A stretch of 64,000 nt of DNA from assembly GCA_903904835.1 (NCBI GenBank), contig CAIVEI010000051.1, forward strand, positions 1 to 64,000, written 5' to 3'. The stretch is from an uncultured Schlesneria sp. Its GTDB lineage: Bacteria; Planctomycetota; Planctomycetia; Planctomycetales; Planctomycetaceae. The translations under genes and the position numbers were made by a program. Positions within the stretch are counted from its first letter, which is position 1. Every line of letters starts with the position of its first letter. A model generated the notes under the pieces. That model was given only the letters and a program-made list of their open reading frames with translations. It was not told the DNA's origin and ran no database searches. This document shows, piece by piece, positions 1-64,000 of the stretch.

Positions 1-1
1 G

Positions 2-328
2 AGCCTCTATTACCACTATTACGAATTCCCTGTACCGCACCGAGTTCACCCGCACTACGGCGTGATCACGGATCGTTTCAAGCTTGTGCATTACTACAAG
101 CCGGACATCGACGACTGGGAATTGCTCGACCGGGAAAAAGACCCGTTAGAACTTAAAAATTTCTATTCTGATCCGGCTTACGCAGAGACGATCAAAGATC
201 TGCATGTAGAAGTCGAACGACTACGAAAAGAAGTCGGTGAGACCATCGAACCGCCGCGTGCCGCTTACGGCAATCAGCCGTTTGAAAACGAACCGAAACG
301 CCCGTCGACGGTCCCAAATCGAAAATAG
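2..328 (+). CDS. Sulfatase, C-terminal fragment (cut by window start)
   Basis: The open frame runs in from the window edge and ends with TAG at 326-328, so only the last 108 residues are visible. The first residues read SLYYHYYEFP, then HRVHPHYGVITDRFKLVHYY and WELLDREKDPLE, the conserved C-terminal signature of planctomycete arylsulfatase-family proteins (known family). The catalytic Cys/Ser-formylglycine motif lies outside the window, so activity cannot be judged. These enzymes usually remove sulfate esters from polysaccharides in the periplasm or outside the cell. The tail after about residue 85 is charged and proline-rich. A long inverted repeat follows directly before the convergent DUF1501 gene. 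Confidence 0.85.
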   Translation, partial: SLYYHYYEFPVPHRVHPHYGVITDRFKLVHYYKPDIDDWELLDREKDPLELKNFYSDPAYAETIKDLHVEVERLRKEVGETIEPPRAAYGNQPFENEPKRPSTVPNRK

Positions 329-342
329 ATGACTTCTGAAAC

Positions 343-420
343 GATAGCCCGACGCGCAAGCGAGGGAACTTATTCCCGTTGAAACAAAGAGAAGATCTCT
401 CGCTTGCGCGTCGGGTTATC
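343..420. repeat. Inverted repeat of a dispersed 25-nt element
   Basis: Two 25-nt arms (343-367 and 396-420) are inverted copies with 23 of 25 positions matching, separated by 28 nt. The core is CCCGACGCGCAAGCGAGGGA. It lies between two convergent genes (stops at 328 and 433), where the RNA would fold into a long stem on either strand and could end transcription from both sides. A third copy lies at 63259-63281. Confidence 0.85.
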
Positions 421-432
421 GAATAATCCGGG

Positions 433-1773
433 TCAAATCAGTTCGGGCATCGCCTTCCAGTTGTCGACGAGGTAATGCGGTCGGCTTGACAGGTCGTGCA
501 AATGAACGGACAGCGGATCGATGCCGAAGTGGTGGTAGAGCGTAGCGTGGACTTCGCCGAAGTGGACAGGACGATCGGCGATCTTTGCTCCGTTGCGGTC
601 GGTTGCGCCGATGACCTGACCTGTTCGGAAGCCTCCACCAGCGATCAGGCCATTTCCCACGTCGGGCCAATGATCGCGGCCCGCTTCTGGATTGATTCGT
701 GGAGTACGACCGAATTCACCCCATGCCACAACGGCGACATCTTTATCGAGACCCCGTTCGTGAAGGTCGGTAATCAACGCGTGCATCCCTTGATCGAACA
801 GGGGAAAGTGCGTGTTTTTGCATTCGCTGAAATTGCTTGAGTGAAAATCCCAGCGTCCGAAGTTCAGCGTCACCACGCGAGCACCCGCTTCGACGAGTCG
901 GCGGGCCATCAAGAATTGTTCGAGGTTCCGAGGTGCTCCATCGCCGTAATTATTGGGGTCACCCTTGCCATATCGGGCGAGCAAGGCCGGATCTTCTTTC
1001 GAAATGTCCAATGCTTCCGACAGACGACTGGATGTTAAAATCCCCATCGCTTGCTTGTTCAGTGAATCGAGTCCATCCATCATCCCCTTGGCATCAGCAT
1101 CGCGGCGAAAGTGATCGAAACTTGCCAGAAGCTGCTGACGATTGGAAAGTCGGCCTAAGTCGATTCCATTGAGTTTCATATCGTCTCGCGAGGGGCCGGA
1201 CGGGCGGAATGCCGCATGGGTCACTCCCAAAAACCCGGGATGGCCCGGTGAACCATAAGGAGGATGTCCCGCGTTCGGCGCCAATCCAAAAAATGGAGGA
1301 ACCGATTGATTGACGGGACCGAGAACTTTAGAAATTGTCGAGCCGATTGACGGCCACCCGCCCGCAGGTTGATTCGTCGCCTTTCGACCTGTGTAGCAGA
1401 TGAACGAGTCATGGTCGCCACTGGGAGAGCCATACACTGACCGGAGCGGCACGAGCTTGTCCATGATGGAAGCGAGTTTCGGCAAATGCTCGCAAATCTG
1501 GATACCAGGGACGTTCGTTTCAATCGGACGAAATTCTCCTCGGATTTCGGCAGGGGCGTCTGGCTTCAGGTCGTACATATCCTGGTGTGGTGGCGCACCC
1601 ACCATGTAGATCATGATGACCGCTTTATGAGACTTTGTGATCCCCGCCGTTTGTTCGGCGCGAAGCAAGCCTGGCAAACTGAGTCCGCCCAGCCCCAAAG
1701 CACCGATCCGCAGGGCGTCACGCCGAGTGACGCGGTCGCACAATCGATGAGAGGCACCGGAAATTGTCAGCAT
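433..1773 (-). CDS. DUF1501 family protein, Tat-exported
   Basis: 446 residues. A twin-arginine signal is visible near residues 17-40 (TRRDALRIGALGLGGLSLPG), so export in folded form is likely. The body contains family landmarks: IYMVGAPPHQDMYDLKP near residue 55, the segment around SGDHDSF, and VVAWGEFGRTPRIN followed by GRDHWP near the C-terminus, which resemble metal-binding positions of the alkaline-phosphatase/sulfatase fold. DUF1501 proteins are abundant in planctomycetes and usually paired with a DUF1549/DUF1553 cytochrome-like protein; here no partner is adjacent, unlike the pair at 9931-14527. Substrate is unknown. The ATG at 1771-1773 is the only start that keeps the signal intact. 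Confidence 0.9.
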   Translation of the reverse strand: MLTISGASHRLCDRVTRRDALRIGALGLGGLSLPGLLRAEQTAGITKSHKAVIMIYMVGAPPHQDMYDLKPDAPAEIRGEFRPIETNVPGIQICEHLPKLASIMDKLVPLRSVYGSPSGDHDSFICYTGRKATNQPAGGWPSIGSTISKVLGPVNQSVPPFFGLAPNAGHPPYGSPGHPGFLGVTHAAFRPSGPSRDDMKLNGIDLGRLSNRQQLLASFDHFRRDADAKGMMDGLDSLNKQAMGILTSSRLSEALDISKEDPALLARYGKGDPNNYGDGAPRNLEQFLMARRLVEAGARVVTLNFGRWDFHSSNFSECKNTHFPLFDQGMHALITDLHERGLDKDVAVVAWGEFGRTPRINPEAGRDHWPDVGNGLIAGGGFRTGQVIGATDRNGAKIADRPVHFGEVHATLYHHFGIDPLSVHLHDLSSRPHYLVDNWKAMPELI

Positions 1774-1953
1774 GGAAAGTCCTTATGCGGCAAGGCCGTG
1801 CCAGGCAGCGGCCAGAACATCAAGGCAGGAAGTCGGGCAGGTTTGTCCTAAAGGGCATTTTGCCGTCCCCTTTTTTAGGCAAAGCAAAAGCCATCGTTGA
1901 TGCGTATATCGTAAGCGAATATCGGTGCTGAAGCCAAGTCTTATTCACGAAAA

Positions 1954-2217
1954 TTACTCATCGACAATTTCCGGAATGCCAAAACCGGACTGCCCGTTAC
2001 ATCCATACTTGGGCATTCGCCAACAGATGATCGTTGACTTCATCTTCAAAAAACGTGTCGACCGATTCGGAAAACCACACTCCACATGAACTAAAATTAT
2101 TGGATACGATAAACCTTTGATATTTTCGCGCCCTAAATCGTCGCGAATCCCGATGAGTGAATAGAGAACAGAATCAGATTTGTGAATTGGCGGGCAATAT
2201 TGCCAGGCGGACATCAC
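1954..2217 (-). pseudogene. Small ORF, probably frameshifted; family not recognised
   Basis: The continuous frame encodes 87 residues beginning near MSAWQYCPPIHKSDS. The first two thirds look protein-like (SLIGIRDDLGREN, IILVHVEC), but the end becomes implausible after the run of six T (minus strand) around 2049-2054. In the -1 frame the same DNA reads FFEDEVNDHLLANAQVWM and then stops, which is much more natural. One extra T in that run would join the two halves into a protein of about 72 residues. Either a small gene has lost one base, or the assembly has. No function is proposed. 1774-1953 upstream of the DUF1501 gene holds nothing recognisable. Confidence 0.35.
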
Positions 2218-2248
2218 GCACGGGCTGCTTTGCTGAGGATGGTGCTAG

Positions 2249-4411
2249 ATGAGTTCAAAACCTGACGTCTTACGTCATCTGCCTGTTCCGATTCCGATGA
2301 TGCAGACGGCGGTTTTCCGAGCGACGATTTTCGCATCCGCGATTTTTGTCAGCGCGTTTCTGCTGTTTCAGGTACAGCCACTGTTGGGGAAATTTATTCT
2401 TCCCTGGTTTGGAGGGAGTCCGGCCGTCTGGACAACATGCATGCTGTTCTTCCAGGTTACCTTATTTCTAGGTTATGCCTACGCTCACGCGATTTCTCGC
2501 TGGCTCAGCCCCGGTCAGCAACGAATCGTTCATCTGGGATTAGTCGCCTGTGCCATGGCAGTCTTGCCGATCGCACCCAATTCAGCCTGGAAGCCAACGG
2601 ATAACTCCCAGCCAACGTGTCGAATACTTCTACTGCTGACGACGACTGTCGGTTTGTCATATTTCGTGTTGTCGGCCACTGGACCACTGTTGCAGTCCTG
2701 GTTCAGCCGAGTTTGCCCGGGCCGCTCGCCGTATCGTCTCTATTCGCTGTCGAACATCGGTTCGCTGTTGGCGCTGATCAGCTATCCCTTGTTTATTGAA
2801 CCGCTCTGGTCGAGCACGATGCAGGCCAACGTCTGGTCCGGTTTGTTTCTTCTTTTCGCGATCTTATGCAGTGCATGCACGATCTGGGCTGGGGAGGTTT
2901 CCTTACCTTTTGAAAATCGCAAAACCACGACAGCGGCTGAAGTGGTTCCCCGTCTCTGGCAGCGCGCATTGTGGCTGCTGCTTCCCGCCTGTAGTTGCCT
3001 TATGCTGCTGGCAACTACGAACGAAGTGACACAGGACGTCGCACCGATCCCCTTTTTGTGGGTCGTTCCGCTCGGTCTTTACCTGCTGTCGTTTATCATC
3101 TGCTTCGATCATGAAGCATGGTATCGACGCGAGATCATTGCACCGTTCACGGCCGTCTCACTGGTACTTGTTGCCGGGCTTGTCGACTGGCCGGACTGGA
3201 TTGGAATGAAATTGACAACGGTACAAGAATTGATTTTTTACTTCGTTGCATTATTTAGTGTCTGTATGGTTTGTCATGGTGAAGTGGTGCGATTGCGTCC
3301 TTCACCGAAGTATTTAACCGAGTTCTATTTGATGTTATCGGCCGGTGGTGCCGCTGGCGGGATCTGCGTCAGCCTGCTGGCACCGAGTCTCTTTACTACG
3401 TATCTGGAATGGTCGCTGTGTTTGGTAATTTCCTTTATCATCGCTGCCGTCGTTGGGATGTGGGCGCTTTATGAACACGGGTCCAAAGCAAACGTCGCTG
3501 TCGGCGAAACTCGTTCAAGTCGAAAATGGTATGCCACTCGTCCGGTCTTTTATGCTGTTTGTGCGATCCAGTTGATGGCTTTAGCACAAATTTTTATCTG
3601 GCAATTTACCTATGGAGATGCCATTTACCGTGGTCGCAATTTTTATGGAACCGTTCGAGTCAACGACTGGACGACGGAAGAAAACGAACCGTTTCGAGCG
3701 TTCATCAGCGGGAATGTGAATCATGGACGACAGTGGATGTCGCCAGAAAAGCGGTCGCGGCCAACGACGTACTATGGTGAAGGAACAGCTCCCGCACTGG
3801 GAATCGCGTGCGTGCAGTCGCAACCGTCCGTTCGAATTGGAGTGGTCGGCATGGGGGTCGGCACCCTGGCCAGTTATGCTCGTCCAGACGACACCGTCCG
3901 TTTTTATGAAATTAATCCACAAGTTGAACTGATCGCCCGCCAGTACTTCCATTTTTTAGGTGACTGCAAAGGCCAATGCGATATCGTCATTGGCGACGCA
4001 CGGCTGGTGCTGGAACGAGAGACGCCGAACCAGTTTGAGATCCTGATACTTGACGCTTTCACCAGCGATGCGCCTCCTGTCCATTTGCTGACGAAAGAAG
4101 CCTTTGATCAATACGCCAGGCATCTTCGACCCGATGGACTTCTGGTTGTCAACGTGACGAATACCTACCTGGAACTGGCACCAGTCGTCGCGAAACTGGG
4201 GCATAAACTGGGCTGGAAATCGGTCCGCATTCGCACTCCAACCAATCCCAGCCGATTGGCCTATCGGACCGACTATCTCGTCCTGTCACGTCATGCATCG
4301 CAATTGCCTGAATCATTGTCGGCAGAAACGATCCCACACGACATCGTTCTCGCCGCCCCCTTGTGGACTGACCAATACAGCAATCTCTTACAGGTCATCA
4401 AGCGAGACTGA
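2249..4411 (+). CDS. Membrane protein fused to spermidine-synthase-like domain
   Basis: 720 residues. The N-terminal half is highly hydrophobic with about ten membrane segments (beginning FASAIFVSAFLLFQVQPLLG), a pattern known in fused MFS/spermidine synthase proteins. The C-terminal part (about 500-690) is a Rossmann-type methyltransferase/aminopropyltransferase fold: VVGMGVGTLASYARP is the glycine-rich nucleotide-binding loop at about 531, RFYEINPQV gives the acidic residue after strand 2, and ILDAFTSDAPPVHLLT is the expected segment near 600. Whether it makes polyamines is uncertain, because membrane-fused members are mostly uncharacterised. An alternative start is the in-frame ATG 17 codons on (MMQTAVF). 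The next gene begins about 110 nt downstream on the same strand. Confidence 0.85.
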   Translation: MSSKPDVLRHLPVPIPMMQTAVFRATIFASAIFVSAFLLFQVQPLLGKFILPWFGGSPAVWTTCMLFFQVTLFLGYAYAHAISRWLSPGQQRIVHLGLVACAMAVLPIAPNSAWKPTDNSQPTCRILLLLTTTVGLSYFVLSATGPLLQSWFSRVCPGRSPYRLYSLSNIGSLLALISYPLFIEPLWSSTMQANVWSGLFLLFAILCSACTIWAGEVSLPFENRKTTTAAEVVPRLWQRALWLLLPACSCLMLLATTNEVTQDVAPIPFLWVVPLGLYLLSFIICFDHEAWYRREIIAPFTAVSLVLVAGLVDWPDWIGMKLTTVQELIFYFVALFSVCMVCHGEVVRLRPSPKYLTEFYLMLSAGGAAGGICVSLLAPSLFTTYLEWSLCLVISFIIAAVVGMWALYEHGSKANVAVGETRSSRKWYATRPVFYAVCAIQLMALAQIFIWQFTYGDAIYRGRNFYGTVRVNDWTTEENEPFRAFISGNVNHGRQWMSPEKRSRPTTYYGEGTAPALGIACVQSQPSVRIGVVGMGVGTLASYARPDDTVRFYEINPQVELIARQYFHFLGDCKGQCDIVIGDARLVLERETPNQFEILILDAFTSDAPPVHLLTKEAFDQYARHLRPDGLLVVNVTNTYLELAPVVAKLGHKLGWKSVRIRTPTNPSRLAYRTDYLVLSRHASQLPESLSAETIPHDIVLAAPLWTDQYSNLLQVIKRD

Positions 4412-4520
4412 GTCGTATCCAAAATTCTTCGCAATGGTTTATGATGACGCCGTAAAACGTCTGGTCGCCAGGGATTGGTGTAAGACCGTTTCCGTCATAA
4501 AAAACAATGGGACAGTCGGC

Positions 4521-5249
4521 GTGGCTTTGATTGAGATTCGTGATGTCTGCAAAGTCTACAACCTTGGCGAGGTCAAAGTCGATGCGTTAAAGAACGCGCA
4601 GTTAACGATCGAGCAAGGGGAATACGTGGCGCTCATAGGACCATCGGGGTCGGGCAAAAGCACGCTGATGAATACTCTTGGCTGCCTGGATCGACCCACT
4701 TCAGGCAGTTACAAACTGGCGGGTGAAGAAATCGCGACGATGTCAAACGATGATCGCGCCCGGATCCGCAACCAGCGTATTGGTTTCGTCTTTCAAAACT
4801 TCAATTTGTTGAATCGAACATCGGCACTGGAAAACGTCGAACTGCCGCTTCTGTACGCCAAAGGAATTTCGGCCGCCGATCGCCACCGACGTGCCATTGA
4901 AAAACTGTCGCTGGTGGGGCTTGGAAATCGACTCGATCATCATCCCAGCCAACTTTCCGGTGGACAGCAGCAGCGAGTCGCGATTGCCCGTGCCCTGGTC
5001 AATGAGCCGGCGATCCTGATGGGTGACGAACCGACCGGAAACCTTGATTCCAAGACCAGCCGGGAAGTGATTACCCTGTTCCGGGAATTGAATGAATCGG
5101 CAGGAATTACAGTCATTCTAGTGACGCATGATGCGAATGTGGCCAAGAACGCCAAACGGGTCGTGGTGTTGCGAGACGGGGGAATCGTCTGCGACACGAC
5201 AGACTTTCGTCAGGCGTTACACGTCCTACAGTCGGGTCTTGAAGAATAA
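4521..5249 (+). CDS. ABC transporter ATP-binding protein, MacB/LolD type
   Basis: About 242 residues from the GTG at 4521 (VALIEIRDVCKVY), the start that matches the usual family N-terminus; an in-frame ATG at 4434 would add 29 atypical residues. Visible motifs: Walker A GPSGSGKST, Q-loop FQNFNLLNR, signature LSGGQQQRVAIARAL, Walker B ILMGDEPTGNLD, H-loop VTHD. This composition is typical of ATPases that power MacB-, FtsE- or LolD-like permeases, which act on outer-membrane lipoproteins, peptides or efflux substrates. The next gene is a TolC-family outer membrane protein 72 nt downstream, but no MacB-type permease or membrane-fusion protein is present, so the permease must be encoded elsewhere. 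Confidence 0.88.
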   Translation: MALIEIRDVCKVYNLGEVKVDALKNAQLTIEQGEYVALIGPSGSGKSTLMNTLGCLDRPTSGSYKLAGEEIATMSNDDRARIRNQRIGFVFQNFNLLNRTSALENVELPLLYAKGISAADRHRRAIEKLSLVGLGNRLDHHPSQLSGGQQQRVAIARALVNEPAILMGDEPTGNLDSKTSREVITLFRELNESAGITVILVTHDANVAKNAKRVVVLRDGGIVCDTTDFRQALHVLQSGLEE

Positions 5250-5321
5250 CCCTCGTCCTGTGCGATACTCTCCGACGATGAATGACCGGGATGGTCCATT
5301 CGTTGTTGTGAGTGTTTTGGT

Positions 5322-7385
5322 ATGGATGCCAATCACCGATGTCGCACGGTCGCAATTTTGGCGATGTTTCTGCTGCTGTCGGCAAAATCTGCCGATGCCC
5401 AGCGGTTGTTGCCGACGTTGTTTCCTGAACAGCGGTCCATACAGATCCGTGATCCGTCGCAGCTTCCCAAGTATCGGATCAACGATTCTGTTCCACCTCC
5501 GACGGTGTCAACAAAAGTCGATCTTGAACCGTATCCGGTTTCGCTCGACGACGTCATTCGAATTTCGCTTGGCCGGACAGACGTCGTTCGAATCCTTGTC
5601 GGAACGACTGCGACTTCGAGCGGTCAGACGATTTACGACGCGGCGATTACTAATACGACCGTTGACCAGAGCAACGCTCGTTTCGACCCGGTTTTTTCGG
5701 CGACCAGTGCCTACAACAATGTTGAAAGTCCAAACACGGGCTTATCAGCAATACCCGGTCAGGCATTACTCTACGGCGTTCGTACCGATGCGTTCGCAAA
5801 TTCGACAAATCTGACAAAACTGAATGCACTCGGCGGAACTGCAGGAATTGGCTGGAATTCGACCACCTCTCAATTTCGCCCTGACATCTTTCCTCTGAAT
5901 CCACAAACATCAAGTTCCACGACGCTGAACTATACCCAACCCCTGTTAAAGGGCGCGGGCTTTGGGCCAAATCTTGCGCCGATCGTCATTTCCCGTATCA
6001 ATACCGAGATTTCGTTTTTTACTTTGAAAGATTCTGTACAGGAGATGGTTCGAGGTGTGATCGAAGCTTACTGGTCGCTGGTTTCCGCTCGGACTGATGT
6101 CTGGTCGAAACAGCAGCAGATCGAGCAACTGGAAGTCGTCGTGAACCGAATCAAATCCCGAGTCAAAGTCAATCTCGATAATCGAGCGGATCTATCGCAG
6201 GTCCAGGTGACTTTGGCCAATACGCGTGCCGCTCTGGTGACGTCACGTGCGAATGTGATTCAGCGCGAGGATGCATTGCGAAATATCATTGGTATGCCCC
6301 CATCGGACGGGATGCGACTGATTCCCTATTCTCCTCCAATGGACGAACGGTTTCACACTGAGTGGTCGCAGATACTCGAAATCGCTTCAGAACGTCGGCC
6401 CGATCTGGTCGAATTGAAGTTGATCATTGAAGCGGACGAACAACAGATTCTTATTGCGAAAAACGCGGCGCTGCCGCAACTTGATGGAGTCGCTCTGTAT
6501 CGATGGAACGGTCTCGAGGGAACGACGCCGAGCGGACGGCAATTACAAACCGGGACTGGTGCAAATACCGACTGGACGCTTGGTGTCAATTTTTCTGTTC
6601 CGCTCGGCTTACGTCAGTCGCGAGCGGCGTTGAGGCAGCGAGAGCTGACGATCGTTCGCGATCGAATCAATCTTAACCAGGGGATGCATAACGCGGCCCA
6701 CCTCCTGGCGACCAGTATCCGAACCCTGGACCAGAACTACGAACTCTATCTGGCTTATCGCGAAGTCCGCGAAGCGGCCAAGATCAACCTCGATTATCAA
6801 TTGGCCAAGTATCGAACCGGGAGTGCGATTCTGATTAACGTCTTGCAGGCAGTGACCGACTGGGGGAACGCAATTTCCAACGAAGCCAACTCACTTGCCG
6901 CATACAATACCACGTTGGCAACCCTCGAACGCCAGACGGGAACGATTCTCGAAACGCACGGCGTCCGATTCTACGAAGAGCGGTTCGGTTCGATTGGTCC
7001 GCTGGGCCGATTCGTTTCAGACGTCTGCTATCCTCTTGACAACCGACCGTCGACTAACGGCGATCGGTATCCAATGTCAGATAAACCCTCAGAAGAGAAG
7101 TTTGAATTGGAACGCCCGAAGAATATGCGAGCGAAGCCGTTAAACATTGATTACGAAAAAGATGATTTACCAAGCCTGGAAGAGAGCTTGCCAGATGTTC
7201 CCCCAGCACCAAAGCCAAATTCAGATCAAGAAACGATACCCTCACCGACGCCCTCAAACCGCAGCATTGATGACGTTCCCATTCCCCCGGTCCCCGAAGG
7301 CAAAAAGCCAGAAATTGAGACTCCATCGGTCTCAACCAAATCCAAGTCAATCAGGCAACGGTTTTTAAGTTGGAGACAAAGGTAA
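5322..7385 (+). CDS. TolC-family outer membrane protein
   Basis: 687 residues with a signal peptide (residues 1-26, TVAILAMFLLLSAKSADAQ). The segment from about 75 to 560 has the two repeated outer-membrane-efflux regions: long amphipathic helices such as VQEMVRGVIEAYWSLVSARTD and DLSQVQVTLANTRAALVTSR, and in the second half MHNAAHLLATSIRTLDQNYE and KYRTGSAILINVLQAVTDW. This is the trimeric barrel plus tunnel architecture of TolC. The last ~110 residues are an unusual proline-, serine- and lysine-rich tail (SLPDVPPAPKPNSDQ) ending in a basic cluster. The ABC ATPase upstream suggests a shared export role, but a complete efflux complex is not encoded here. Confidence 0.88.
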   Translation: MDANHRCRTVAILAMFLLLSAKSADAQRLLPTLFPEQRSIQIRDPSQLPKYRINDSVPPPTVSTKVDLEPYPVSLDDVIRISLGRTDVVRILVGTTATSSGQTIYDAAITNTTVDQSNARFDPVFSATSAYNNVESPNTGLSAIPGQALLYGVRTDAFANSTNLTKLNALGGTAGIGWNSTTSQFRPDIFPLNPQTSSSTTLNYTQPLLKGAGFGPNLAPIVISRINTEISFFTLKDSVQEMVRGVIEAYWSLVSARTDVWSKQQQIEQLEVVVNRIKSRVKVNLDNRADLSQVQVTLANTRAALVTSRANVIQREDALRNIIGMPPSDGMRLIPYSPPMDERFHTEWSQILEIASERRPDLVELKLIIEADEQQILIAKNAALPQLDGVALYRWNGLEGTTPSGRQLQTGTGANTDWTLGVNFSVPLGLRQSRAALRQRELTIVRDRINLNQGMHNAAHLLATSIRTLDQNYELYLAYREVREAAKINLDYQLAKYRTGSAILINVLQAVTDWGNAISNEANSLAAYNTTLATLERQTGTILETHGVRFYEERFGSIGPLGRFVSDVCYPLDNRPSTNGDRYPMSDKPSEEKFELERPKNMRAKPLNIDYEKDDLPSLEESLPDVPPAPKPNSDQETIPSPTPSNRSIDDVPIPPVPEGKKPEIETPSVSTKSKSIRQRFLSWRQR

Positions 7386-7507
7386 TTTTAGAAAAGGAAC
7401 GGACTATGGTTTTGAGATAGTTGAATCACCGTTTTTTCGAGCCCTTTTCGAAGTTCCTGTGTCCTATTTGCGAAACATCCCCTGGTATTGTTATCATTAT
7501 GTTTCAT

Positions 7508-7591
7508 GCGAGAGTGGCGAAACTGGCAGACGCGCTGGATTTAGGATCCTGTACCTTAATCGGTGTGGGGGTTCGACTCCCCCCTCTCGCA
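7508..7591 (+). tRNA. tRNA-Leu (anticodon UAG)
   Basis: An 84-nt cloverleaf with a long variable arm. Acceptor GCGAGAG pairs with CTCTCGC, followed by discriminator A. The D arm reads GTGGCGAAACTGGCAGACGC, the anticodon loop TTTAGGA gives UAG (codon CUA), and the T arm GGGGG-TTCGACT-CCCCC is perfect. The second anticodon-stem pair is T/T (CTGGA with TCCTG), a mismatch worth noting. CCA is not encoded. Confidence 0.95.
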
Positions 7592-7940
7592 TTTTCAATT
7601 CAAATTGACCCGAATGATCTGCGTCGAGAACGCTCGTGCTGATTACCAAGGAATGGCAGTGAGGCTTCAGATTTGGAATTTTTTGACGATATAAATCAAA
7701 AAATTCCATGTGGAGCGTTGGTTGGATTTGAGGTTTCGGCAGTCACCGCAGTTGAAATTGGCCTACGAGCCATATGGTTCGTAAGCGGTAGCCCTCATGA
7801 AGAAAACATTTCAAAGGGGGCACCGTGAAAGACAATCGTATCGGTGAAGCCAATGATACAAGCCTGTAAAGGCCAAATCGTCGAATCCGATTGGGCTTCC
7901 AGGACGGATCATTTTAATGCGATCGTCCTGATATCTGCTT
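7592..7940. other. Intergenic region with a perfect hairpin
   Basis: No gene is visible between tRNA-Leu and the lipoprotein gene. The main structure is a perfect 13-bp inverted repeat (7674-7686 with 7696-7708, 9-nt loop), AT-rich with runs of T and A in the arms. It could terminate transcription on either strand, ending the tRNA transcript and facing the minus-strand lipoprotein gene. Confidence 0.7.
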
Positions 7941-8438
7941 TTACAACTCAATTTTGAAGTGGTTATCCCCATTCTCTTTGACTGTGAAGCTAAGCCCGCT
8001 GGTATCTGTCTTGCTGTATTTCGCAGGAAGCATTAGTGGCGGTTTCTCTTTTTTAACTGATTTCGCCTTTTCTTTCATTTGTTTCTGCAATTCAGAAGCT
8101 TTTTTCAGATACTCCTGAGCTTCAGCATCCGTTGTAGGACGTTGAGGAACTTCATTGGCGATTCCAGTGTCGTCCGAAGGAACATCGACTGCAACCGCAA
8201 TTTTGACGGGGCCGACGGCAACAGACGAAACTTTAAACTTTCCGCCTGGGCCGGTAAGACAGAGAGCGACGGGGCCTTTTTCAGGAACAATCGCGACTCT
8301 GGCACCCTCCAAAGGTACCATCAAAAACGTTACGGTGCCGTCTGCCGGAGCGACTTTGAGGGCGGGTTTTGAACATCCAACATCCACCAGCAGCAAACAA
8401 ATGCAGGAAATTCCAAACCATTGATATCTACGCAACAC
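7941..8438 (-). CDS. Small lipoprotein with carboxypeptidase-regulatory-like fold
   Basis: 165 residues. A signal peptide ends in a lipobox-like VGCS near residue 22, so it is probably a membrane-anchored lipoprotein. Residues 30-85 (ADGTVTFLMVPLEGARVAIVPEKGP, then GGKFKVSSVAVGPVKIAV) look like the beta-sandwich repeat common in small planctomycete lipoproteins encoded next to DUF1559 genes. The middle is lysine-rich and probably helical (residues 108-135), and the last 25 residues return to beta structure (GLSFTVKENGDNHFKIEL). The DUF1559 gene lies upstream on the same strand, separated by a terminator-like hairpin. Function unknown. Confidence 0.75.
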   Translation of the reverse strand: MLRRYQWFGISCICLLLVDVGCSKPALKVAPADGTVTFLMVPLEGARVAIVPEKGPVALCLTGPGGKFKVSSVAVGPVKIAVAVDVPSDDTGIANEVPQRPTTDAEAQEYLKKASELQKQMKEKAKSVKKEKPPLMLPAKYSKTDTSGLSFTVKENGDNHFKIEL

Positions 8439-8500
8439 AACCTGATTCTTTCTAGATTTTCGAGTGGAACAGTCGCGCCGAAAAACACATCGGAAAATAA

Positions 8501-8576
8501 GAAAAAAGAGGGGGCTGACTCAGCGCGATTTCATAACCGATTTAAGGAATTGAAATCGAGCAAGTCGCCTGCCCCC
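8501..8576 (-). terminator. Intrinsic terminator-like hairpin after the DUF1559 gene
   Basis: Read on the minus strand, GGGGGC (from 8576) pairs with GCCCCC (to 8510), with a second inner stem CGATTTC/GAAATCG, and six T follow one base pair later (8507-8502). It starts 14 nt after the DUF1559 stop and sits before the lipoprotein gene, so the second gene would be reduced by termination or need its own promoter. Confidence 0.65.
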
Positions 8577-8590
8577 ATTTGTCTGGTGCT

Positions 8591-9550
8591 TTAGTATTCC
8601 CCAACAATCTGGCCATCGGCGCGATCACCAAGCCGTTGATAAGTTTGCTTGTGATCGATGTTTTCGCTCAAAAAATGGACCGAACCATCGACGAACAGAA
8701 AATGTGCTCCGCCCACATGGTTAGAACGGAATCCCCAACTGATATTCCAGTTGTTCGGATTTGTACAACCAGCAACTCGGACTTGAGACGGTGAACACCA
8801 AGTGCACGTTGTAAAGTCGTTGATCGGAACGATCGTTGAAGCGTGGAAATTTCCGATTCCATTTGTTGACCAAAACCCGCCTCCGTAGTGATCGTTGCAC
8901 GACGGCAGGATTTCTCCCATATGAATCGTGTTTGACGTTCCATCCGTGACGCTGGAAATCCTGATGCTTGGCCCGTCGCGACTTCCCATACCGGAAAGCT
9001 GGCTTGGGTCCAGACCGTCACCGTTATTCTCGAGTTTTAAGGCAAACTGCTGATAAGGATTACAGGTACCACTGACGGAGACGTTACCCTGTGAACCAAG
9101 CGAGCCATCATAATTCGTCTGTCCAGCCCCGCCGTATGTAGGTTGACTACGACCGTCAGACGGGCAAAGTGCCATCGTAATCACGTGCGCAATGACTGTT
9201 TTCCCGTCAGCAAGAACTTGCTGGGTTGCATCAACGGCATTAAAATTGATCTGGTTGAACAAAGGTGCCTGATCAAAAAAGGGCAGCAATCGTGGTTGGA
9301 ACCCCATGTTTGGTGGTGTTGCACAACATCCGCCAGTCCCACCGATGGGGAACATGAGGAATACGTCGTGATAGTTGGCCAGCGCCAGTCCATATTGTTT
9401 CAAATTGTTCTTACATTGCGTCCGTCGAGCCGATTCGCGAGCTTGCTGAACTGCCGGCAATAACAGGGCAATCAGAACCGCGATGATCGCAATCACGACC
9501 AGCAGTTCAATTAATGTGAACCCCTTCGACCTTCTTCGCCTGAACAACAT
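8591..9550 (-). CDS. DUF1559 protein with type II pseudopilin-like N-terminus
   Basis: 319 residues. The N-terminus has a short basic leader and the prepilin cleavage/methylation motif [19 protein letters not shown] (residues 11-29), followed by [17 protein letters not shown], the hallmark of DUF1559 (SBP_bac_10-like) proteins of planctomycetes. The domain continues with [15 protein letters not shown] and ends with the conserved [22 protein letters not shown] near residues 285-306. The leader should be cut by a prepilin peptidase; the protein is probably assembled at the envelope like a pseudopilin, though its role is unknown. Planctomycete genomes carry many copies. The lipoprotein gene downstream is its usual companion. 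Confidence 0.93.
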
Positions 9551-9930
9551 GGTTTTCTCCCGTTCGAAAACATTGATGAAAAACGAACTAAATCCTTAAC
9601 ACAGCGAAAAACAAAAAGCGACTCCCAAGTTGGGGAACAGCGTGGAGTTGGAATTTGTCACGAAGTAAGAAATCGGTCTCATCAGAACATGTTTATTGAA
9701 CCTACCATGCCACAAAACCCATTGCAAGTTCAATCGTCACGCCTGTTCAGTTTTGCGAAAAGCATAACACCGAAAAAGATTAGGCAACCCGGCGCCTGCA
9801 GAGAATGTCAATTTGGTATTTGACATTCCTTGACGAATAGGTTGTCATTGATGGACGGTCTGAACTACCGCCTGCCGTACTTTCCCACCATGTTCGTCTC
9901 TCTTGCCAATACCTTCGAGGATCCCCTCGT
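9551..9930. other. Divergent intergenic region with a small palindrome
   Basis: This 380-bp gap separates the divergent DUF1559 and DUF1553 genes and must hold both promoters. The only clear structure is a 9-bp inverted repeat GAATGTCAA / TTGACATTC at 9803-9811 and 9820-9828 with an 8-nt spacer, arranged like a dimeric repressor site. The assignment as an operator is a guess. Confidence 0.4.
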
Positions 9931-12900
9931 ATGCCGCTTCTTCATCGAGTGTTCGTCGGTCTCATTGCCGCCGTAACCGCTTCCAGTTTCGTCGCAGCTG
10001 CCGATCGAAAGGTTGAGTTCAATCAGGATATCCGTCCGATCCTGTCGAATAACTGTTATCTCTGCCACGGTCCAGACAAGAATCAGCTTCAAGCTGGGTT
10101 GCGTCTCGACAAATCCGATTTGGCCAAGGCAAAACTGGAGTCCGGGCATACGGCAATTATTCCGAAAGATGTCGCAGGGAGCAGCTTGTACGCAAGAATC
10201 ATTTCCCCAGACCCCAATCAGAAAATGCCTCCGAATGATAGCGGCAAAAGCCTGACTCCTGCCGAAATTGAAATCCTCAAGCAGTGGATCGAACAAGGTG
10301 CCGAGTACCAGGGGCATTGGTCGTTCATACCGGCCGTTCGCCGCGATCCACCAGCAACCAGGTTTACCAGTCATATCCACAATGAAATTGATCGATTCAT
10401 CCTCAGCCGACTGGAAGCCGAAGGGCTTGAGCCGTCGGCCGAAGCCGACAAGTTCTCGCTGATTCGACGTGCGACAATCGATCTGACGGGACTTCCTCCG
10501 ACCCCGGCGGAAGTCGATGCGTTTCTGGCCGACAATTCTGCAGAAGCGTACGAACGTATCGTTGAACGGTTGCTGATGTCACCTCGTTACGGCGAGCATC
10601 AGGGGCGGATCTGGTTGGATGCTGCACGCTATGGAGATACGCATGGACTGCATCTCGATAACGAACGATCGATGTGGCCGTACCGCGAATATGTCATCAA
10701 TGCATTCAATCGTAATAAGCCTTTTGATCAATTTACGACCGAACAACTGGCAGGCGACCTGATCCCCAATGCGACCGTCGACCAGAAGGTGGCATCTGGC
10801 TTTAACCGTTGTAATGTCACCACGAGCGAAGGGGGGTCGATCGACGATGAAGTTCTGGTCCGGTACGCGGTCGATCGAACCGAAGCCCTGTCAACGGTGT
10901 TCCTGGGACTGACTCTCCAATGTGCCGTTTGTCACAGCCATAAGTTCGATCCGGTTTCGCAAAAAGAATTCTATTCTCTTTATTCCTATTTCTATTCGAT
11001 GGCTGACGCGGCAATGGACGGAAATGCCTTGCTTCCGCCACCAATTTTAAAGCTGCCCACCGACGAGCATACGAAAAAACAACGTGAGCTCGAAGGACAA
11101 TTAGCCTCGATTCAGCAGGCGATCGCCACCGAACTGACGAACACCGTTTATGTCGATCCTTGGGAAGGATCAATTCCACCCGCTGATGCCCTTTCGGTGC
11201 TGCGGCAAGAGGTGATCTGGATTGACGACGACCTTCCATCGGGTGCTCAGCCTCAAGGAGATACTCCCTGGAGATTTGTCACAAAAGGTGAAGGGCCGGT
11301 TTTCTCGGGCGAAAAGTCCTCGACGCGTACAGCAACCGGCTTATCGCAACACTTTTTCACAGGTGCGAATCCTGGCCTGAAGATTGGCGAAGGAGACGTT
11401 CTCTTTGCCTATGTCTTTCTCGACCCTGCCAATCCTCCAAAATCGATCATGCTCCAGTTCAACGACGGAGGCTGGGATCACCGTTCCAATTGGGGTGATG
11501 AGGATGCCATTGGCTTTGGTGTCAAGAATACTCCCAGTAAACGTATTGCCGGGGCGTTGCCGAAAACGGGTGAGTGGGTACGCCTGGAAGTCAGGGCGGC
11601 CGACGTAGGACTCCCTGCTGGGGCGATGCTGAACGGTTGGGCGTTCACTCAATCGGGTGGCACATGCCATTGGGACCGAGCGGGCGTGGTCACCTATGCA
11701 ACTCCAGCACCTACAGAGTTCAGTTCACAGATCGCCTGGGAACAGTCAGAACGACCGACTCCAAAATCCACGTATCCAGGACCCATTCAAGAAGTACTGA
11801 AACTTGATCCCGCGAAGCGAACAGCCGATCAGCAAAAGCAGTTGCGCGACTACTTTATACAGAATGTGAATACAGGAACCCGTGCCACGTTTGCCGCGTT
11901 ACAAGGCAAGATCGCCGAAATCAACAAACAGAAGGGGGATGTTGAGGCGACGATTCCGGCAACCCTGGTCAGTCAAGATCTGCCTCAACCTCGCGAGACT
12001 TTTGTGCTGGTTCGCGGTGCCTATGACAAGAAGGCTGAAAAGGTCGATCGCGGGGTTCCCACCGTTTTGCCTCCGCTTCCTGAAGGAGTGCCGAATAATC
12101 GGTTTGGTCTGGCAAAATGGCTTGTCGCGCCCAATCACCCGTTGACTTCACGTGTGATCGTGAATCGTTACTGGCAGCAGTTTTTCGGTACCGGGATCGT
12201 CAAAACAGCCGAGGACTTTGGAGCACAGGGAACCTGGCCAACCCACCCAGAATTGCTCGATTGGCTCGCCACCGAATTCATCCAGACCGGTTGGGATGTC
12301 AAGCGAATGCATAAGCTGATCGTCATGTCAGGAACCTATCGCCAAACCGCGAAAGTGTCACCTGCGTTACTGAACCGTGATCCCGAAAACTTGCTGCTCG
12401 CACGGGGACCTCGATTCCGATACGACGCGGAAGTGATTCGCGATTCGATCCTGTTTTCAAGCGGATTGCTTGTTGAGCGGGCTGGCGGAAAAAGCGTGAA
12501 ACCTTATCAGCCCGAAGGGATCTGGGAAGCGGTCGCCTTCGTGGGCAGTAACACCCGTGACTTCAAACCCGATGCAGGGGAATCGCTCTATCGCCGCAGT
12601 CTTTACACCTTCTGGAAGCGAACAGCCCCGCCACCATCGATGTCGACCTTCGACGCCCCGTCTCGTGAGAATTGCACGGTCCGTCGCCCCCGAACAAACA
12701 CTCCACTTCAAGCCTTGGCTTTGATGAACGACAAACAGTACATCGATGCCGCACGTAAGCTGGCCGAACGAATGCTTAAAGAAGGAGGGACGACTCCCGA
12801 GCAACGATTGACCTACGGTTTTCGCTGGATGACCGCCCGCCCCCCATCCGTACGCGAATTGGAAGTTTTGAAAAAAACACTCGACAACGAAACAGCTGTA

Positions 12901-13044
12901 TTTCAGTCAGACAAATCTGCTGCCGAAAAGCTGCTCGCATACGGTGATACGCCGCGCGATATGAACCTGGAAATATCTGAATACGCTGCTTGGACAATGA
13001 TCGCAAACTTGCTCATTAATCTCGACGAGACCATTACGAAGTAA
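9931..13044 (+). CDS. PSCyt1-DUF1549-DUF1553 planctomycete cytochrome-like protein
   Basis: 1037 residues with a signal peptide (1-24). Residues 30-125 form the planctomycete cytochrome c domain (PSCyt1) with haem-binding CYLCH at 42-46 and a possible distal ligand in KMPPND. A DUF1549 domain follows (about 150-350, starting [19 protein letters not shown]) and carries a second CxxCH, CAVCH at 331-335. A middle region (about 380-650) looks like a carbohydrate-binding or jelly-roll insert. The C-terminal DUF1553 domain (about 730-1010) contains [20 protein letters not shown] and [17 protein letters not shown]. The DUF1501 gene begins 13 nt downstream, the usual two-gene unit. The role is thought to be extracytoplasmic, perhaps in polysaccharide breakdown, but is unproven. 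Confidence 0.92.
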
Positions 13045-13057
13045 CGGGAAGAATCTC

Positions 13058-14527
13058 ATGGACCCATTTCTCGAATACAAATTGGCAATGACCCGTCGGC
13101 ATTTCTTCAGCCGGTCTGCGACCGGCCTGGGAGCGGCCGCGCTCGGGGCCTGTATGAACCCCAGCATTTTCGCCAATGATCTGGTTGCGGGGGGTGAACG
13201 ACAGACGTTTGGTGTCATGCCGGCATTGCATCACGCCCCGAAGGCCAAGCGAATCATCTGGATGTTCATGGCGGATGGGCCGTCGCAACTGGACCTTTGG
13301 GATTACAAGCCAAAGCTCGGTGAATACTTTGATAAGGACCTGCCCGAGTCCATCCGGAACGGTCAGCGAATCACCACAATGACATCGGGACAGGCCCGTT
13401 TTCCTGTCGCACCCTCAATGTTTAAGTTCGCCCAGCATGGCAAACATGGTGCGTGGATCAGTGAACTGTTGCCCGAAATGGCGGGAGTGGCGGACGATAT
13501 CTGCATCATCAAGTCGATGCACACTGATGCCATAAACCATGACCCGGCCATCACGTTCATCACGACGGGAAGTGAAATCCCAGGTCGTCCATCATTAGGG
13601 GCATGGTTGTCCTATGGAATTGGCAGTCCGAATGACGACCTGCCGTCGTTTGTTGTGCTCATCTCTCGCCTTGCATCAGGCGGACAGAATCAGGCGCTCT
13701 TCTCACGTATGTGGGCATCCGGGTTCCTGCCAACCAAACATGCCGGGGTCTCGATGCGATCGTCGGGCGATCCTGTCTTGTATCTGTCAAATCCGCCGGG
13801 GGTGAGCAGTGACGTACGTCGGAAGATGCTGGATGGACTTGGTGAACTCAATCAGGAACGTCTGGCGGAAGTCGGCGATCCCGAGATCTCGGCCCGAATC
13901 GCTCAGTACGAAATGGCATACCGGATGCAGACATCGGTTCCTGAATTGTCAGATATTTCGAAAGAACCGAAACATATTCTGGAGATGTACGGCCCGGAAG
14001 TCACTCAACCCGGTACGTTTGCTTACAACTGCCTGCTCGCCCGGCGACTGGCAGAGCGTGGCGTCCGCTTCACGCAAATCTTCTTGCGTGGCTGGGACCA
14101 TCACGGCGGCTTGCCCGGTTCCATCCGCCAACTGACCAAGGTGGCAGATCAGCCATGTGCGGCTTTGATCAAAGACTTGAAGCAGCGTGGCATGCTTGAG
14201 GATACGCTGCTTGTCTGGGGTGGTGAATTCGGTCGAACTGTTTACAGCCAGGGGACACTGACCAAAGACAACTACGGTCGCGACCACCATCCACGCAATT
14301 TTACGATGTGGATGGCGGGTGGCGGGATCAAGCCTGGCGTCGTTCACGGTGAAACAGACGATTTCAGCTACAACATTACTGAAAAGCCGGTTCACGTTCA
14401 CGATCTGAACGCCACGATTTTGCACCTGTTAGGAATCAATCACGAAAAGTTGACCTACCGGGCTCAGGGGCGTGATTTCCGCCTGACTGATATCCACGGT
14501 AAGGTCGTGACCGACATCTTGACATAA
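13058..14527 (+). CDS. DUF1501 family protein, partner of the upstream DUF1553 protein
   Basis: 489 residues. The N-terminus reads [20 protein letters not shown]; the short lead-in followed by the twin-arginine motif TRRHFF is usual for this family, so the first ATG is preferred. Landmarks include [31 protein letters not shown] and [21 protein letters not shown], where the His and Asp residues resemble metal ligands of the alkaline-phosphatase-like fold. It lies 13 nt after the cytochrome-like gene and is probably co-transcribed and exported by Tat. Its stop is 6 nt from the stop of the convergent gene at 14534. Confidence 0.92.
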
Positions 14528-14533
14528 CGGCGA

Positions 14534-15655
14534 TTACTTGATGTGAGGAACTTCGATCAGTTCAGGAATTGGATCGAATGCCCATGATTGAAGCGGCGGA
14601 AACCAGATCTCTTTGTCCGGCTGATTTTTTGGATTTGGAAGACTGAGGTTTGCGCACGTCAGTTCGTATTTGCCTGGATTTTCCTTGGTGTCTTTGTAAG
14701 TCGAGTGAAAAATCTCGGCCAGTCGTTTAATCTCGGGATCGTTTGGCGAATCGAAACCGCCAACGGTCACGATTGATTGATACTTGTCGTGATAAACATA
14801 GGCTTCAAACCGATCGGAGCCCAGGCATTCTCTTGCAGCCGCGCTACTCTGTCGCAATGCGTATGTCAGTTGTGCGGCGTCTTCGCCAGCACGGGCCAGA
14901 TTGTCCAGGCCTCCGTCTTTCTTTTTAATTTCTTGATCAAAAGCCGATTCTTGGCCTGCGAAACGGCTATTTCCCATCGGAATCGCGGACTTCCCTGTAA
15001 ATGTGGCGACTTTTAATGTGTATTTTCGTTTGAGATTCACTAACGCGTTGTCGATGCCCGAATTCAAATATTTCGTAACGCTGTCCGATTTGTTCCGGGC
15101 GAGATCATCCGGTTTTCTGAGTGGATTAATCGTCATAAAGGCTGCAGAAAACGGCCCCTTTGTGCCACCGGTATCGCGGAAGACCGCTCCCGATTTTGGA
15201 TCAGAGACGAACTTGGGGCGATAGCGCTTGATGTACGCCAAAGTCTTCTGGGCAACTTGATCGTCGACCTTTTCGTAGTTTCCGGCCAACACACAAATCA
15301 TGTCTAACTGAGCCGCGTAGACCCGCTTATTCGGATTACCCATCCGGTCGTAGGTCTCAATCGTTCCCTTCTTTGCGTCCCGTGAATACGAGTACGCAGG
15401 GATACCTTTTTCTCGAAGCTCGTGAACGAGATCATTCGCCGCCTGTTCAGCAGTCATCCCGTCTTTTTTGCGATCCTCTTCGTGCACATCTCGAAAGGAG
15501 GCGACCATGACCATCCAGGGTCCATGCTTTTCCGTCAATTTGTATTCTTTGCCAGGATCGTTTTCGATCGCGTGAGCTGTCGAGAACGACAACGACGAGA
15601 AGCAGGTCATCAATACGAACAGCGTTGATTTTTGAATTCGCACGACAGACTCCAT
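14534..15655 (-). CDS. Secreted protein with a SPOR-like N-terminal domain
   Basis: About 373 residues from the ATG at 15655 (MESVVRIQKSTLFVLMTCF), which gives a normal signal peptide ending near AHA; an upstream in-frame ATG at 15688 would add 11 residues. After the signal, GPWMVMVASFRDVHEED and DLVHELREKGIPAYSYSRD resemble a SPOR domain, the peptidoglycan-binding fold (inference from pattern only). The rest, including AQKTLAYIKRYRPKFVSD and a second repeat-like stretch YTLKVATFTGKSAIP, suggests a duplicated SPOR-like unit: both halves begin with a strand containing VASF or VATF. Function unknown, probably periplasmic. It converges on the DUF1501 gene. Confidence 0.7.
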   Translation of the reverse strand: MESVVRIQKSTLFVLMTCFSSLSFSTAHAIENDPGKEYKLTEKHGPWMVMVASFRDVHEEDRKKDGMTAEQAANDLVHELREKGIPAYSYSRDAKKGTIETYDRMGNPNKRVYAAQLDMICVLAGNYEKVDDQVAQKTLAYIKRYRPKFVSDPKSGAVFRDTGGTKGPFSAAFMTINPLRKPDDLARNKSDSVTKYLNSGIDNALVNLKRKYTLKVATFTGKSAIPMGNSRFAGQESAFDQEIKKKDGGLDNLARAGEDAAQLTYALRQSSAAARECLGSDRFEAYVYHDKYQSIVTVGGFDSPNDPEIKRLAEIFHSTYKDTKENPGKYELTCANLSLPNPKNQPDKEIWFPPLQSWAFDPIPELIEVPHIK

Positions 15656-16063
15656 CCTAAATTGCCCGTGACGATATGAACCACGCATGACGATTTGGCG
15701 ATCGATTGCAATGGCGACTTTTCCAGACGATTTGACCTGAGAAAGCTAACTTGAGACGAATTTCAAGATTCGTGAGGGCGGGAACGTATCAGCAACCTTT
15801 TTTTGTGTCCATAGGCAGTTTTTTCCGATGTTGGCACGCCCGGTGCATATCTTCGAAATTACCAATCTCGGTTGTAAAACGTTCTCATCTGTCCTGGGCG
15901 ACAACACCGCTCCAGCGGTCACATCCCGGTCACGTCAGATCGAATCAACTCGGCATCAAGCACTTTTTCAAGCCATGGATGGCTCGAATGGGTCTCGTTG
16001 TAAGAATGGCCGTCGGCAGGCGGTACGATTGGCAGATTTACAAAAGGCACGGAGGCCGATTTC
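15656..16063. other. Intergenic region, nothing recognised
   Basis: About 400 bp between the divergent SPOR-like and thioredoxin-protease genes. It presumably contains both promoters. I see no convincing gene, RNA or repeat. Confidence 0.5.
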
Positions 16064-17788
16064 ATGCAGGATCGAGTTTCACTCAGTGGTCGAACGACCG
16101 CTTCCCTTGGGACCATGCTGCTCGGTATGGTACTCGTCACGACCGCGTGTAGTTGGGTGACCATCACCAGCATTTCCGCGCAGGCCACAGACCAGAATAA
16201 TATTCTGCTCGACTTTTCTGCCAAATGGTGTGGCCCCTGTCAGCAAATGAGCCCCATTGTTTCGGAACTCGAACGTCAGGGATATCCGATTCGACAGGTC
16301 GATATCGACCAGGAACCAGCTCTCGCGAAAAAGTACAACGTCGAGTCGATCCCGTGTTTCGTCTTGATTGCCAACGGACGGGAAATCAATCGCATCTCGG
16401 GTGTGACGAACGAAAGACAATTAAAAAGCCTGATGATGACACTACCCAAGCAGAATATTGACGATGTGTTAGTTGGGAAGTCGTCTCGTAATAACGGGCA
16501 GGCAAAAAATGAGTTCAAGCCGGTCACCAACAAGTCGTCTGACGACAAAAAGTCGTTCCCGAAATTGCCATCCCTGTTTGCCTCAAAAAACAAAAGTCCG
16601 AAGCAGGTGCCAGCGGATGAATCCGAGACATTTCGCGGCCAGGACCCCGATCGCCGCATGAGAGCCGACGAAAATTCTCGCAAAGCTTTAGCGGCCAGCA
16701 CGCGAATCCGTGTCAAAGATGGCTCGCACGTTCATTTTGGTTCGGGAACCGTGATTGACAGTCAACCAGGCCGAGCAGTGATCCTCACCTGCGGACATAT
16801 CCTTCGCGATTTGGGAAAAAACGCCGTAATTGAAGTTGATCTGTTTTCTGAAGAAAATTCCAAGCCGCAAACAGTCGTTGCACAGATCATCCAGTTCGAT
16901 TTGGACGCCGATGTGGGACTGCTGTCGATCCCCGGTCAACCGCGTTTAGACGTTGTCAGCCTTGCAATCGCTCGAGACGTGCCTGAAGTGAACGATCGGG
17001 TCTTCAGTATTGGTTGCGGAGGCGGGAAACTGCCTTCAGTGGAAGAACATATTGTGACGGCAATCAATGGCTGTGTCGGACCTGAAAACCTTGAATGCAC
17101 GGGAATCCCTCAACAGGGCCGGTCCGGTGGCGGACTGTTTCTCGGTGCCGAGCAAGTTGGCGTCTGTATTCTAGCCGACCCGAATTACAAACGGGGAATT
17201 TATACCGGGATGAAACCTGTCGCCCAGCTACTGAAAAAGGCCAAGCTCGGGCATCTCGCTCCGTTATCGTCCGTCAGGAACGATGCTGTCGTTGACGCTG
17301 GTGCTGGTCCCGACCAAAACGGAACGACACTCGGAAATCCCGTTGGAATGAAGCAAGGCTCGCCTTCGATTTCCAATGAAATGGCCGAAGTCATGACGGC
17401 AGAAGCGATTCTCAATTCAAGCCAGAGTTGCTCATCCCCATTACCTGTATCTCAGGATTTTTCCGGTGCCGAAATCGTTTGTATCGTTCGACCTAAGGGG
17501 CCAGGTGCTACGAGTCGGGTGGTGATCATTAATCAAGCAAGCTCCCGTTTTGTGGACGATCTACTTCATGAATCTACTGGCGCAGCAAGGGGTTATGCAA
17601 CGACGTCCGCTCCGTACCGAAAATCGGAAAAATCAATCGAGAACAGAAACGTCAACGAGATCAGGCAAAACTCTTTCGCACGAAAGACAATGCAAAAATC
17701 AGCGGAATCGGGAGCAATTGGAAAACCAACTCGGCTACCAATTGAAACTTCGTTTGAAGCAGACGTAAGTCGTAATGCTCGTGAATAA
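16064..17788 (+). CDS. Thioredoxin domain fused to trypsin-like serine protease
   Basis: 574 residues. An N-terminal hydrophobic segment (15-40) acts as signal or anchor. Residues 45-130 are a thioredoxin domain with the active site WCGPC at 55-59, the VDIDQEPALAKKYNV segment and the cis-proline IPCFVLI. After a lysine/serine-rich linker (135-215), residues 220-400 form a trypsin-like protease: GSGTVID, LTCGH (His245), DADVGLL (Asp283) and QGRSGGGLF (Ser354) make a full catalytic triad in HtrA-like order. No PDZ domain is visible. The C-terminal 150 residues are low in motifs. The combination suggests redox-coupled protein quality control outside the cytoplasm (inference). Good GGAGG ribosome site about 9 nt upstream. 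A hairpin follows at 17906. Confidence 0.85.
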   Translation: MQDRVSLSGRTTASLGTMLLGMVLVTTACSWVTITSISAQATDQNNILLDFSAKWCGPCQQMSPIVSELERQGYPIRQVDIDQEPALAKKYNVESIPCFVLIANGREINRISGVTNERQLKSLMMTLPKQNIDDVLVGKSSRNNGQAKNEFKPVTNKSSDDKKSFPKLPSLFASKNKSPKQVPADESETFRGQDPDRRMRADENSRKALAASTRIRVKDGSHVHFGSGTVIDSQPGRAVILTCGHILRDLGKNAVIEVDLFSEENSKPQTVVAQIIQFDLDADVGLLSIPGQPRLDVVSLAIARDVPEVNDRVFSIGCGGGKLPSVEEHIVTAINGCVGPENLECTGIPQQGRSGGGLFLGAEQVGVCILADPNYKRGIYTGMKPVAQLLKKAKLGHLAPLSSVRNDAVVDAGAGPDQNGTTLGNPVGMKQGSPSISNEMAEVMTAEAILNSSQSCSSPLPVSQDFSGAEIVCIVRPKGPGATSRVVIINQASSRFVDDLLHESTGAARGYATTSAPYRKSEKSIENRNVNEIRQNSFARKTMQKSAESGAIGKPTRLPIETSFEADVSRNARE

Positions 17789-17905
17789 CGGATACTGCTA
17801 AATCCATCTGTGTGAGAGGCTGATTGGCAAACCTTTCCTTTGCCGTACCTGAAGTCAATAGGAGTCATGTAAAGCTATTTTAGATAACAGCTTAGAGTCA
17901 TTTCT

Positions 17906-17945
17906 CCCCTGTGTGACCGAATGCGGTGATACAGGGGTTTTCTCA
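17906..17945 (+). terminator. Terminator-like hairpin after the thioredoxin-protease gene
   Basis: CCCCTGT (17906-17912) pairs with ACAGGGG (17931-17937), followed by TTTTCTCATTTT. It lies 118 nt after the stop. Confidence 0.6.
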
Positions 17946-18026
17946 TTTTGCGATCGAGAACATGTTATGCAGACTGGTCTGTTAACAATGAGACATATTC
18001 GCAGAACCAATCTTTTTTAAAGATTC

Positions 18027-18038
18027 TGATTCGAATCA
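18027..18038. promoter_or_regulatory. Perfect 12-bp palindrome upstream of feo, possible iron-regulator site
   Basis: TGATTCGAATCA is self-complementary and lies about 100 nt before feoA. It shares the TGAT...ATCA outline of Fur-type boxes, but the match to the classical box is partial, so assignment to Fur or a DtxR-type regulator is a guess. Confidence 0.3.
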
Positions 18039-18067
18039 CACTAGCCGATGTCGATATCAGAAGTTAG

Positions 18068-18114
18068 AATCCAGAGCGTGGATTGAGACTGAGTCTCAAT
18101 CCACGCTCTGGATT
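18068..18114. repeat. Perfect 23-bp inverted repeat directly upstream of feoA
   Basis: Arms 18068-18090 and 18092-18114 are exact inverted copies around a single central G; the outer part is AATCCAGAGCGTGG. The right arm ends 26 nt before the feoA start. With such a small centre it would form a very strong hairpin in RNA or a cruciform in DNA. It may terminate upstream readthrough or protect the feo mRNA. Confidence 0.85.
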
Positions 18115-18140
18115 CGCATTTTCTACGGAAGGCGGCACCA

Positions 18141-18383
18141 ATGTCGGGCGTGGTTTCACAAGCTTTACCTCTCGAATTGCTGACGGCAGGTGAACAAGGC
18201 ATCGTTGTCGAAATCGACGGTGCCCCGGAATTGGTAGTCCGGCTTGAAGAAATGGGACTATATACCGGCGTGCGGGTATGCATGGTTCAGCCGGGTGCTC
18301 CTTGTATCCTCGAAATCAATCATCAACGATACTCGATGCGTTTTGATGATTCAGTAACCGTGCTTGTAGACCTTGTCCAATGA
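18141..18383 (+). CDS. feoA: FeoA-domain protein, first copy
   Basis: 80 residues with an SH3-like FeoA fold: LPLELLTAGEQGIVVEIDG, then LVVRLEEMGLYTGVRVCMVQ and a C-terminal strand YSMRFDDSVTVLVD. The RLEEMGL segment is the family signature. FeoA proteins are small cytoplasmic partners of the FeoB ferrous iron transporter. It overlaps the second feoA by 4 nt (ATGA), so translation is probably coupled. The strong inverted repeat upstream may shape expression. Confidence 0.92.
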   Translation: MSGVVSQALPLELLTAGEQGIVVEIDGAPELVVRLEEMGLYTGVRVCMVQPGAPCILEINHQRYSMRFDDSVTVLVDLVQ

Positions 18384-18619
18384 CGCTAGACGATTTGAAA
18401 ATTGGTCAACGAGCACTGATCGTTGAAGTTGGTGGTGACGACGGAATTGCGATCAGACTGATGGAAATGGGGCTTACAGACGGGGAAGAAATTACATTGA
18501 TTGGGTTCGCCCCACTCGGTGACCCGATTGAGTTTCTGATCCGAGGCTACCGACTTTCGCTGCGGAAAGCCGAAGCGAGAAGAGTTGAAGTGACGGCTCT
18601 TGTTGATTCCAAGCTGTAA
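18380..18619 (+). CDS. feoA: FeoA-domain protein, second copy
   Basis: 79 residues, again a single FeoA domain: LDDLKIGQRALIVEVGGDD, IAIRLMEMGLTDGEEITLIG, then a hydrophobic C-terminal strand with GYRLSLRKAEARRVEV. It is clearly diverged from the first copy, so the two are not a recent duplication. The GLTDGEEITLIGFAPLGDPI segment is closer to classical FeoA than the first copy. It lies 83 nt before feoB and is probably in the same operon. Confidence 0.93.
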   Translation: MTLDDLKIGQRALIVEVGGDDGIAIRLMEMGLTDGEEITLIGFAPLGDPIEFLIRGYRLSLRKAEARRVEVTALVDSKL

Positions 18620-18702
18620 CCTCTTTGCTGATGCGCCTCACTCAAATATGAAGTCAGCCGGACGGCCGAGCCCCGAATCACTGAAAGTTGCTTCCTTCAC
18701 CT

Positions 18703-21027
18703 ATGATCGAAAAAGTCCCCTCGAAAAATCTTGAACGGACTGTTGCGGTCATCGGTAACCCGAACACGGGCAAGAGCACTTTATTTACGGCATTGACGGG
18801 GGTCCATTCGCGGATTGGAAACTATCCGGGTGTGACCGTTGAAAAAAAGGTTGGCTGGTTCGAGTTCGAAGGCCAGTCCATCCGACTTGTCGATCTGCCA
18901 GGAACTTATAGCCTTTCCCCCCGAACGATTGATGAAATGGTCTCGGTCGATGTGCTGCTTGGTCGTCAGGCAGAAGTCGGCCAGATTGATGCGGTCGTTT
19001 GTATCGCTGATGCATCAAATCTTGAGCGAAACCTCTACGTGGTTAGTCAGGTTCTCGACCTCGGCCTGCCGACCGTGCTAATCCTGAATATGTGGGACGT
19101 CGCGCAGGACCGAGGCATCCAGATCGATCCCGTAGAACTGGGAAATCGATTAGGCATAAAAGTCATTCCGTGTGAAGCCCATCGCAGGAGACAAATCGAT
19201 AAGGTCCGATCGGGCATTGTCCAGGCTTGCAATTCCTTAAAGCCCACCCCCCCAGATCTCTTCCCTGAAGTGTTCCACGAAGAAGGACGAAGGCTTCAGG
19301 CCGAATTTCTGCAAATCAGCAACCAGATACTGCCAACTTATCTAGTCGAGCGACTGATTTTAGACGTCGGCGGTCAACTGGAAACCGAATTAACAAAGCC
19401 CGACCCTGAACAATTAATATCGCGTCTAAAAGAGTCTCGTGAACGTCTGAAGTTGGTGCAATTCCGAGTTCCCAATATCGAAGCCAAGTTGAGATACGGC
19501 TGGTCCAGGAAAATCCTAACTGGTGTTATGACGGTTCCCGAAAAGCGACCATCAACTGCAACGGATTCACTCGATCGATGGTTGACGCACAAATTCTGGG
19601 GTCTGCTGGTATTTTGCCTGGCCATGTTCATCGTCTTTCAATCGATCTCGTGGGCGGCCCAGCCACTAATGAAGTTTTGTGAATTGGGTCAGAAGCATGT
19701 TGGCGAAATGATTGGTTCGCTGCTTCCGTTCGGTCCGTTTCGCAGTCTGATGGTTGACGGAGTGATCGCGGGGGTCGGGGGTATTCTGGTATTTCTGCCG
19801 CAGATTTGCTTTCTTTTTCTGTTCATTGCGCTGCTGGAAGATTGTGGGTATATGGCCCGGGCCGCATTTTTGATGGACAAGCTGATGACCAAGGTGGGAC
19901 TCAGCGGGAAATCATTTGTCCCGCTGATGTCATCGTTCGCGTGTGCGATTCCGGGCATCATGGCGACGCGAACGATTGAAAATCGACGTGACCGGATGGT
20001 GACAATTCTGATTGCACCGTTGATGAGTTGTTCCGCGCGGGCACCCGTTTATTGGTTGATGGTTGCGGCATTCTTCCCACGGATCTCATGGGTCGGCGGT
20101 TGGATCACGCTGCACGGCATCATGCTGTTTGTCATGACTTTTTTTGGTGCAGTCGTTGCCGTTCCCATCGCGTGGCTGTTTAAAAAGACTCTCTTCAAAG
20201 GGGAGACGCCGCCGTTCGTAATGGAACTTCCCTCCTACAAGATCCCTTCACCCCGAATTGTATTACATCGTGTTTTTGACCGAGCCACCGCTTTTGTGAT
20301 GCGAGCCGGAACACTGATCCTGGCAACATCAATCCTGATCTGGTGCGCCAGCTATTTTCCCTCTGATCACACCGAAGAACAGAAAGTCCTCGTCGAAATC
20401 CGACAGGCCGAAACGACATTCGCCAGCGAACTGGACCTGAAGGAACAACTGAACCAGCTCCGTGAAAATACGGTAAATCGCAAAGAGCCACTTCTCGACG
20501 CCGTTCCGCTTCCCGAGATCGACGAAAAAATCAGGAAACTGGATGAACGGCTAAAGCCTTTACACGATTTGTTTGACACACGAAACAAAATCTCGGAACA
20601 ACTGCTCGCCAATAGCTTTCTTGGCCGGTTTGGAAAAGTGATCGAACCCGTGGTAAAACCGCTTGGCTGGGACTGGCGTATTGGCGTCGGTGTGCTCGCC
20701 TCATTCCCAGCCCGCGAAGTCATCATTTCTACCCTGGGGACAATTTACAGTCTGGGCGGTGATGTCGATGAGAACAGCCAGGGACTTCAGTCCGCCTTGC
20801 AATCCGCAAATTGGCCGGATGGTCGACCGGTTTACTCGATTCCCGTCGCGATGTCGATCATGGTCTTCTTCGCCCTGTGTGCCCAATGTGCCTCAACTTT
20901 GATGGTGATCCGCCGCGAAACCAATCATTGGGGATGGGCCGGATTTACATTCGTCTATATGACCATATTGGCCTACATCGGAGCTTGGATCGCGTACGTT
21001 GTAACCGGCTGGCTGATGGCGGCTTGA
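18703..21027 (+). CDS. feoB: Ferrous iron transporter FeoB
   Basis: About 774 residues from ATG 18703; an in-frame TTG at 18688 is possible but would add only five residues. The N-terminal G domain shows G1 GNPNTGKST (18-26), the G2 region with GNYPGVTVEKK, G3 DLPGTYS and G4 LNMWD. After a cytosolic helical part (to about 290), two Gate/FeoB_C membrane regions follow, with FLPQICFLFLFIALLEDCGYMARAAFL and SSFACAIPGIMATRTI. A charged, probably coiled-coil insert (about 565-640) separates later membrane segments. The transporter carries Fe(II) across the inner membrane. No FeoC-like domain is present. Preceded by two feoA genes, forming a feoAAB operon. Confidence 0.96.
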   Translation: MIEKVPSKNLERTVAVIGNPNTGKSTLFTALTGVHSRIGNYPGVTVEKKVGWFEFEGQSIRLVDLPGTYSLSPRTIDEMVSVDVLLGRQAEVGQIDAVVCIADASNLERNLYVVSQVLDLGLPTVLILNMWDVAQDRGIQIDPVELGNRLGIKVIPCEAHRRRQIDKVRSGIVQACNSLKPTPPDLFPEVFHEEGRRLQAEFLQISNQILPTYLVERLILDVGGQLETELTKPDPEQLISRLKESRERLKLVQFRVPNIEAKLRYGWSRKILTGVMTVPEKRPSTATDSLDRWLTHKFWGLLVFCLAMFIVFQSISWAAQPLMKFCELGQKHVGEMIGSLLPFGPFRSLMVDGVIAGVGGILVFLPQICFLFLFIALLEDCGYMARAAFLMDKLMTKVGLSGKSFVPLMSSFACAIPGIMATRTIENRRDRMVTILIAPLMSCSARAPVYWLMVAAFFPRISWVGGWITLHGIMLFVMTFFGAVVAVPIAWLFKKTLFKGETPPFVMELPSYKIPSPRIVLHRVFDRATAFVMRAGTLILATSILIWCASYFPSDHTEEQKVLVEIRQAETTFASELDLKEQLNQLRENTVNRKEPLLDAVPLPEIDEKIRKLDERLKPLHDLFDTRNKISEQLLANSFLGRFGKVIEPVVKPLGWDWRIGVGVLASFPAREVIISTLGTIYSLGGDVDENSQGLQSALQSANWPDGRPVYSIPVAMSIMVFFALCAQCASTLMVIRRETNHWGWAGFTFVYMTILAYIGAWIAYVVTGWLMAA

Positions 21028-21155
21028 ATCCGAAAAACACGGGTATTTGAAATCCTGCTGGTGCCGATAGACCTTTTAAGTATACGGAAAGTCGCCCTTT
21101 GTCCGGGGATTGGTATCGGCGTATACTTCAACGGAATTCGGGCGCTCTCGAAGAG

Positions 21156-21261
21156 GGGGTCGGGTGTTCAAATTTCAAAATTGGCTGATCATGCGTTTTC
21201 TAACAGGAAATGAGGCTTGCACGGCCAATTTTGAAATTTTGAAATTTGAACGCCCGACCCC
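21156..21261. repeat. Palindromic dispersed element, copy 1
   Basis: Left arm 21156-21185 and right arm 21224-21261 are inverted copies (GGGGTCGGGTGTTCAAATTT and its complement) with an 8-nt AT-rich insertion in the right arm, around a 38-nt centre. A second copy lies at 38939-39036. Both are followed by CAGAACA. The form is that of a miniature inverted-repeat element or structured REP-like unit. It sits in the feoB-transglutaminase gap, where it could also stop feo transcription. Confidence 0.85.
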
Positions 21262-21309
21262 AGAACAAACAGCCCGAATAACACACTTCGCTTTCGTGGG
21301 TATCACTTT

Positions 21310-22821
21310 ATGCATGCTTCTGTGAATCAATGGTTGCTGCGAACTCTGCTGACAATTTCTTTCGCAATCGGCCTACTTCCTTCCTCTTTCGCGCAGGATG
21401 CCCCCGCTAAAGCTCCTCCAAAAGAAGAAACCTGGCAGGTTATTTATCTGGCTGGTCAACGGATTGGATATTCCCGGTCAACGATTGAAACCATCGGATC
21501 AGACGAATCGGCCATCGTAAAGACCGCTTCGGATACATTCATGACCATCAAGCGGTTCGGCCAGACTCTAGTCATGAAGCAGGCGTTGACTACGGAAGAG
21601 ACTCCCGCAGGCGAATTGCAGCGGTTCCGATTCGAAATGGCGAACCCTCCGGCAATGTCGTCAGTGACAAGCGGAAAAATTGACGGACGGGAACTTTCGC
21701 TGACACAAGAGGTGAATGGAAAACCCAAAACCACGATTCAGCCCTGGCAGGAAGGCGTGAAGTCCCCGGTTTTTCAAGATCGGGTACTGAAAGACAATCC
21801 GCTGAGGCCAGGAGAAATTCGCACGTTCGAAGCGTTTGTCCCCGAATTCGCCAAGGTTGGAAAAACAACCATGAAGGCATTCGACCGGGAAGAAACGAAG
21901 CTGTTGAATGGCAAGACTGAAAAGCTGTTTAAAGTCGGCGTTTCAAACTCGTTGCTTCCCGGTTTCACTATGGAGACCTTTTTGGATGCGCAGGGCGAAG
22001 CTGTTAAGGTCTCTTCAACGATGCTCGGTTCGTCGATGGAGATCTATGTTGTTTCTCAAGCCGAGGCTCTGAAAGCGATCGAAGGCGCAGAACTCGATCT
22101 GGCTGTCGGAACGCTGATCAAAGTTAAACCATTGGTAAAGGGGCATGGATCCAAGCGTATCGTCTACAAGGTTTTGATTGTTGGACAGGATCCCTCCGAC
22201 GTCATTCCTGCTGGTGATACGCAGACTCTCAAGAAGATTGATGCGGAATCCGTAGAGCTATCGGTCATATCAATTCCGATTCCGCGCCAGGCAAGTGTTG
22301 GAAAAGTGGCGGAGGAATACCTCGAGTCATCGCAGTATTTGCAGCGAGACGATGAGCTGATACAGAAGCATGCCAATCGAGCGGCAGGTGACGCAACAGA
22401 CCCTGGCGAGATCGCGGCGCGAATGGAAACGTACGTTCGTGAGAAACTGACGAAAAAGAATTTTTCCACAGCGATGGCCTCGGCCGCAGAAGTCGCCCGC
22501 AACCTGGAAGGAGACTGTACGGAACATGCCGTATTGTTAGCGGCGATGTTAAGAGCGAAACGAATCCCCTCAAGAATTGTAGTGGGTCTGGTCTACGCCG
22601 ATCGATTATTTGCCTTCGGCGGTCACATGTGGACAGAAGCCAATCTGAACAATCAATGGATTCCACTTGATGCGACGCTGGGGAATGGCGGAATCGGTGC
22701 CGCACATATCAAGCTCGCAGATTCGGCGCTGAGCGATGACGGCCCGGCAGCGCTCAGTGGATTCGCTCCATTGATGAATGTGATCGGCAAGCTGAAACTG
22801 GAAGTGATTTCGGTCGAGTAA
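21310..22821 (+). CDS. Secreted transglutaminase-like protein
   Basis: 503 residues with a signal peptide (cleavage near SSFAQ, residue 29). The first 350 residues are a beta-rich region typical of planctomycete proteins before a transglutaminase core. The core carries a complete catalytic triad: Cys403 in EGDCTEHA, His439 in FGGHMWTEA and Asp454 in PLDATLG. The family fold can act as protease, amidase or cross-linker; the substrate is not evident. It is followed 16 nt later by the convergent TlpA-like gene. The ATG at 21310 gives the signal peptide directly. Confidence 0.88.
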   Translation: MHASVNQWLLRTLLTISFAIGLLPSSFAQDAPAKAPPKEETWQVIYLAGQRIGYSRSTIETIGSDESAIVKTASDTFMTIKRFGQTLVMKQALTTEETPAGELQRFRFEMANPPAMSSVTSGKIDGRELSLTQEVNGKPKTTIQPWQEGVKSPVFQDRVLKDNPLRPGEIRTFEAFVPEFAKVGKTTMKAFDREETKLLNGKTEKLFKVGVSNSLLPGFTMETFLDAQGEAVKVSSTMLGSSMEIYVVSQAEALKAIEGAELDLAVGTLIKVKPLVKGHGSKRIVYKVLIVGQDPSDVIPAGDTQTLKKIDAESVELSVISIPIPRQASVGKVAEEYLESSQYLQRDDELIQKHANRAAGDATDPGEIAARMETYVREKLTKKNFSTAMASAAEVARNLEGDCTEHAVLLAAMLRAKRIPSRIVVGLVYADRLFAFGGHMWTEANLNNQWIPLDATLGNGGIGAAHIKLADSALSDDGPAALSGFAPLMNVIGKLKLEVISVE

Positions 22822-22837
22822 CGAGGATCAGATGCGG

Positions 22838-24013
22838 CTACTCTGCATTCCCCAGTAATTGTTCCAGCAGCTTTGGTAGTTCAGGGCCGCGTGCTCGCAT
22901 CGACACGACCTTGCCTTCCTTATCGACCAGGATCGCTGCTGGAATGGCATTGATGCCGAAGTACTCTGCCATCGGGTGATTCCACCCTTTGCCGTTCTGG
23001 ATCTCTTCGTCGTACATCTGTGCCCAGGGAATCTCTTCCTTTTCAATGAATTTGTCGAGCGGTTCGCGCGATCGATCGAGGCTGATTCCGACGACTTCGA
23101 ATCCCTTGCTGTGGTATTTTTCGTAGTTCGCCTTCACGTTCGGCAGTTCCGCGACACAGGGACCACACCACGTCGCCCAGAAGTCGACCAGAACGACCTT
23201 GCCACGGTATGATGTCCAGTCGAAGACTTCTCCGTTCAATTTTTTCCCACTGAGAGTCATCAATTGACCGGGAAGACGTGCACGACGACCCAATCCTTCA
23301 AAACGCTTGGCGTTCATTTGGATATTCTCGTCATCTGATTCGTTAGCGAGTTTCGCCAAGTGCTCAAACAGTTTTCCAGCTTCATCGGGATATCCTTTGT
23401 TGGCAAGTGCATCGCCAAACTGAGACGCAGCCCCCACCGACTCTCGCGAAAAATGACCACTTGAAACAGAAGCGAGAACTTCGTCGGTCATTTCTTTGCG
23501 GTCCATATCCGATAGCTTTGGCAGATTGAAAATTCGGATAGGCATCCAGAACTGATCGACAACTTTTGCGACGGCCTTTCGTTCATCACTTTTCAGTTTC
23601 TTAGCGGCGTCAATTGCTTCAGTGGCGGCATCGCCGATGTCGTTGGCGGCGAGGATTGTCAGTGCGCTTAATTTCATTTGAGCCGCATTTGCTGCGACCT
23701 TCGCACTGGTTTCCTGGCCAAGGATCTTATCTCCCGCAATGATAAATGCGCGGTGCATTCGTATGGCGTGTTCGAGTGTTTCCTTCCGGTTGGCAAATTT
23801 TGGCCTTCGCCCCTTGAGTTCGTTGACGAATTCCATAATTTCGTCAGGTGTCCCATCTGGAACCGCATAATCCGGGTCCGTCTCGACTTGCTTGAAGTTA
23901 CTCTCAGGGTTGTCCTGAGCTTCGGTTGCAATCGGAACAATCGCCAAGGCCATTATCACCGGAATCCCGACCCCCACACACAAATAAGCAAACCGAGTGG
24001 GGCGTGTTTTCAT
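22838..24013 (-). CDS. TlpA/ResA-like thioredoxin with helical N-terminal domain
   Basis: About 391 residues if started at MKTRPTRFAYLC (24013), which gives a normal signal anchor; longer starts at 24037 and 24097 are possible. Residues ~40-235 are helical with no recognised domain. The C-terminal redoxin domain begins with LSGKKLNGEVFDWTSYRGK and contains VDFWATWCGPCVAELP (active site WCGPC), GFEVVGISLD and cis-proline INAIPAAILVD. Such proteins reduce disulfides on the periplasmic side, often for cytochrome maturation or protection from oxidation. Neighbours give no specific pathway. It converges on the transglutaminase gene. Confidence 0.88.
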   Translation of the reverse strand: MKTRPTRFAYLCVGVGIPVIMALAIVPIATEAQDNPESNFKQVETDPDYAVPDGTPDEIMEFVNELKGRRPKFANRKETLEHAIRMHRAFIIAGDKILGQETSAKVAANAAQMKLSALTILAANDIGDAATEAIDAAKKLKSDERKAVAKVVDQFWMPIRIFNLPKLSDMDRKEMTDEVLASVSSGHFSRESVGAASQFGDALANKGYPDEAGKLFEHLAKLANESDDENIQMNAKRFEGLGRRARLPGQLMTLSGKKLNGEVFDWTSYRGKVVLVDFWATWCGPCVAELPNVKANYEKYHSKGFEVVGISLDRSREPLDKFIEKEEIPWAQMYDEEIQNGKGWNHPMAEYFGINAIPAAILVDKEGKVVSMRARGPELPKLLEQLLGNAE

Positions 24014-24239
24014 CGCAGTAAAAAATAAATGCTCCATAGCGGATTCCGTGAATCTGGAAGGGAAAAGGCCAAGTACGGACAGTCCGCGCTGGCTCACATC
24101 AAAATACTCAGAAACGATTCGACAATACAGTCTCTATGAGAAAAGAGCCACAGCGACTCATTTGCGACATGGGAGGCGCGAGACTGAACTGCTCGTAGAC
24201 AGGCCCCACTCAGCTTAGTTCTATTCTAAGGGTAGAAAA

Positions 24240-25298
24240 TCAACCTGCGCGCGATGTAGATTTTCTAGATCGATTGGAATTCCATCGAACATACAGGTTT
24301 GCTGTTTCAACTTTCAAATCGTCATCGTTGAGATCAATTGCCTCACGTGACGACCGTTCCGCTGACGGTTTCAGGAACAGTTTTCGGGCAGTCGGAATTT
24401 CGTGCGTTCGAAGCTTCATCTGCCGGAAAAGTGGCCTCGTTTTGCCATTGGGGGCAATTTCGGTCGCACTGAGATACGCCTCATACGCACCGTTGGCTGC
24501 TGGGAAAGACGAAACTTCAAGGACCATCCATGTCCCAGCGATATTGGCCATTCTTTGATGTGACAGGAGGCGGCACAAATACGACGGGATGCTTGTTCTC
24601 GATTCCATCGAGCAATCCGTAAGTGAAGACAACGTCTGCACCAAAAACTCCCCGGCTTCGAGAACGGAAATAATTTTGTCTCCCGAGCCTGGAGCTGTGC
24701 GAATAACTGATCGGTCGAGCCAACGATCAATCGATTCGCCAAAGGCTCGCCGAGAGAAACTTCGACCCGAATTCACTGGAATCCAAAGGTAGATAACGAT
24801 TTCAATCATGAGCATGATTGCTTGAGGAAAATTGAAACCAGAGCTCGAGTCTTGTGACTGTCGTTGACGGTTTTGCCCAAAAACTCGACGAGAGATTGCA
24901 CGTTGAACCTGATCAGTCCGTGCAGCCGCCGCCACTAAAGTCGTTTGCTCGCCTTCTCGCAGCGTCGTAACCATACCTTCAGTTTGACACGCGGTAATAA
25001 ACGTCAAAAGTCCGCAGGCAGCGCCGGCTAACGCTGCGAGCCATGGATTTCGACAATGAGAAAAGCAAACGAATTTCGCAACGAACCATGCAAGCAATAA
25101 ACCAATTGCAATCGGAACAAGGACAGTGAAGTAGGAAAGAATCGGAACGATTGCGATCTCAGAATAGAGAAGTCCCGAAATACCACCACTCAAGCAGCTC
25201 AAGAAAACAAGAAGAATTGACCCTGCAAAGAATGCAGACACATCTGTTTTTCCCGATGGGAAGTACTGATGACGTGTCAAAAGAGTGAGATCGAGCAT
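24240..25298 (-). CDS. Multi-spanning membrane protein, possibly with two compensating frameshifts
   Basis: 352 residues in the continuous frame. The N-terminal 190 residues hold four or five membrane segments (AGSILLVFLSCLSGGISGLLY, YFTVLVPIAIGLLLAWFVA, AALAGAACGLLTFITACQ, AIMLMIEIVIYLWIPV). After GDKIISVLEAGEF the frame turns odd (SSLTDCSMESRTS), while the -1 frame over 24517-24655 reads FGADVVFTYGLLDGIENKH and PVVFVPPPVTSKNGQYRW, far more protein-like. The main frame becomes natural again from about MVLEVSSFPAANGAYEAYLS. One base lost in a T5 run (near 24646) and one gained near 24520 would explain it. Family not recognised. Confidence 0.6.
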   Translation of the reverse strand: MLDLTLLTRHQYFPSGKTDVSAFFAGSILLVFLSCLSGGISGLLYSEIAIVPILSYFTVLVPIAIGLLLAWFVAKFVCFSHCRNPWLAALAGAACGLLTFITACQTEGMVTTLREGEQTTLVAAAARTDQVQRAISRRVFGQNRQRQSQDSSSGFNFPQAIMLMIEIVIYLWIPVNSGRSFSRRAFGESIDRWLDRSVIRTAPGSGDKIISVLEAGEFLVQTLSSLTDCSMESRTSIPSYLCRLLSHQRMANIAGTWMVLEVSSFPAANGAYEAYLSATEIAPNGKTRPLFRQMKLRTHEIPTARKLFLKPSAERSSREAIDLNDDDLKVETANLYVRWNSNRSRKSTSRAG

Positions 25299-25855
25299 AA
25301 TACTAGCGACTTAAGAAGAAGCCTTTCGTCACCAAATGAAATCTATCCGGATCTTAAAATCCAAAATCCGATCTGTCTATACCAAAATACTACAAAATTA
25401 ACGCGACCGATCCGCAGGCTGAAGCATTAATAGTCGATCCAAAACTCAATCAGGCCGGCGGCGATTTTTTTCAGACAAACAATTGCCACTACTGAATGTC
25501 CTGGCAATCTACTCCCTCAGCAATCGAAGCTTCGATCGCAAAATGATTGGCAAGTCTGTTCGTGTAAAACGGCAGGTATTTTCCGTAAGTTGCTTAATAT
25601 TATAATCTTGTGTTTTAACATGAGTGGTCGTTTTCTCGCGGATTGCATGGTGAATTTAAGGGAATCACGCGCTCCACACTCGATTCAGGGATGGTCTCGA
25701 AAACGAATTTGGAGGGCATCTGTTTTCCTGCGAAATCTATTTTCCTGCGAAATAGCAAAATAGATCGGATACCTGCCAATTGAAGTTGCACCCGATGGTC
25801 GAAAACGCAAAACTCATTTCGTATTTCGTAGACCTCAACGAATCAATTTTAATCT
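25299..25855. other. Intergenic region with short direct and inverted repeats
   Basis: AT-rich 557-bp gap. It contains a 14-nt direct repeat TTTTCCTGCGAAAT at 25723-25736 and 25740-25753, and a hairpin ATCTATTTT/AAAATAGAT at about 25735-25766. No gene is visible. Confidence 0.5.
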
Positions 25856-26110
25856 TCAATGTCGTGTCATTCGCGAAAGCTTTAATCCAACCAACGAGTC
25901 AACACTGACAGCAGACCCCTCTCCTATTACCTGATTGCCGGCGCAGAGCAAAAGAGGCGACGATGCGGGTTGATCGAATTTCAAAATCGTTCCCGAAGTC
26001 CACGTCAGCAAATCTATGAGTTGTATGGGTTTCCGGCAAACACGGATAGATACCCGTATTGGAAGCGAATGAATTCGGCTCGGATCATTTCCTGATTGAT
26101 GAATATTCAT
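25856..26110 (-). CDS. Small FliN/SpoA-domain protein, orphan
   Basis: 84 residues from ATG 26110. Residues ~14-80 match the SpoA (FliN C-terminal) pattern: LPIRVSIRVCRKPIQLIDLL, then TSGTILKFDQPASSP, the loop with GNQVIGEGSAVSVD and the closing GLKLSRM. This matches the family template of a leading strand, a short helix, LxxGSVIELD, GxxxIGxGEVVxV and GLRV. SpoA domains build the flagellar C-ring (FliN/FliM) or the type III secretion sorting platform. No flagellar or secretion gene is nearby and there is no FliM-like partner, so it may be an orphan paralogue or a displaced flagellar gene. The annotation rests on pattern recognition. Confidence 0.65.
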   Translation of the reverse strand: MNIHQSGNDPSRIHSLPIRVSIRVCRKPIQLIDLLTWTSGTILKFDQPASSPLLLCAGNQVIGEGSAVSVDSLVGLKLSRMTRH

Positions 26111-26454
26111 GAAAATGGGTCCTGCGAAAATGTTCAATCCGACTGTGTGAATTCAACATCCTGATCACAATTGAAGGCTTATTCAATTTGATCGGCCATC
26201 TAAGGCGTTGACTTGCATTAGCTTCGGTGAGAATTGGCGAATCTGAACGGCAGGTTTTGCCGCTTCTCGAAGAACTGATTGACCGAAAACTCCCAATCTT
26301 CTAGAACCCCGTTACTTGGTCTCGCTCAACTTCTCGAATTCAAAGAAATCGATCGAGTTAACCATTTCGCTGGTGCTGCCCGCTACTGCCAACGTCCGGG
26401 ACTAATCCACAAAACTGCTACAAATTGTTTGCACCGGGAAAAAGGATTGGCCCG
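26111..26454. other. Intergenic region, nothing recognised
   Basis: 344 bp between the divergent SpoA-domain and GT39 genes. It presumably holds both promoters. No repeat or RNA structure stands out. Confidence 0.45.
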
Positions 26455-28164
26455 ATGGTTAGAGAAATGACGGAAACTTCTGACGAAGGTCGTGCCGCCT
26501 GGTGGCGTGAAAGAGAATTGCTGCTCATTTTATTGCTGGCAATTCTCACGTTGTGCGTTCGATTGGACGCCCTGCCCCTCTTCGGAGAAGAGCCTCGACG
26601 AGCGCTGATCGCTCGAGAAATGGTCGAAACGGGCGACTGGCTCGTTCCCGGCACCCAGCGTGTCTTTCTGCCAAGTCGCCCTCCCCTGCAAAACTGGCTT
26701 ATTGCCTGCGCTGCGTTAATGACCGGCGGCTTCGATATCTGGGCAGTTCGAATACCAAGCGTGATCTCGACATTCCTGATTGCCATCTTGATTTACGGAT
26801 ATTTGCGACAACTGGTGGGGCGTCTGGGGAGTCTTGGTGGTGCGGTGAGTTTTCTGACAATGACAATGGTGATGGAATTCGGCCGTTCAGCCGAGACAGA
26901 AGCGGTTTTCAGCCTGTTCGTGGCTGCTTCGATGTTGATATGGCATGGTGCCTGGATAAAAAAATGGCCAGCATGGCAAATGTGGTCTCTCGGTTACGGC
27001 TTCGCGGCGCTTGGGATGCTCACAAAAGGGTTACAGGCGCCACTCTATTTTGTCGGAGCGACGACACTGTTTTTATTGGTGACGGGAAATTGGCGAGTCT
27101 TACTGACTCGAGGGCATGCGATTGGAATTCTCGTCTTTGTGGCCGTTCTCGGCGCTTGGCAGGGTCCGTTTACCTGGCAACGAGGCATCGCAGACAGTTG
27201 GAACATTTACTTCGGCGATGTCGCCGGCCGTTTCGTTGATCGAAAGTGGTCCGTCTTCCTGGAGCATCTGGTCGTGTTCCCATGCGAATTGCTTTTTGTG
27301 CGACTGATGCCATGGTCAATTCTGCTTCTGGCATTCGGAAATCGACGCGTTCGTGAATTCGTCGGCCATCAACGAGAAGCCGCCCTGTTCCTGACGATTT
27401 GCATTTTGTTTTCGTTTATTTCGGTTTGGCTGCCGCCAGGTTCCAAAGTTCGTTACTACATGCCGCTTTTTCCGTGCTTCGCCGCGTTAGTTGGAATCGC
27501 AATCGATCGCCTGGCTGTACTTCGCAAAGATGCCGTTGGTTTTGACCTTTGGAAGTTCTACATTGGGTTGATGACCCGCCTGATGGTCGGCTCAGCGATC
27601 GTAATCGTCGCTGCATCGCTGGCAATTCCGACATGGCGGTTTACGCTGACATTAATCAGCGCCATTGGATACGCGATCGCCGCGCTCGCCTTGGCAAGGA
27701 TTGCCTGGAAGACATCGAAAGAATCGTCTGACCCAGCGATGATTCGAGGAATGCTTAGCGTCGCCGGATTTCTTGTACTGGTGCAGGTGAGTCTGGTTGT
27801 GACGGTCCAGCAGCGTCGCTGCGAAGATATTACTGGACAAATTGACAAATTGAAACACGATCTTCCCGCCGACGCACATCTCGTAAGCTTCGATTCAATA
27901 CATCATGCCTTCGTGTTTTTTTACGGTCGGCAAGTTCCCATCGTTCCATTACCTACCAGCGAAAATCCGGGTGATATCGACTATTTTTGTCTGCACACCT
28001 ACGACAGCGATCCACCAAAACTTCCGTTCGAATGGACCGAAATTGCGGTCATCTCTTGCGACCGCTTCAAAGGTCGAGCAATCCCCAAAGATCGAGTATT
28101 TGTTGGCCGGATCCGACCGATTTCTCATGTGGGGATGACCGGCACAAACACGTCTGTGGAATGA
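26455..28164 (+). CDS. Glycosyltransferase family 39/83 (ArnT-like) membrane protein
   Basis: About 569 residues from ATG 26455, preceded by AAAGGA at 26441-26446; an upstream TTG frame extension is less likely. The N-terminus has the family landmarks: LCVRLDALPLFGEEPRRALIAREMV, where the acidic residues after the first membrane helix are catalytic in ArnT/PMT enzymes, and GDWLVPGTQRVFLPSRPPLQNW. About eleven membrane segments follow, then a C-terminal periplasmic domain (from about 470). Members transfer sugars from polyprenyl phosphate to lipid A, glycans or proteins. Acceptor unknown. A terminator-like hairpin lies 186 nt downstream. Confidence 0.88.
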   Translation: MVREMTETSDEGRAAWWRERELLLILLLAILTLCVRLDALPLFGEEPRRALIAREMVETGDWLVPGTQRVFLPSRPPLQNWLIACAALMTGGFDIWAVRIPSVISTFLIAILIYGYLRQLVGRLGSLGGAVSFLTMTMVMEFGRSAETEAVFSLFVAASMLIWHGAWIKKWPAWQMWSLGYGFAALGMLTKGLQAPLYFVGATTLFLLVTGNWRVLLTRGHAIGILVFVAVLGAWQGPFTWQRGIADSWNIYFGDVAGRFVDRKWSVFLEHLVVFPCELLFVRLMPWSILLLAFGNRRVREFVGHQREAALFLTICILFSFISVWLPPGSKVRYYMPLFPCFAALVGIAIDRLAVLRKDAVGFDLWKFYIGLMTRLMVGSAIVIVAASLAIPTWRFTLTLISAIGYAIAALALARIAWKTSKESSDPAMIRGMLSVAGFLVLVQVSLVVTVQQRRCEDITGQIDKLKHDLPADAHLVSFDSIHHAFVFFYGRQVPIVPLPTSENPGDIDYFCLHTYDSDPPKLPFEWTEIAVISCDRFKGRAIPKDRVFVGRIRPISHVGMTGTNTSVE

Positions 28165-28349
28165 CGACGCCTGTCCACATTAAGAATATTTAAGGTTTGT
28201 CGAAGAATTCTTAAAACATCTTCGATCCAAGCAATTCGCACCGAATTAATTGGATAAAGTGTGTTTATTTCGATCGTATAAACTGCGTCCCCAACATTCC
28301 TCAAGTAAAAAGTTCGCCGTGTTGAGTGTGTGCATTTTGATCACTTTAG

Positions 28350-28382
28350 AACGGTTTCCATTCTCGGAAGAACCGTTTTTTT
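28350..28382 (+). terminator. Intrinsic terminator
   Basis: AACGGTTTCC pairs with GGAAGAACCGTT (two bulged bases) and is followed by seven T. It lies between the glycosyltransferase and the Ig/FKBP gene and would end the former. Confidence 0.75.
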
Positions 28383-28531
28383 CAAACTTCGCGAAAATAC
28401 TTCCCTGAACCCCTACACACCCCGTAGAATCCGAAGGCTTCCAAAGCGATTCCGTGTTATAAAATGAATAGACTGGGTAAAATATGACTCGCCCGTCGAT
28501 TCTTGCAACTTGAGAAATAGAGACCTAAACG

Positions 28532-30454
28532 ATGCGACGTAATTGGACTCAACGGTTGTTTGCCTGGCTTCAAGGTCAACGAAATCACGTTTCCGCCCGG
28601 CGATCAGCACGACGCAGTCGGTCAAATCCAGATCGGTACGGAGCACTCGTCTCGCGTCTTGAGGCATTGGAATCGCGAAAACTTCTGACGAACCTTGTTG
28701 CCGTGAACGCCAGCAGCACCGCAATTACTCTTAACGACATCACACCGCGAAACGTCAAGGCCTATGACACGTTCGATGTTTCGTATACAGCCACGCAAGT
28801 CGTGTTAACGGCTCACACCGGAACGATGTTTCAGGTCAACGGCCAGGATTTGTCTACGTACACGGCAACGATTACAAGCCCTATCGACTTGTCGATGAAC
28901 CTGATTCGCTTCGGTAACACGGTAACCGTCACTGGTGATGGAACGGCAAGCCTGAAGTCGTTAGACATCAATCTCGGTGGTGGAACCAACAACAACGGCT
29001 TGACGTTGACCAAGGTCATTGCGAACTCCGTGAATATTCACAACGGTGGATTCGCCACTGACCTGGTGACGATCAATCAATCCACGATTAACAACAATTT
29101 AAGTGTCAATCTGGGATTTCAAAGCGGAGATCACCTGGACCTTGAAACCACGACTGTTAAGGGAAACGTCGATTCCTGGGTCGGCCAATTGACCGTGAAT
29201 CATTCGACGATCACAGGTTCATTGACTGACCGGGAACTCAGGCGTAACAGTTCCGTTGCATCGACGGCATCGACGTATACCGGAGCAGTGACAATATTCC
29301 TGGGTGGCGACAGTGTCATCGGTATGTACGGATCGCCAGACGGACCAAATCATTTCCACAGTTCCTTGACGGTGAACGGCCCTCACAATCGCAAGCCGAC
29401 GATCTATGAGGCGACAAATTCGATCGTTACAGACGTGACACCGACCTTGAGAAACGTCAATGTCACGACGTTGAAGACAACCTTCACCGCCCCGACTGTG
29501 ACCAATCTGGCGGCAGCGACAACAACGCCAACTGTTAAAGGGACGTTTGATTCTGCGAATTCACCCACGTTAACGGTTGCGGTCAACGGCAAGACCTACA
29601 AGTTGGGGACGGACGCTCAGTTAACGTCGCCGTCTACTGGAAATTGGTCGCTGGATTTGACGGGTTCCCCGCTTACGTCTCAAACGACGACCGTTACGGC
29701 GACAGCCTACGATAAATACGGCAGCAGTCAGACCGGCACCGGTACAGTGACCAGCGAACAGGCGGTCATCAGCAGTTATTTGACGAAGAATAATCTGACA
29801 GCAACCAAAACGGCATCGGGTTTGAACTATGTCGTAACAACTCAAGGATCTGGAGCAGTTCCAACCAAGGGCCAGACAGTCACGGCGAACTACACTGGCT
29901 GGATTATGAATTCGGATGGTACCAAGGGGACTCAGTTTGATTCAAACACGAGCACTACCGGCTTCTCATTCATATTGGGTGTCGGCGCGGTGATTCCAGG
30001 TTGGGATGAAGCATTCCAATTGCTACCAGTTGGAACTTCCGCGACGTTGCTGATTCCATCGTCATTGGCTTACGGTACGACCGGATCAGGCACCACAATC
30101 CCAGCAAACAGCATTTTGATCTTCGATGTGAAAGTGCTTGCAGCGCTCAATACCCCGACGGTGAATTCACTGACCAGTGCCGGAACCACTCCGACAATTA
30201 CCGGTACGTATGATTCCGTCAATGAACCGAACCTGACTGTCACTGTCACAAACTCGACCACTAACACCAGCACGACCTACACGCTTGGTGGGTCAGCAAC
30301 GATCGATCAACAACTGACGTCGCCATCTGCCGGAAACTGGTCGTTGAATTTGACGAGCACGCCATTAACAGCAGCAACCACTTATAACGTCTCCGCGAAA
30401 GGGACAAGCTCGAGCGGTTATACTGCGACAGGTACGGGGACAGTGAAAACCTAA
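28532..30454 (+). CDS. Extracellular protein with Ig-like domains and an FKBP domain
   Basis: 640 residues. The N-terminus is arginine-rich and then LVSRLEALESRKLLT (residues ~39-53), the planctomycete LEPR-XLL-type motif found at the start of giant exported proteins. Residues 60-310 are beta-rich with parallel-helix character. An Ig-like repeat (about 322-410, starting APTVTNLAAATTTPTVKGTF) is followed by a complete FKBP-type peptidyl-prolyl isomerase domain (about 428-536: VTANYTGWIMNSDG, FILGVGAVIPGWDEAF, IPSSLAYGTTGSGTTIPANS) and a second Ig-like repeat (about 538-640, TPTVNSLTSAGTTPTITGTY). Export is presumed from the motif. An FKBP between adhesin-like repeats suggests folding of surface proteins (inference). 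Confidence 0.85.
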   Translation: MRRNWTQRLFAWLQGQRNHVSARRSARRSRSNPDRYGALVSRLEALESRKLLTNLVAVNASSTAITLNDITPRNVKAYDTFDVSYTATQVVLTAHTGTMFQVNGQDLSTYTATITSPIDLSMNLIRFGNTVTVTGDGTASLKSLDINLGGGTNNNGLTLTKVIANSVNIHNGGFATDLVTINQSTINNNLSVNLGFQSGDHLDLETTTVKGNVDSWVGQLTVNHSTITGSLTDRELRRNSSVASTASTYTGAVTIFLGGDSVIGMYGSPDGPNHFHSSLTVNGPHNRKPTIYEATNSIVTDVTPTLRNVNVTTLKTTFTAPTVTNLAAATTTPTVKGTFDSANSPTLTVAVNGKTYKLGTDAQLTSPSTGNWSLDLTGSPLTSQTTTVTATAYDKYGSSQTGTGTVTSEQAVISSYLTKNNLTATKTASGLNYVVTTQGSGAVPTKGQTVTANYTGWIMNSDGTKGTQFDSNTSTTGFSFILGVGAVIPGWDEAFQLLPVGTSATLLIPSSLAYGTTGSGTTIPANSILIFDVKVLAALNTPTVNSLTSAGTTPTITGTYDSVNEPNLTVTVTNSTTNTSTTYTLGGSATIDQQLTSPSAGNWSLNLTSTPLTAATTYNVSAKGTSSSGYTATGTGTVKT

Positions 30455-30479
30455 TCAGCGGAAGTTCATTTCGCAAATA

Positions 30480-31247
30480 CTATTGTGTTCGTCGTAATCG
30501 CCACGGGACTTCGAGCCCGTGGCGATCCATCAAGACGGAATTAGCAAGTACCTGCTCGACGGGGCCATCCGCTTGTATCTGTCCCCCATCCAGCACGAGA
30601 GTTCGTTGGCAAAGTTCAAGTGCAAAATCAAGATCGTGTGTAGCAATGATTTGAGCACCAGGGAACGTACGCAAGATTTCCAACAACTGGCGTCGGGCAC
30701 GTGGATCAAGATTGCTTGTCGGTTCGTCTAATACCAGAATTGACGGTTCACAGGCCAGCACGCCGGCCAGGCAAACTCGCTTTCGCTCACCCGTACTTAA
30801 CTGTGATGGATTGCGAGGTCCATGTTCGGGCATGCCCACCGCGAAAAGACTACGATCCACACGGCTCAGAATCTCATCCTGGTTCAAGCCCAGGTTTAAC
30901 GGGCCAAACGCCACGTCTTCGCGAACAGTCGGGCAGAACAACTGATCGTCAGGGTCCTGAAACAGGAACCCAATCTGCCGACGAACTTCACGCAATCGCC
31001 CTTTAATCACCGGTTGCGACTTGATAAAGACCTGAGCATCACCTTCGTTCAGCACCGATGTGGCAGGCAAAAGACCGTTCAAGTGCATCAAAAGAGTTGA
31101 TTTTCCCGCTCCACTGGGCCCGACAAGCGCAACGCGTTCTCCATCAGAAATAGAACAGTTTACGTCACTCAAGGCCACGCGGCCGCCTGGGTAACGAAAT
31201 GTCAGTCCCTTCAGTTCGATCGCGGTTGAGATCGTGGATGTGGTCAT
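30480..31247 (-). CDS. cbiO: Cobalt/nickel ECF transporter ATPase
   Basis: 255 residues. Motifs: GLTFRYPGGRVALSDVNCSI, Walker A GPSGAGKSTL, Q-loop FQDPDDQLFCPTVREDVAFGP (the CPTVxxDVAFGP stretch is typical of CbiO/EcfA), signature LSTGERKRVCLAG, Walker B ILVLDEPTSNLDP and H-loop ATHDLD. It energises the CbiMNQO-type importer encoded directly upstream. The start overlaps the cbiQ stop by 4 nt (31244-31247), showing translational coupling. Confidence 0.93.
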   Translation of the reverse strand: MTTSTISTAIELKGLTFRYPGGRVALSDVNCSISDGERVALVGPSGAGKSTLLMHLNGLLPATSVLNEGDAQVFIKSQPVIKGRLREVRRQIGFLFQDPDDQLFCPTVREDVAFGPLNLGLNQDEILSRVDRSLFAVGMPEHGPRNPSQLSTGERKRVCLAGVLACEPSILVLDEPTSNLDPRARRQLLEILRTFPGAQIIATHDLDFALELCQRTLVLDGGQIQADGPVEQVLANSVLMDRHGLEVPWRLRRTQ

Positions 31248-31915
31248 CGTACCTTTCTCGGGTCATCGCCAAGGAATCGGGGCGAACCGTCCCATCCCCT
31301 GGCAAGCATGGCTTGATGAGTTCTCTCTGCCCGTTCCATCGCGCGTAAGAGCAACAACCCAATCAATTGCGCATTCGTTATCCAACGCATCTTAAGCGAA
31401 CCGCGACCAAAGTCTCGTGCTTCGCGTGCGTGACGAAGTCGAGCAAGTTCCTCCCACAGGATAAAGATATAGCGATACATAAAGGCCAGCATGGCGACCA
31501 GCAGTATTGGGCATCTCCATTTAACAAGAGTCGCCAGTAATTCCGGGAATGGCAATACGTGAATCAGCCACAGTCCAGCCAGAAACGCGACAGTGCATCG
31601 CATCCAAAGCCCCATCATCCAAGACCATGCTGCTGCTTGATTGATCTGCGTAATCGGTACCGACATACCAAACACCAGCAACATCGGCAGAAAGAGAACC
31701 AGCCGTCTGGTTAAATATCCCGAAGTGACTCCAGCGATGCTCAGGCCCGCAAAGACGAACGCTAGCAATAGCCCTTGGGCTGGCCAGTGCTCAAGTGGAA
31801 TGAGGCTTGCCAGAACGATCACGAATAAAGTTAATCCAAGCTTCCAACCGGAAGAGATCGCATGACAGGGACTGATGAAATCACTTGTTGCTGAACTAAC
31901 TGGCATGGCCACCAT
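31244..31915 (-). CDS. cbiQ: Cobalt/nickel ECF transporter transmembrane subunit
   Basis: 223 residues, with four or five membrane helices (LFVIVLASLIPLEHW, LLLAFVFAGLSIAGVTSGYL, RRLVLFLPMLLVFGMSVPI, CPILLVAMLAFMYRYIFIL). The coupling motif ELARLRHAREARDFGRG and a second RAxxRAHRTHQAMLARGWDG-like stretch (AMERAERTHQAMLARGWDG) match the conserved Ala-Arg-Gly motifs of CbiQ/EcfT that contact the ATPases. It overlaps cbiMN upstream by 20 nt and cbiO downstream by 4 nt. Confidence 0.92.
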   Translation of the reverse strand: MVAMPVSSATSDFISPCHAISSGWKLGLTLFVIVLASLIPLEHWPAQGLLLAFVFAGLSIAGVTSGYLTRRLVLFLPMLLVFGMSVPITQINQAAAWSWMMGLWMRCTVAFLAGLWLIHVLPFPELLATLVKWRCPILLVAMLAFMYRYIFILWEELARLRHAREARDFGRGSLKMRWITNAQLIGLLLLRAMERAERTHQAMLARGWDGSPRFLGDDPRKVR

Positions 31916-32882
31916 CCGCCGTCAGGGATGGCAGGTTCCATCGCGCCGCCCTCCCGACCGCAATAGCGATCGCGAAGACAATCAGGGTTCCAATGAGCCC
32001 CGCCGACGAAGTGGCCAGCAGCGACCAACCCAATTGACCAAACAGCGGTAATTCGTAGCCGTCGAGAAATAATCCCTGTCGTTCGACGTTCAATGCCTCA
32101 ATTCCAGTGATTTCTGCAACCTTATCTAACCCATCAGGATGATCAGATTTGAGCGGTGCCAAAATCGCGGCAACAGCGAGTGCAGCGATTAATCCTGCGA
32201 CAACGAAACGCCCAACGTCCGAAATTGTACCTGTGGAAATGGGAGTCGGAATCAAATCGGGCCGTCGCGAAAGCACAAAACTTAATATTGTTCCTGTAAT
32301 CAGCGCTTCGCCAACCCCGATCAAAGCATGATACAGCACCATCAGAGTAAAGATGCCGCCCAAGCTAAAATCCTTTGAGCCAGCAGAACATCCGAACTCG
32401 ATACAAAACAACGCGGCGGCTGCGAGGATCGAAAGCCAGGCCGCGACCACCGCAGCCGGAAGAGCAGCGACACTCCCGTTCCCAAGCCACTTCCGCAAGG
32501 TCGTATAAATCGAATAGCCCCCCCACGACCCGATCACGCCCATATTCAAAATGTTGGCACCAAGCGATAATAATCCTCCATCATTAAACAAGACCGCTTG
32601 AACTGTCAGCACAAGCGTAATCGCCAGGCAACCTGCCCAAGGACCAAGGATCACCGACGCTAAAACGCCACCTAACAGGTGACCGGATACGGGAAGTCCA
32701 ATTAAAGGGAAATTAACCATCTGACCCGCAAAAACAACCGCCGCCAGCATTCCCGTCAACGGGACCGCTCGATCTTCCAGCTCGATCCGAAGTTTCCGCA
32801 AACTGTACCCGACCGCAGCCAGGCTGATCAGCCCCGTCACCAAACAAACATCCGGGCTAAGAATCCCATCCCGTATATGCAT
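31896..32882 (-). CDS. cbiM: Cobalt/nickel ECF substrate-binding component, CbiM-CbiN fusion
   Basis: About 328 residues from the ATG at 32882. This start is chosen because the mature N-terminus MHIRDGILSPDVC reproduces the Met1-His2 metal site of CbiM/NikM; an upstream ATG inside the repeat array (32903) would bury it. Residues 1-210 are the multi-helix CbiM part (GHLLGGVLASVILGPWAG, VQAVLFNDGGLLSLGANILNMG). The last ~110 residues include SDHPDGLDKVAE, the PDGLE-type signature of the CbiN/NikN part, and a final membrane helix. The complex imports Co2+ or Ni2+; the metal cannot be told from sequence. Its leader contains a 79-bp tandem repeat. Confidence 0.92.
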   Translation of the reverse strand: MHIRDGILSPDVCLVTGLISLAAVGYSLRKLRIELEDRAVPLTGMLAAVVFAGQMVNFPLIGLPVSGHLLGGVLASVILGPWAGCLAITLVLTVQAVLFNDGGLLSLGANILNMGVIGSWGGYSIYTTLRKWLGNGSVAALPAAVVAAWLSILAAAALFCIEFGCSAGSKDFSLGGIFTLMVLYHALIGVGEALITGTILSFVLSRRPDLIPTPISTGTISDVGRFVVAGLIAALAVAAILAPLKSDHPDGLDKVAEITGIEALNVERQGLFLDGYELPLFGQLGWSLLATSSAGLIGTLIVFAIAIAVGRAARWNLPSLTADGGHAS

Positions 32883-32886
32883 CTTT

Positions 32887-33232
32887 TTAACGCTCGCGAC
32901 CATGAATGAGGTACACTTGAAAGACTGTCTCCGCAGGTTCCGCCAACTCTATCAAAGAATGGCAGTTAACGCTCGCGACCATGAATGAGGCACACTTGAA
33001 AGACTGTCTCCGCAGGTTTCGCCAACTCTATCAAAGAATGGCAGTTAACGCTCGCGACGATGAATGAGGTACACTTGAAAGACTGTCTCCGCGGGTTTCG
33101 CCAACTTTATCAAAGAATGGCAGTTAACGCTCGCGACCATGAATGAGGCACACTTGAAAGACTGTTTCCGCAGGTTTCGCCAACTCTATCAAAGAAAGGC
33201 AGTTAATGCTTGCGACAATCAATGAGGCAAAC
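32887..33232. repeat. 79-bp tandem repeat, four copies plus a partial fifth
   Basis: Units start at 32887, 32966, 33045 and 33124 with exactly 79-bp spacing and begin TTAACGCTCGCGAC. Only one to five differences separate any two. A degenerate fifth begins at 33203 (TTAATGCTTGCGAC) and fades after about 30 nt. The last unit abuts the cbiMN start, so the array fills the 5' leader of the operon. 79 is not a multiple of three, so it is not a coding repeat. Near-identity suggests recent expansion by slippage. Confidence 0.95.
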
Positions 33233-33282
33233 AGAACTTTATTTGCCGAGACCCCGCATTCTTCTTGGAAACGGTTTGAAGC

Positions 33283-33311
33283 CTGACAGTTGGGGTGGTG
33301 TGACCTATAAT
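33283..33311 (+). promoter_or_regulatory. Sigma-70-type promoter for the HEAT-repeat gene
   Basis: CTGACA at 33283-33288 (one change from TTGACA), a 17-bp spacer and a perfect TATAAT at 33306-33311. The start codon at 33375 is about 55 nt after the expected transcription start. Confidence 0.65.
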
Positions 33312-33374
33312 CCTGGAAAGGCCGGGCGCAGATTGTGATCGGCGATCCTGATCTATTCGACAACCGGAACTGTC

Positions 33375-34403
33375 ATGACCGAATCTGACCTGGAATCTGC
33401 TTCAATCCCCCAACGTCCGCCGATGAACGACCTGCCCCCAGTGCAGCCTCCGTCGGCCGGATTCATTGTTCAATTGTTCATATTTCCTGCGTTGATTGTC
33501 ATGGGAGTCGTGGCAATCTGGTGGATGTTCGGCCTGATTGCGGTGGGTGAACAAGACTGGAGAAAGCTTCTTCAGGATCTGCAAAGTCAGAATCTTCACG
33601 TTCGGAACCGGGCGATGTACGGGTTGGCTCAAGTGCTGGACCAGGATTCGCGCCGAGGCGAACAGGGTCAAAACCTGCGGGCTAATCGCGAAATCGCTCA
33701 GGGTCTGGCGGATCAACTGATAATCGAACTGAAAAGAAACTCGACATCGAGAGAAGGGGTTGCGATTCAAGAATATTTGACGCGAGCCCTGGGGATGATG
33801 GATTCTCTGGATGCAATCACTCCAGCGATTAAAATGGCTCTCGATCCTCAACGAGATGTGGAAATTCGCAAGAGCGCAGTCGTGTCACTCTCGTTTGTGG
33901 CTGGCCGAGCCAACGAGCGAGGTGAACCATTGTCCGATCCGGATATCGTCGCGAGTCTGATTGAGATGTCGGGTGATTCCGCCCCGATTTTACGACAGAC
34001 TGCCGCGTTTGCGTTGGGACTGTTCAAATCCCCCGAAGCGACCCACCAGTTGGAAGTGCTGCTCGAGGGTAGTGACAAATTGACGGGGATCAATGCAGCA
34101 CTCGGTTTGGCGCGACAAGGCAATACAAAAGGATTTACGATTCTGACTGATGCGCTGGCTCAACCGGCTGTTGTCAGTGATCCTCAGAAGCCCGATGCGT
34201 CCGGTGAACAATTCCGAATCGTCAAAAATGTGCTCAAGGCAGTTACTGATCTTGCATCGAAATTTGATGTCAAACAAAAACTGGAGTTGATTCCTCTCGT
34301 GGAACAGTTATCGTCAAATCATCCCGAGATTCGTATTCGGGTTGATGCCGAAGCCGCGCTCAATGCTTTGAAATCGGCCGTCGAGTCTCAACCATCGCCG
34401 TGA
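33375..34403 (+). CDS. Membrane-anchored HEAT-repeat protein
   Basis: 342 residues. A proline-rich cytoplasmic tail (1-25) precedes one membrane helix (about 28-54, FIVQLFIFPALIVMGVVAIWW). The rest consists of HEAT-like helical pairs: WRKLLQDLQSQNLHVRNRAM, DVEIRKSAVVSLSFVAGRA, PILRQTAAFALGLF and KLTGINAALGLARQG. HEAT repeats mediate protein-protein contact; no enzyme motif is visible. A strong promoter lies just upstream. The downstream pRiA4b ORF-3-like gene starts 9 nt after the stop, suggesting co-transcription. Confidence 0.8.
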   Translation: MTESDLESASIPQRPPMNDLPPVQPPSAGFIVQLFIFPALIVMGVVAIWWMFGLIAVGEQDWRKLLQDLQSQNLHVRNRAMYGLAQVLDQDSRRGEQGQNLRANREIAQGLADQLIIELKRNSTSREGVAIQEYLTRALGMMDSLDAITPAIKMALDPQRDVEIRKSAVVSLSFVAGRANERGEPLSDPDIVASLIEMSGDSAPILRQTAAFALGLFKSPEATHQLEVLLEGSDKLTGINAALGLARQGNTKGFTILTDALAQPAVVSDPQKPDASGEQFRIVKNVLKAVTDLASKFDVKQKLELIPLVEQLSSNHPEIRIRVDAEAALNALKSAVESQPSP

Positions 34404-34412
34404 GAATTCATC

Positions 34413-35150
34413 GTGGCTCGTAAACCCAAGTCCCCGCAAATTGATGGTGAAAGCTCCTTACCATCCGTTGCGTCGATGAAGTTCTGGGATCGGTTTAAAC
34501 AGCCACCACCCATGCTGGCGTTCGCCTTCCCGGAATCCGCTGAAGACGAACCACAATCGCTCGACCGACTGATGCGGCTGCCAAATGTTTCTCACGACGA
34601 TTCATTGGTGTATTCCTTGCGAATCTCGCTCGATGATTCGAAACCATCGATCTGGCGTCGGGTTCTGATCAAATCGCTGAACCTGCAAGTACTGCATCAG
34701 GTCGTCCAGGTGGTAATGGGATGGCAAGATATGCACTTGCATGGCTTTGAAATCCGCAAGATCCGAGTTCCATTCGCGGGTGACGGAGCGGCGATTGACG
34801 AACGCTCGATCTCGATTGCTCAGTTATTCGCCGCGAAAATTAAAACTTTCACGTATACCTACGACTTTGGAGACTCGTGGAAGCACACGATCGCGATTGA
34901 AAAAACGCTGCCTGCAGAAGCCTACGCTTGCTATCCCAGATGTCTCGATGGGAAAGGGGCTTGCCCGTTCGAAGATATCGGAGGCATCGACCGCTGGTCA
35001 CGGTTACTGAAGCTCATGGACGACACAGACGAAGAAACATTCCCCGAACCCGACCTGGATCAGGCCTTATCTCGCTACGGGTGTGATCTCGTCCCGCCTA
35101 CGTTTTCTATTGAAGAAACTAATGTTCGTCTGGAAAGAGAGATCTGGTGA
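34413..35150 (+). CDS. Plasmid pRiA4b ORF-3-like protein (PF07929 type)
   Basis: 245 residues from a GTG start. After a 55-residue lead the family domain is clear: VYSLRISLDDSKPSIWRRV, the VLHQVVQVVMGWQDMHLHGF segment and TYTYDFGDSWKHTIAIEK, then the cysteine-containing CLDGKGACPFEDIGG. The domain also occurs in the IS1096 TnpR-like passenger protein, but no transposon features are seen here. Molecular function is unknown. It ends 19 nt before the stop of the convergent HEAT-repeat gene. Confidence 0.88.
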   Translation: MARKPKSPQIDGESSLPSVASMKFWDRFKQPPPMLAFAFPESAEDEPQSLDRLMRLPNVSHDDSLVYSLRISLDDSKPSIWRRVLIKSLNLQVLHQVVQVVMGWQDMHLHGFEIRKIRVPFAGDGAAIDERSISIAQLFAAKIKTFTYTYDFGDSWKHTIAIEKTLPAEAYACYPRCLDGKGACPFEDIGGIDRWSRLLKLMDDTDEETFPEPDLDQALSRYGCDLVPPTFSIEETNVRLEREIW

Positions 35151-35169
35151 CGATTCGATTATTCCGCAG

Positions 35170-36561
35170 CTATTTCTTCGGGCGTTCCCAGGTTTCGCCG
35201 CGCTTGTATCGTTGAGCTCGGTCGACGACGACCGGGTCTTTTGTCACCTCGATCACCTTGTCGAGGATCTTGTCGAATTCCGCCTTGTTCGGATCGCGGA
35301 CTTCACGGTGGTGAGCGATTTCCACGATCGTCTCACACGCGGCTTGCGCGAACTGAGGCTGATCCAGATAGGGAAGCACGAATCGAACGGCCTCAACGTC
35401 GTACGACGTTCGAGTCCGGTTGATAACGAGCGTTTGTTCCTCGGGTGTCTTTGCCGCTTTCATCGCATCTTTCATGCGATCAAGCCTCTGCTTGTCATTG
35501 CGATTATCACGTGTCGCACCAATTTTTATATAACCCTGGAACGCCTGGTTCCTCTCGGCCGGATCTGACGCCTTATTGACGATTTCGAGCAACTTGTCGG
35601 CGACGCTGGCGTCAGGCCATTTGCTTAACGCGTCGATCCCAAGTTTTCTTCGTGCCGCATCGTTACCAAATGCGATATCCGCCACGAAATCGATCAACTT
35701 CTTGCCACCGACACGTCCGACCAACGACAGCAATTCGTCCCGATCTGAAACCGGGACGGTATTCAGTGCCTCAATCAACTTTGTCGCTCGTTGATCCTGG
35801 TTGTCGATCCTCGCACAGACGGATGCCACGTTTCGTTCCGCGTTATCCCGTTCGCCACCTTTTGCAGCTTTAAGAACACCGGCGAGCATCGCAGTGAGCT
35901 GTTCCGGCTGTCCGATCTGTCCGAGCGCGTTCATCGCCGCACTGCGGACCTGACCGTTGTCATCGATTGCTGCGGTGACAAATGTCGGCCCTTCCTCGCT
36001 GGCTCGACGGGTCGCCAGGACGTCAATCAGAGTGGATCGCACCGCCGGTGAAGCCGATTTGGATTCTGAGGCAAGTACCGGACAGACCGTCTCGCCAGCG
36101 ATCTTGATCAGACTTTGTTTCGCTGCGGTTTGTTCGGCGTTTGACGAAGCAGACAACGATTTGACGAGCAAAGGCAAATCACTTACTGAGCCAAGACTGC
36201 CAATGGCAGCAATCCCTGCCGCACGCACCGAATCGTCTTTGCTCGACGAAATCAGTTCCAGGATCGCAGAACGGGCCGATGCATCGCCGCGATCCGCCAG
36301 GGCATTCAACAAGGCAACCTGGCCCTGAGCGTCAAGTTTCTTCAGCATTGCGGTAAACTGCTGGGTTGCCGCCGCTCCTTTTGCTGAGGTTCGCAATTTG
36401 TCGAGGCCAGCGGCCCGAAATTCTTTATCGGAATCGCCAATCAGCTTGACGATCATTTGAACAAGATCATCGGAAGGACTTTCTGCTGCCCATGCGTCAG
36501 CAGGCGGCACGACGGCCATCAGGCAAAAAGCGGCCATACCATATAAAACTCGCTGTGACAT
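35170..36561 (-). CDS. Secreted HEAT-repeat protein
   Basis: 463 residues with a signal peptide (1-26, GMAAFCLMAVVPPADAWAA). The mature part is a chain of HEAT repeats about 30-38 residues long, such as EFRAAGLDKLRTSAKG, DSVRAAGIAAIGSLGSVSDL, PAVRSTLIDVLATRRA and GQVRSAAMNALGQIGQPEQL. The C-terminus shifts to a longer helical segment ending KRGETWERPKK. It is probably a periplasmic scaffold. It is the last gene of a minus-strand run with another HEAT-repeat gene and the Gfo/Idh/MocA oxidoreductase, but a 170-nt gap holding palindromes separates it. Confidence 0.85.
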   Translation of the reverse strand: MSQRVLYGMAAFCLMAVVPPADAWAAESPSDDLVQMIVKLIGDSDKEFRAAGLDKLRTSAKGAAATQQFTAMLKKLDAQGQVALLNALADRGDASARSAILELISSSKDDSVRAAGIAAIGSLGSVSDLPLLVKSLSASSNAEQTAAKQSLIKIAGETVCPVLASESKSASPAVRSTLIDVLATRRASEEGPTFVTAAIDDNGQVRSAAMNALGQIGQPEQLTAMLAGVLKAAKGGERDNAERNVASVCARIDNQDQRATKLIEALNTVPVSDRDELLSLVGRVGGKKLIDFVADIAFGNDAARRKLGIDALSKWPDASVADKLLEIVNKASDPAERNQAFQGYIKIGATRDNRNDKQRLDRMKDAMKAAKTPEEQTLVINRTRTSYDVEAVRFVLPYLDQPQFAQAACETIVEIAHHREVRDPNKAEFDKILDKVIEVTKDPVVVDRAQRYKRGETWERPKK

Positions 36562-36621
36562 ACTGCGATCTCTCAGAAAAATGAGTGCTTAGTGTGTTAT
36601 CAAGGCTTAAAGTTCGGGTTG

Positions 36622-36655
36622 TGTGCCACTGCATCGGGGTCTTCGGAGACGCAGT
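36622..36655. repeat. 34-nt dispersed repeat, copy 1
   Basis: A 34-nt stretch beginning TGTGCCACTGCATCGG matches the reverse complement of 42987-43020 at 32 of 34 positions. It lies between the two HEAT-repeat genes, next to another palindrome at 36669. Confidence 0.8.
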
Positions 36656-36668
36656 CGTTTCGCTTTTT

Positions 36669-36714
36669 CAGGGTGCCATCGGGTGACCGAAAACGGTCAT
36701 CCTGTGGCACCCTG
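36669..36714. repeat. Inverted repeat, 21-bp arms
   Basis: Arms 36669-36689 (CAGGGTGCCATCGGG...) and 36694-36714 pair at 18 of 21 positions around AAAA. The hairpin lies between the stop of the 36736-37452 gene and the next HEAT gene, and could separate their expression. Confidence 0.75.
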
Positions 36715-36735
36715 ATCCGTCGCTTTGGCCAGGCA

Positions 36736-37452
36736 TTAGATTGAACGAACGGCTGGCTGACTTGCACACGCCAACAGTCCACGAGTCGCTGCCAATCGCA
36801 CAATGCGCGGCTGACTTTCATCGTTGAAGGCTTTGTAGATCGAGCTGGCATTAGCAATCTGATTGCTGGCCAACAGTGATTCCGCACATTTGAGAACGGC
36901 ATCAATAATCGTCAGGCGACGATCACCGGCAGCACGCAAGGCCGTCTGCAACGCAGCGGCAGATTCCACACTACCGATGGCCCCCAGTGCGAGTGTGGCT
37001 GCCCGAGCAACAGACGCATCGGCGTCGTTAAGCAGCCCACTCAGTGCGGGGATCGCTGCCGTATCACGTCTGGCACCGATCGAACTGATGACCCCGACCT
37101 TCAGGTCACCACTGACCTTTGGTAATGCGTCACGCAAGGCCCCTGCCGCTTCTGGGGCCGGGATCTGCTCCAGGGCAAACCGGGACATGTGCGAATTCCC
37201 CTTGTTAACCAGCAGTGCTGCGAGCGCAGGAACGGCTGCCGCTGTTCCCACATTTGCCAGCTTGCGGCAAATGTAGTCCTGGGCGTCGCGTGTCAGGGTT
37301 CCTTTCAACGCGGCGATCAGGCGATTCTCCAGATCCTGGCGAGCTTCAGGCTTACCATGTGACGCGGTCGCAGCGTCCTCAATCGGAGCCAGTGCCGTCA
37401 GATCGCTACCCCAATCGAAAGTCTTCAAGGCATCAAAAGCGGTATCCAACAT
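36736..37452 (-). CDS. HEAT-repeat protein, cytoplasmic
   Basis: About 238 residues from ATG 37452 (MLDTAFDALKTFDWG); an upstream ATG at 37500 would add a poorly formed leader. No signal peptide. HEAT-type helices: GTAAAVPALAALLVNKGNSHM, GDLKVGVISSIGARRDTAAI, ASVARAATLALGAIGSVESA, IVRLAATRGLLACASQP. It lies 88 nt after the Gfo/Idh/MocA gene on the same strand. This pairing of an oxidoreductase and a HEAT protein recurs in planctomycetes, to my recollection, but the functional link is unknown. Confidence 0.82.
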   Translation of the reverse strand: MLDTAFDALKTFDWGSDLTALAPIEDAATASHGKPEARQDLENRLIAALKGTLTRDAQDYICRKLANVGTAAAVPALAALLVNKGNSHMSRFALEQIPAPEAAGALRDALPKVSGDLKVGVISSIGARRDTAAIPALSGLLNDADASVARAATLALGAIGSVESAAALQTALRAAGDRRLTIIDAVLKCAESLLASNQIANASSIYKAFNDESQPRIVRLAATRGLLACASQPAVRSI

Positions 37453-37540
37453 ATTGATAGTCCTTAATTCAGGAAACGGATTTCGGGAGGACAGCGGCAA
37501 GCTTTACTACGAAGCCACCGCGTGGTTAAACAGGTGCAAA

Positions 37541-38761
37541 TCAGAGCTGCCACGGTTCGCGACGAGCCCGATCGGTCATGCGATTCGCCTCGGCATCCCC
37601 AACGAACTCTTGCTTGACGGAATCCCATTTCAAGGACCGTTTTAACTGGTAGGCGATGTTACCGAGATGAGCCAAAGACGCCGTATTAACGGCGGATTCA
37701 ATGTCGCGGAATGGCTTTTCTCTCGTCTTCACACATTCGATGAAGTCGCCGTAAATTCCTCCCTCACCTTTGTAGCCAGGAACAGGCTTGGGTGCCAGTT
37801 TTTCGCCGGGTGTTCCTTCAATCATCAACTGGTTGGTTCTCGGCTTGTTGTGGTAGATCGTTAATCCATTTTGATAACGATAGGCCAGGTACTTTTCATC
37901 ATTGTTGTCGAAATAGTTGACTTCGTAGGGCTGTTGATCACGGACGTCGCAAATGAAGGTTGCACCACCGAAGTGATGAGCACCCCAATCGGTCATGCCG
38001 CCACCCGAATAGTCACTGAACGATCGCCAACTGGCTCCATTGATGGAAAAGCTGCCGCTGCAACGCTTCGGATTGTACGGTGCCCAGGGTGCGGGACCGA
38101 GCCACAGATCCCAGTCGATCGCTTCCGACTTCGTTTCGCCCGGAAGATTGCAAAGTTGTGGCAGCGGACCTACGTTGACGTTAATCGACTTGATCTTGCC
38201 GAATTCGCCAGCCCAGGCGGGTGCGACATATTTGCGATAGTCTTCCAGAACTCGCTGGCTACCACCCGAAACGACCCGGCCATAGCGTCGCGCGGCAGCG
38301 ATCATCAGCGGGCCTTCCCGCAGCGTCAGCGTTTCCGGCTTTTGACAGTAGACGTCTTTACCATTGCGGCAGGCCTCGATCACCATGATCGCGTGCCAGT
38401 GATCGGGGGTCGCCACGTGAACGGCATCGATATCGGTTCGAGCCAGGAGTTCACGGAAATCGTTGTAGGCTTTGCAGTCGCCGTTATTGTAGTGCCGGTC
38501 AATGTTGGCTTTTGACTTATCACGCACTTCTTCGCGGACGTCAGAAAGGGCGACATACTGGACGTCTTTGCGATTGAGAAAGGCTCCCTGGTCGCCGCGA
38601 CCCATGTTTCCGATACCAATCCCGCCCATCACAATCCGGTCACTGGCGGCAGGTCGTTCGCTGTTACCCAGCGCGGCCGAGGTAATGACGTAGGGGACTC
38701 CGAAAGCCGCCCCCGTGGTTTTCATGAAATCTCGACGATTCGGTTTCTTGATGACGCTCAT
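37541..38761 (-). CDS. Gfo/Idh/MocA-family oxidoreductase with Tat signal
   Basis: 406 residues. A Tat signal PNRRDFMKTTGAAFGVPYVI (8-27) marks export. The Rossmann part begins at about 40 (DRIVMGGIGIGNMGRGDQ), with VHVATPDHWHAIMVIEACRN and the catalytic-type DVYCQKPETLTLREG at about 135-150, where EKP is usually found in the family but QKP here. The C-terminal domain contains GGMTDWGAHHFGGATF, a conserved His-rich region. Likely reduces or oxidises a sugar or cyclitol with NAD(P). Substrate unknown. Upstream, 38762-39225 carries a palindromic repeat. Confidence 0.9.
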   Translation of the reverse strand: MSVIKKPNRRDFMKTTGAAFGVPYVITSAALGNSERPAASDRIVMGGIGIGNMGRGDQGAFLNRKDVQYVALSDVREEVRDKSKANIDRHYNNGDCKAYNDFRELLARTDIDAVHVATPDHWHAIMVIEACRNGKDVYCQKPETLTLREGPLMIAAARRYGRVVSGGSQRVLEDYRKYVAPAWAGEFGKIKSINVNVGPLPQLCNLPGETKSEAIDWDLWLGPAPWAPYNPKRCSGSFSINGASWRSFSDYSGGGMTDWGAHHFGGATFICDVRDQQPYEVNYFDNNDEKYLAYRYQNGLTIYHNKPRTNQLMIEGTPGEKLAPKPVPGYKGEGGIYGDFIECVKTREKPFRDIESAVNTASLAHLGNIAYQLKRSLKWDSVKQEFVGDAEANRMTDRARREPWQL

Positions 38762-39225
38762 TGGTAAAGCACCTCATTAGAAATTGTGGCACGCGGCACG
38801 GAATGAATGCTTCGAACGCACCTCGCGCGACGTGCTTCGAAGAGTGATTGAAAATCAGATTTTAGAGAAACTGGTTGTGGTAATATGTGGTTTCTGAACG
38901 GGGAATGCAAACCGAACGATTTACCGTGGTTTTCAAGAGGGGTCGGGCGTTTCAATTTCAAAATTGGCCTGATATTCGATTTTCATCGATAAAACGATCC
39001 ACACGGCCAATTTTTGAAAATTGAACACCCGACCCCAGAACACTAACGCCACCGACTCTCAAACAGCCGAAAATCAAATACTGCCCAACCGACATTCATT
39101 CGAAACATTCATTTCGGCCCAACGGCATTCTGCTTCGAAGGACCGCGAGACAATGGTTGTTCTGTTCATTGAGAGTTAACATTGCACCTGTGAGCTTGAT
39201 TCCTTTTTTGGGTAAAACTTGACCC
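38762..39225. other. Divergent intergenic region holding a palindromic element
   Basis: 464 bp between the divergent oxidoreductase and corA genes. Apart from the repeat at 38939-39036 no gene or RNA is visible; promoters of both genes must lie here. Confidence 0.5.
38939..39036. repeat. Palindromic dispersed element, copy 2
   Basis: Arms 38939-38968 (GGGGTCGGGCGTTTCAATTT...) and 39006-39036 are inverted copies, the same family as 21156-21261, and again followed by CAGAACA. The centre differs between copies, while arms and the AAATTGGC junction are conserved. Confidence 0.85.
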
Positions 39226-40416
39226 ATGCAAGATGCTTCTCCTCCGCCTTCTGACTATTCCACGATCGGGCAGCGTTTTCTTCAATGGCTTGGACTGGGT
39301 TCGCCCCTCGATAACCCGGTAGAGGCAATCGAGCGGTTGCCGAGGTTTCCCGCGCACAACCCTGGCGCCGCTTCTGGGATCGAACACCACGAACTGACCC
39401 AGCCGAGTGCAGACCCGACAAGCGTCGTCGTGACCTGCACTGATTTTTCACCTGAGTCAATCCAGGTTGAACGAGTGACTGATGTCGATGATTTCATCGC
39501 TCGACACCGACCCGAATGGGCTGTCGTCCGCTGGGTCAATATTGACGGCCTGACCGACATGCGCGTGCTGAAGGCATTTGCAGTGAAGTACGATCTTCAC
39601 CCGCTGGTCGTCGAAGATCTGATTCATGTGGGTCAGCGGCCGAAAGCCGAAGATTATCCGGGGACGGGTGAGCACCAGGCTCGATTGTTTATCGTCGGGC
39701 GAATGCTGGTGCTGTGCGACGGGCACGTCCGCAGCGAACAGATCGGTTTTGTGCTGGGGCACAAAACGTTGTTGACCTTTCAGGAATGCGAAGGGGATGT
39801 CTGGGACGGGATTCGTCAGCGGATCGCGAAGAAAGGTTCGCGATTACGCGAAAATGACGTCAGTTTCCTGATCTATTCGCTGCTCGACGCCATGATCGAC
39901 CAGTGCTTTCCCATACTGGAGTTCTATTCCGAACTACTGGAAGACCTGGAGGATCAGGCACTCGAGACGCCGACGACGGAAACAATTCGACGGATCCATT
40001 CCGTCAAACGAGAGCTTCTTACCGTTCGACGAGCGGTCTGGCCGATGCGAGAAGTGATTCATTCACTTCAGCGTGAGAAGCACGAGTGCATGACAGAAGT
40101 CACACGACCTTATCTGCGTGACCTGTACGACAATTGTGTTCAGATCATCGATCTGGTCGAGACGTACCGCGAATTCGCTACGGGTTTGACAGATATCTAC
40201 ATGTCATCACTTTCGATCCGCATGAATGAGATCATGAAGGTGCTGACGATCATGGGTTCAATTTTTATTCCGTTAACATTCCTCGCGGGTGTCTACGGAA
40301 TGAACATGCCGATCCCGGAAAATCAATCGCCCTGGATGTATCCGGTCTTCTGGATCATCTGCATCGTGACCGTTGTTGTCATGGTGAAAATCTTCAAACG
40401 CCGAGGTTGGCTGTAG
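39226..40416 (+). CDS. corA: CorA-family magnesium/cobalt transporter
   Basis: 396 residues. The long N-terminal cytoplasmic domain contains VVRWVNIDGLTDMRVLKAFA, HPLVVEDLIHVGQRPKAEDYP and the helical stalk with FYSELLEDLEDQAL. The C-terminus has the two membrane helices IMKVLTIMGSIFIPLTFLAG and YPVFWIICIVTVVVMVKIF, with the ion-selectivity motif YGMNMP between them. CorA is a pentameric Mg2+ (or Co2+) channel. The first 60 residues are a proline-rich extension not usual in CorA. Its stop is 3 nt from the stop of the convergent MFS gene. Confidence 0.95.
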   Translation: MQDASPPPSDYSTIGQRFLQWLGLGSPLDNPVEAIERLPRFPAHNPGAASGIEHHELTQPSADPTSVVVTCTDFSPESIQVERVTDVDDFIARHRPEWAVVRWVNIDGLTDMRVLKAFAVKYDLHPLVVEDLIHVGQRPKAEDYPGTGEHQARLFIVGRMLVLCDGHVRSEQIGFVLGHKTLLTFQECEGDVWDGIRQRIAKKGSRLRENDVSFLIYSLLDAMIDQCFPILEFYSELLEDLEDQALETPTTETIRRIHSVKRELLTVRRAVWPMREVIHSLQREKHECMTEVTRPYLRDLYDNCVQIIDLVETYREFATGLTDIYMSSLSIRMNEIMKVLTIMGSIFIPLTFLAGVYGMNMPIPENQSPWMYPVFWIICIVTVVVMVKIFKRRGWL

Positions 40417-40419
40417 GTC

Positions 40420-42303
40420 TTAAACTTCTGTCGAGTATGTTCGCTCCACGGTGAGCGGTTTGGTTGAATCAAGTAGCATTGCACAGAAGCCCGCTACGAC
40501 GAAAACGCCGCAGCAGACGGCAAAGACCGTGTTCCAATCGTCAAGGGTTGGATTTTCACCGAGCACACGGTTGTAAATGAGTGGCGCGACGGCGGCACCG
40601 ATATTTCCCCACATGTTTCCCCAACCCAGAATCGACGCGGTGTACCGACCACCTACGTCTTGAGCGTAAGACCAGATCGCAGGTGACCCGAAGTCGGTCG
40701 ACATCGAAGCGATACAGAGTCCCACGATGTACAACCAAGGCAGCCACCAGTTCTCCGGATTCGGTGCAATTAGGAGGTTGAGCAACAGGCACATTGCGTA
40801 GCCGCCGGCTGCCGTGAAACGTGACGCAGCTAACGGAATCAGACGACCTAATTTCAGGCCAAAGCGGCGCACAGCCCAATCGGTGGCTCGTCCCCCTGCG
40901 AACAATCCAATGATGCCAATTCCGCTCGGAAATGCCGTCATGAATCCATTCGTCACCAGCGACACGCCGTGGACTTTGTCGAGATATCTCGGCAGTGATG
41001 TCACGACAAACAACCAGCCAATGTTGGTTAAAAATTGAGTCAGGCTGTTTCCCCACAGACTGGGGCTCATCAAGAACGCTCGAAAGGGAAACGTCGGGTT
41101 CCCTGGTTCCTTCATCTTTGCAGTGCGAGTTGCTTCATCATCGATGAATTCCCGTTCGGCCTGATTGCACCACGAATGCTCTGCAGGGCTGTTGCGGGTC
41201 ACGACGGCAAAGGCAACAGCGACGACCAATCCAATAACCCCGTAAAGAATCATCGTGGGTCGCCAGCCCGGTCCGTAGATTTTTCGAATCTCTTTGGGAA
41301 ACAGGGACTCGATTGCCAATCGATTCAGTCTGATTGTTTCTGGCCTCGTCAAATCAACACCGCGTGTTCGTCGATCCAACAATCGTTGTGCTTCAGGGTT
41401 CAGTCGGGGTGAAACGTCCGCGAAATCGATAAAGCCAGGATCGGCCATGCGCGAGGTGAGTGACTCGAAGATTTCGTTGAGACCAGGGGATCGCGTTTCA
41501 ACATTACGCTGAATGTCATAGGCGAACGGAAGCCAGTCACGCAGATCAATGACCGGTTGTTCGGTTTCTTTTTCAGCTTTCAATCGAGCCTCTTCCGCCG
41601 ATTTTGCGTCGATGGCTCCTGCTTGAACTAATTGCAGATCTGAATTCGATAGTTTTGACAGGAAATTGGTGACGAAACGATCTCGCGGCTTTCCCGCGAC
41701 TTTCTCTTGATCGAAATTCGCGACGAACGCGTTCGCGTTCAAGATATCAGCGCTTTGCAGCATTGAATCCGTCTCGATTGGCACGTAGGTCAGAATCAAC
41801 CAGGCGGTCAGAATTGGAGCAAGCACAGCACCGAAGCGGCCCCCTAAACCTACAATCGAACTGGCAGTGCCGCGGTTCGAAATCGGATACCACTGTCGAA
41901 TCAGACCGGCGGAGGTTGGATAAGCGCCTGCCTGGGTTGCTCCGCAGAGTATGCGCAGCCAAAGCACCAGCCAGACCGCATGAGCGATTCCCATCAGCCC
42001 GGTCACGATTGACCAGGCCACGATATAAATCGTCAGCATCATTCGCCCGCCAAAACGGTCGCTGAACCAACCCCCCGGGACCTGACAAAAGGCGTATGAC
42101 CAGAAGAACGCACTGACAAACCAGGCCATTTGCGTCTGCGACATGTGCAGATCTTCGCGAATGTATTCGGCCGCTATTCCAACGGCGAATCGATCGAGAT
42201 ACAGCAGAACGGACATTAATGTCAGCACAAACAGCACAGCATGCCGCACCAAAGTGGGGGTGCCCGAGTTGTTTTTCCCTGCCCGTAACGCTTCGTCAGT
42301 CAT
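40420..42303 (-). CDS. MFS transporter with a large insertion
   Basis: 627 residues, about 180 more than a normal MFS protein. Motif A is visible: GWFSDRFGGR in the loop after helix 2, and LDRFAVGIAAEYIREDL resembles anion:cation symporter (ACS) family members that carry sugar acids. The excess lies between helices 5 and 6 (about residues 185-345; LQSADILNANAF to KIYGPGWRP), on the periplasmic side by family topology; it is charged and helical. The C-terminal half has a GRATDWAVRRFG motif-A repeat. Substrate unknown. Confidence 0.85.
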   Translation of the reverse strand: MTDEALRAGKNNSGTPTLVRHAVLFVLTLMSVLLYLDRFAVGIAAEYIREDLHMSQTQMAWFVSAFFWSYAFCQVPGGWFSDRFGGRMMLTIYIVAWSIVTGLMGIAHAVWLVLWLRILCGATQAGAYPTSAGLIRQWYPISNRGTASSIVGLGGRFGAVLAPILTAWLILTYVPIETDSMLQSADILNANAFVANFDQEKVAGKPRDRFVTNFLSKLSNSDLQLVQAGAIDAKSAEEARLKAEKETEQPVIDLRDWLPFAYDIQRNVETRSPGLNEIFESLTSRMADPGFIDFADVSPRLNPEAQRLLDRRTRGVDLTRPETIRLNRLAIESLFPKEIRKIYGPGWRPTMILYGVIGLVVAVAFAVVTRNSPAEHSWCNQAEREFIDDEATRTAKMKEPGNPTFPFRAFLMSPSLWGNSLTQFLTNIGWLFVVTSLPRYLDKVHGVSLVTNGFMTAFPSGIGIIGLFAGGRATDWAVRRFGLKLGRLIPLAASRFTAAGGYAMCLLLNLLIAPNPENWWLPWLYIVGLCIASMSTDFGSPAIWSYAQDVGGRYTASILGWGNMWGNIGAAVAPLIYNRVLGENPTLDDWNTVFAVCCGVFVVAGFCAMLLDSTKPLTVERTYSTEV

Positions 42304-43065
42304 ACGGATCTCCCGTTGCCGAATTCAAATCTCGCGCGATGGCCACGGTATTGCTCTTGGCCAGACGCGTCAATCAACAAAACCGAAGTCAATCGATTAT
42401 CAGCCGTGATCGTACAAAGCGACTCGTTCGGCCGGTCGACTTGATTGGCCGGACTTTCTCATCGAAGGTATCGGGTATTCCTCATTTTTCGACATTTCCT
42501 GGCGAACTTTTTTTGCGCGCGAGGGTCTGGTTGGCAAAGCCGGTGACCTTGCTGATCACTGGTGTTAAGTTTCGAAAAAGTTACACGATCAGGTGTTAAA
42601 GATCATGACGGTGTTACCGCCGATGTCCGAGCGCAGTGAGAACGATACGGAGCGGTTTACCATCGGGGTAAACCGCCTGGCAGCTCAGCCATTGTTTCCC
42701 CAGATCCCGCAACAGTTTGCCGGACAATTTTCGGAGATACAGCCGTTGTGCCTGCTGAAAGCCGGGAGACTCGGTCTGCATCGCGCCAATTCCCCGTATC
42801 CCCTGCGCTCGTGACATCGGCCTCAAGCCTCCGCAAGCTCGTACAAGCCCGGTGTCATCTCGATGACGCCGGGCTTATTGCTTGAGCCAGCCGAAATCTG
42901 GCATTTTGTTAACTTGCCGACTTATGGTCCCACTGCATGACCGACTTCGGTTATGCAGTGCTTGTTGAAAGGGACAAGGAGAAGACACTGCTTCTCCGAA
43001 GACTCCGATGCAGTGGCACAGAATATTATGTCGACAGAAGGTGTCGACTTTTTTGCCTCAGGCGT
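42304..43065. other. Palindrome-rich intergenic region
   Basis: A 760-bp gap between the MFS gene and tRNA-His. A hairpin with 14-bp arms lies at 42844-42876 (AAGCCCGGTGTCAT with ATGACGCCGGGCTT). A second near-palindrome CACTGCATGACCGA / TCGGTTATGCAGTG lies at 42931-42960, and the 34-nt dispersed repeat at 42987-43020 follows. A minus-strand frame at 42614-42826 (about 70 residues, ends KPLRIVLTALGHRR) is somewhat protein-like but unsupported. Confidence 0.55.
42931..43020. repeat. Palindromic repeat cluster including 34-nt dispersed repeat, copy 2
   Basis: The first half (42931-42960) is an inverted repeat with 14-bp arms CACTGCATGACCGA/TCGGTTATGCAGTG; the second (42987-43020) is the reverse complement of the repeat at 36622-36655 with two differences. 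Both share the CACTGCAT core, so they belong to one family. Confidence 0.8.
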
Positions 43066-43140
43066 GGTGTTCGTGGTGTAGTGGTCTCTGCACGTCGGTT
43101 TGTGAAACCGAAAGTGACGGTTCAATCCCGTTCGAGCACC
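43066..43140 (+). tRNA. tRNA-His (anticodon GUG)
   Basis: A 75-nt cloverleaf. Acceptor GTGTTCG pairs with CGAGCAC (one G-T wobble); an extra 5' G (43066) pairs with the discriminator C (43140), the hallmark of tRNA-His. The anticodon stem CGGTT/AACCG carries GTG, and the T arm GACGG/CCGTT has loop TTCAATC. CCA is not encoded; five T follow after one base. Confidence 0.95.
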
Positions 43141-43201
43141 CTTTTTATCCCGTCAGTGAAATTCACTGACTGTTTTCGGAACGTTTGGAAAGGAAAAAAT
43201 C

Positions 43202-43858
43202 GTGGTGACGATGTTGAGTCGGCAAACGCTTGTTCTGAATCGGAACTGGCAACCGGTGGGGGTGGCCTCAGTGGCTCGTTCACTGTCGCTGGTTGCGTCG
43301 GAACGGGCGAAGATTGTCGATCCAGCCGACTTCCAGCAGTACACCTGGGCTGACTGGGCCAGGATGATCCCCGAGGGGGATGAACTGTTCATCCAATCGG
43401 TGGCATTTCGAATTCGCGTTCCGGAGGTGATCACGTTGATGGTCTATGACCGTCTTCCTGCAAATGTGGTCACATTCAGTCGACGGAACATCTATAAACG
43501 CGATCGATACTCGTGTCAGTACTGCGGACGGCAAGGTCGCTTTGCCGGAGAAGTTCATCGTGATTCCGAGATCGCAGCCATTCCGCGAAATGGATGTCTC
43601 GGTATTGAAGAAATGACTCTGGATCACGTACTCCCCCGATCGCGTGGTGGGACCAGCACCTGGGAGAACTGTGTGCTGGCGTGCCTGGACTGCAACAAGC
43701 GAAAGGCGAATCGAACGCCGACCGAAGCGCAGATGCCGCTGCGGAAGACACCGGTTCGTCCGACCTGGAAGCCGTTGTATGCTCGGCATGATGTGAGAAT
43801 CGAAAGCTGGTCCAAGTTTCTCAGCGAAGCTTATTGGACTGTGGAACTGGAGTCATAA
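43202..43858 (+). CDS. HNH endonuclease
   Basis: 218 residues, starting at GTG 43202 (ATG 43211 is an equal candidate). The HNH-type zinc site is clear: CQYCG (about 101-105), then the catalytic stretch TLDHVLPRSRGG with His near 140 and WENCVLACLDCNKRK with the second CxxC. The N-terminal 90 residues (LVLNRNWQPVGVASVARSLSL) are the usual lead of this subfamily. Such stand-alone HNH proteins are widespread in bacteria and may act in DNA repair or defence; no restriction or toxin partner is adjacent. tRNA-His lies just upstream. Confidence 0.92.
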   Translation: MVTMLSRQTLVLNRNWQPVGVASVARSLSLVASERAKIVDPADFQQYTWADWARMIPEGDELFIQSVAFRIRVPEVITLMVYDRLPANVVTFSRRNIYKRDRYSCQYCGRQGRFAGEVHRDSEIAAIPRNGCLGIEEMTLDHVLPRSRGGTSTWENCVLACLDCNKRKANRTPTEAQMPLRKTPVRPTWKPLYARHDVRIESWSKFLSEAYWTVELES

Positions 43859-43948
43859 GTCGCGACTGAAGTTTTTCATGCGCGATTGAGGATGAGTTCG
43901 TATTGACGATCGCTCGCGCGTTGACGCCTGGTAATCCACGAGCGATTT

Positions 43949-44019
43949 GTCCTTGAGGTGTGACGGAGGCACGCGACTTTGCGAAGGTCGCAGACCAGGT
44001 TCGACTCCTGGCAAGGACA
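43949..44019 (+). tRNA. tRNA-like element, resembles tRNA-Arg (GCG) with odd core
   Basis: 71 nt. Acceptor GTCCTTG/CAAGGAC (7 of 7), discriminator A, T arm CCAGG-TTCGACT-CCTGG (5 of 5) and D stem GTGT/GCAC are canonical. The anticodon stem CGACT/GGTCG frames TTGCGAA, anticodon GCG (codon CGC, Arg). But position 8 is A rather than universal T, position 14 is G rather than A, the D loop has only 7 nt and the variable loop 4. It may be an unusual or decaying tRNA, or a tRNA-shaped repeat. A palindrome follows 27 nt later. Confidence 0.55.
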
Positions 44020-44046
44020 TTGAGGAACACATGAGTAATGCTGCGT

Positions 44047-44133
44047 GTAAACGTTCACGGGCAATGCCGGGGGACAGCGCCGTTTTTCGCAATCAAAATG
44101 CATCAGTCCCTGCCCTGCCACGTAGACGTTTAC
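44047..44133. repeat. Nested imperfect palindrome next to the tRNA-like element
   Basis: The outer arms GTAAACGT (44047-44054) and ACGTTTAC (44126-44133) pair exactly. Inner segments also pair: CGGGCA with TGCCC and GGGAC with GTCCC. The unit is about 87 nt, the size and form of a REP-like or miniature mobile element. Only one copy is in the window. Confidence 0.55.
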
Positions 44134-44233
44134 TGTTTCAATGTTTCCCGGGCGGATCAGTCCTGTCGTTAAAATCGAGTCTGCTATACTGTCGATCTGC
44201 AGGAATTGACTCGTCATCGGTAAAGGATGTTTC

Positions 44234-45121
44234 ATGGACGCAGGGATGGTCAAAATGGATCGGCGGAAGTTCAGCATGGGCGTGATTACTGGTGTGGCTG
44301 GCGCTGCATCGGTTCTGGCTGCGGAATCTCCAGCGGCACCGAAAACTCAGGATCAAATGCCAACGATCTTCGTGGCGCATGGGTCGCCTCAATCAATCGA
44401 TGACGCGAATTGGATGACGAAGCTCGGCAAGTGGACGAATGAAATGCAGAAACCAAAGGCGATCCTGATGGTTTCCGCTCACTGGATCGATCGACCGATT
44501 ACGCTTGGAGCGACCAGATCGGTGCCACTGACTTACGACTTTTACGGGTTTCCCAAACGTTACTATTCCATGAAATATAACGCTCCCGGCGCACCCGACC
44601 TTGCGGTACGCGTGAAGGAGCTTCTGGCGCACAGCGATAAAATTGCAAACGCACCCGACCGGGGGCTCGATCACGGAGTTTATGTTCCGTTACTGGGGAT
44701 GTATCCAGAGGCAGATATTCCGGTACTTCAAGTCTCGATTCCAACCATGGAGCCAGCGCCGCTGATTGAGCTTGGTCGGAAGCTGGCCCCATTGCGTCGT
44801 GAAGGAGTATTGATTGTGGGGAGTGGATTCCTGACTCATAACCTTGGCACGATTGATTTCAGTGCGACGGCTCAAACGCCAACGTGGGCGAAAGAATTTG
44901 ATGCATGGGCCGCCGAAGCACTACGCAATCGAAGTACCACGGACTTGACTCGATATCGCGAAAAAGCTCCGGGTGTGAAAATGGCATTGCCAACGCACGA
45001 GCATTTCGTCCCGGTTCTGGTCGCTCTTGGCGCATCGCTTGAAACCACTGAAACCGTAACTTTTCCGATTACTGGATTCATGGGCGGGTCGTTTACACAA
45101 CGATCCGTGCAGTTCGGGTAA
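44234..45121 (+). CDS. DODA/LigB-type extradiol dioxygenase with Tat-like signal
   Basis: 295 residues. The N-terminus DRRKFSMGVITGVAGAASVLAA resembles a Tat signal, unusual for this normally cytosolic family. The enzyme domain starts at about 43 with PTIFVAHGSPQSID; ILMVSAHWIDRP supplies a metal-ligand His, GLDHGVYVPLLGMYP contains the conserved DHG, and LPTHEHFVPVLVALGA the last His. These match the YgiD/4,5-DOPA dioxygenase group, which cleaves catechol rings with Zn or Fe. Substrate unknown. Several starts within the first 8 residues are possible. Confidence 0.88.
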   Translation: MDAGMVKMDRRKFSMGVITGVAGAASVLAAESPAAPKTQDQMPTIFVAHGSPQSIDDANWMTKLGKWTNEMQKPKAILMVSAHWIDRPITLGATRSVPLTYDFYGFPKRYYSMKYNAPGAPDLAVRVKELLAHSDKIANAPDRGLDHGVYVPLLGMYPEADIPVLQVSIPTMEPAPLIELGRKLAPLRREGVLIVGSGFLTHNLGTIDFSATAQTPTWAKEFDAWAAEALRNRSTTDLTRYREKAPGVKMALPTHEHFVPVLVALGASLETTETVTFPITGFMGGSFTQRSVQFG

Positions 45122-45166
45122 CGATCTCTGAAAGAAATGAGCATTGAGTCAGCGTTCGACAATTTC

Positions 45167-45358
45167 TCAGGGAGCTGTTTTATCAAAGGGGGACCGCCTG
45201 CGGTCGATTCGTTCGATCTGAACGACATTGCCATCCTGTACGGTGACCGTCACCTGACCAAATCGCAATCCAATTAAAGCCTTGTTGATTTCGTCGAGCA
45301 CTTGCTTGGTGATACGGGATTGAGTCGGCTCAATTGGATGTTCGGCTCCGGAATTCAT
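45167..45358 (-). CDS. YezD-like small protein (DUF2292)
   Basis: 63 residues. RITKQVLDEINKALIGLRFG, then QVTVTVQDGNVVQIERIDRRR matches the DUF2292/YezD pattern: a helix, then a beta hairpin with VQDGxVVQIER. Members of this family often lie near sulfur-assimilation genes, but none is visible here. It is a complete gene with ATG at 45358. Function unknown. Confidence 0.75.
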   Translation of the reverse strand: MNSGAEHPIEPTQSRITKQVLDEINKALIGLRFGQVTVTVQDGNVVQIERIDRRRSPFDKTAP

Positions 45359-45722
45359 GACTAACGGCTCCTTTCAGTGCGCAGGTGCGAGATATCACCT
45401 CGAATATTTTAAGTTTTTTCCACCGTAGCAGCTGACGTCGTAGCGCAACGAACGAAAGGATGCTCGCGATGACGATGATGCAATCGATTTCACGATAGGG
45501 TTGGCGTTAAAAATCCCTTCAAACTCAACTGACAAACGGATCGCATACGACTTCAATTCAAAACTGAGTTGCACAAGTTGTTGAGCCATGAGCAAAAAAC
45601 TCAACAGCTTGTGACATCAACTGTAAATGGCAAACGTCCTGGTTGATGATCCCTCGGAATGGCGGATCAACGGCTAAAGCGAATTCAAAACGGAATAATC
45701 TTCTGGCTCAAAACCAGTTTTC
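45359..45722. other. Intergenic region, nothing recognised
   Basis: 364 bp between the YezD-like gene and the broken frame at 45723. No protein-like frame, palindrome or tRNA was seen. Confidence 0.45.
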
Positions 45723-46015
45723 ATGGAAGCCCATCAAAATTTGGCTCCCAATAAATTTAATATACACGACTTTAGTGGTGATTTCAATCTCGGTTTTTCA
45801 GCGCGTGTACGTTCCCTGGTTGTGCCAACAGTGGGCGATCGGATCGGCGACATGAGCGAAATCTGCGTTTTGACTAATGCTCCCTTCGTAAGTTTTCCCC
45901 ATGAAACCAGACCTTCGGGATTCAGAAGAAGTACGAAGAAGTTGCCTCAAACCACTTCGACGTGCGATACTTGGCTTCTTCCGAACACGAAAAAGCAAAA
46001 GATGAAAAATCGTGA
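45723..46015 (+). pseudogene. Small frameshifted gene of unknown function
   Basis: The first part reads MEAHQNLAPNKFNIHDFSGD, then FNLGFSARVRSLVVPTVGDR and IGDMSEICVLT in one frame. Near 45904 (run GAAACC) the frame breaks; one nucleotide more in the A run would continue as NQTFGIQKKYEEVASNHFDV and RYLASSEHEKAKDEKS before TGA at 46013-46015. Joined, this gives about 97 residues that look like an intact small cytoplasmic protein. Either a recent pseudogene or an assembly error. Family not recognised. Confidence 0.5.
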
Positions 46016-46550
46016 TGCGAAATCCTGATGTGATCGACGTTACTGGAATCAACGACTGCATGGGTCGTGTTTTGTTGTGCAATCGGGATTTTCACGCGAA
46101 GTGGCAATCAAAAAATCGATGTAGGATTTTTTTATTGTTTCGATTGTAACGGGCGAAATGTGCTGCTCAGCAGGTCGCATGTTTTAACTGGTCGCAAAGT
46201 TTCCATAGCGATTTGGTTTGGAGGCTTGGTTTCGCCAGCATGAAGCTTGAAAACAACTGAATCCAGTACCGGGTGATTAAAAGCTGCAACAAGAGAATAC
46301 TTTCCTGAAACAGCGCGCCTTGCCCTGACGTCGCTAAGGCTGTAGTCTGCCAAGCTCGGTCTAAATTGCAGTGAATTGAATTTGGGATTCGTGGTGGGAC
46401 CAAAAATTCGTTAATTGACTGCGGAAAAGGAGCGGTGCTTCGGCTGAGGGATCGAGCCAACGACGTTTTCTAGCGTTTTTTTACACTTCGGCGTAGTACT
46501 TGAGAGCCTGCAATCTTCCTGATGCCTGATTCATCGCTACAAGAGGAAAC
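46016..46550. other. Intergenic region with a doubtful minus-strand frame
   Basis: A frame on the minus strand at 46132-46353 reads VSGKYSLVAAFNHPVLDSVV, KLHAGETKPPNQIAMETLRPV and looks somewhat protein-like, perhaps the remnant of a secreted protein, but the surrounding frames are open too and no family is recognised. The promoter of the 1182-residue gene presumably lies at the right end. Confidence 0.35.
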
Positions 46551-49500
46551 ATGTCTGCTCAGTTAGATTCCCCGCCCATTCCTGCATCGTTACAGATGGC
46601 GAGCGATGTTGAGCAACGCCTGCGAGAGCAACAGGTCGGAATCTATTTTGTCATGCCCCGAGTCGTCCGTCGGGTTCTGCAAAACGAATTGGACATTGCG
46701 AGCCCGTTACAACAGCCACCACATCGGAAGAGTTGCGTGGTTCAGCGTGATCGTCTGTTGTGGCTTGTCGCTCGTGACGAACTTGGTGTCGATGACCGGA
46801 TCGAACTGCCAGACCAGATCATCTTGATTGCCCAGCCGGAAGAGCATCAGCTCGAGACAATGACGCGTGAAGAATTGCAGCGCTATTACTGGCGGCTGAT
46901 GTTTCACGCTCGAATCGACTACGAAATGCTCGCTCGGACCAGTCGCGCCCAGATGTCCATGTCTGAGTTGCGATCCCGAATCGATCAAATCGGTCAGTCA
47001 GCGTTCGATGAAATCCGTTCGGTCCTGCGATCAGAACAGATGCTGACGCGGCCGGACGATGATCGGAATGTTTATGCAGAGTTCGTGGCGGTCTATCATG
47101 AGTTACAGGCGTTTTGCCCTCATTTGATACCGCTCTATTTTCCAAGTTTGCCCGACTCTGAGATTGTTCTCGATACAATAGGTCCGGAGTGTGATGCAAA
47201 AATCATGCTCGAAGAAACGCGGCCTACCGATCTGCCACAAGACGTCGCGTCAAACCTGGAAGTCCGGAATTTGATAGCGAATAGTGGAAAAGACGAAGCG
47301 AAAACCGCAGTCTCGCCGCATCGCTCCGCTCGGCACTATGCCAGCCTTGTTCGTCAAGCGGGAAAGCTGAGTGATCAGAAGAATAATGTTCGGGCTGCAC
47401 TTGTTAGGCAAGTAGCACTTGACGTCGCCCCCGAAGAATCGATCGATTCGGCAAAGCAGCTGTTGCGGGAAGAAATTCAAAAGCTGGTAGGTCGACTCCA
47501 ATCAGCGTTAGAAATGTCGGACGCAATTGCACGTTCATGGTTGGAGATGTGCGAAAAACTTCTCCCCAGTGCTCTACAGGGATTTTGGAACCCCAATGCA
47601 CGTTTGCTATACGATTTGCAGACGGTCTGTTTCGACCATGAGCAAGAGATTTACAAAGTCGATTTGTTAGGCTGGCTGCTCAGTCGCGGCAAATCACCGT
47701 TGAAACGGCCGTTGCCGAAACACCGCGTCGTTTTGATGTCTAAGCATCTGCGACGAGCGGCGCTCCGTGCGCCAAATGTCGAGATCGATGCTGAAGGGCG
47801 TATTGAGTTAAGTCGTCTATTGCATGATGCCGCCGACTCGGCCGAACATATTTTACGAGTTCGACTGGCACCGACGATCGACCGTGCTCTCATTGAGGCG
47901 GGTTTTGTCCCGTCCAGCGTTGTCGAGCGCGTGGCACTTAAAAAGATGGTTCACGAACTTTCGGACGGAGTCGTTGAACGCGGATTTGTCACACTCGGCG
48001 GTCTTCGCGACGTGATTTCGCGTAATCAGTTCAAGATGCCGGATCTGAACGACGCGATGGAGTTCTTCACGGGTGATCCGTTGTTACGTGCTGACAAGCT
48101 GATGTCCGTATCCCTCGACGGAGTCTATCAGCGTGGTCCATTTTATCTTCGCTGGCTGCAAAAGCTGAATTCGCTGGCATACGGAATTCCCTGGGGGCGT
48201 TTATTGACATTGTATGTTGCCCTGCCATTTGGCCTTTCATTCTTGTTGCTGATGTCGATCGAAGAAATCGGCCATCTCTTGTTGAGGCATTCGTCGGATG
48301 CACATCTGACGACGGGTGCAAGTGCGGCTTTAGTGTTACCAGACGACGAGGCTAATTCTGCGTCCGAGGTGCCATCGTCCGAGGTGTTGATCGAACACGT
48401 TGCAGTTCCCTCGCAAGTCCCGCACGCGTACCGGTTCTACAGCACTAACCGAATGTTGTTGCTCGGTTGTGTCATCTTTGCTCTGATCCATTTTCCCCTG
48501 TTTCGCCAATGGTTTATCTGGTTATTGAAGACAATCTGGTACCTGTTGAAAATCGTGCTGATCGATATCCCGCGAGCCATTTTGCGTTGGCACTGGGTCG
48601 ATCGACTGTTGAAGAGCTTTCCGATGATGCTGTTCAGGCGATTCATCTTTGCGCCCCTGCTGGCAACGGTGGTTTTCTGGAAGCTTCTTCCATTCCTCGG
48701 GGTTTATGGCAACCTCAATGTCTGGTGGGGAATTGTCATTTTTGTCGCGTCATATCTGATGTTGAATTCGCGGGTTGGTCGAGATACGGAAGAGTTGGCT
48801 CGTGAATTCTTCAGTCGGGCATGGTATCGAATTCGTGTCCATCTCGTCATGGGCCTGTTCACACTGGTCATTGATGTTTTTCGGGCTTTCATGGACGGAC
48901 TGGAACGGGTGCTCTACGCCGTTGACGAATGGCTGCGGTTCCGCAGCGGCGAGTCCAACCTGACATTGGGTGTGAAAGCGATCATCGGTCTCGTGTGGGC
49001 TTTCGTCCACGGAGTGATTCGTTTCTGTGTGACACTTCTGATTGAACCACAGCTCAATCCGATCAAACACTTTCCGGTCGTGACGGTATCGCACAAGATT
49101 CTGTTCGCGACCTTCTACCTTCCTCTTAGCTATCATCTCGAAAAGCTTTTTCACCTGAGATCAACAGAGGCTTTGTTTGGCGCGACGCTGATCCTGATGT
49201 GTATTCCAGGTGTATTTGGATTTCTTGCCTGGGAGTTAAAAGAAAACTGGAGGCTCTATAAAGCCAATCGTTCGCTCAGCCTAAAACCCGTTCAGATCGG
49301 CGAGCACGGCGAAACATTGCTGCGCTTACTGTGCCCTGGCTTTCACTCCGGCACAATTCCCAGGCTGTTTGCCAAGCAGCGCCGCGCAGCAAATCGAGAT
49401 GTGACGGCGTTGGCAACGAAAAAGCAAGCTCGATTTGCTGAACGACTTCATCACGAATCCAAGGCCGTACAGCATTTCATCGAACGGGAGCTGATCGCAT

Positions 49501-50099
49501 TGCTGGATGAGAGTCGGGCGTTTCGTGATTATCGACTCGTGGTCAGCGAAGTCGAGCTGGCGACAAATCGAATTGCAGCCACAATCGAAGAGCCGTCGAA
49601 GCCGAATCAGCCAATGAAACTGGAGTTCGCAGAACAATCCGGTTGGCTGATCGCAGTAATTCGCGAGCCAGGCTGGCTAAATCAAGTTGAGGCCAACGAT
49701 GCCGGGGTATTTAAAGTCGCATTAACGGGTCTTTTCAAACTTGCCTCAGTGGATCTGGTGCGAGAACAGATTGAACGACATCTGGTCATCACGAAATCGT
49801 CAACGGGAAATGGTCAGGAAATGTCGTATGGTTCCCATCCCTACGACATCGGTCCACGCGGGCTGATTGTCTGGCCGAACAGCGAGTACGAACACGAAGT
49901 TATTTATCCACTCGACGATCAACCGGTAACTCACCCAAGACCCCGTAGCTACGCCAGGGCAGCAGGCCTGAATCCCCTTCCGATGGAATCGCTGGTTTTT
50001 GGCTTGTATGAACTTGACTGGGAAGAATGGCGGCGGTTTTGGGATAATGAGCAACATCATTCCTCGAGTTCCGAAGTAAAATTTTCGTTCAAAATGTGA
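46551..50099 (+). CDS. Very large multi-spanning membrane protein, family not recognised
   Basis: 1182 residues. Residues 1-540 are soluble and helical with many charged residues (LREQQVGIYFVMPRVVRRVL at the start, SELRSRIDQIGQSAFDEIRSVL, LREEIQKLVGRLQSALEMSD). About eight membrane segments lie between 550 and 900 (approximately 550-571, 634-670, 694-739, 762-787, 804-833, 848-867, 876-900). The C-terminal 280 residues are soluble (AARGFAERLHHESKAVQHFIERELIALLDE is similar to the region near 980). No catalytic motif was found. The length and isolation suggest a planctomycete-specific envelope protein. The GT2 gene starts 121 nt downstream. Confidence 0.85.
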   Translation: MSAQLDSPPIPASLQMASDVEQRLREQQVGIYFVMPRVVRRVLQNELDIASPLQQPPHRKSCVVQRDRLLWLVARDELGVDDRIELPDQIILIAQPEEHQLETMTREELQRYYWRLMFHARIDYEMLARTSRAQMSMSELRSRIDQIGQSAFDEIRSVLRSEQMLTRPDDDRNVYAEFVAVYHELQAFCPHLIPLYFPSLPDSEIVLDTIGPECDAKIMLEETRPTDLPQDVASNLEVRNLIANSGKDEAKTAVSPHRSARHYASLVRQAGKLSDQKNNVRAALVRQVALDVAPEESIDSAKQLLREEIQKLVGRLQSALEMSDAIARSWLEMCEKLLPSALQGFWNPNARLLYDLQTVCFDHEQEIYKVDLLGWLLSRGKSPLKRPLPKHRVVLMSKHLRRAALRAPNVEIDAEGRIELSRLLHDAADSAEHILRVRLAPTIDRALIEAGFVPSSVVERVALKKMVHELSDGVVERGFVTLGGLRDVISRNQFKMPDLNDAMEFFTGDPLLRADKLMSVSLDGVYQRGPFYLRWLQKLNSLAYGIPWGRLLTLYVALPFGLSFLLLMSIEEIGHLLLRHSSDAHLTTGASAALVLPDDEANSASEVPSSEVLIEHVAVPSQVPHAYRFYSTNRMLLLGCVIFALIHFPLFRQWFIWLLKTIWYLLKIVLIDIPRAILRWHWVDRLLKSFPMMLFRRFIFAPLLATVVFWKLLPFLGVYGNLNVWWGIVIFVASYLMLNSRVGRDTEELAREFFSRAWYRIRVHLVMGLFTLVIDVFRAFMDGLERVLYAVDEWLRFRSGESNLTLGVKAIIGLVWAFVHGVIRFCVTLLIEPQLNPIKHFPVVTVSHKILFATFYLPLSYHLEKLFHLRSTEALFGATLILMCIPGVFGFLAWELKENWRLYKANRSLSLKPVQIGEHGETLLRLLCPGFHSGTIPRLFAKQRRAANRDVTALATKKQARFAERLHHESKAVQHFIERELIALLDESRAFRDYRLVVSEVELATNRIAATIEEPSKPNQPMKLEFAEQSGWLIAVIREPGWLNQVEANDAGVFKVALTGLFKLASVDLVREQIERHLVITKSSTGNGQEMSYGSHPYDIGPRGLIVWPNSEYEHEVIYPLDDQPVTHPRPRSYARAAGLNPLPMESLVFGLYELDWEEWRRFWDNEQHHSSSSEVKFSFKM

Positions 50100-50220
50100 A
50101 AATCCTCGGACAATTTCGCTGGCAAGCCAAATGAGGTAGGCGCGCATCATCCTATCCGGTATCTTTTTACAGCGACGTAACGTCCGTGGGCGTGGTATCG
50201 CAGGCGGCATTCGTGGGGCG

Positions 50221-51087
50221 ATGGAGCGCACCGTGATGAAATTGGCAGGAAGCTCGAAAACCGTCTTTCTCAAAACACCGACTTCACTGGAAGCCGACGA
50301 TGATCGTCTGGTTGATCACGACCTGACATTGGTCATTCCCGCTTATAATGAAGAAGCTCGTCTACCCAAAACGCTGGCCGATGCAAAGGCGTATCTTGAC
50401 GACTGGGGAATCAATTACCGGGTTCTTGTCGTCGACGACGGAAGTCGCGACGCGACTGCAGAGTTATCTTCGTCCTATGGCCGCCGCTTCTCGACGATCT
50501 GTCAGCCGAATGGCGGTAAAGGTTCAGCCGTCCGAAATGGTATGCTTTGCGCCACAGGTCGCGTCGTTGGTTTCACGGATGCTGATCTGCCTTATGACTT
50601 GAATGCGTTGAAATCGGCATACCAGGCGATTACCGAACGAAAGCGGGATGTTGTCTTCGGCAGCCGTACGGTTGAAGGGGCAAAGTCCAACGTTGAGCGG
50701 CAGTGGATGCGAACTTTAGCTTCTTTTGTTTTTCGCTCGTTCATGGCACTGCTTGTGTCGCGACAAGTAACCGACACGCAATGTGGCCTGAAGGTTTTCA
50801 GTCGTCGAGCCGCTCGGAAAATCTTTTCGCGAGCGACCGTGAATGGTTTCGCATTTGATGCCGAAGTCGTTTATCTGACACATCTACTCAATCTGTCGTT
50901 TGAGAAGGTGCCTGTGACCCTGGTTAATGACTATTCAACAACGATATCTCTGACTCGAAATGCAATTCCGATGCTGATGGATGTTGTCGGAGTCCGCTTC
51001 CATTCATTGTGGGGGAGATATCTTCCTCAAATTGATGTCATTCCGGTCGCCGCGGCTACGCAACCAGTAGCCAGAAAGGCCGCGTAA
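50221..51087 (+). CDS. Family 2 glycosyltransferase, dolichyl-phosphate-glucose synthase-like
   Basis: 288 residues; the internal ATG at 50236 is an alternative start. The GT-A fold is clear: LTLVIPAYNEEARLPKTLAD (about 37-56), VLVVDDGSRDATAELSSSYG, PNGGKGSAVRNGMLCATGRV and the metal-binding DADLPYD. TDTQCGLKVFSRRAARKIF is the segment typical of ALG5/DPM1-like enzymes that use polyprenyl phosphate as acceptor. No C-terminal membrane helix. The deacetylase gene overlaps its stop (TAATG), so both are expected to act in one pathway, perhaps surface glycolipid synthesis (inference). Confidence 0.88.
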   Translation: MERTVMKLAGSSKTVFLKTPTSLEADDDRLVDHDLTLVIPAYNEEARLPKTLADAKAYLDDWGINYRVLVVDDGSRDATAELSSSYGRRFSTICQPNGGKGSAVRNGMLCATGRVVGFTDADLPYDLNALKSAYQAITERKRDVVFGSRTVEGAKSNVERQWMRTLASFVFRSFMALLVSRQVTDTQCGLKVFSRRAARKIFSRATVNGFAFDAEVVYLTHLLNLSFEKVPVTLVNDYSTTISLTRNAIPMLMDVVGVRFHSLWGRYLPQIDVIPVAAATQPVARKAA

Positions 51088-52148
51088 TGTCGGTTCGTCG
51101 CGTCGAATCTCACATCATCCGTGATTACGCACATCCTGAAAGTCGATCGGGGACTTTGGAAAGTCCCCGCAATCGATCACGTTTTGCCGCTCGTGAATCG
51201 ATCTCAACTGAAGTTCGGCGCGTGATTTTTCATGCGGACGATTTCGGAATGAACACTGCCGTTAACCTTGGAATCTTGACTGCATTTCGTGACGGATTGC
51301 TGACGAGTACATCGCTTTTGACCAACGCTCCTGCAGCAGAAACTGCCTGTATCGAGTGGGGAAAATTCGCTGTTGAACATGCTGCAGGGGCGCTCGTATC
51401 GTCAGAGAAGCGGCGTCGAGTTTTCGAGCCCCTCTTGCCGTTTGATCTTGGAGTGCATCTCAATCTGACCCAGGGGTCTCCGCTAACAACGGAGCGATTT
51501 CCTTCTGTGTTGCTCGATGAAAATGGCAACTTCCCGGGAATTGGAAAACTGTTTGCCCGACTGAATCTCGCAAATTCGGCGGAGCTTCAAGCCGTCGAAG
51601 GGGAACTCTTTGCGCAGGTTGCGTGGATGTGTGATCACGGGTTACGGCCGACGCACCTGAATGGTCACCAGTACATCGAAATGATCCCTCAAATCTCGAT
51701 AATGATTCCCAAGATCCTCAGTCATTTTTCGATCAGAACTGTTCGAGTTGCGCTCGAACGCGGACTTGTTCGAAATGTCCTGTTGCGAGGTGACGTTGTC
51801 GGATGGGGCCTCGCTGAAGTTAAACGCCATTATGCAAAGGCATTTCGTCGCCGAATGCTCCATGCAAATACCTCGTTTACCGAGTGTTTCTACGGAACGT
51901 CGCATGCGGGGGTTATTGATCGTCGATTAATTTCTCGGTTTTTAAGTCAGTCAATGCATGTTAGAACGACAGAAATTGGCGTACATCCCGCCGTATCGCT
52001 GACGTCAGAAGATCTTACTTCGAGCGATCCCTGGTTCGATCCGCTGGCCAAATCTCGCCCGATGGAGCTCCAATGGCTGTGCGATAACGACCTCGTTGAT
52101 GAACTCGCGGCGCGCGGGCTCGGCCTGGGCCGCCTTGGATCGCTTTGA
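51087..52148 (+). CDS. ChbG/HpnK-family deacetylase (YdjC-like)
   Basis: 353 residues; ATG overlaps the upstream stop by one base. The first 45 residues are a basic extension. The domain begins with RRVIFHADDFGMNTAVNLGI, where the ADD is the metal site, followed by TSTSLLTNAPAAETA, PFDLGVHLNLTQG with two further His residues and RPTHLNGHQYIEMIPQI with the conserved HxNGHQH-like stretch. Family members remove acetyl groups from chitooligosaccharides or from hopanoid-linked N-acetylglucosamine (HpnK). With the GT2 partner a polyprenyl- or lipid-linked sugar is the likely substrate. Confidence 0.88.
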   Translation: MSVRRVESHIIRDYAHPESRSGTLESPRNRSRFAARESISTEVRRVIFHADDFGMNTAVNLGILTAFRDGLLTSTSLLTNAPAAETACIEWGKFAVEHAAGALVSSEKRRRVFEPLLPFDLGVHLNLTQGSPLTTERFPSVLLDENGNFPGIGKLFARLNLANSAELQAVEGELFAQVAWMCDHGLRPTHLNGHQYIEMIPQISIMIPKILSHFSIRTVRVALERGLVRNVLLRGDVVGWGLAEVKRHYAKAFRRRMLHANTSFTECFYGTSHAGVIDRRLISRFLSQSMHVRTTEIGVHPAVSLTSEDLTSSDPWFDPLAKSRPMELQWLCDNDLVDELAARGLGLGRLGSL

Positions 52149-52449
52149 TCTTTTCATCTTGAGCATCGTCAATAACGGTAGAAACGTTACTCAACGGGGC
52201 CTCGGCTGCTTCGGGCCAATCAGAGGCCCGTCCCTGTTGTACAAAAGATCTTGACCGAAAAGCATGTCTTTTTTCGAAAGATGCCCAATGGCAATGATCG
52301 TCGCCAAATTGACAGAAAAAAACTGAGTCTTCAATCGATTTTGCCAATTGTGATAATGTCGCGGGCACTCGCAGCAAATCGGCTGAACGAGACGGAAAAA
52401 TCGGCTTGAATTTGTTGTCTTCAGTCGTTTTGCGTGCAATCTTGAGATC
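52149..52449. other. Gap with an antisense open frame
   Basis: Nothing firm. A long open frame on the opposite strand (52015-52632) runs through the gap but overlaps both neighbours and is probably fortuitous. Confidence 0.4.
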
Positions 52450-53088
52450 ATGCTCAAGATTTGCCAATCGCCGTTTCCCCAATCGACGCTCAGTTTCGTA
52501 GCGTTCCGTGTCGCGTTTCTGCAAACGTTCGAGATTTTTTCGCAGCAAAAGCATCTGCTGGGCGAATGTTCGGAATCGCGTGGATATCTGTGCGAAGTTC
52601 CGTTTCTGCAGGAAGTTGCTCCAGCCGTTCAACTTGAACTGCTCGCATCAACCTGGCAAAAGCATCAAAGCCGAGACATCCATCGATCGGATTTGATTGA
52701 TGAAAGTGTCATCTACGCGGCCTGCGAGATGACGGCTCGCGCCATCGAGAACGATCCAGAATCGGTTCTTCGATCACTGGTTGGTAGTCCGGTTAATGTG
52801 ACGGTCCCGCTCGATTCGTACCTCGCACGAGAGATTCGGTTACTGTACCTCGAACTTCCAAACGATTGCGACTTCCTTCTCGTCAGCCAGTTTCTGGACC
52901 TTGATCCTGAAGATGCGATCGATCAGAAGCTTCAGATGGGACTTGATCCGAATCGTATGTTGCCCATGTTCGAAGCACTGGGGCGGTGGCATATTTCACC
53001 TCAAATGATCGGTTGTCTACGAGGGTTATTAAGCGAAGTGGAATCGGCTCGCGTGGCAACAATTTTGCGGGTACCATGCTTGACGTGA
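52450..53088 (+). CDS. Protein of unknown function
   Basis: 212 residues from ATG 52450. The first 45 residues are hydrophobic and unconvincing; from about 45 on the protein looks real: EVPFLQEVAPAVQLELLAST, DLIDESVIYAACEMTARAIE, PLDSYLAREIRLLYLELPND and FLLVSQFLDLDPEDAIDQKLQ. It is acidic and helical, with no membrane segment after the start. A shorter start is possible. The order GT2, deacetylase, this gene, membrane/TPR protein, all on the plus strand, suggests a cluster, but no functional hint is visible. Confidence 0.55.
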   Translation: MLKICQSPFPQSTLSFVAFRVAFLQTFEIFSQQKHLLGECSESRGYLCEVPFLQEVAPAVQLELLASTWQKHQSRDIHRSDLIDESVIYAACEMTARAIENDPESVLRSLVGSPVNVTVPLDSYLAREIRLLYLELPNDCDFLLVSQFLDLDPEDAIDQKLQMGLDPNRMLPMFEALGRWHISPQMIGCLRGLLSEVESARVATILRVPCLT

Positions 53089-53295
53089 TCGTTGTTTCGC
53101 ACGGTCTGCCTGTTGCGGGGGGGGCCGAACGAGATTCGTCCGACGAGTCCAAGCGTGTCTCAAACCCGCCATCCGCCGCTCGATCCCCAACGAATTTCGG
53201 CTGCTTGACGTAAACGGCAATTGGTTCGGTTGGTTGACCCGCGAAAAAGAAGCGGCGTACCATCGACAGGCATCATTGTTTCCGTTCGACACTTC

Positions 53296-56200
53296 ATGAG
53301 CGACATCGTGACCGAATCATCCGACGAATCTATTGAGTCAAAATCTGCCGCGAACGATCCGTCGGCGACGAATCTGGATGGATCAACGTCCGCTGATCAA
53401 CTGCCAGGTCAGGCAATTTCACCGCTATCGCCGGAAGAAGACGGACTGCCTGAATGGGAGCCGCTGACTCCCGAATTGGTTGAAGACGAAGCAATTCGCG
53501 GCGACTTCGTGATTCGATGGGTTGTTGTGGGGTTGGCGTTACTGCTTGGTATTTCTCAGATTTCCGAAACACGAACGCTCTTGCATTTGAAAAATGGCGA
53601 GTATTTATTGAGCCATGGCTTGCTGCCTGGAGCTAAAGATGTCTTCACTTATACTGCCAACGACCGAAAATGGGTGAATCTGTCGTGGCTGTTTGACATC
53701 GCGGCAGCGAGCGTGTTTTCCGTCGCTGGCGGAATTGGACTTTCGATTGTTCAAGGATTGCTCGCGGGTCTTACGTTTGGGCTGATTGTGCATGCGGTTC
53801 GACCGAATATTCGGACCTGGTGGGGATCAGTGTGTGCGGTACTGGCGCTGCTGGTCTGTTACTCTCAGTTTACCGTTCAGCCTGAACTGGTCACGTTGTT
53901 GGGTCTCAGCTTCGTATTATGGACTCTGATTCGGTCCGACGAACCAGGTCAATCGGGACGCCTTTGGATACTCGTACCGGCCTTTTTGATCTGGGCTCAA
54001 TTTGATCAACGCGCGTGGTTTGGCTGGTTCCTATTGCTCTTATGGGCGATGGGAGACTATCTGTCCCGCAAGAGTTCAACATTAAGCGAAAAAGGACCGC
54101 TGGGAACCGTCGCGATCTTGTCGTTCGCAGCCGTTGCCGTCCATCCTTTTTTATGGGAATCATGGCTGGCTCCGATTCGAATGTACTTCACGGATTATCC
54201 CGCCTTGCGGTTTGCTTATCCGCAACCTTCTTCGGCGGATCAGGTTTTTCATGAGATCTGGAAACCGTTTTTCTGGCGATCAATCAACCACAGAGGAATT
54301 GCCGCCCTGGTTCTTGCCGGTGCCACTGTCGTGACAATGGTGCTGAATGGATCGCGTTTCCGCTGGTCACATCTTTGCGCATTCCTCGGCTTCAATATGT
54401 TAAGTCTGTTTGCGACCCATGAACTGGCTGCGGCGAGCTTGGTCAATTGCGTTCTCAGCACCATCAATGCCCAGGAGTGGTATCGCGAAAAATTCGGCCA
54501 GGTCTACTCGGTCGATTGGCGCGAGCTGCTGTTCTCACGCGGAGGACGTGCGGTCACAGTCGTCAGCTTCTTCGCTCTCGCGTGGTTGGTTTTAAGTGGT
54601 CGATTGGATGGCCCGGGTGGAAAACGGACAGGACTTGGTTTTGATGACCAGCTCGCGAGTGCAATGAGCGGATATCAAAAGCAGAATTTTCATCTTGTCG
54701 ACGATCAGCCGTACAATTTTTCGCTCAGACAAGGTGACTTGATGATTTGGGGTGGGCTGAAGCCCTTCGTTGATAGTCGGGCAGGTCTGTTTTTCGGCGA
54801 CAAAACCACGAATTTGCTCGATGTCCATAATAAGACTCGTCAGTCACTGCGGCAGAAACAAGATGCGGTCGAGGGATCGATCGACCCTGTCTTTTGGAAA
54901 GAAACATTCAATAAATACCATATTCGTCAGGCTTGGCCTCGTTTGACCGGCCCTTTTCAAGCTCCCGATTACGCGACATTCTATGCGTTGCTGTCGACAA
55001 GGGACTTTGAGCTGAGTGATCTCAACTCCGCGACGGCGATCTTCCTTCGAAAAGATATCTCGGACGAAACGGTTGATTCGAATCTCAAAGACTATCCATT
55101 TGATCTTATTGACCGAGGTTTTCGAACCAAGTCCAAACGCGTCGAAGATTTCACGCGAGAATGGTCCAAGCCCGCCAGTACTTACGATAACCTGTTTGCT
55201 TTAAGGCGACCCAATGATCCTGCTGGGGTTCAAGTGGGTCAGCACTACGTCAACCTGATGTTGATCAGACGAGGTCCCCAGACGGCTGCCAGTGCTCTGC
55301 TGGCGATCCGGAACGCAAACGATGGGCTGCGTAACGACTCGAATTCCGCCGAAGGATACCGTGTTCTCGGAATGGGCTACACAATTCTCGGGAAATTGGA
55401 ATCGGAAATCCTGTCGCAACAAGGAGTACCGAGCAGTCCGAATTTAATGCGATATTATCAAGCTGTTGCAGCGCTCCAACAGGCGAACGTATTGAAGCCA
55501 GGTGATAACGGCATCAATCAATTACTGATGCAACAATATCGTTCGATGAACAAGGTGGATGTTCAACTCGATCTGATGAAGAAGTTGAAGCAATTGCGAC
55601 CCTACTCAAAATCGATGACGGAAGACCAGCGTCAGGAGCGTGAGGGAATCGTTAACGCCATCGATCAGTTGTATGAGCCAGTCGCGGAGGTCCAGGCATT
55701 GGTCGATAAGGCGATGAGCGAGGGTAAGGATCGATTTCAGGTTGCTGCCGGAGCGTATCAAATGGGATGCGTTTTAATCGCCGTGAAGACGCTGGAAGAA
55801 GATGCGATTTATCTTGAGAAAAATCCGCAGGCCAAACTTGTTTTAGGAGGCTGGCTGATGGAAGTTGGTCGAGGCCGCGAAGCCGAAACAATTTTCGAGA
55901 GCCTTGAAGGTTTCGCTGTCGAAAGATCACTGACCGGTTGGAGAGATTCAGCAGCGATTTCCGCCTTGACTGTCGCGAATTATTCGCGTGCGATTAAGCT
56001 TTGGGGTGATCAGCGGGATATGGCTGCATCGACTCCGATTACCCAGACCATGTTTACCCTGCCTTTCCTGACGCTGAATCCGCTGTGGATGGGACCTGAT
56101 GCTTACCCAACTTCAAACCTGGGTGCGACCGCACAAGTCATACAGGGAGTTCGCAATGAAGGATCGCTTGCGACTTATCAAATTGCACTGGCGCAGATGG

Positions 56201-56451
56201 AAGCAGGGACCGTCGATGAAGCGAGCAAATCGATTCGCCGTGCGATTGAGCTTTATCCAGGTTCGCCACTCAGGCCGGTCCTGCGATTTTATCTTGAATG
56301 CTTGACCGGTGAACAAATCGAACCGAAGCCTGCGGAATCGATAGTGGAAGAGCTGTTCGACCTGACGGAAAAAGAAACCGAGAAGAACGCTGAGTTGGAA
56401 CCAAAACAAGAGCCAGAAGCGAAACCGACTAAAGAATCAAAAAAGGAATAG
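53296..56451 (+). CDS. Membrane protein with GT39-like N-terminal part and TPR-like C-terminus
   Basis: About 1051 residues from ATG 53296 (MSDIVTESSDES); an open extension of 25 codons upstream is less likely. Residues 1-70 are acidic. From about 72 to 440 there are about nine membrane segments (VIRWVVVGLALLLGISQ, VFSVAGGIGLSIVQGLLAG, GSVCAVLALLVCYSQFTV), with the order resembling a polyprenyl-linked glycosyltransferase or O-antigen ligase-type protein but without a motif I could identify. The remaining 600 residues are soluble with TPR-like helical pairs (GYRVLGMGYTILGKLESEIL, YYQAVAALQQANVLKPGDNG, LVLGGWLMEVGRGREAETIF, ATYQIALAQMEAGTVDEASK) and a lysine/glutamate-rich tail. Function unknown. 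Confidence 0.75.
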   Translation: MSDIVTESSDESIESKSAANDPSATNLDGSTSADQLPGQAISPLSPEEDGLPEWEPLTPELVEDEAIRGDFVIRWVVVGLALLLGISQISETRTLLHLKNGEYLLSHGLLPGAKDVFTYTANDRKWVNLSWLFDIAAASVFSVAGGIGLSIVQGLLAGLTFGLIVHAVRPNIRTWWGSVCAVLALLVCYSQFTVQPELVTLLGLSFVLWTLIRSDEPGQSGRLWILVPAFLIWAQFDQRAWFGWFLLLLWAMGDYLSRKSSTLSEKGPLGTVAILSFAAVAVHPFLWESWLAPIRMYFTDYPALRFAYPQPSSADQVFHEIWKPFFWRSINHRGIAALVLAGATVVTMVLNGSRFRWSHLCAFLGFNMLSLFATHELAAASLVNCVLSTINAQEWYREKFGQVYSVDWRELLFSRGGRAVTVVSFFALAWLVLSGRLDGPGGKRTGLGFDDQLASAMSGYQKQNFHLVDDQPYNFSLRQGDLMIWGGLKPFVDSRAGLFFGDKTTNLLDVHNKTRQSLRQKQDAVEGSIDPVFWKETFNKYHIRQAWPRLTGPFQAPDYATFYALLSTRDFELSDLNSATAIFLRKDISDETVDSNLKDYPFDLIDRGFRTKSKRVEDFTREWSKPASTYDNLFALRRPNDPAGVQVGQHYVNLMLIRRGPQTAASALLAIRNANDGLRNDSNSAEGYRVLGMGYTILGKLESEILSQQGVPSSPNLMRYYQAVAALQQANVLKPGDNGINQLLMQQYRSMNKVDVQLDLMKKLKQLRPYSKSMTEDQRQEREGIVNAIDQLYEPVAEVQALVDKAMSEGKDRFQVAAGAYQMGCVLIAVKTLEEDAIYLEKNPQAKLVLGGWLMEVGRGREAETIFESLEGFAVERSLTGWRDSAAISALTVANYSRAIKLWGDQRDMAASTPITQTMFTLPFLTLNPLWMGPDAYPTSNLGATAQVIQGVRNEGSLATYQIALAQMEAGTVDEASKSIRRAIELYPGSPLRPVLRFYLECLTGEQIEPKPAESIVEELFDLTEKETEKNAELEPKQEPEAKPTKESKKE

Positions 56452-56496
56452 ACTCATCGTCTCTCGGTAAGGCGTTGATCGCCAGGAAAGGCAACA

Positions 56497-56961
56497 ATGA
56501 CAGGATCGCGCTGGACTTCGTTAGGTGCCATCTTCTGTTTGTTCTCTGTGGCATTCGGAGCGTTTGCGGCACACGGACTGGATCGGGTCTTCGTGGAAAA
56601 GTACGCGGGACGCACTCGTGAAGTGGGTGGTCAGACGCTACCACTGGCGACAAAGTTCTTAAATGACTTTAAGACCGGGGCGGAGTACCAGATGTATCAC
56701 GGGCTAGGCCTGATCGCGGTCGGTTTGATCTTAGATCGTCGCCCATCGCGCGCTGCGAGAATCGCCGCATGGATGTTTGCGGCAGGAATCGTGCTGTTTT
56801 CCGGAAGTTTGTACATCCTCACGCTGACAGGCGTCACGAAATGGGGCGCCGTAACCCCTTTTGGCGGCCTCGCGTTTCTCGTTGGCTGGTTCTTTCTTTC
56901 GTTGGCCGCAATGGGAAAAGCTGCCGATGTTGTGCGCGCGTCTCCTGACCTCGAACACTGA
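56497..56961 (+). CDS. DUF423 membrane protein
   Basis: 154 residues with four membrane helices. The family signature is clear at the start (SLGAIFCLFSVAFGAFAAHGL), with TGAEYQMYHGLGLIAVGLIL in the middle and GVTKWGAVTPFGGLAFLVGW near the end. Compared with E. coli YgdD it has an extra loop of about 20 residues after the first helix. Function unknown. It follows the TPR protein after 45 nt and is probably co-transcribed. Confidence 0.9.
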   Translation: MTGSRWTSLGAIFCLFSVAFGAFAAHGLDRVFVEKYAGRTREVGGQTLPLATKFLNDFKTGAEYQMYHGLGLIAVGLILDRRPSRAARIAAWMFAAGIVLFSGSLYILTLTGVTKWGAVTPFGGLAFLVGWFFLSLAAMGKAADVVRASPDLEH

Positions 56962-57273
56962 TCGACCGAAGGCCTCCTCTTCTTATTTTACGCCGTTTAT
57001 CCTCTTCACATCGTTTTCTCGTCCTGCGTTTTAATGCGACCATGTCCACAGGCCCCGCAACGAATTTGTCAACTTTTGTGTTGTCGACTTCCAGCCGAAA
57101 GTAGATGTTGTGTGGCACGGGCTGAAGCCCATGCCATGGTTTGTGTTTCGCCATGAAACCACTTCCCGTTCCCGAGAAATTACCGCACTTTTGACAGCGA
57201 CTATTGTTTTAATTCGTTTCAGGGGTACAATCCGACAAGCGAAAAAACAATTTTACGGCTGGAAACTTGCTCG
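56962..57273. promoter_or_regulatory. sufR upstream region with hairpin and candidate promoter
   Basis: A short inverted repeat lies at 57113-57136 (TGGCACGGGCT with AGCCCATGCCA, one mismatch). Downstream, TTGTTT at 57204-57209, a 16-bp spacer and TACAAT at 57226-57231 form a possible promoter about 40 nt before sufR. A second -35-like TTGACA lies at 57191 but has no matching -10. No SufR operator was identified with confidence. Confidence 0.4.
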
Positions 57274-57903
57274 ATGAAGGCAACTTTGGAACACGATGAC
57301 GAACAGTTTCTACTGAGCCTGCAACGGCTTGGAGCGGGGACGGTTCAAGATTTGTGTACCGCCGCCGGGGTGACCGCAACTGCGGTTCGGTTGCGATTAA
57401 ATCGATTGCAGTCGCTGGGGTTGGTTGACCGTCAAACGATTCGAGAAGGTCGGGGTCGGCCTCATCACACGTACAAAATCACGGAACAAGGCCAACGCCA
57501 ACTGGGCGATAACTACTCGGAATTGGCTCGTTTGTTGTGGAGCGAATTGCAGAAGATCGATGAGGTCGATGTTCGTCAGCGGGTCACGGGACGAATTCGC
57601 GACGCCATGGTTCGGCAGTACGGTGCTAATGTCCGAGGTTCCGTGCTTTCTGGCCGGTTCGCGGAATTGGGTGTTGCTCTTTCAGAACGCGGTTTTTCGG
57701 TTGAAATCGGCGAGAACGACAACAAATTGCCAATTTTGCGAGAAAACCACTGTCCCTACCACGATCTGGCGCAGCAGGATTCGGGAATTTGCGAGTTGGA
57801 ACAACAGGTGTTCGAGCAGGTTTTAGGAGTTCCTTTGACGCTGGCTTCATGTTGTCGAGACGGTGATCATTGCTGTGAGTTTCATCCAGCACCAGCAAAC
57901 TGA
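57274..57903 (+). CDS. sufR: SufR-like iron-sulfur sensing transcriptional regulator
   Basis: 209 residues. The N-terminal winged helix reads LQRLGAGTVQDLCTAAGVTA, TAVRLRLNRLQSLGLVDRQT and GRGRPHHTYKITEQGQRQLG, as in SufR/DeoR-type regulators. The C-terminal half carries cysteines that could bind a cluster: Cys160 and Cys173 spaced by 12 residues as in known SufR, then Cys193/194 and Cys200/201. SufR represses suf genes when clusters are plentiful. It is the first gene of the suf locus on the same strand, as expected for autoregulation. Confidence 0.88.
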   Translation: MKATLEHDDEQFLLSLQRLGAGTVQDLCTAAGVTATAVRLRLNRLQSLGLVDRQTIREGRGRPHHTYKITEQGQRQLGDNYSELARLLWSELQKIDEVDVRQRVTGRIRDAMVRQYGANVRGSVLSGRFAELGVALSERGFSVEIGENDNKLPILRENHCPYHDLAQQDSGICELEQQVFEQVLGVPLTLASCCRDGDHCCEFHPAPAN

Positions 57904-58026
57904 TCCTGACGCAAGGTTTTGATGGTTGATCGGGTGAAACACGGAACGAATGCTGGTAGAGTTTGGGCTTTGGAGAAGTGTCTCAACTCAATTCCACCAA
58001 AGAGATAAGAAACGGACGGAACGATC

Positions 58027-58590
58027 ATGACGACTTGGATTGAAGGCCGATTTGAAGAGAACGTCATCACCACATCGCTGGAACAGGCGATGAATTGGGC
58101 TCGCCAGTCGAGCATCTGGCCAATGACGTTCGGACTGGCCTGTTGTGCGATCGAAATGATGGCTGCGGGTGCAAGCCGTTTCGACATGGACCGATTCGGA
58201 GCCGGTGCCTTCCGTGCAACTCCTCGGCAAGCTGATTTGATGATCGTCGCGGGCACCGTGACCTACAAAATGGCTAGTCGCGTTCGCCGTCTTTACGAAC
58301 AAATGCCCGATCCCAAGTACGTCATTGCGATGGGTGCTTGCACAGTCGGCGGTGGTCCTTACTTCAAGTACGGCTATCATGTTGTGAAGGGCGTTGATCT
58401 GGTTGTGCCTGTGGACGTGTATGTTCCTGGTTGCCCACCGCGTCCTGAAGCGTTGCTCGAAGGGTTGATGCGAATTCAAGATAAGATTAAGGCGAAGAAG
58501 ATTACTCGAAGTCAAGAAATTCTTCCCATTCCGCACCATACAGGTCGAGTGTCGTTGCCAATTATTCAGAACCTGACCGAAGTTGTTTGA
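58027..58590 (+). CDS. nuoB: NADH-quinone oxidoreductase subunit B (NuoB), solitary
   Basis: 187 residues, close to full length. All four N2-cluster ligands are present: Cys39 and Cys40 in [10 protein letters not shown], Cys105 in MGACTVGGG and Cys136 in [23 protein letters not shown] and [19 protein letters not shown] are strongly conserved. NuoB carries the last Fe-S cluster of complex I. None of the other nuo genes is nearby; instead it lies between sufR and sufC, 123 nt after sufR. It may belong to a dispersed complex I operon or be co-expressed because it needs Fe-S insertion (inference). Confidence 0.93.
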
Positions 58591-58676
58591 ACGTTTTCCT
58601 GAAATGTCGTCCGCGTTGCGTGAATGGCGTGGCCTTTGAAATCCCTCGCCGTTCGCAAACGAAAAGAGTTTGAAAA

Positions 58677-59507
58677 ATGTCCAGCCTGCTGAAAATTACT
58701 GATCTCCACGTATCTGTCGATGAAAAGCCCATTTTAAAAGGGGTTAGTCTCGAAATCCGCCAGGGTGAAATCCACGCACTGATGGGACCGAACGGTTCTG
58801 GCAAAAGTACTCTTGCCTACACCCTTGTCGGACATCCAAAGTACGAAGTCACCAGCGGCATGATCGAAATCGACGGAGTTCCACTCAACGATCTCGATCC
58901 TTGTGAGCGAGCACGACTCGGGATGTTTCTGGCGTTTCAATACCCGGTCACGATTCCTGGCGTGAAGGTGGCTGACTTCCTCAGGCACGCTGTCACCAAC
59001 ATTCGAAACCCCGCCCGCAAAGAAGGTGAAAGCCTTATTCCGATGCGAGATTTCCGTAAGGAATTGAAAGATCGCATGGAAGAACTGGGGATGGATGTCG
59101 AATTCGCTCGACGTTACTTGAATGAAGGGTTTTCAGGCGGCGAGAAAAAGCGAATGGAGATTCTCCAACTGGCGATGCTTCAGCCAAAGTTCGCGATTCT
59201 CGACGAAACCGACAGTGGACTGGACAGTGACGCTGTTCGTGTCGTCAGCGAAGGTCTGCGAAAGCTGGCCGGGCCTCAGATGGGTGTGCTAATCATCACG
59301 CATCATGAACGGTTGCTGGAATACAATGTTCCGCAATTCACTCATGTGATTCTGGCCGGAAGAATCGTAGAAACCGGCGATGCCTCGCTGGCCCATGAAC
59401 TTCATAATCACGGCTATGCCGCTGTTCGCCAGCGACACCCGGCCGAGGCGGCGGAAGAACAGGAACATCAAAAAGTTGCCCCCAAGGCTGTAGCAGTCGC
59501 ACATTGA
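58677..59507 (+). CDS. sufC: SufC, ATPase of the Fe-S scaffold complex
   Basis: 276 residues; Walker A GPNGSGKST, the SufC-specific LFLAFQYPVTIPGVKVADFL (here MFLAFQYP), signature GFSGGEKKRMEILQLAML, Walker B FAILDETDSGLDSDAVRVVS and H-loop ITHHERLL. The D-E-T-D-S-G-L-D stretch is diagnostic of SufC. The C-terminal 25 residues are a histidine- and lysine-rich extension beyond the usual end. SufC dimerises on SufB/SufD and drives cluster assembly. SufB starts 124 nt downstream, after a short tandem repeat. Confidence 0.96.
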   Translation: MSSLLKITDLHVSVDEKPILKGVSLEIRQGEIHALMGPNGSGKSTLAYTLVGHPKYEVTSGMIEIDGVPLNDLDPCERARLGMFLAFQYPVTIPGVKVADFLRHAVTNIRNPARKEGESLIPMRDFRKELKDRMEELGMDVEFARRYLNEGFSGGEKKRMEILQLAMLQPKFAILDETDSGLDSDAVRVVSEGLRKLAGPQMGVLIITHHERLLEYNVPQFTHVILAGRIVETGDASLAHELHNHGYAAVRQRHPAEAAEEQEHQKVAPKAVAVAH

Positions 59508-59516
59508 GAATCTTTC

Positions 59517-59598
59517 GCAGACGGAAATAGAACAACCGCTGTAGAAGACAGAACTAGAAACAACTGCTGTCGAAGACGGAAATAGAAACAAAGAACAG
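59517..59598. repeat. Three imperfect 27-28-nt tandem repeats between sufC and sufB
   Basis: Units at 59517-59543, 59544-59571 and 59572-59598 share the pattern G(C/A)AGAC-GAA-TAGAA-CAA. They lie in the intergenic leader of sufB. Confidence 0.7.
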
Positions 59599-59631
59599 AC
59601 AATCATTTCGCGGTAGGGATATCCACCAATT

Positions 59632-61050
59632 ATGACGACTGATGTACCAGTTCTTGATGACGAAATTGGCGTAGGCGATTATCAATATGGGTTTCACGAC
59701 CCCACAGATAAATACGTCTTCAAAAGCCGTCGCGGACTTGACCGCGACATTGTTCATCAGATCTCGGAAATGAAGAGCGAACCGATGTGGATGCGCGAGT
59801 TCCGACTCGAAGCACTCGATCTGTTCTACAGTAAGCCGATGCCCACGTGGGGGGGCGACATGTCTGAACTCGATTTTCAGAACATGTTCTACTTCGTGAA
59901 GGCGTCACAGGGACAGGAGAAATCCTGGGATGACGTCCCTGACGACATCCGTAAGACCTACGATCGACTCGGTATTCCTGAAGCGGAAAAGAAATATCTG
60001 GCTGGCGTTAAGGCTCAGTACGAATCCGAAGTCGTCTACGGCAGTCTTCAGGAAGACTTGGCAAAACAAGGCGTGATCTTTACCGACACCGATTCGGCTG
60101 TTCGAGATTATCCCGATCTGGTTCGCGAGTACTTCGGTACCGTGATTCCGTCGGCAGATAACAAATTCGCGGCATTGAATTCCGCAGTCTGGTCAGGTGG
60201 TTCGTTCATCTATGTCCCTAAAGGGGTGAAGATCGAATTTCCGCTTCAGGCTTATTTCCGCATCAATACTCAAAACATGGGTCAGTTCGAGCGGACGCTG
60301 ATCATCGTCGACGAGGGGGCTTCGGTTCACTACGTTGAAGGCTGTACGGCTCCGACCTATAGCAGCGACAGTCTTCATTCGGCCGTCGTCGAAATTCTCG
60401 TCAAACGAGGTGGTCGTTGTCGCTATACGACAATCCAGAACTGGTCAAACAACGTGTACAACCTCGTCACCAAGCGAGCCAAAGCCTATGGCGATTCGCT
60501 GATGGAATGGGTTGACGGAAATCTCGGCTCGAAGCTAACGATGAAGTACCCGGCGATTTATCTGATGGAGCCAGGTGCTCGGGGTGAAACACTATCGATT
60601 GCGTTTGCCGGTAAAGGACAGCATCAGGATGCAGGGGCCAAGATGGTCCACTGTGCTCCGTATACATCCAGCCGAGTCATTTCGAAAAGTATTTCAAAGG
60701 ATGGCGGTCGGGCGGGGTATCGTGGGCTGGTCAAAGCGACTCACGACGCCCATCACTGCAAGAGCAACGTCGTCTGTGACGCATTGATTCTCGACTCGCA
60801 CAGCCGAAGCGATACGTATCCGTACATCGAAGTCAACCACGACAATCTGACGATCGAGCACGAAGCGTCAGTATCGAAGATTGCTGAAGAACAACTGCTC
60901 TATCTGATGAGTCGCGGCATGAGCGAAACCGAAGCGTCAGCGATGATCGTGACAGGCTTTATCGAACCACTCGTTAAAGAATTGCCCATGGAGTACGCGG
61001 TCGAAATGAATCGCTTGATCGAACTGCAGATGGAAGGGAGTGTCGGGTAA
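59632..61050 (+). CDS. sufB: SufB, Fe-S scaffold subunit
   Basis: 472 residues, usual length. Landmarks: [20 protein letters not shown] at about 40, [20 protein letters not shown] and [38 protein letters not shown] with the scaffold Cys, [20 protein letters not shown], then [20 protein letters not shown] with His and Cys and [20 protein letters not shown]. This is the complete SufB beta-helix protein. It assembles with SufC and SufD to build [4Fe-4S] clusters. SufD begins 12 nt downstream. Confidence 0.97.
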
Positions 61051-61062
61051 ATTTCCGAAGCT

Positions 61063-62379
61063 ATGTTGACTGTGACTCCCTCCCGTACCACTGCGTTTGA
61101 TGTCGATGTGTTTGAGCAATTTATTGCCTCGCGCCGTGAACCTGAATGGGTGACCGATCTGCGACGCAATGCGTTCGAGATCTATCGCGAACTGCTCGCG
61201 TCTGAACTCGATCCCGAAGAATGGAAACGGGTCGATATTCGTGCGTTTCGGGCCGAGAAATTCTCGATCCCGACGGCAACGAAACCGGCGGCCGCGTTTG
61301 ACACGCTGCTTGCAGATCGAGCTGAATTTGCTGGCTTCATCACCCATATTGACACCGTTAGCTCTTCAGCGAAGCTCGATGAAGAGTTGGCCAAAAAAGG
61401 GGTTCTGTTCGGCAGCCTCAGCGAGCTTATTCAGACCCATGGTGACGTTTTAAAGCCGCATCTGATGACCCGGGCTGTCATGCCGGACGCCGATCGTTTT
61501 GCCGCGTGGCATGCCGCGTTCTGGACAGGTGGAACGGTGCTGTACGTTCCGCGTAATGTTCAAATTGAAAAGCCGTTGTATAGCCTGCTTGGTCTCGCGA
61601 CAGACGGTGCTGCCGACTTCAGTCACACGCTGATCATCCTTGAAGAAGGTGCGTCGGCCACATTGCTTGAAGAAACAGCATCAGCTTCGTCCACTGCCGC
61701 CGGTCTTCACGTTGGTGCAGTTGAACTGTTGCTGGCAGCTCGATCGAACCTCTGTTATGTGCAAATTCAGAACTGGAACGATAAAGTCTGGCACTTTGCT
61801 CATCAAGCCGGGCGAGTCGAAGCGAGTGCGTCGCTGCAATGGACCGCAGGTGCTATTGGTGCCAAACTGGCTCACATCCACCAGGAAGTGTTCCTCGATG
61901 GTAAGGGAGCTGCTGCGGAAGTGAATGGGGTCACGTTTGCCAGCGAAAAGCAAATGATCTCGTACTACACACAGCAAACGCATAATGCCCCGAATACTCA
62001 CAGCGATCTGTTGTATAAGGACGTCGTTCGGGATCATGCCCGGTGCGTCTGGCGCGGGATGATCAAGGTTGCAAAGGATGCGCAGAAGACCGATGGTTAT
62101 CAGAGGAACGACAGCCTGTTGCTAAGCGAAACCTGCCGCGTGGATGCGATCCCTGGCCTTGAGATCGAAGCCGACGATGTGCGATGCACCCACGGTGCGA
62201 CGTGCGGCCAGGTTGATGAAGAACAACTCTTTTACTGTATGTGCCGCGGACTCAGACGCATGGAAGCCATGCATCTGATCGTGGAAGGCTTCTTCCAAAG
62301 GGTGTACGACCGAATTCCTGTCGAAATCGTTCGAGAAACACTTGGTCAGGCCGTGGAACGAAAGCTTGGGATCTCCTGA
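61063..62379 (+). CDS. sufD: SufD, Fe-S scaffold subunit
   Basis: 438 residues from ATG 61063. SufD features: YVPRNVQIEKPLYSLLGLAT, HTLIILEEGASATLLEETAS, VQIQNWNDKVWHFAHQAGRV and the C-terminal domain CTHGATCGQVDEEQLFYCMCR, GLRRMEAMHLIVEGFFQRVY, where the His is catalytic-type in SufD. It is shorter than SufB and paired with it as usual. It is followed 23 nt later by the Rieske gene. Confidence 0.96.
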   Translation: MLTVTPSRTTAFDVDVFEQFIASRREPEWVTDLRRNAFEIYRELLASELDPEEWKRVDIRAFRAEKFSIPTATKPAAAFDTLLADRAEFAGFITHIDTVSSSAKLDEELAKKGVLFGSLSELIQTHGDVLKPHLMTRAVMPDADRFAAWHAAFWTGGTVLYVPRNVQIEKPLYSLLGLATDGAADFSHTLIILEEGASATLLEETASASSTAAGLHVGAVELLLAARSNLCYVQIQNWNDKVWHFAHQAGRVEASASLQWTAGAIGAKLAHIHQEVFLDGKGAAAEVNGVTFASEKQMISYYTQQTHNAPNTHSDLLYKDVVRDHARCVWRGMIKVAKDAQKTDGYQRNDSLLLSETCRVDAIPGLEIEADDVRCTHGATCGQVDEEQLFYCMCRGLRRMEAMHLIVEGFFQRVYDRIPVEIVRETLGQAVERKLGIS

Positions 62380-62402
62380 GCTGTTGGAAAGTATTGCCCT
62401 GC

Positions 62403-62714
62403 ATGCCAGAATTTGAACGTGTTGCTGCGATCAGTGAAATCCCGTCCGGCGGACGATTGTCGATTCTTGTCGACGATATTCCCTCATTGCTGATACGTGT
62501 GGGTGACGAGTTTTTTGCAGTCGAAGATGTTTGTTCGCACGATGGCCAACCGTTAACGAATGGCCCTGTCGAAAGTTGCTCGATTACTTGCCCTCGCCAC
62601 GGTGCAAAGTTCGATCTGCGCACCGGCCAACCGCTTTGTATGCCCGCGATCGAACCGATTTCGACATTTGAAGTGCAAATTCGTGATGGCGAAATTTTTG
62701 TGAGACCCAGATGA
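62403..62714 (+). CDS. Rieske [2Fe-2S] ferredoxin
   Basis: 103 residues from ATG 62403. The two cluster-binding motifs are CSHDG (Cys44, His46) and CPRHG (Cys63, His66), with the expected spacing. The protein is a minimal Rieske domain like those accompanying suf operons, probably cytoplasmic since no signal peptide is visible. It overlaps the SufT-like gene by 4 nt (ATGA), so translation is coupled. It may pass electrons to SufBCD or a target enzyme, but the role is not established. Confidence 0.93.
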   Translation: MPEFERVAAISEIPSGGRLSILVDDIPSLLIRVGDEFFAVEDVCSHDGQPLTNGPVESCSITCPRHGAKFDLRTGQPLCMPAIEPISTFEVQIRDGEIFVRPR

Positions 62715-63244
62715 TGACTGCTGAAACTCTTTCGATTCCTATTGTGCCAGCGACGGATTGCTGCTCCGAAACAACACCAAAGGCTGATGGTCTTCCAATC
62801 GTCAGTGCACATCCGAACGCCGCGACGGAGGCTTGTTGTCATTCGCCCTCGGCAGAATTGCCGGTTGCGGCGACCTCGCATCATGAAAGTTGTTCGACCG
62901 GGCAATCTCTCGCAACTGATGTGGTTGCGTCAGACGAGAATAATGCCCCCGACGATGCCACGCTCATTGACGCGTTGCGAACGGTCATTGATCCAGAACT
63001 AATGATCAACATCGTTGATTTGGGACTGGTTTACTCAATCAACCAGACTGATCGAAAAGTTCTGGTTGAAATGACGTTAACGAGTCCCGCATGTCCCGCT
63101 GGACCACAGATCATTTCACAAGCAAAAATGGCTTTGGAAAAGATTTCTGGGATCGACGTCGCCGAAATCAAACTGACGATGTCACCCCCTTGGACACCGG
63201 ATCGGATGACTGACGATGCCCGAGACCAGTTAGGAATTTTTTAA
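62711..63244 (+). CDS. SufT-like MIP18-family protein with Cys/His-rich N-terminus
   Basis: 177 residues. The C-terminal 95 residues are a MIP18/DUF59 domain (about 83-177): LRTVIDPELMINIVDLGLVY, VLVEMTLTSPACPAGPQIIS with the conserved Cys, and GIDVAEIKLTMSPPWTPDRM. Such proteins help mature Fe-S enzymes in the SUF and CIA systems. The N-terminal 80 residues are unusual, with clusters CC at 17-18, CCH at 42-44, HH at 57-58 and Cys61, a possible extra metal or cluster site. It overlaps the Rieske gene by 4 nt and is the last gene of the locus. Confidence 0.9.
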   Translation: MMTAETLSIPIVPATDCCSETTPKADGLPIVSAHPNAATEACCHSPSAELPVAATSHHESCSTGQSLATDVVASDENNAPDDATLIDALRTVIDPELMINIVDLGLVYSINQTDRKVLVEMTLTSPACPAGPQIISQAKMALEKISGIDVAEIKLTMSPPWTPDRMTDDARDQLGIF

Positions 63245-63258
63245 AGTCAGATATTCTT

Positions 63259-63281
63259 TAGCCCGACGCGCAAGCGAGGGA
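63259..63281 (+). repeat. Dispersed element, third copy (single arm)
   Basis: TAGCCCGACGCGCAAGCGAG and three further bases match the arms at 343-367 and 396-420. No inverted partner is found nearby, so this is a solo copy just after sufT. Confidence 0.85.
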
Positions 63282-63342
63282 CGAACGTAAACCGGCGGGG
63301 ATGACGGTTTGCATCGCAACAAAACCAGTGTGCTTCTCAATG

Positions 63343-63381
63343 AAAACGGCCCGCGTGAACTTTCACGCGGGCCGTTTTTTT
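63343..63381. terminator. Bidirectional intrinsic terminator
   Basis: AACGGCCCGCGTGAA and its inverse TTCACGCGGGCCGTT form a stem of about 15 bp with a tiny loop, followed by seven T on the plus strand and preceded by four A. It separates the suf locus from the convergent membrane gene. Confidence 0.9.
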
Positions 63382-63437
63382 AATCACACAAGCTTATTCG
63401 AAGCGATCGGTCAGAGAATAATTTTGAAGATTTTCTT

Positions 63438-63794
63438 TTAGCGATCCTGGTTTACTTTTAATGAAGGCGATGATTCAGGCTTCGATGCCGGATCAATTTT
63501 CGGCCGAGAGACGGCTTCTGCGTAAAGATTATCCGATCTTGCGGTCCGCTGGCTGATGCTTGCCAATGATTCGTCGTCATCAAAGACATTTCGTGACCGC
63601 AGGTTGAGAATTCCTACTGCGAGGTAGAACAGACCCACGCCGGCCATCCCTCCGACCGCCATCCAACCTGTTAGCCAGTGGTTGACGACGGTCCCAATAC
63701 CGGCTGCGGCAAACGCACAAGCCGAAATCGCGAACGACATCTGGCTAGCCGGGCTCATCGAAAATTCCGAGTTAGTTTTTGCCAGCTTCGGCAT
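63438..63794 (-). CDS. Small membrane protein, unknown
   Basis: 118 residues with two membrane helices (about 19-38 MSFAISACAFAAAGIGTVVN and 42-67 LTGWMAVGGMAGVGLFYLAVGI), followed by a hydrophilic C-terminus (LRSRNVFDDDESLASISQRT) ending in a basic, serine-rich tail. No family was recognised. It converges on the suf locus, with the strong terminator between. Confidence 0.7.
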   Translation of the reverse strand: MPKLAKTNSEFSMSPASQMSFAISACAFAAAGIGTVVNHWLTGWMAVGGMAGVGLFYLAVGILNLRSRNVFDDDESLASISQRTARSDNLYAEAVSRPKIDPASKPESSPSLKVNQDR

Positions 63795-63870
63795 TTGTTT
63801 TGACTCGCTGTCGAATAATCTTCAAAAACCATCAGTCGCGTTGGTCTCGATGGGATCAGGTGTCGTGATA

Positions 63871-63909
63871 CTGGCCGGGTACATATGACTGACGTATGTA
63901 CCCGGCCAG
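63871..63909. repeat. Perfect 15-bp hairpin
   Basis: CTGGCCGGGTACATA (63871-63885) pairs exactly with TATGTACCCGGCCAG (63895-63909) around a 9-nt loop. It lies downstream of a minus-strand gene end at 63932 and could terminate it, although no T tract follows. Confidence 0.75.
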
Positions 63910-63931
63910 AAATCAACTCGTCGAGGGTCGA

Positions 63932-64000
63932 CTACGATGCCACTGCGGCAGCGGCCGAAGCAGCAACAGGTGCATACTTCGTCAAAATTGTTGCAATCAT
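63932..64000 (-). CDS. C-terminal end of a minus-strand gene (cut by window end)
   Basis: The minus strand is open from the edge to TAG at 63932, encoding at least MIATILTKYAPVAASAAAA and VAS before the stop. The alanine-rich end suggests a low-complexity tail. Too short to identify; the Met at the edge may be internal. The hairpin at 63871 fits a gene end. Confidence 0.35.
   Translation of the reverse strand: MIATILTKYAPVAASAAAAVAS

Follow-up and report, generated by a model that had tools for sequence, protein, structure and literature searches.

The tRNA-shaped element at 43949-44019 is probably the last gene of a reduced planctomycete tRNA-array operon, led by a leader-peptide attenuator and holding a back-up set of tRNAs. 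It lies in the window, that is, the whole 64,000-nucleotide stretch of DNA analysed here (uncultured Schlesneria sp.), where it closes a locus made up of a leader ORF with a hairpin (42605-42876), a tRNA-His gene, an HNH endonuclease gene and tRNA-Arg(GCG) itself (Table 1).

Table 1. Features of the locus, with positions counted in the window
Feature	Position	Strand	Basis or remark
Leader ORF, 69 codons from ATG, ending ANSPYPLRS-stop	42605-42814	+	Frame open from 42569; TGA at 42812-42814; translation predicted
Segment A, the antiterminator half, which overlaps the stop codon of the leader ORF	42811-42820	+	Complementary to B in the aligned leaders
Terminator-type hairpin of segments B (42845-42859) and C (42862-42876), then eroded T-run (ATT)	42845-42876	+	Match to model R2; folds as a hairpin
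tRNA-His(GTG), array type	43067-43140	+	Rfam, 55.8 bits
HNH endonuclease of array type, 218 aa	43202-43858	+	Pfam HNH, 4.6e-14; array-HNH clade; dN/dS well below 1
Hairpin between HNH and tRNA-Arg	43909-43946	+	Paired changes keep it in G002; 3' arm weakened in the window copy
tRNA-Arg(GCG)	43949-44019	+	ARAGORN call, Rfam match, family alignment and covariation
Dispersed palindromic repeat, judged outside the operon	44047-44133	.	Folding, relatives, genome pattern matches

A tRNA-Arg(GCG) gene and its family

Judged from its sequence, 43949-44019 is a true tRNA-Arg(GCG) gene that has kept its stems and its arginine identity bases, with charging and ribosome use of the product putative. An earlier note on this DNA had described well-paired stems, and the cloverleaf is indeed complete (7, 4, 5 and 5 bp); 2 of 200 shuffled sequences folded as well (z -3.1). 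The covariance scan proposed in that note, run on 381 bases alone, gave an end-to-end match to the Rfam tRNA model RF00005 (positions 1-71 of 71) at 45.4 bits, the cut-off being 29. The gene is absent from the listing of a fast whole-window scan and of a whole-genome RF00005 scan.

The core of the molecule is unusual. As the note had observed, position 8 is A and position 14 is G, in place of the canonical U8 and A14, and this oddity proved to be a trait of the family: of 94 distinct copies, 93 have G or A at position 8 and 86 have G at position 14. To call the D and variable loops very short was an overstatement: the 7-nt D loop and 4-nt variable loop of this gene are ordinary, the former occurring in 8 and the latter in 17 of 52 distinct tRNA sequences taken from this genome, five of which are of the array type. 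Arginine tRNAs are recognised by A20, C35 and A or G at the discriminator position 73, all of which are present here. The anticodon GCG, already flagged as unusual for arginine, is confirmed, and a separate tRNA-Arg(ACG) exists; together with the genome's CCG, TCG, TCT and CCT arginine tRNAs, it makes tRNA-Arg(GCG) dispensable for reading CGC and CGU. The frame SLPGVEPGLRPSQSR, which the earlier note took to be annotated repeatedly in planctomycetes, is the antisense of this gene.

Is the element a repeat, as was suspected? Inside its own genome it is not: it occurs once, the sole other match being 27 nt long with an E value of 0.15. Across planctomycetes the suspicion holds. A DNA search matched tRNA-Arg(GCG) in 15 of 40 relatives, and a degenerate pattern built from its 3' half retrieved 108 stretches from a one-genome-per-species collection, whose record titles carry genus names that we take to be planctomycete in all cases except one ('bacterium isolate RI_301'). 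Among the findings that the note had listed as speaking against its own reading, the part that we observed is a single genomic copy with a high covariance score.

The 94 aligned copies exclude 8 duplicates and 9 pattern matches, three of them at edges (L080, L123, L147) and six with poor acceptor pairing (L089 twice, L104, L111, L138, L150). Standard pairs fill 99.7% of stem cells in this alignment, a figure favoured by the removal of the six poorly paired matches, and 71 cells are doubly changed compared with 16.1 in shuffles, double changes falling in 8 of 21 pairs. The discriminator is A in 79 copies and G in 15, as arginine tRNAs require, and the anticodon, T loop and arginine identity bases are conserved. 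When the family was turned into a covariance model, 363 of 397 genomes of the class gave a match at E 1e-4; the weak matches are probably ordinary tRNAs, and the best 150 printed matches (all at least 79.5 bits) represent 130 distinct genomes. In three stretches (L089:3788-3819, L089:7259-7290 and L138:7948-7979) the Arg(GCG) 3' half is joined to a foreign 5' half, as if recombined.

The same conservation bears on whether the element might instead be a mimic of tRNA with a regulatory role, for example a Y RNA. Its non-canonical 8/14 core would suit a mimic, and the genome has a Ro60-YrlA-RtcB-RtcA stretch as well as a Ro60-like gene downstream of another array fragment. The end-to-end match to the tRNA model and the conserved anticodon, T loop and arginine identity bases argue the other way, as does the lack of any match to YrlA (RF02553) or other Y-RNA models in 43850-44230 at E values up to 10, and we regard a mimic as extremely unlikely. 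The stretch in question (C6:37-4371, locus L186) contains part of a Ro60 gene, two YrlA-type Y RNAs, RtcB and RtcA; the two YrlA matches score 70.2 bits, above the cut-off of 69, and 54.7 bits, below it.

An 87-nt palindromic hairpin does follow 27 nt beyond the tRNA (z -2.9 on this strand, -3.6 on the other), as reported in the note. The proposed tie between the two does not stand: rather than a tRNA-like repeat coupled to a palindrome, we see a tRNA gene that ends a reduced array, next to a separate dispersed repeat. The palindrome is nested, with outer arms common to the same-genus genome G001 and a different interior there, and it is missing beside the same tRNA in G002, also of the genus. 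Its interior gave 7 pattern matches in the genome (up to 3 mismatches) as opposed to none for the reversed control. The palindrome is incidental and separate from the array. Another dispersed copy lies between rtcB and rtcA on contig C6.

tRNA arrays, a reduced tail and protein partners

Relatives of tRNA-Arg(GCG) often stand near the end of large tRNA arrays. Among 109 loci, 58 have at least 8 tRNAs, mostly co-oriented, with a maximum of 43 in 5 kb, and 37 have only one to three. The genes recur in the order Phe-Glu-Pro-Ile-Lys-Ile(UAU)-Lys ... His-[HNH]-Trp-Thr-Arg(CCG)-Arg(TCG)-Arg(GCG)-Cys. Set against this order, the window locus is, on sequence grounds, an array tail without the Trp, Thr and other Arg genes, its last gene being tRNA-Arg(GCG). 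Array units are defined by 20 or more clustered tRNAs; the window locus has two, where relatives reach the 43 just mentioned. It does show what marks a planctomycete array operon, namely a leader with an attenuator, array tRNAs and an HNH gene beside His or Trp. The window tRNA-His is up to 88% identical to array tRNA-His genes (median 65%) and 59% identical to the genome's other tRNA-His, which itself has a median identity of 60% to the array genes. Five more array-type tRNAs (Pro, Ile(GAT), Lys, Ile(TAT) and Gln) lie on contig C21, followed by an acetyltransferase gene and a Ro60-like gene.

Comparison with G001 and G002 shows tRNA-His to be 97-99% identical and its upstream flank 68-90%, and tRNA-Arg to be 87-99% identical and the gap preceding it 58-93%. 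Immediately ahead of tRNA-His, at 43030-43056, the window has a second terminator-like hairpin with six T, which G001 shows in weaker form and G002 does not show. The Arg gene of G002 (L036) has kept its hairpins and anticodon and has lost the GG of the D loop and the TTC of the T loop; ARAGORN made no call of it in that genome. The damaged elbow loops and the missing call count against a tRNA role there.

Could the window locus then be the scraps of a degenerate, horizontally acquired tRNA cluster without present function? The accessible text of a 2016 Porphyra paper reads planctomycete clusters in this way, reporting clusters with tRNA-Ile(UAU) as 'degenerate', partly degraded and dispensable (PMC4807772), and the variable array size, including the many loci with one to three tRNAs, and the damaged Arg gene in G002 would agree with it. 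Arguing against degeneration are identity elements and paired stems kept across the class, purifying selection on the HNH gene in the window lineage and a conserved leader and attenuator, so that we consider this reading unlikely.

Coding capacity and charging signals can be followed through the arrays. In one of them (L143), 42 anticodons suffice for 61 of 61 sense codons under the wobble rules as coded for this analysis, and five other arrays tested read 37 to 57. G3:U70 is present in 54 of 63 array tRNA-Ala and in 13 of 1120 other array tRNAs; C73 is found in 39 of 41 His, U73 in 27 of 28 Cys and G73 in 78 of 83 Ser tRNAs. For most amino acids the commonest array discriminator is that of the genome's own tRNAs, the exceptions being Gln, which misfits (G or A), and Glu and Met, which are less uniform. 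Such kept charging signals argue against the label 'degenerate' for planctomycete clusters. Array tRNA-Leu is shorter than 82 nt in 106 of 129 cases (loci L077-L185, for example L143 and L101) and therefore without a long variable arm. U8 and A14 are kept at 0.86 to 1.00 in most array Leu types; Arg, Ser and Cys types mostly lose U8.

An HNH gene of about 200 aa is present in 21 of the 109 loci. In 11 of these its place is precisely the gap from His to Trp; in 3 others it adjoins Trp, and in 2 others it follows His. The planctomycete array HNH proteins tested (3 fragments under 170 aa left out) fall into a single supported clade of 19 that includes the window protein. Between the window gene and that of G001, dN is 0.002 and dS 0.115; for G002 the values are 0.050 and 0.757. 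By these substitution rates the HNH gene is under purifying selection in the window lineage. Searches of defence and phage libraries gave generic HNH matches, of which the top one, to phrog_16726 (HNH endonuclease; E 2.6e-32), extends over most of the protein and so indicates that phage relatives exist. An AlphaFold model from 16 sequences was unusable (mean pLDDT 37.5).

The array might be the carrier of a selfish HNH homing gene, as mycobacteriophage array HNH genes have been tied to changes in tRNA repertoire in the accessible part of PMC5966550. A parasite of this kind would sit poorly with an HNH gene found in only 21 of 109 loci, in a near-fixed place, from one planctomycete clade and under strong constraint; a family without detectable relatives also takes a similar place in 8 loci. 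We hold the carrier idea to be very improbable. The family in question encodes a 264-aa protein (L183:2335-3159, L143:4872-5660 and six more), one member of which matched nothing in Pfam, NCBIfam, PADLOC or PHROGs.

HNH relatives from other phyla were found on plasmids, where 8 of 18 regions carry arrays of 5 to 28 tRNAs on the same strand within 3.5 kb, and the other 10 have none or one tRNA within that distance; the 18 regions are a non-random draw from listings of 74 and 101 records. These plasmid arrays are in line with a phage-type anti-defence array, brought in by phage or plasmid, whose spare tRNAs would replace those cut by anticodon nucleases, and arrays on mycobacterial plasmids and phages are discussed in such terms in the accessible passages of PMC12803027. 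The planctomycete family speaks for another history: its pattern hit a single contig among 2.9 million viral ones, searches of phage and plasmid records gave no match over 80% of the tRNA-Arg(GCG) gene, and gene order and attenuator are common to many planctomycete genera. An anti-defence origin therefore seems to us quite unlikely here. The planctomycete arrays could nonetheless work in the way proposed for anti-defence arrays, by replacing damaged tRNAs.

Two further protein clusters accompany the arrays, each with one member checked by Pfam. A cluster of slipin (SPFH) type is found in 18 loci, inside the array or behind it, and a Ro60-like cluster (TROVE and vWA) follows the array in 8; this genome's own Ro60-like gene was checked as well. 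A genome-wide Pfam search for TROVE scored in 3 of 26 genomes, a count that says little because it missed this genome's own Ro60-like genes, which hmmscan finds. A general link between arrays and RtcB was rejected: RtcB is present in 25 of 25 array genomes, yet G057 is the only one of them (1 of 25) where it lies no more than 10 kb from an Arg(GCG) match.

The leader and its alternative pairings

Upstream sequence of at least 100 nt was available for 44 of the 58 arrays, many of the loci not reaching the true start of the array. A strong hairpin with a T-run precedes the first tRNA in 27 of the 44, and 26 of these 27 reach a score of at least 14, as opposed to 0 of 174 shuffled controls. We aligned 22 of the 27 leaders (L099, L148, L150, L154 and L174 left out) together with the window. 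Three segments, A (GTGAC...), B (...GTGTCAC) and C (GACAC...), allow two alternative pairings, A:B or B:C. For B:C, 99.6% of cells are paired and 24 are doubly changed (6.9 in shuffles); for A:B the figures are 98.4% and 7 (2.0 in shuffles), with the reservation that both structures were derived from the very sequences tested, so that the percentages are flattered. With energy as the sole measure, the A:B pairing outdoes 95% of shuffled sequences in just 11 of the 27 leaders.

A stop codon (TGA or TAA) falls inside segment A in 23 of 23 rows, closing a frame open for at least 34 codons. The same frame is open for at least 45 codons in 24 of 24 further loci outside the model, some of them close relatives of model rows. 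Counted from its ATG, the window leader shares its length of 69 codons with the leader before the C21 fragment (L236) and with those of relatives L237 and L245. Among 41 distinct leader tails the commonest residues before the last codon are Pro-Leu-Arg, with Pro encoded by four codons and Leu by three; third codon positions are no more variable overall than second ones, so that selection on the leader peptide is only suggested. Most leader starts have no obvious Shine-Dalgarno site. A leader ORF whose stop codon lies in A, followed by mutually exclusive A:B and B:C pairings, looks like the anatomy of a ribosome-mediated attenuator, from which regulation of the array may be surmised.

A model of this leader (R2), built from the 22 array leaders with the window excluded, matched the window at 42799-42879 with 54.7 bits (E 8.8e-12). 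A whole-genome scan at E 1e-4 gave two R2 matches, each preceding array tRNAs: the window locus and C21:50115-50195, which lies directly before the second array fragment and has an intact T-run. R2 matched 96 of 297 genomes in a sample of the class. When the best R2 loci of their genomes were inspected (n = 30, of which 24 lay outside the model), tRNAs stood just downstream on the same strand in 30 of 30, with at least four within 3 kb in 26. Comparing 125 printed attenuator matches with part of the Arg(GCG) list yielded at least 35 pairs within 20 kb, and among the matches listed Arg(GCG) was downstream on the same strand in 35 of 35. The U-run after the terminator hairpin is intact in the aligned array leaders and eroded in the window, G001 and G002; termination may therefore be weak here and this copy leaky. 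For the G002 leader, the predicted best fold is the A:B form.

A sigma-54 (RtcR-like) promoter before the arrays was considered and rejected, as best scores in 33 upstream regions average 15.6, compared with 15.8 in shuffles.

A possible back-up tRNA set and its precedents

What might such an operon do? In its full form it would comprise the leader peptide and attenuator, then up to 43 tRNA genes, presumably co-transcribed, and in some loci a slipin or Ro60-like gene after them; the window locus would have lost all but two of its tRNAs, with five more behind their own attenuator on C21. In healthy cells, a ribosome at the leader stop codon would cover A, allowing B:C to form and ending transcription before the tRNAs. 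Were translation to lag or stall, A would be free to form A:B, and RNA polymerase would read through into the array, releasing a second set of tRNAs chargeable by the host synthetases. Translation stress would thus be the signal in vivo and back-up the role.

Taken at its broadest, this would mean that planctomycetes carry a near-complete second tRNA set (up to 61 codons, with Arg(GCG), Ile(UAU) and mostly short-arm Leu), silenced by an attenuator and released on ribosome stalling, as an emergency translation kit with an embedded HNH nuclease, of which the window would hold a two-tRNA version under selection. We regard this broad reading as evenly balanced between right and wrong. With Arg(GCG) and Ile(UAU) in it, such a set possibly needs neither inosine at position 34 nor lysidine. 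tRNA arrays occur in several phyla, and for the planctomycete ones the conserved attenuator and charging signals make induction by translation inhibitors via the leader testable. Our data also suggest that, instead of being parasites, HNH genes in arrays may be part of a regulated operon.

Ribosome-mediated attenuators and regulatory uORFs include the trp type and antibiotic-sensing leaders. The array leader shares with them a leader ORF followed by three segments that pair in alternation, with the terminator formed by the last; unlike them, it would control a tRNA operon, and its stop codon lies inside the antiterminator half. A literature search that took in few subscription papers returned no paper on a leader or attenuator for tRNA arrays. 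As far as our searches show, tRNA arrays themselves are known and the attenuator heading them is the new part.

The clusters of PMC4807772 are almost certainly the same elements as the arrays described here, being large, from the same phylum and with Ile(UAU) inside. Compared with the accessible part of that description, the present arrays show kept identity elements, a fixed order, an HNH gene, and a leader with an attenuator. Dense tRNA arrays with HNH genes are likewise known from Mycobacterium, according to the passages available of PMC5966550 and PMC12803027; those units differ in being mostly plasmid or phage borne, their suggested role is antidefense, and an attenuator is unmentioned in these passages.

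Relatives of the window HNH protein head tRNA arrays on Nostoc and Kovacikia plasmids, in three of three such regions. Cyanobacteria also provide the nearest experimental precedent, the trn operon of Anabaena PCC 7120, whose induction was reportedly first described in Nucleic Acids Research in 2021. The accessible text of a later account describes 26 tRNAs that form a silent second set, induced by translation-targeting antibiotics and repressed by TrcR, which also controls rtcB, HNH and slipin genes (PMC10272220). As far as that text goes, the two systems differ in tRNA order and in their switch, which is the repressor TrcR in Anabaena, whereas for the planctomycete arrays we propose a cis-acting attenuator.
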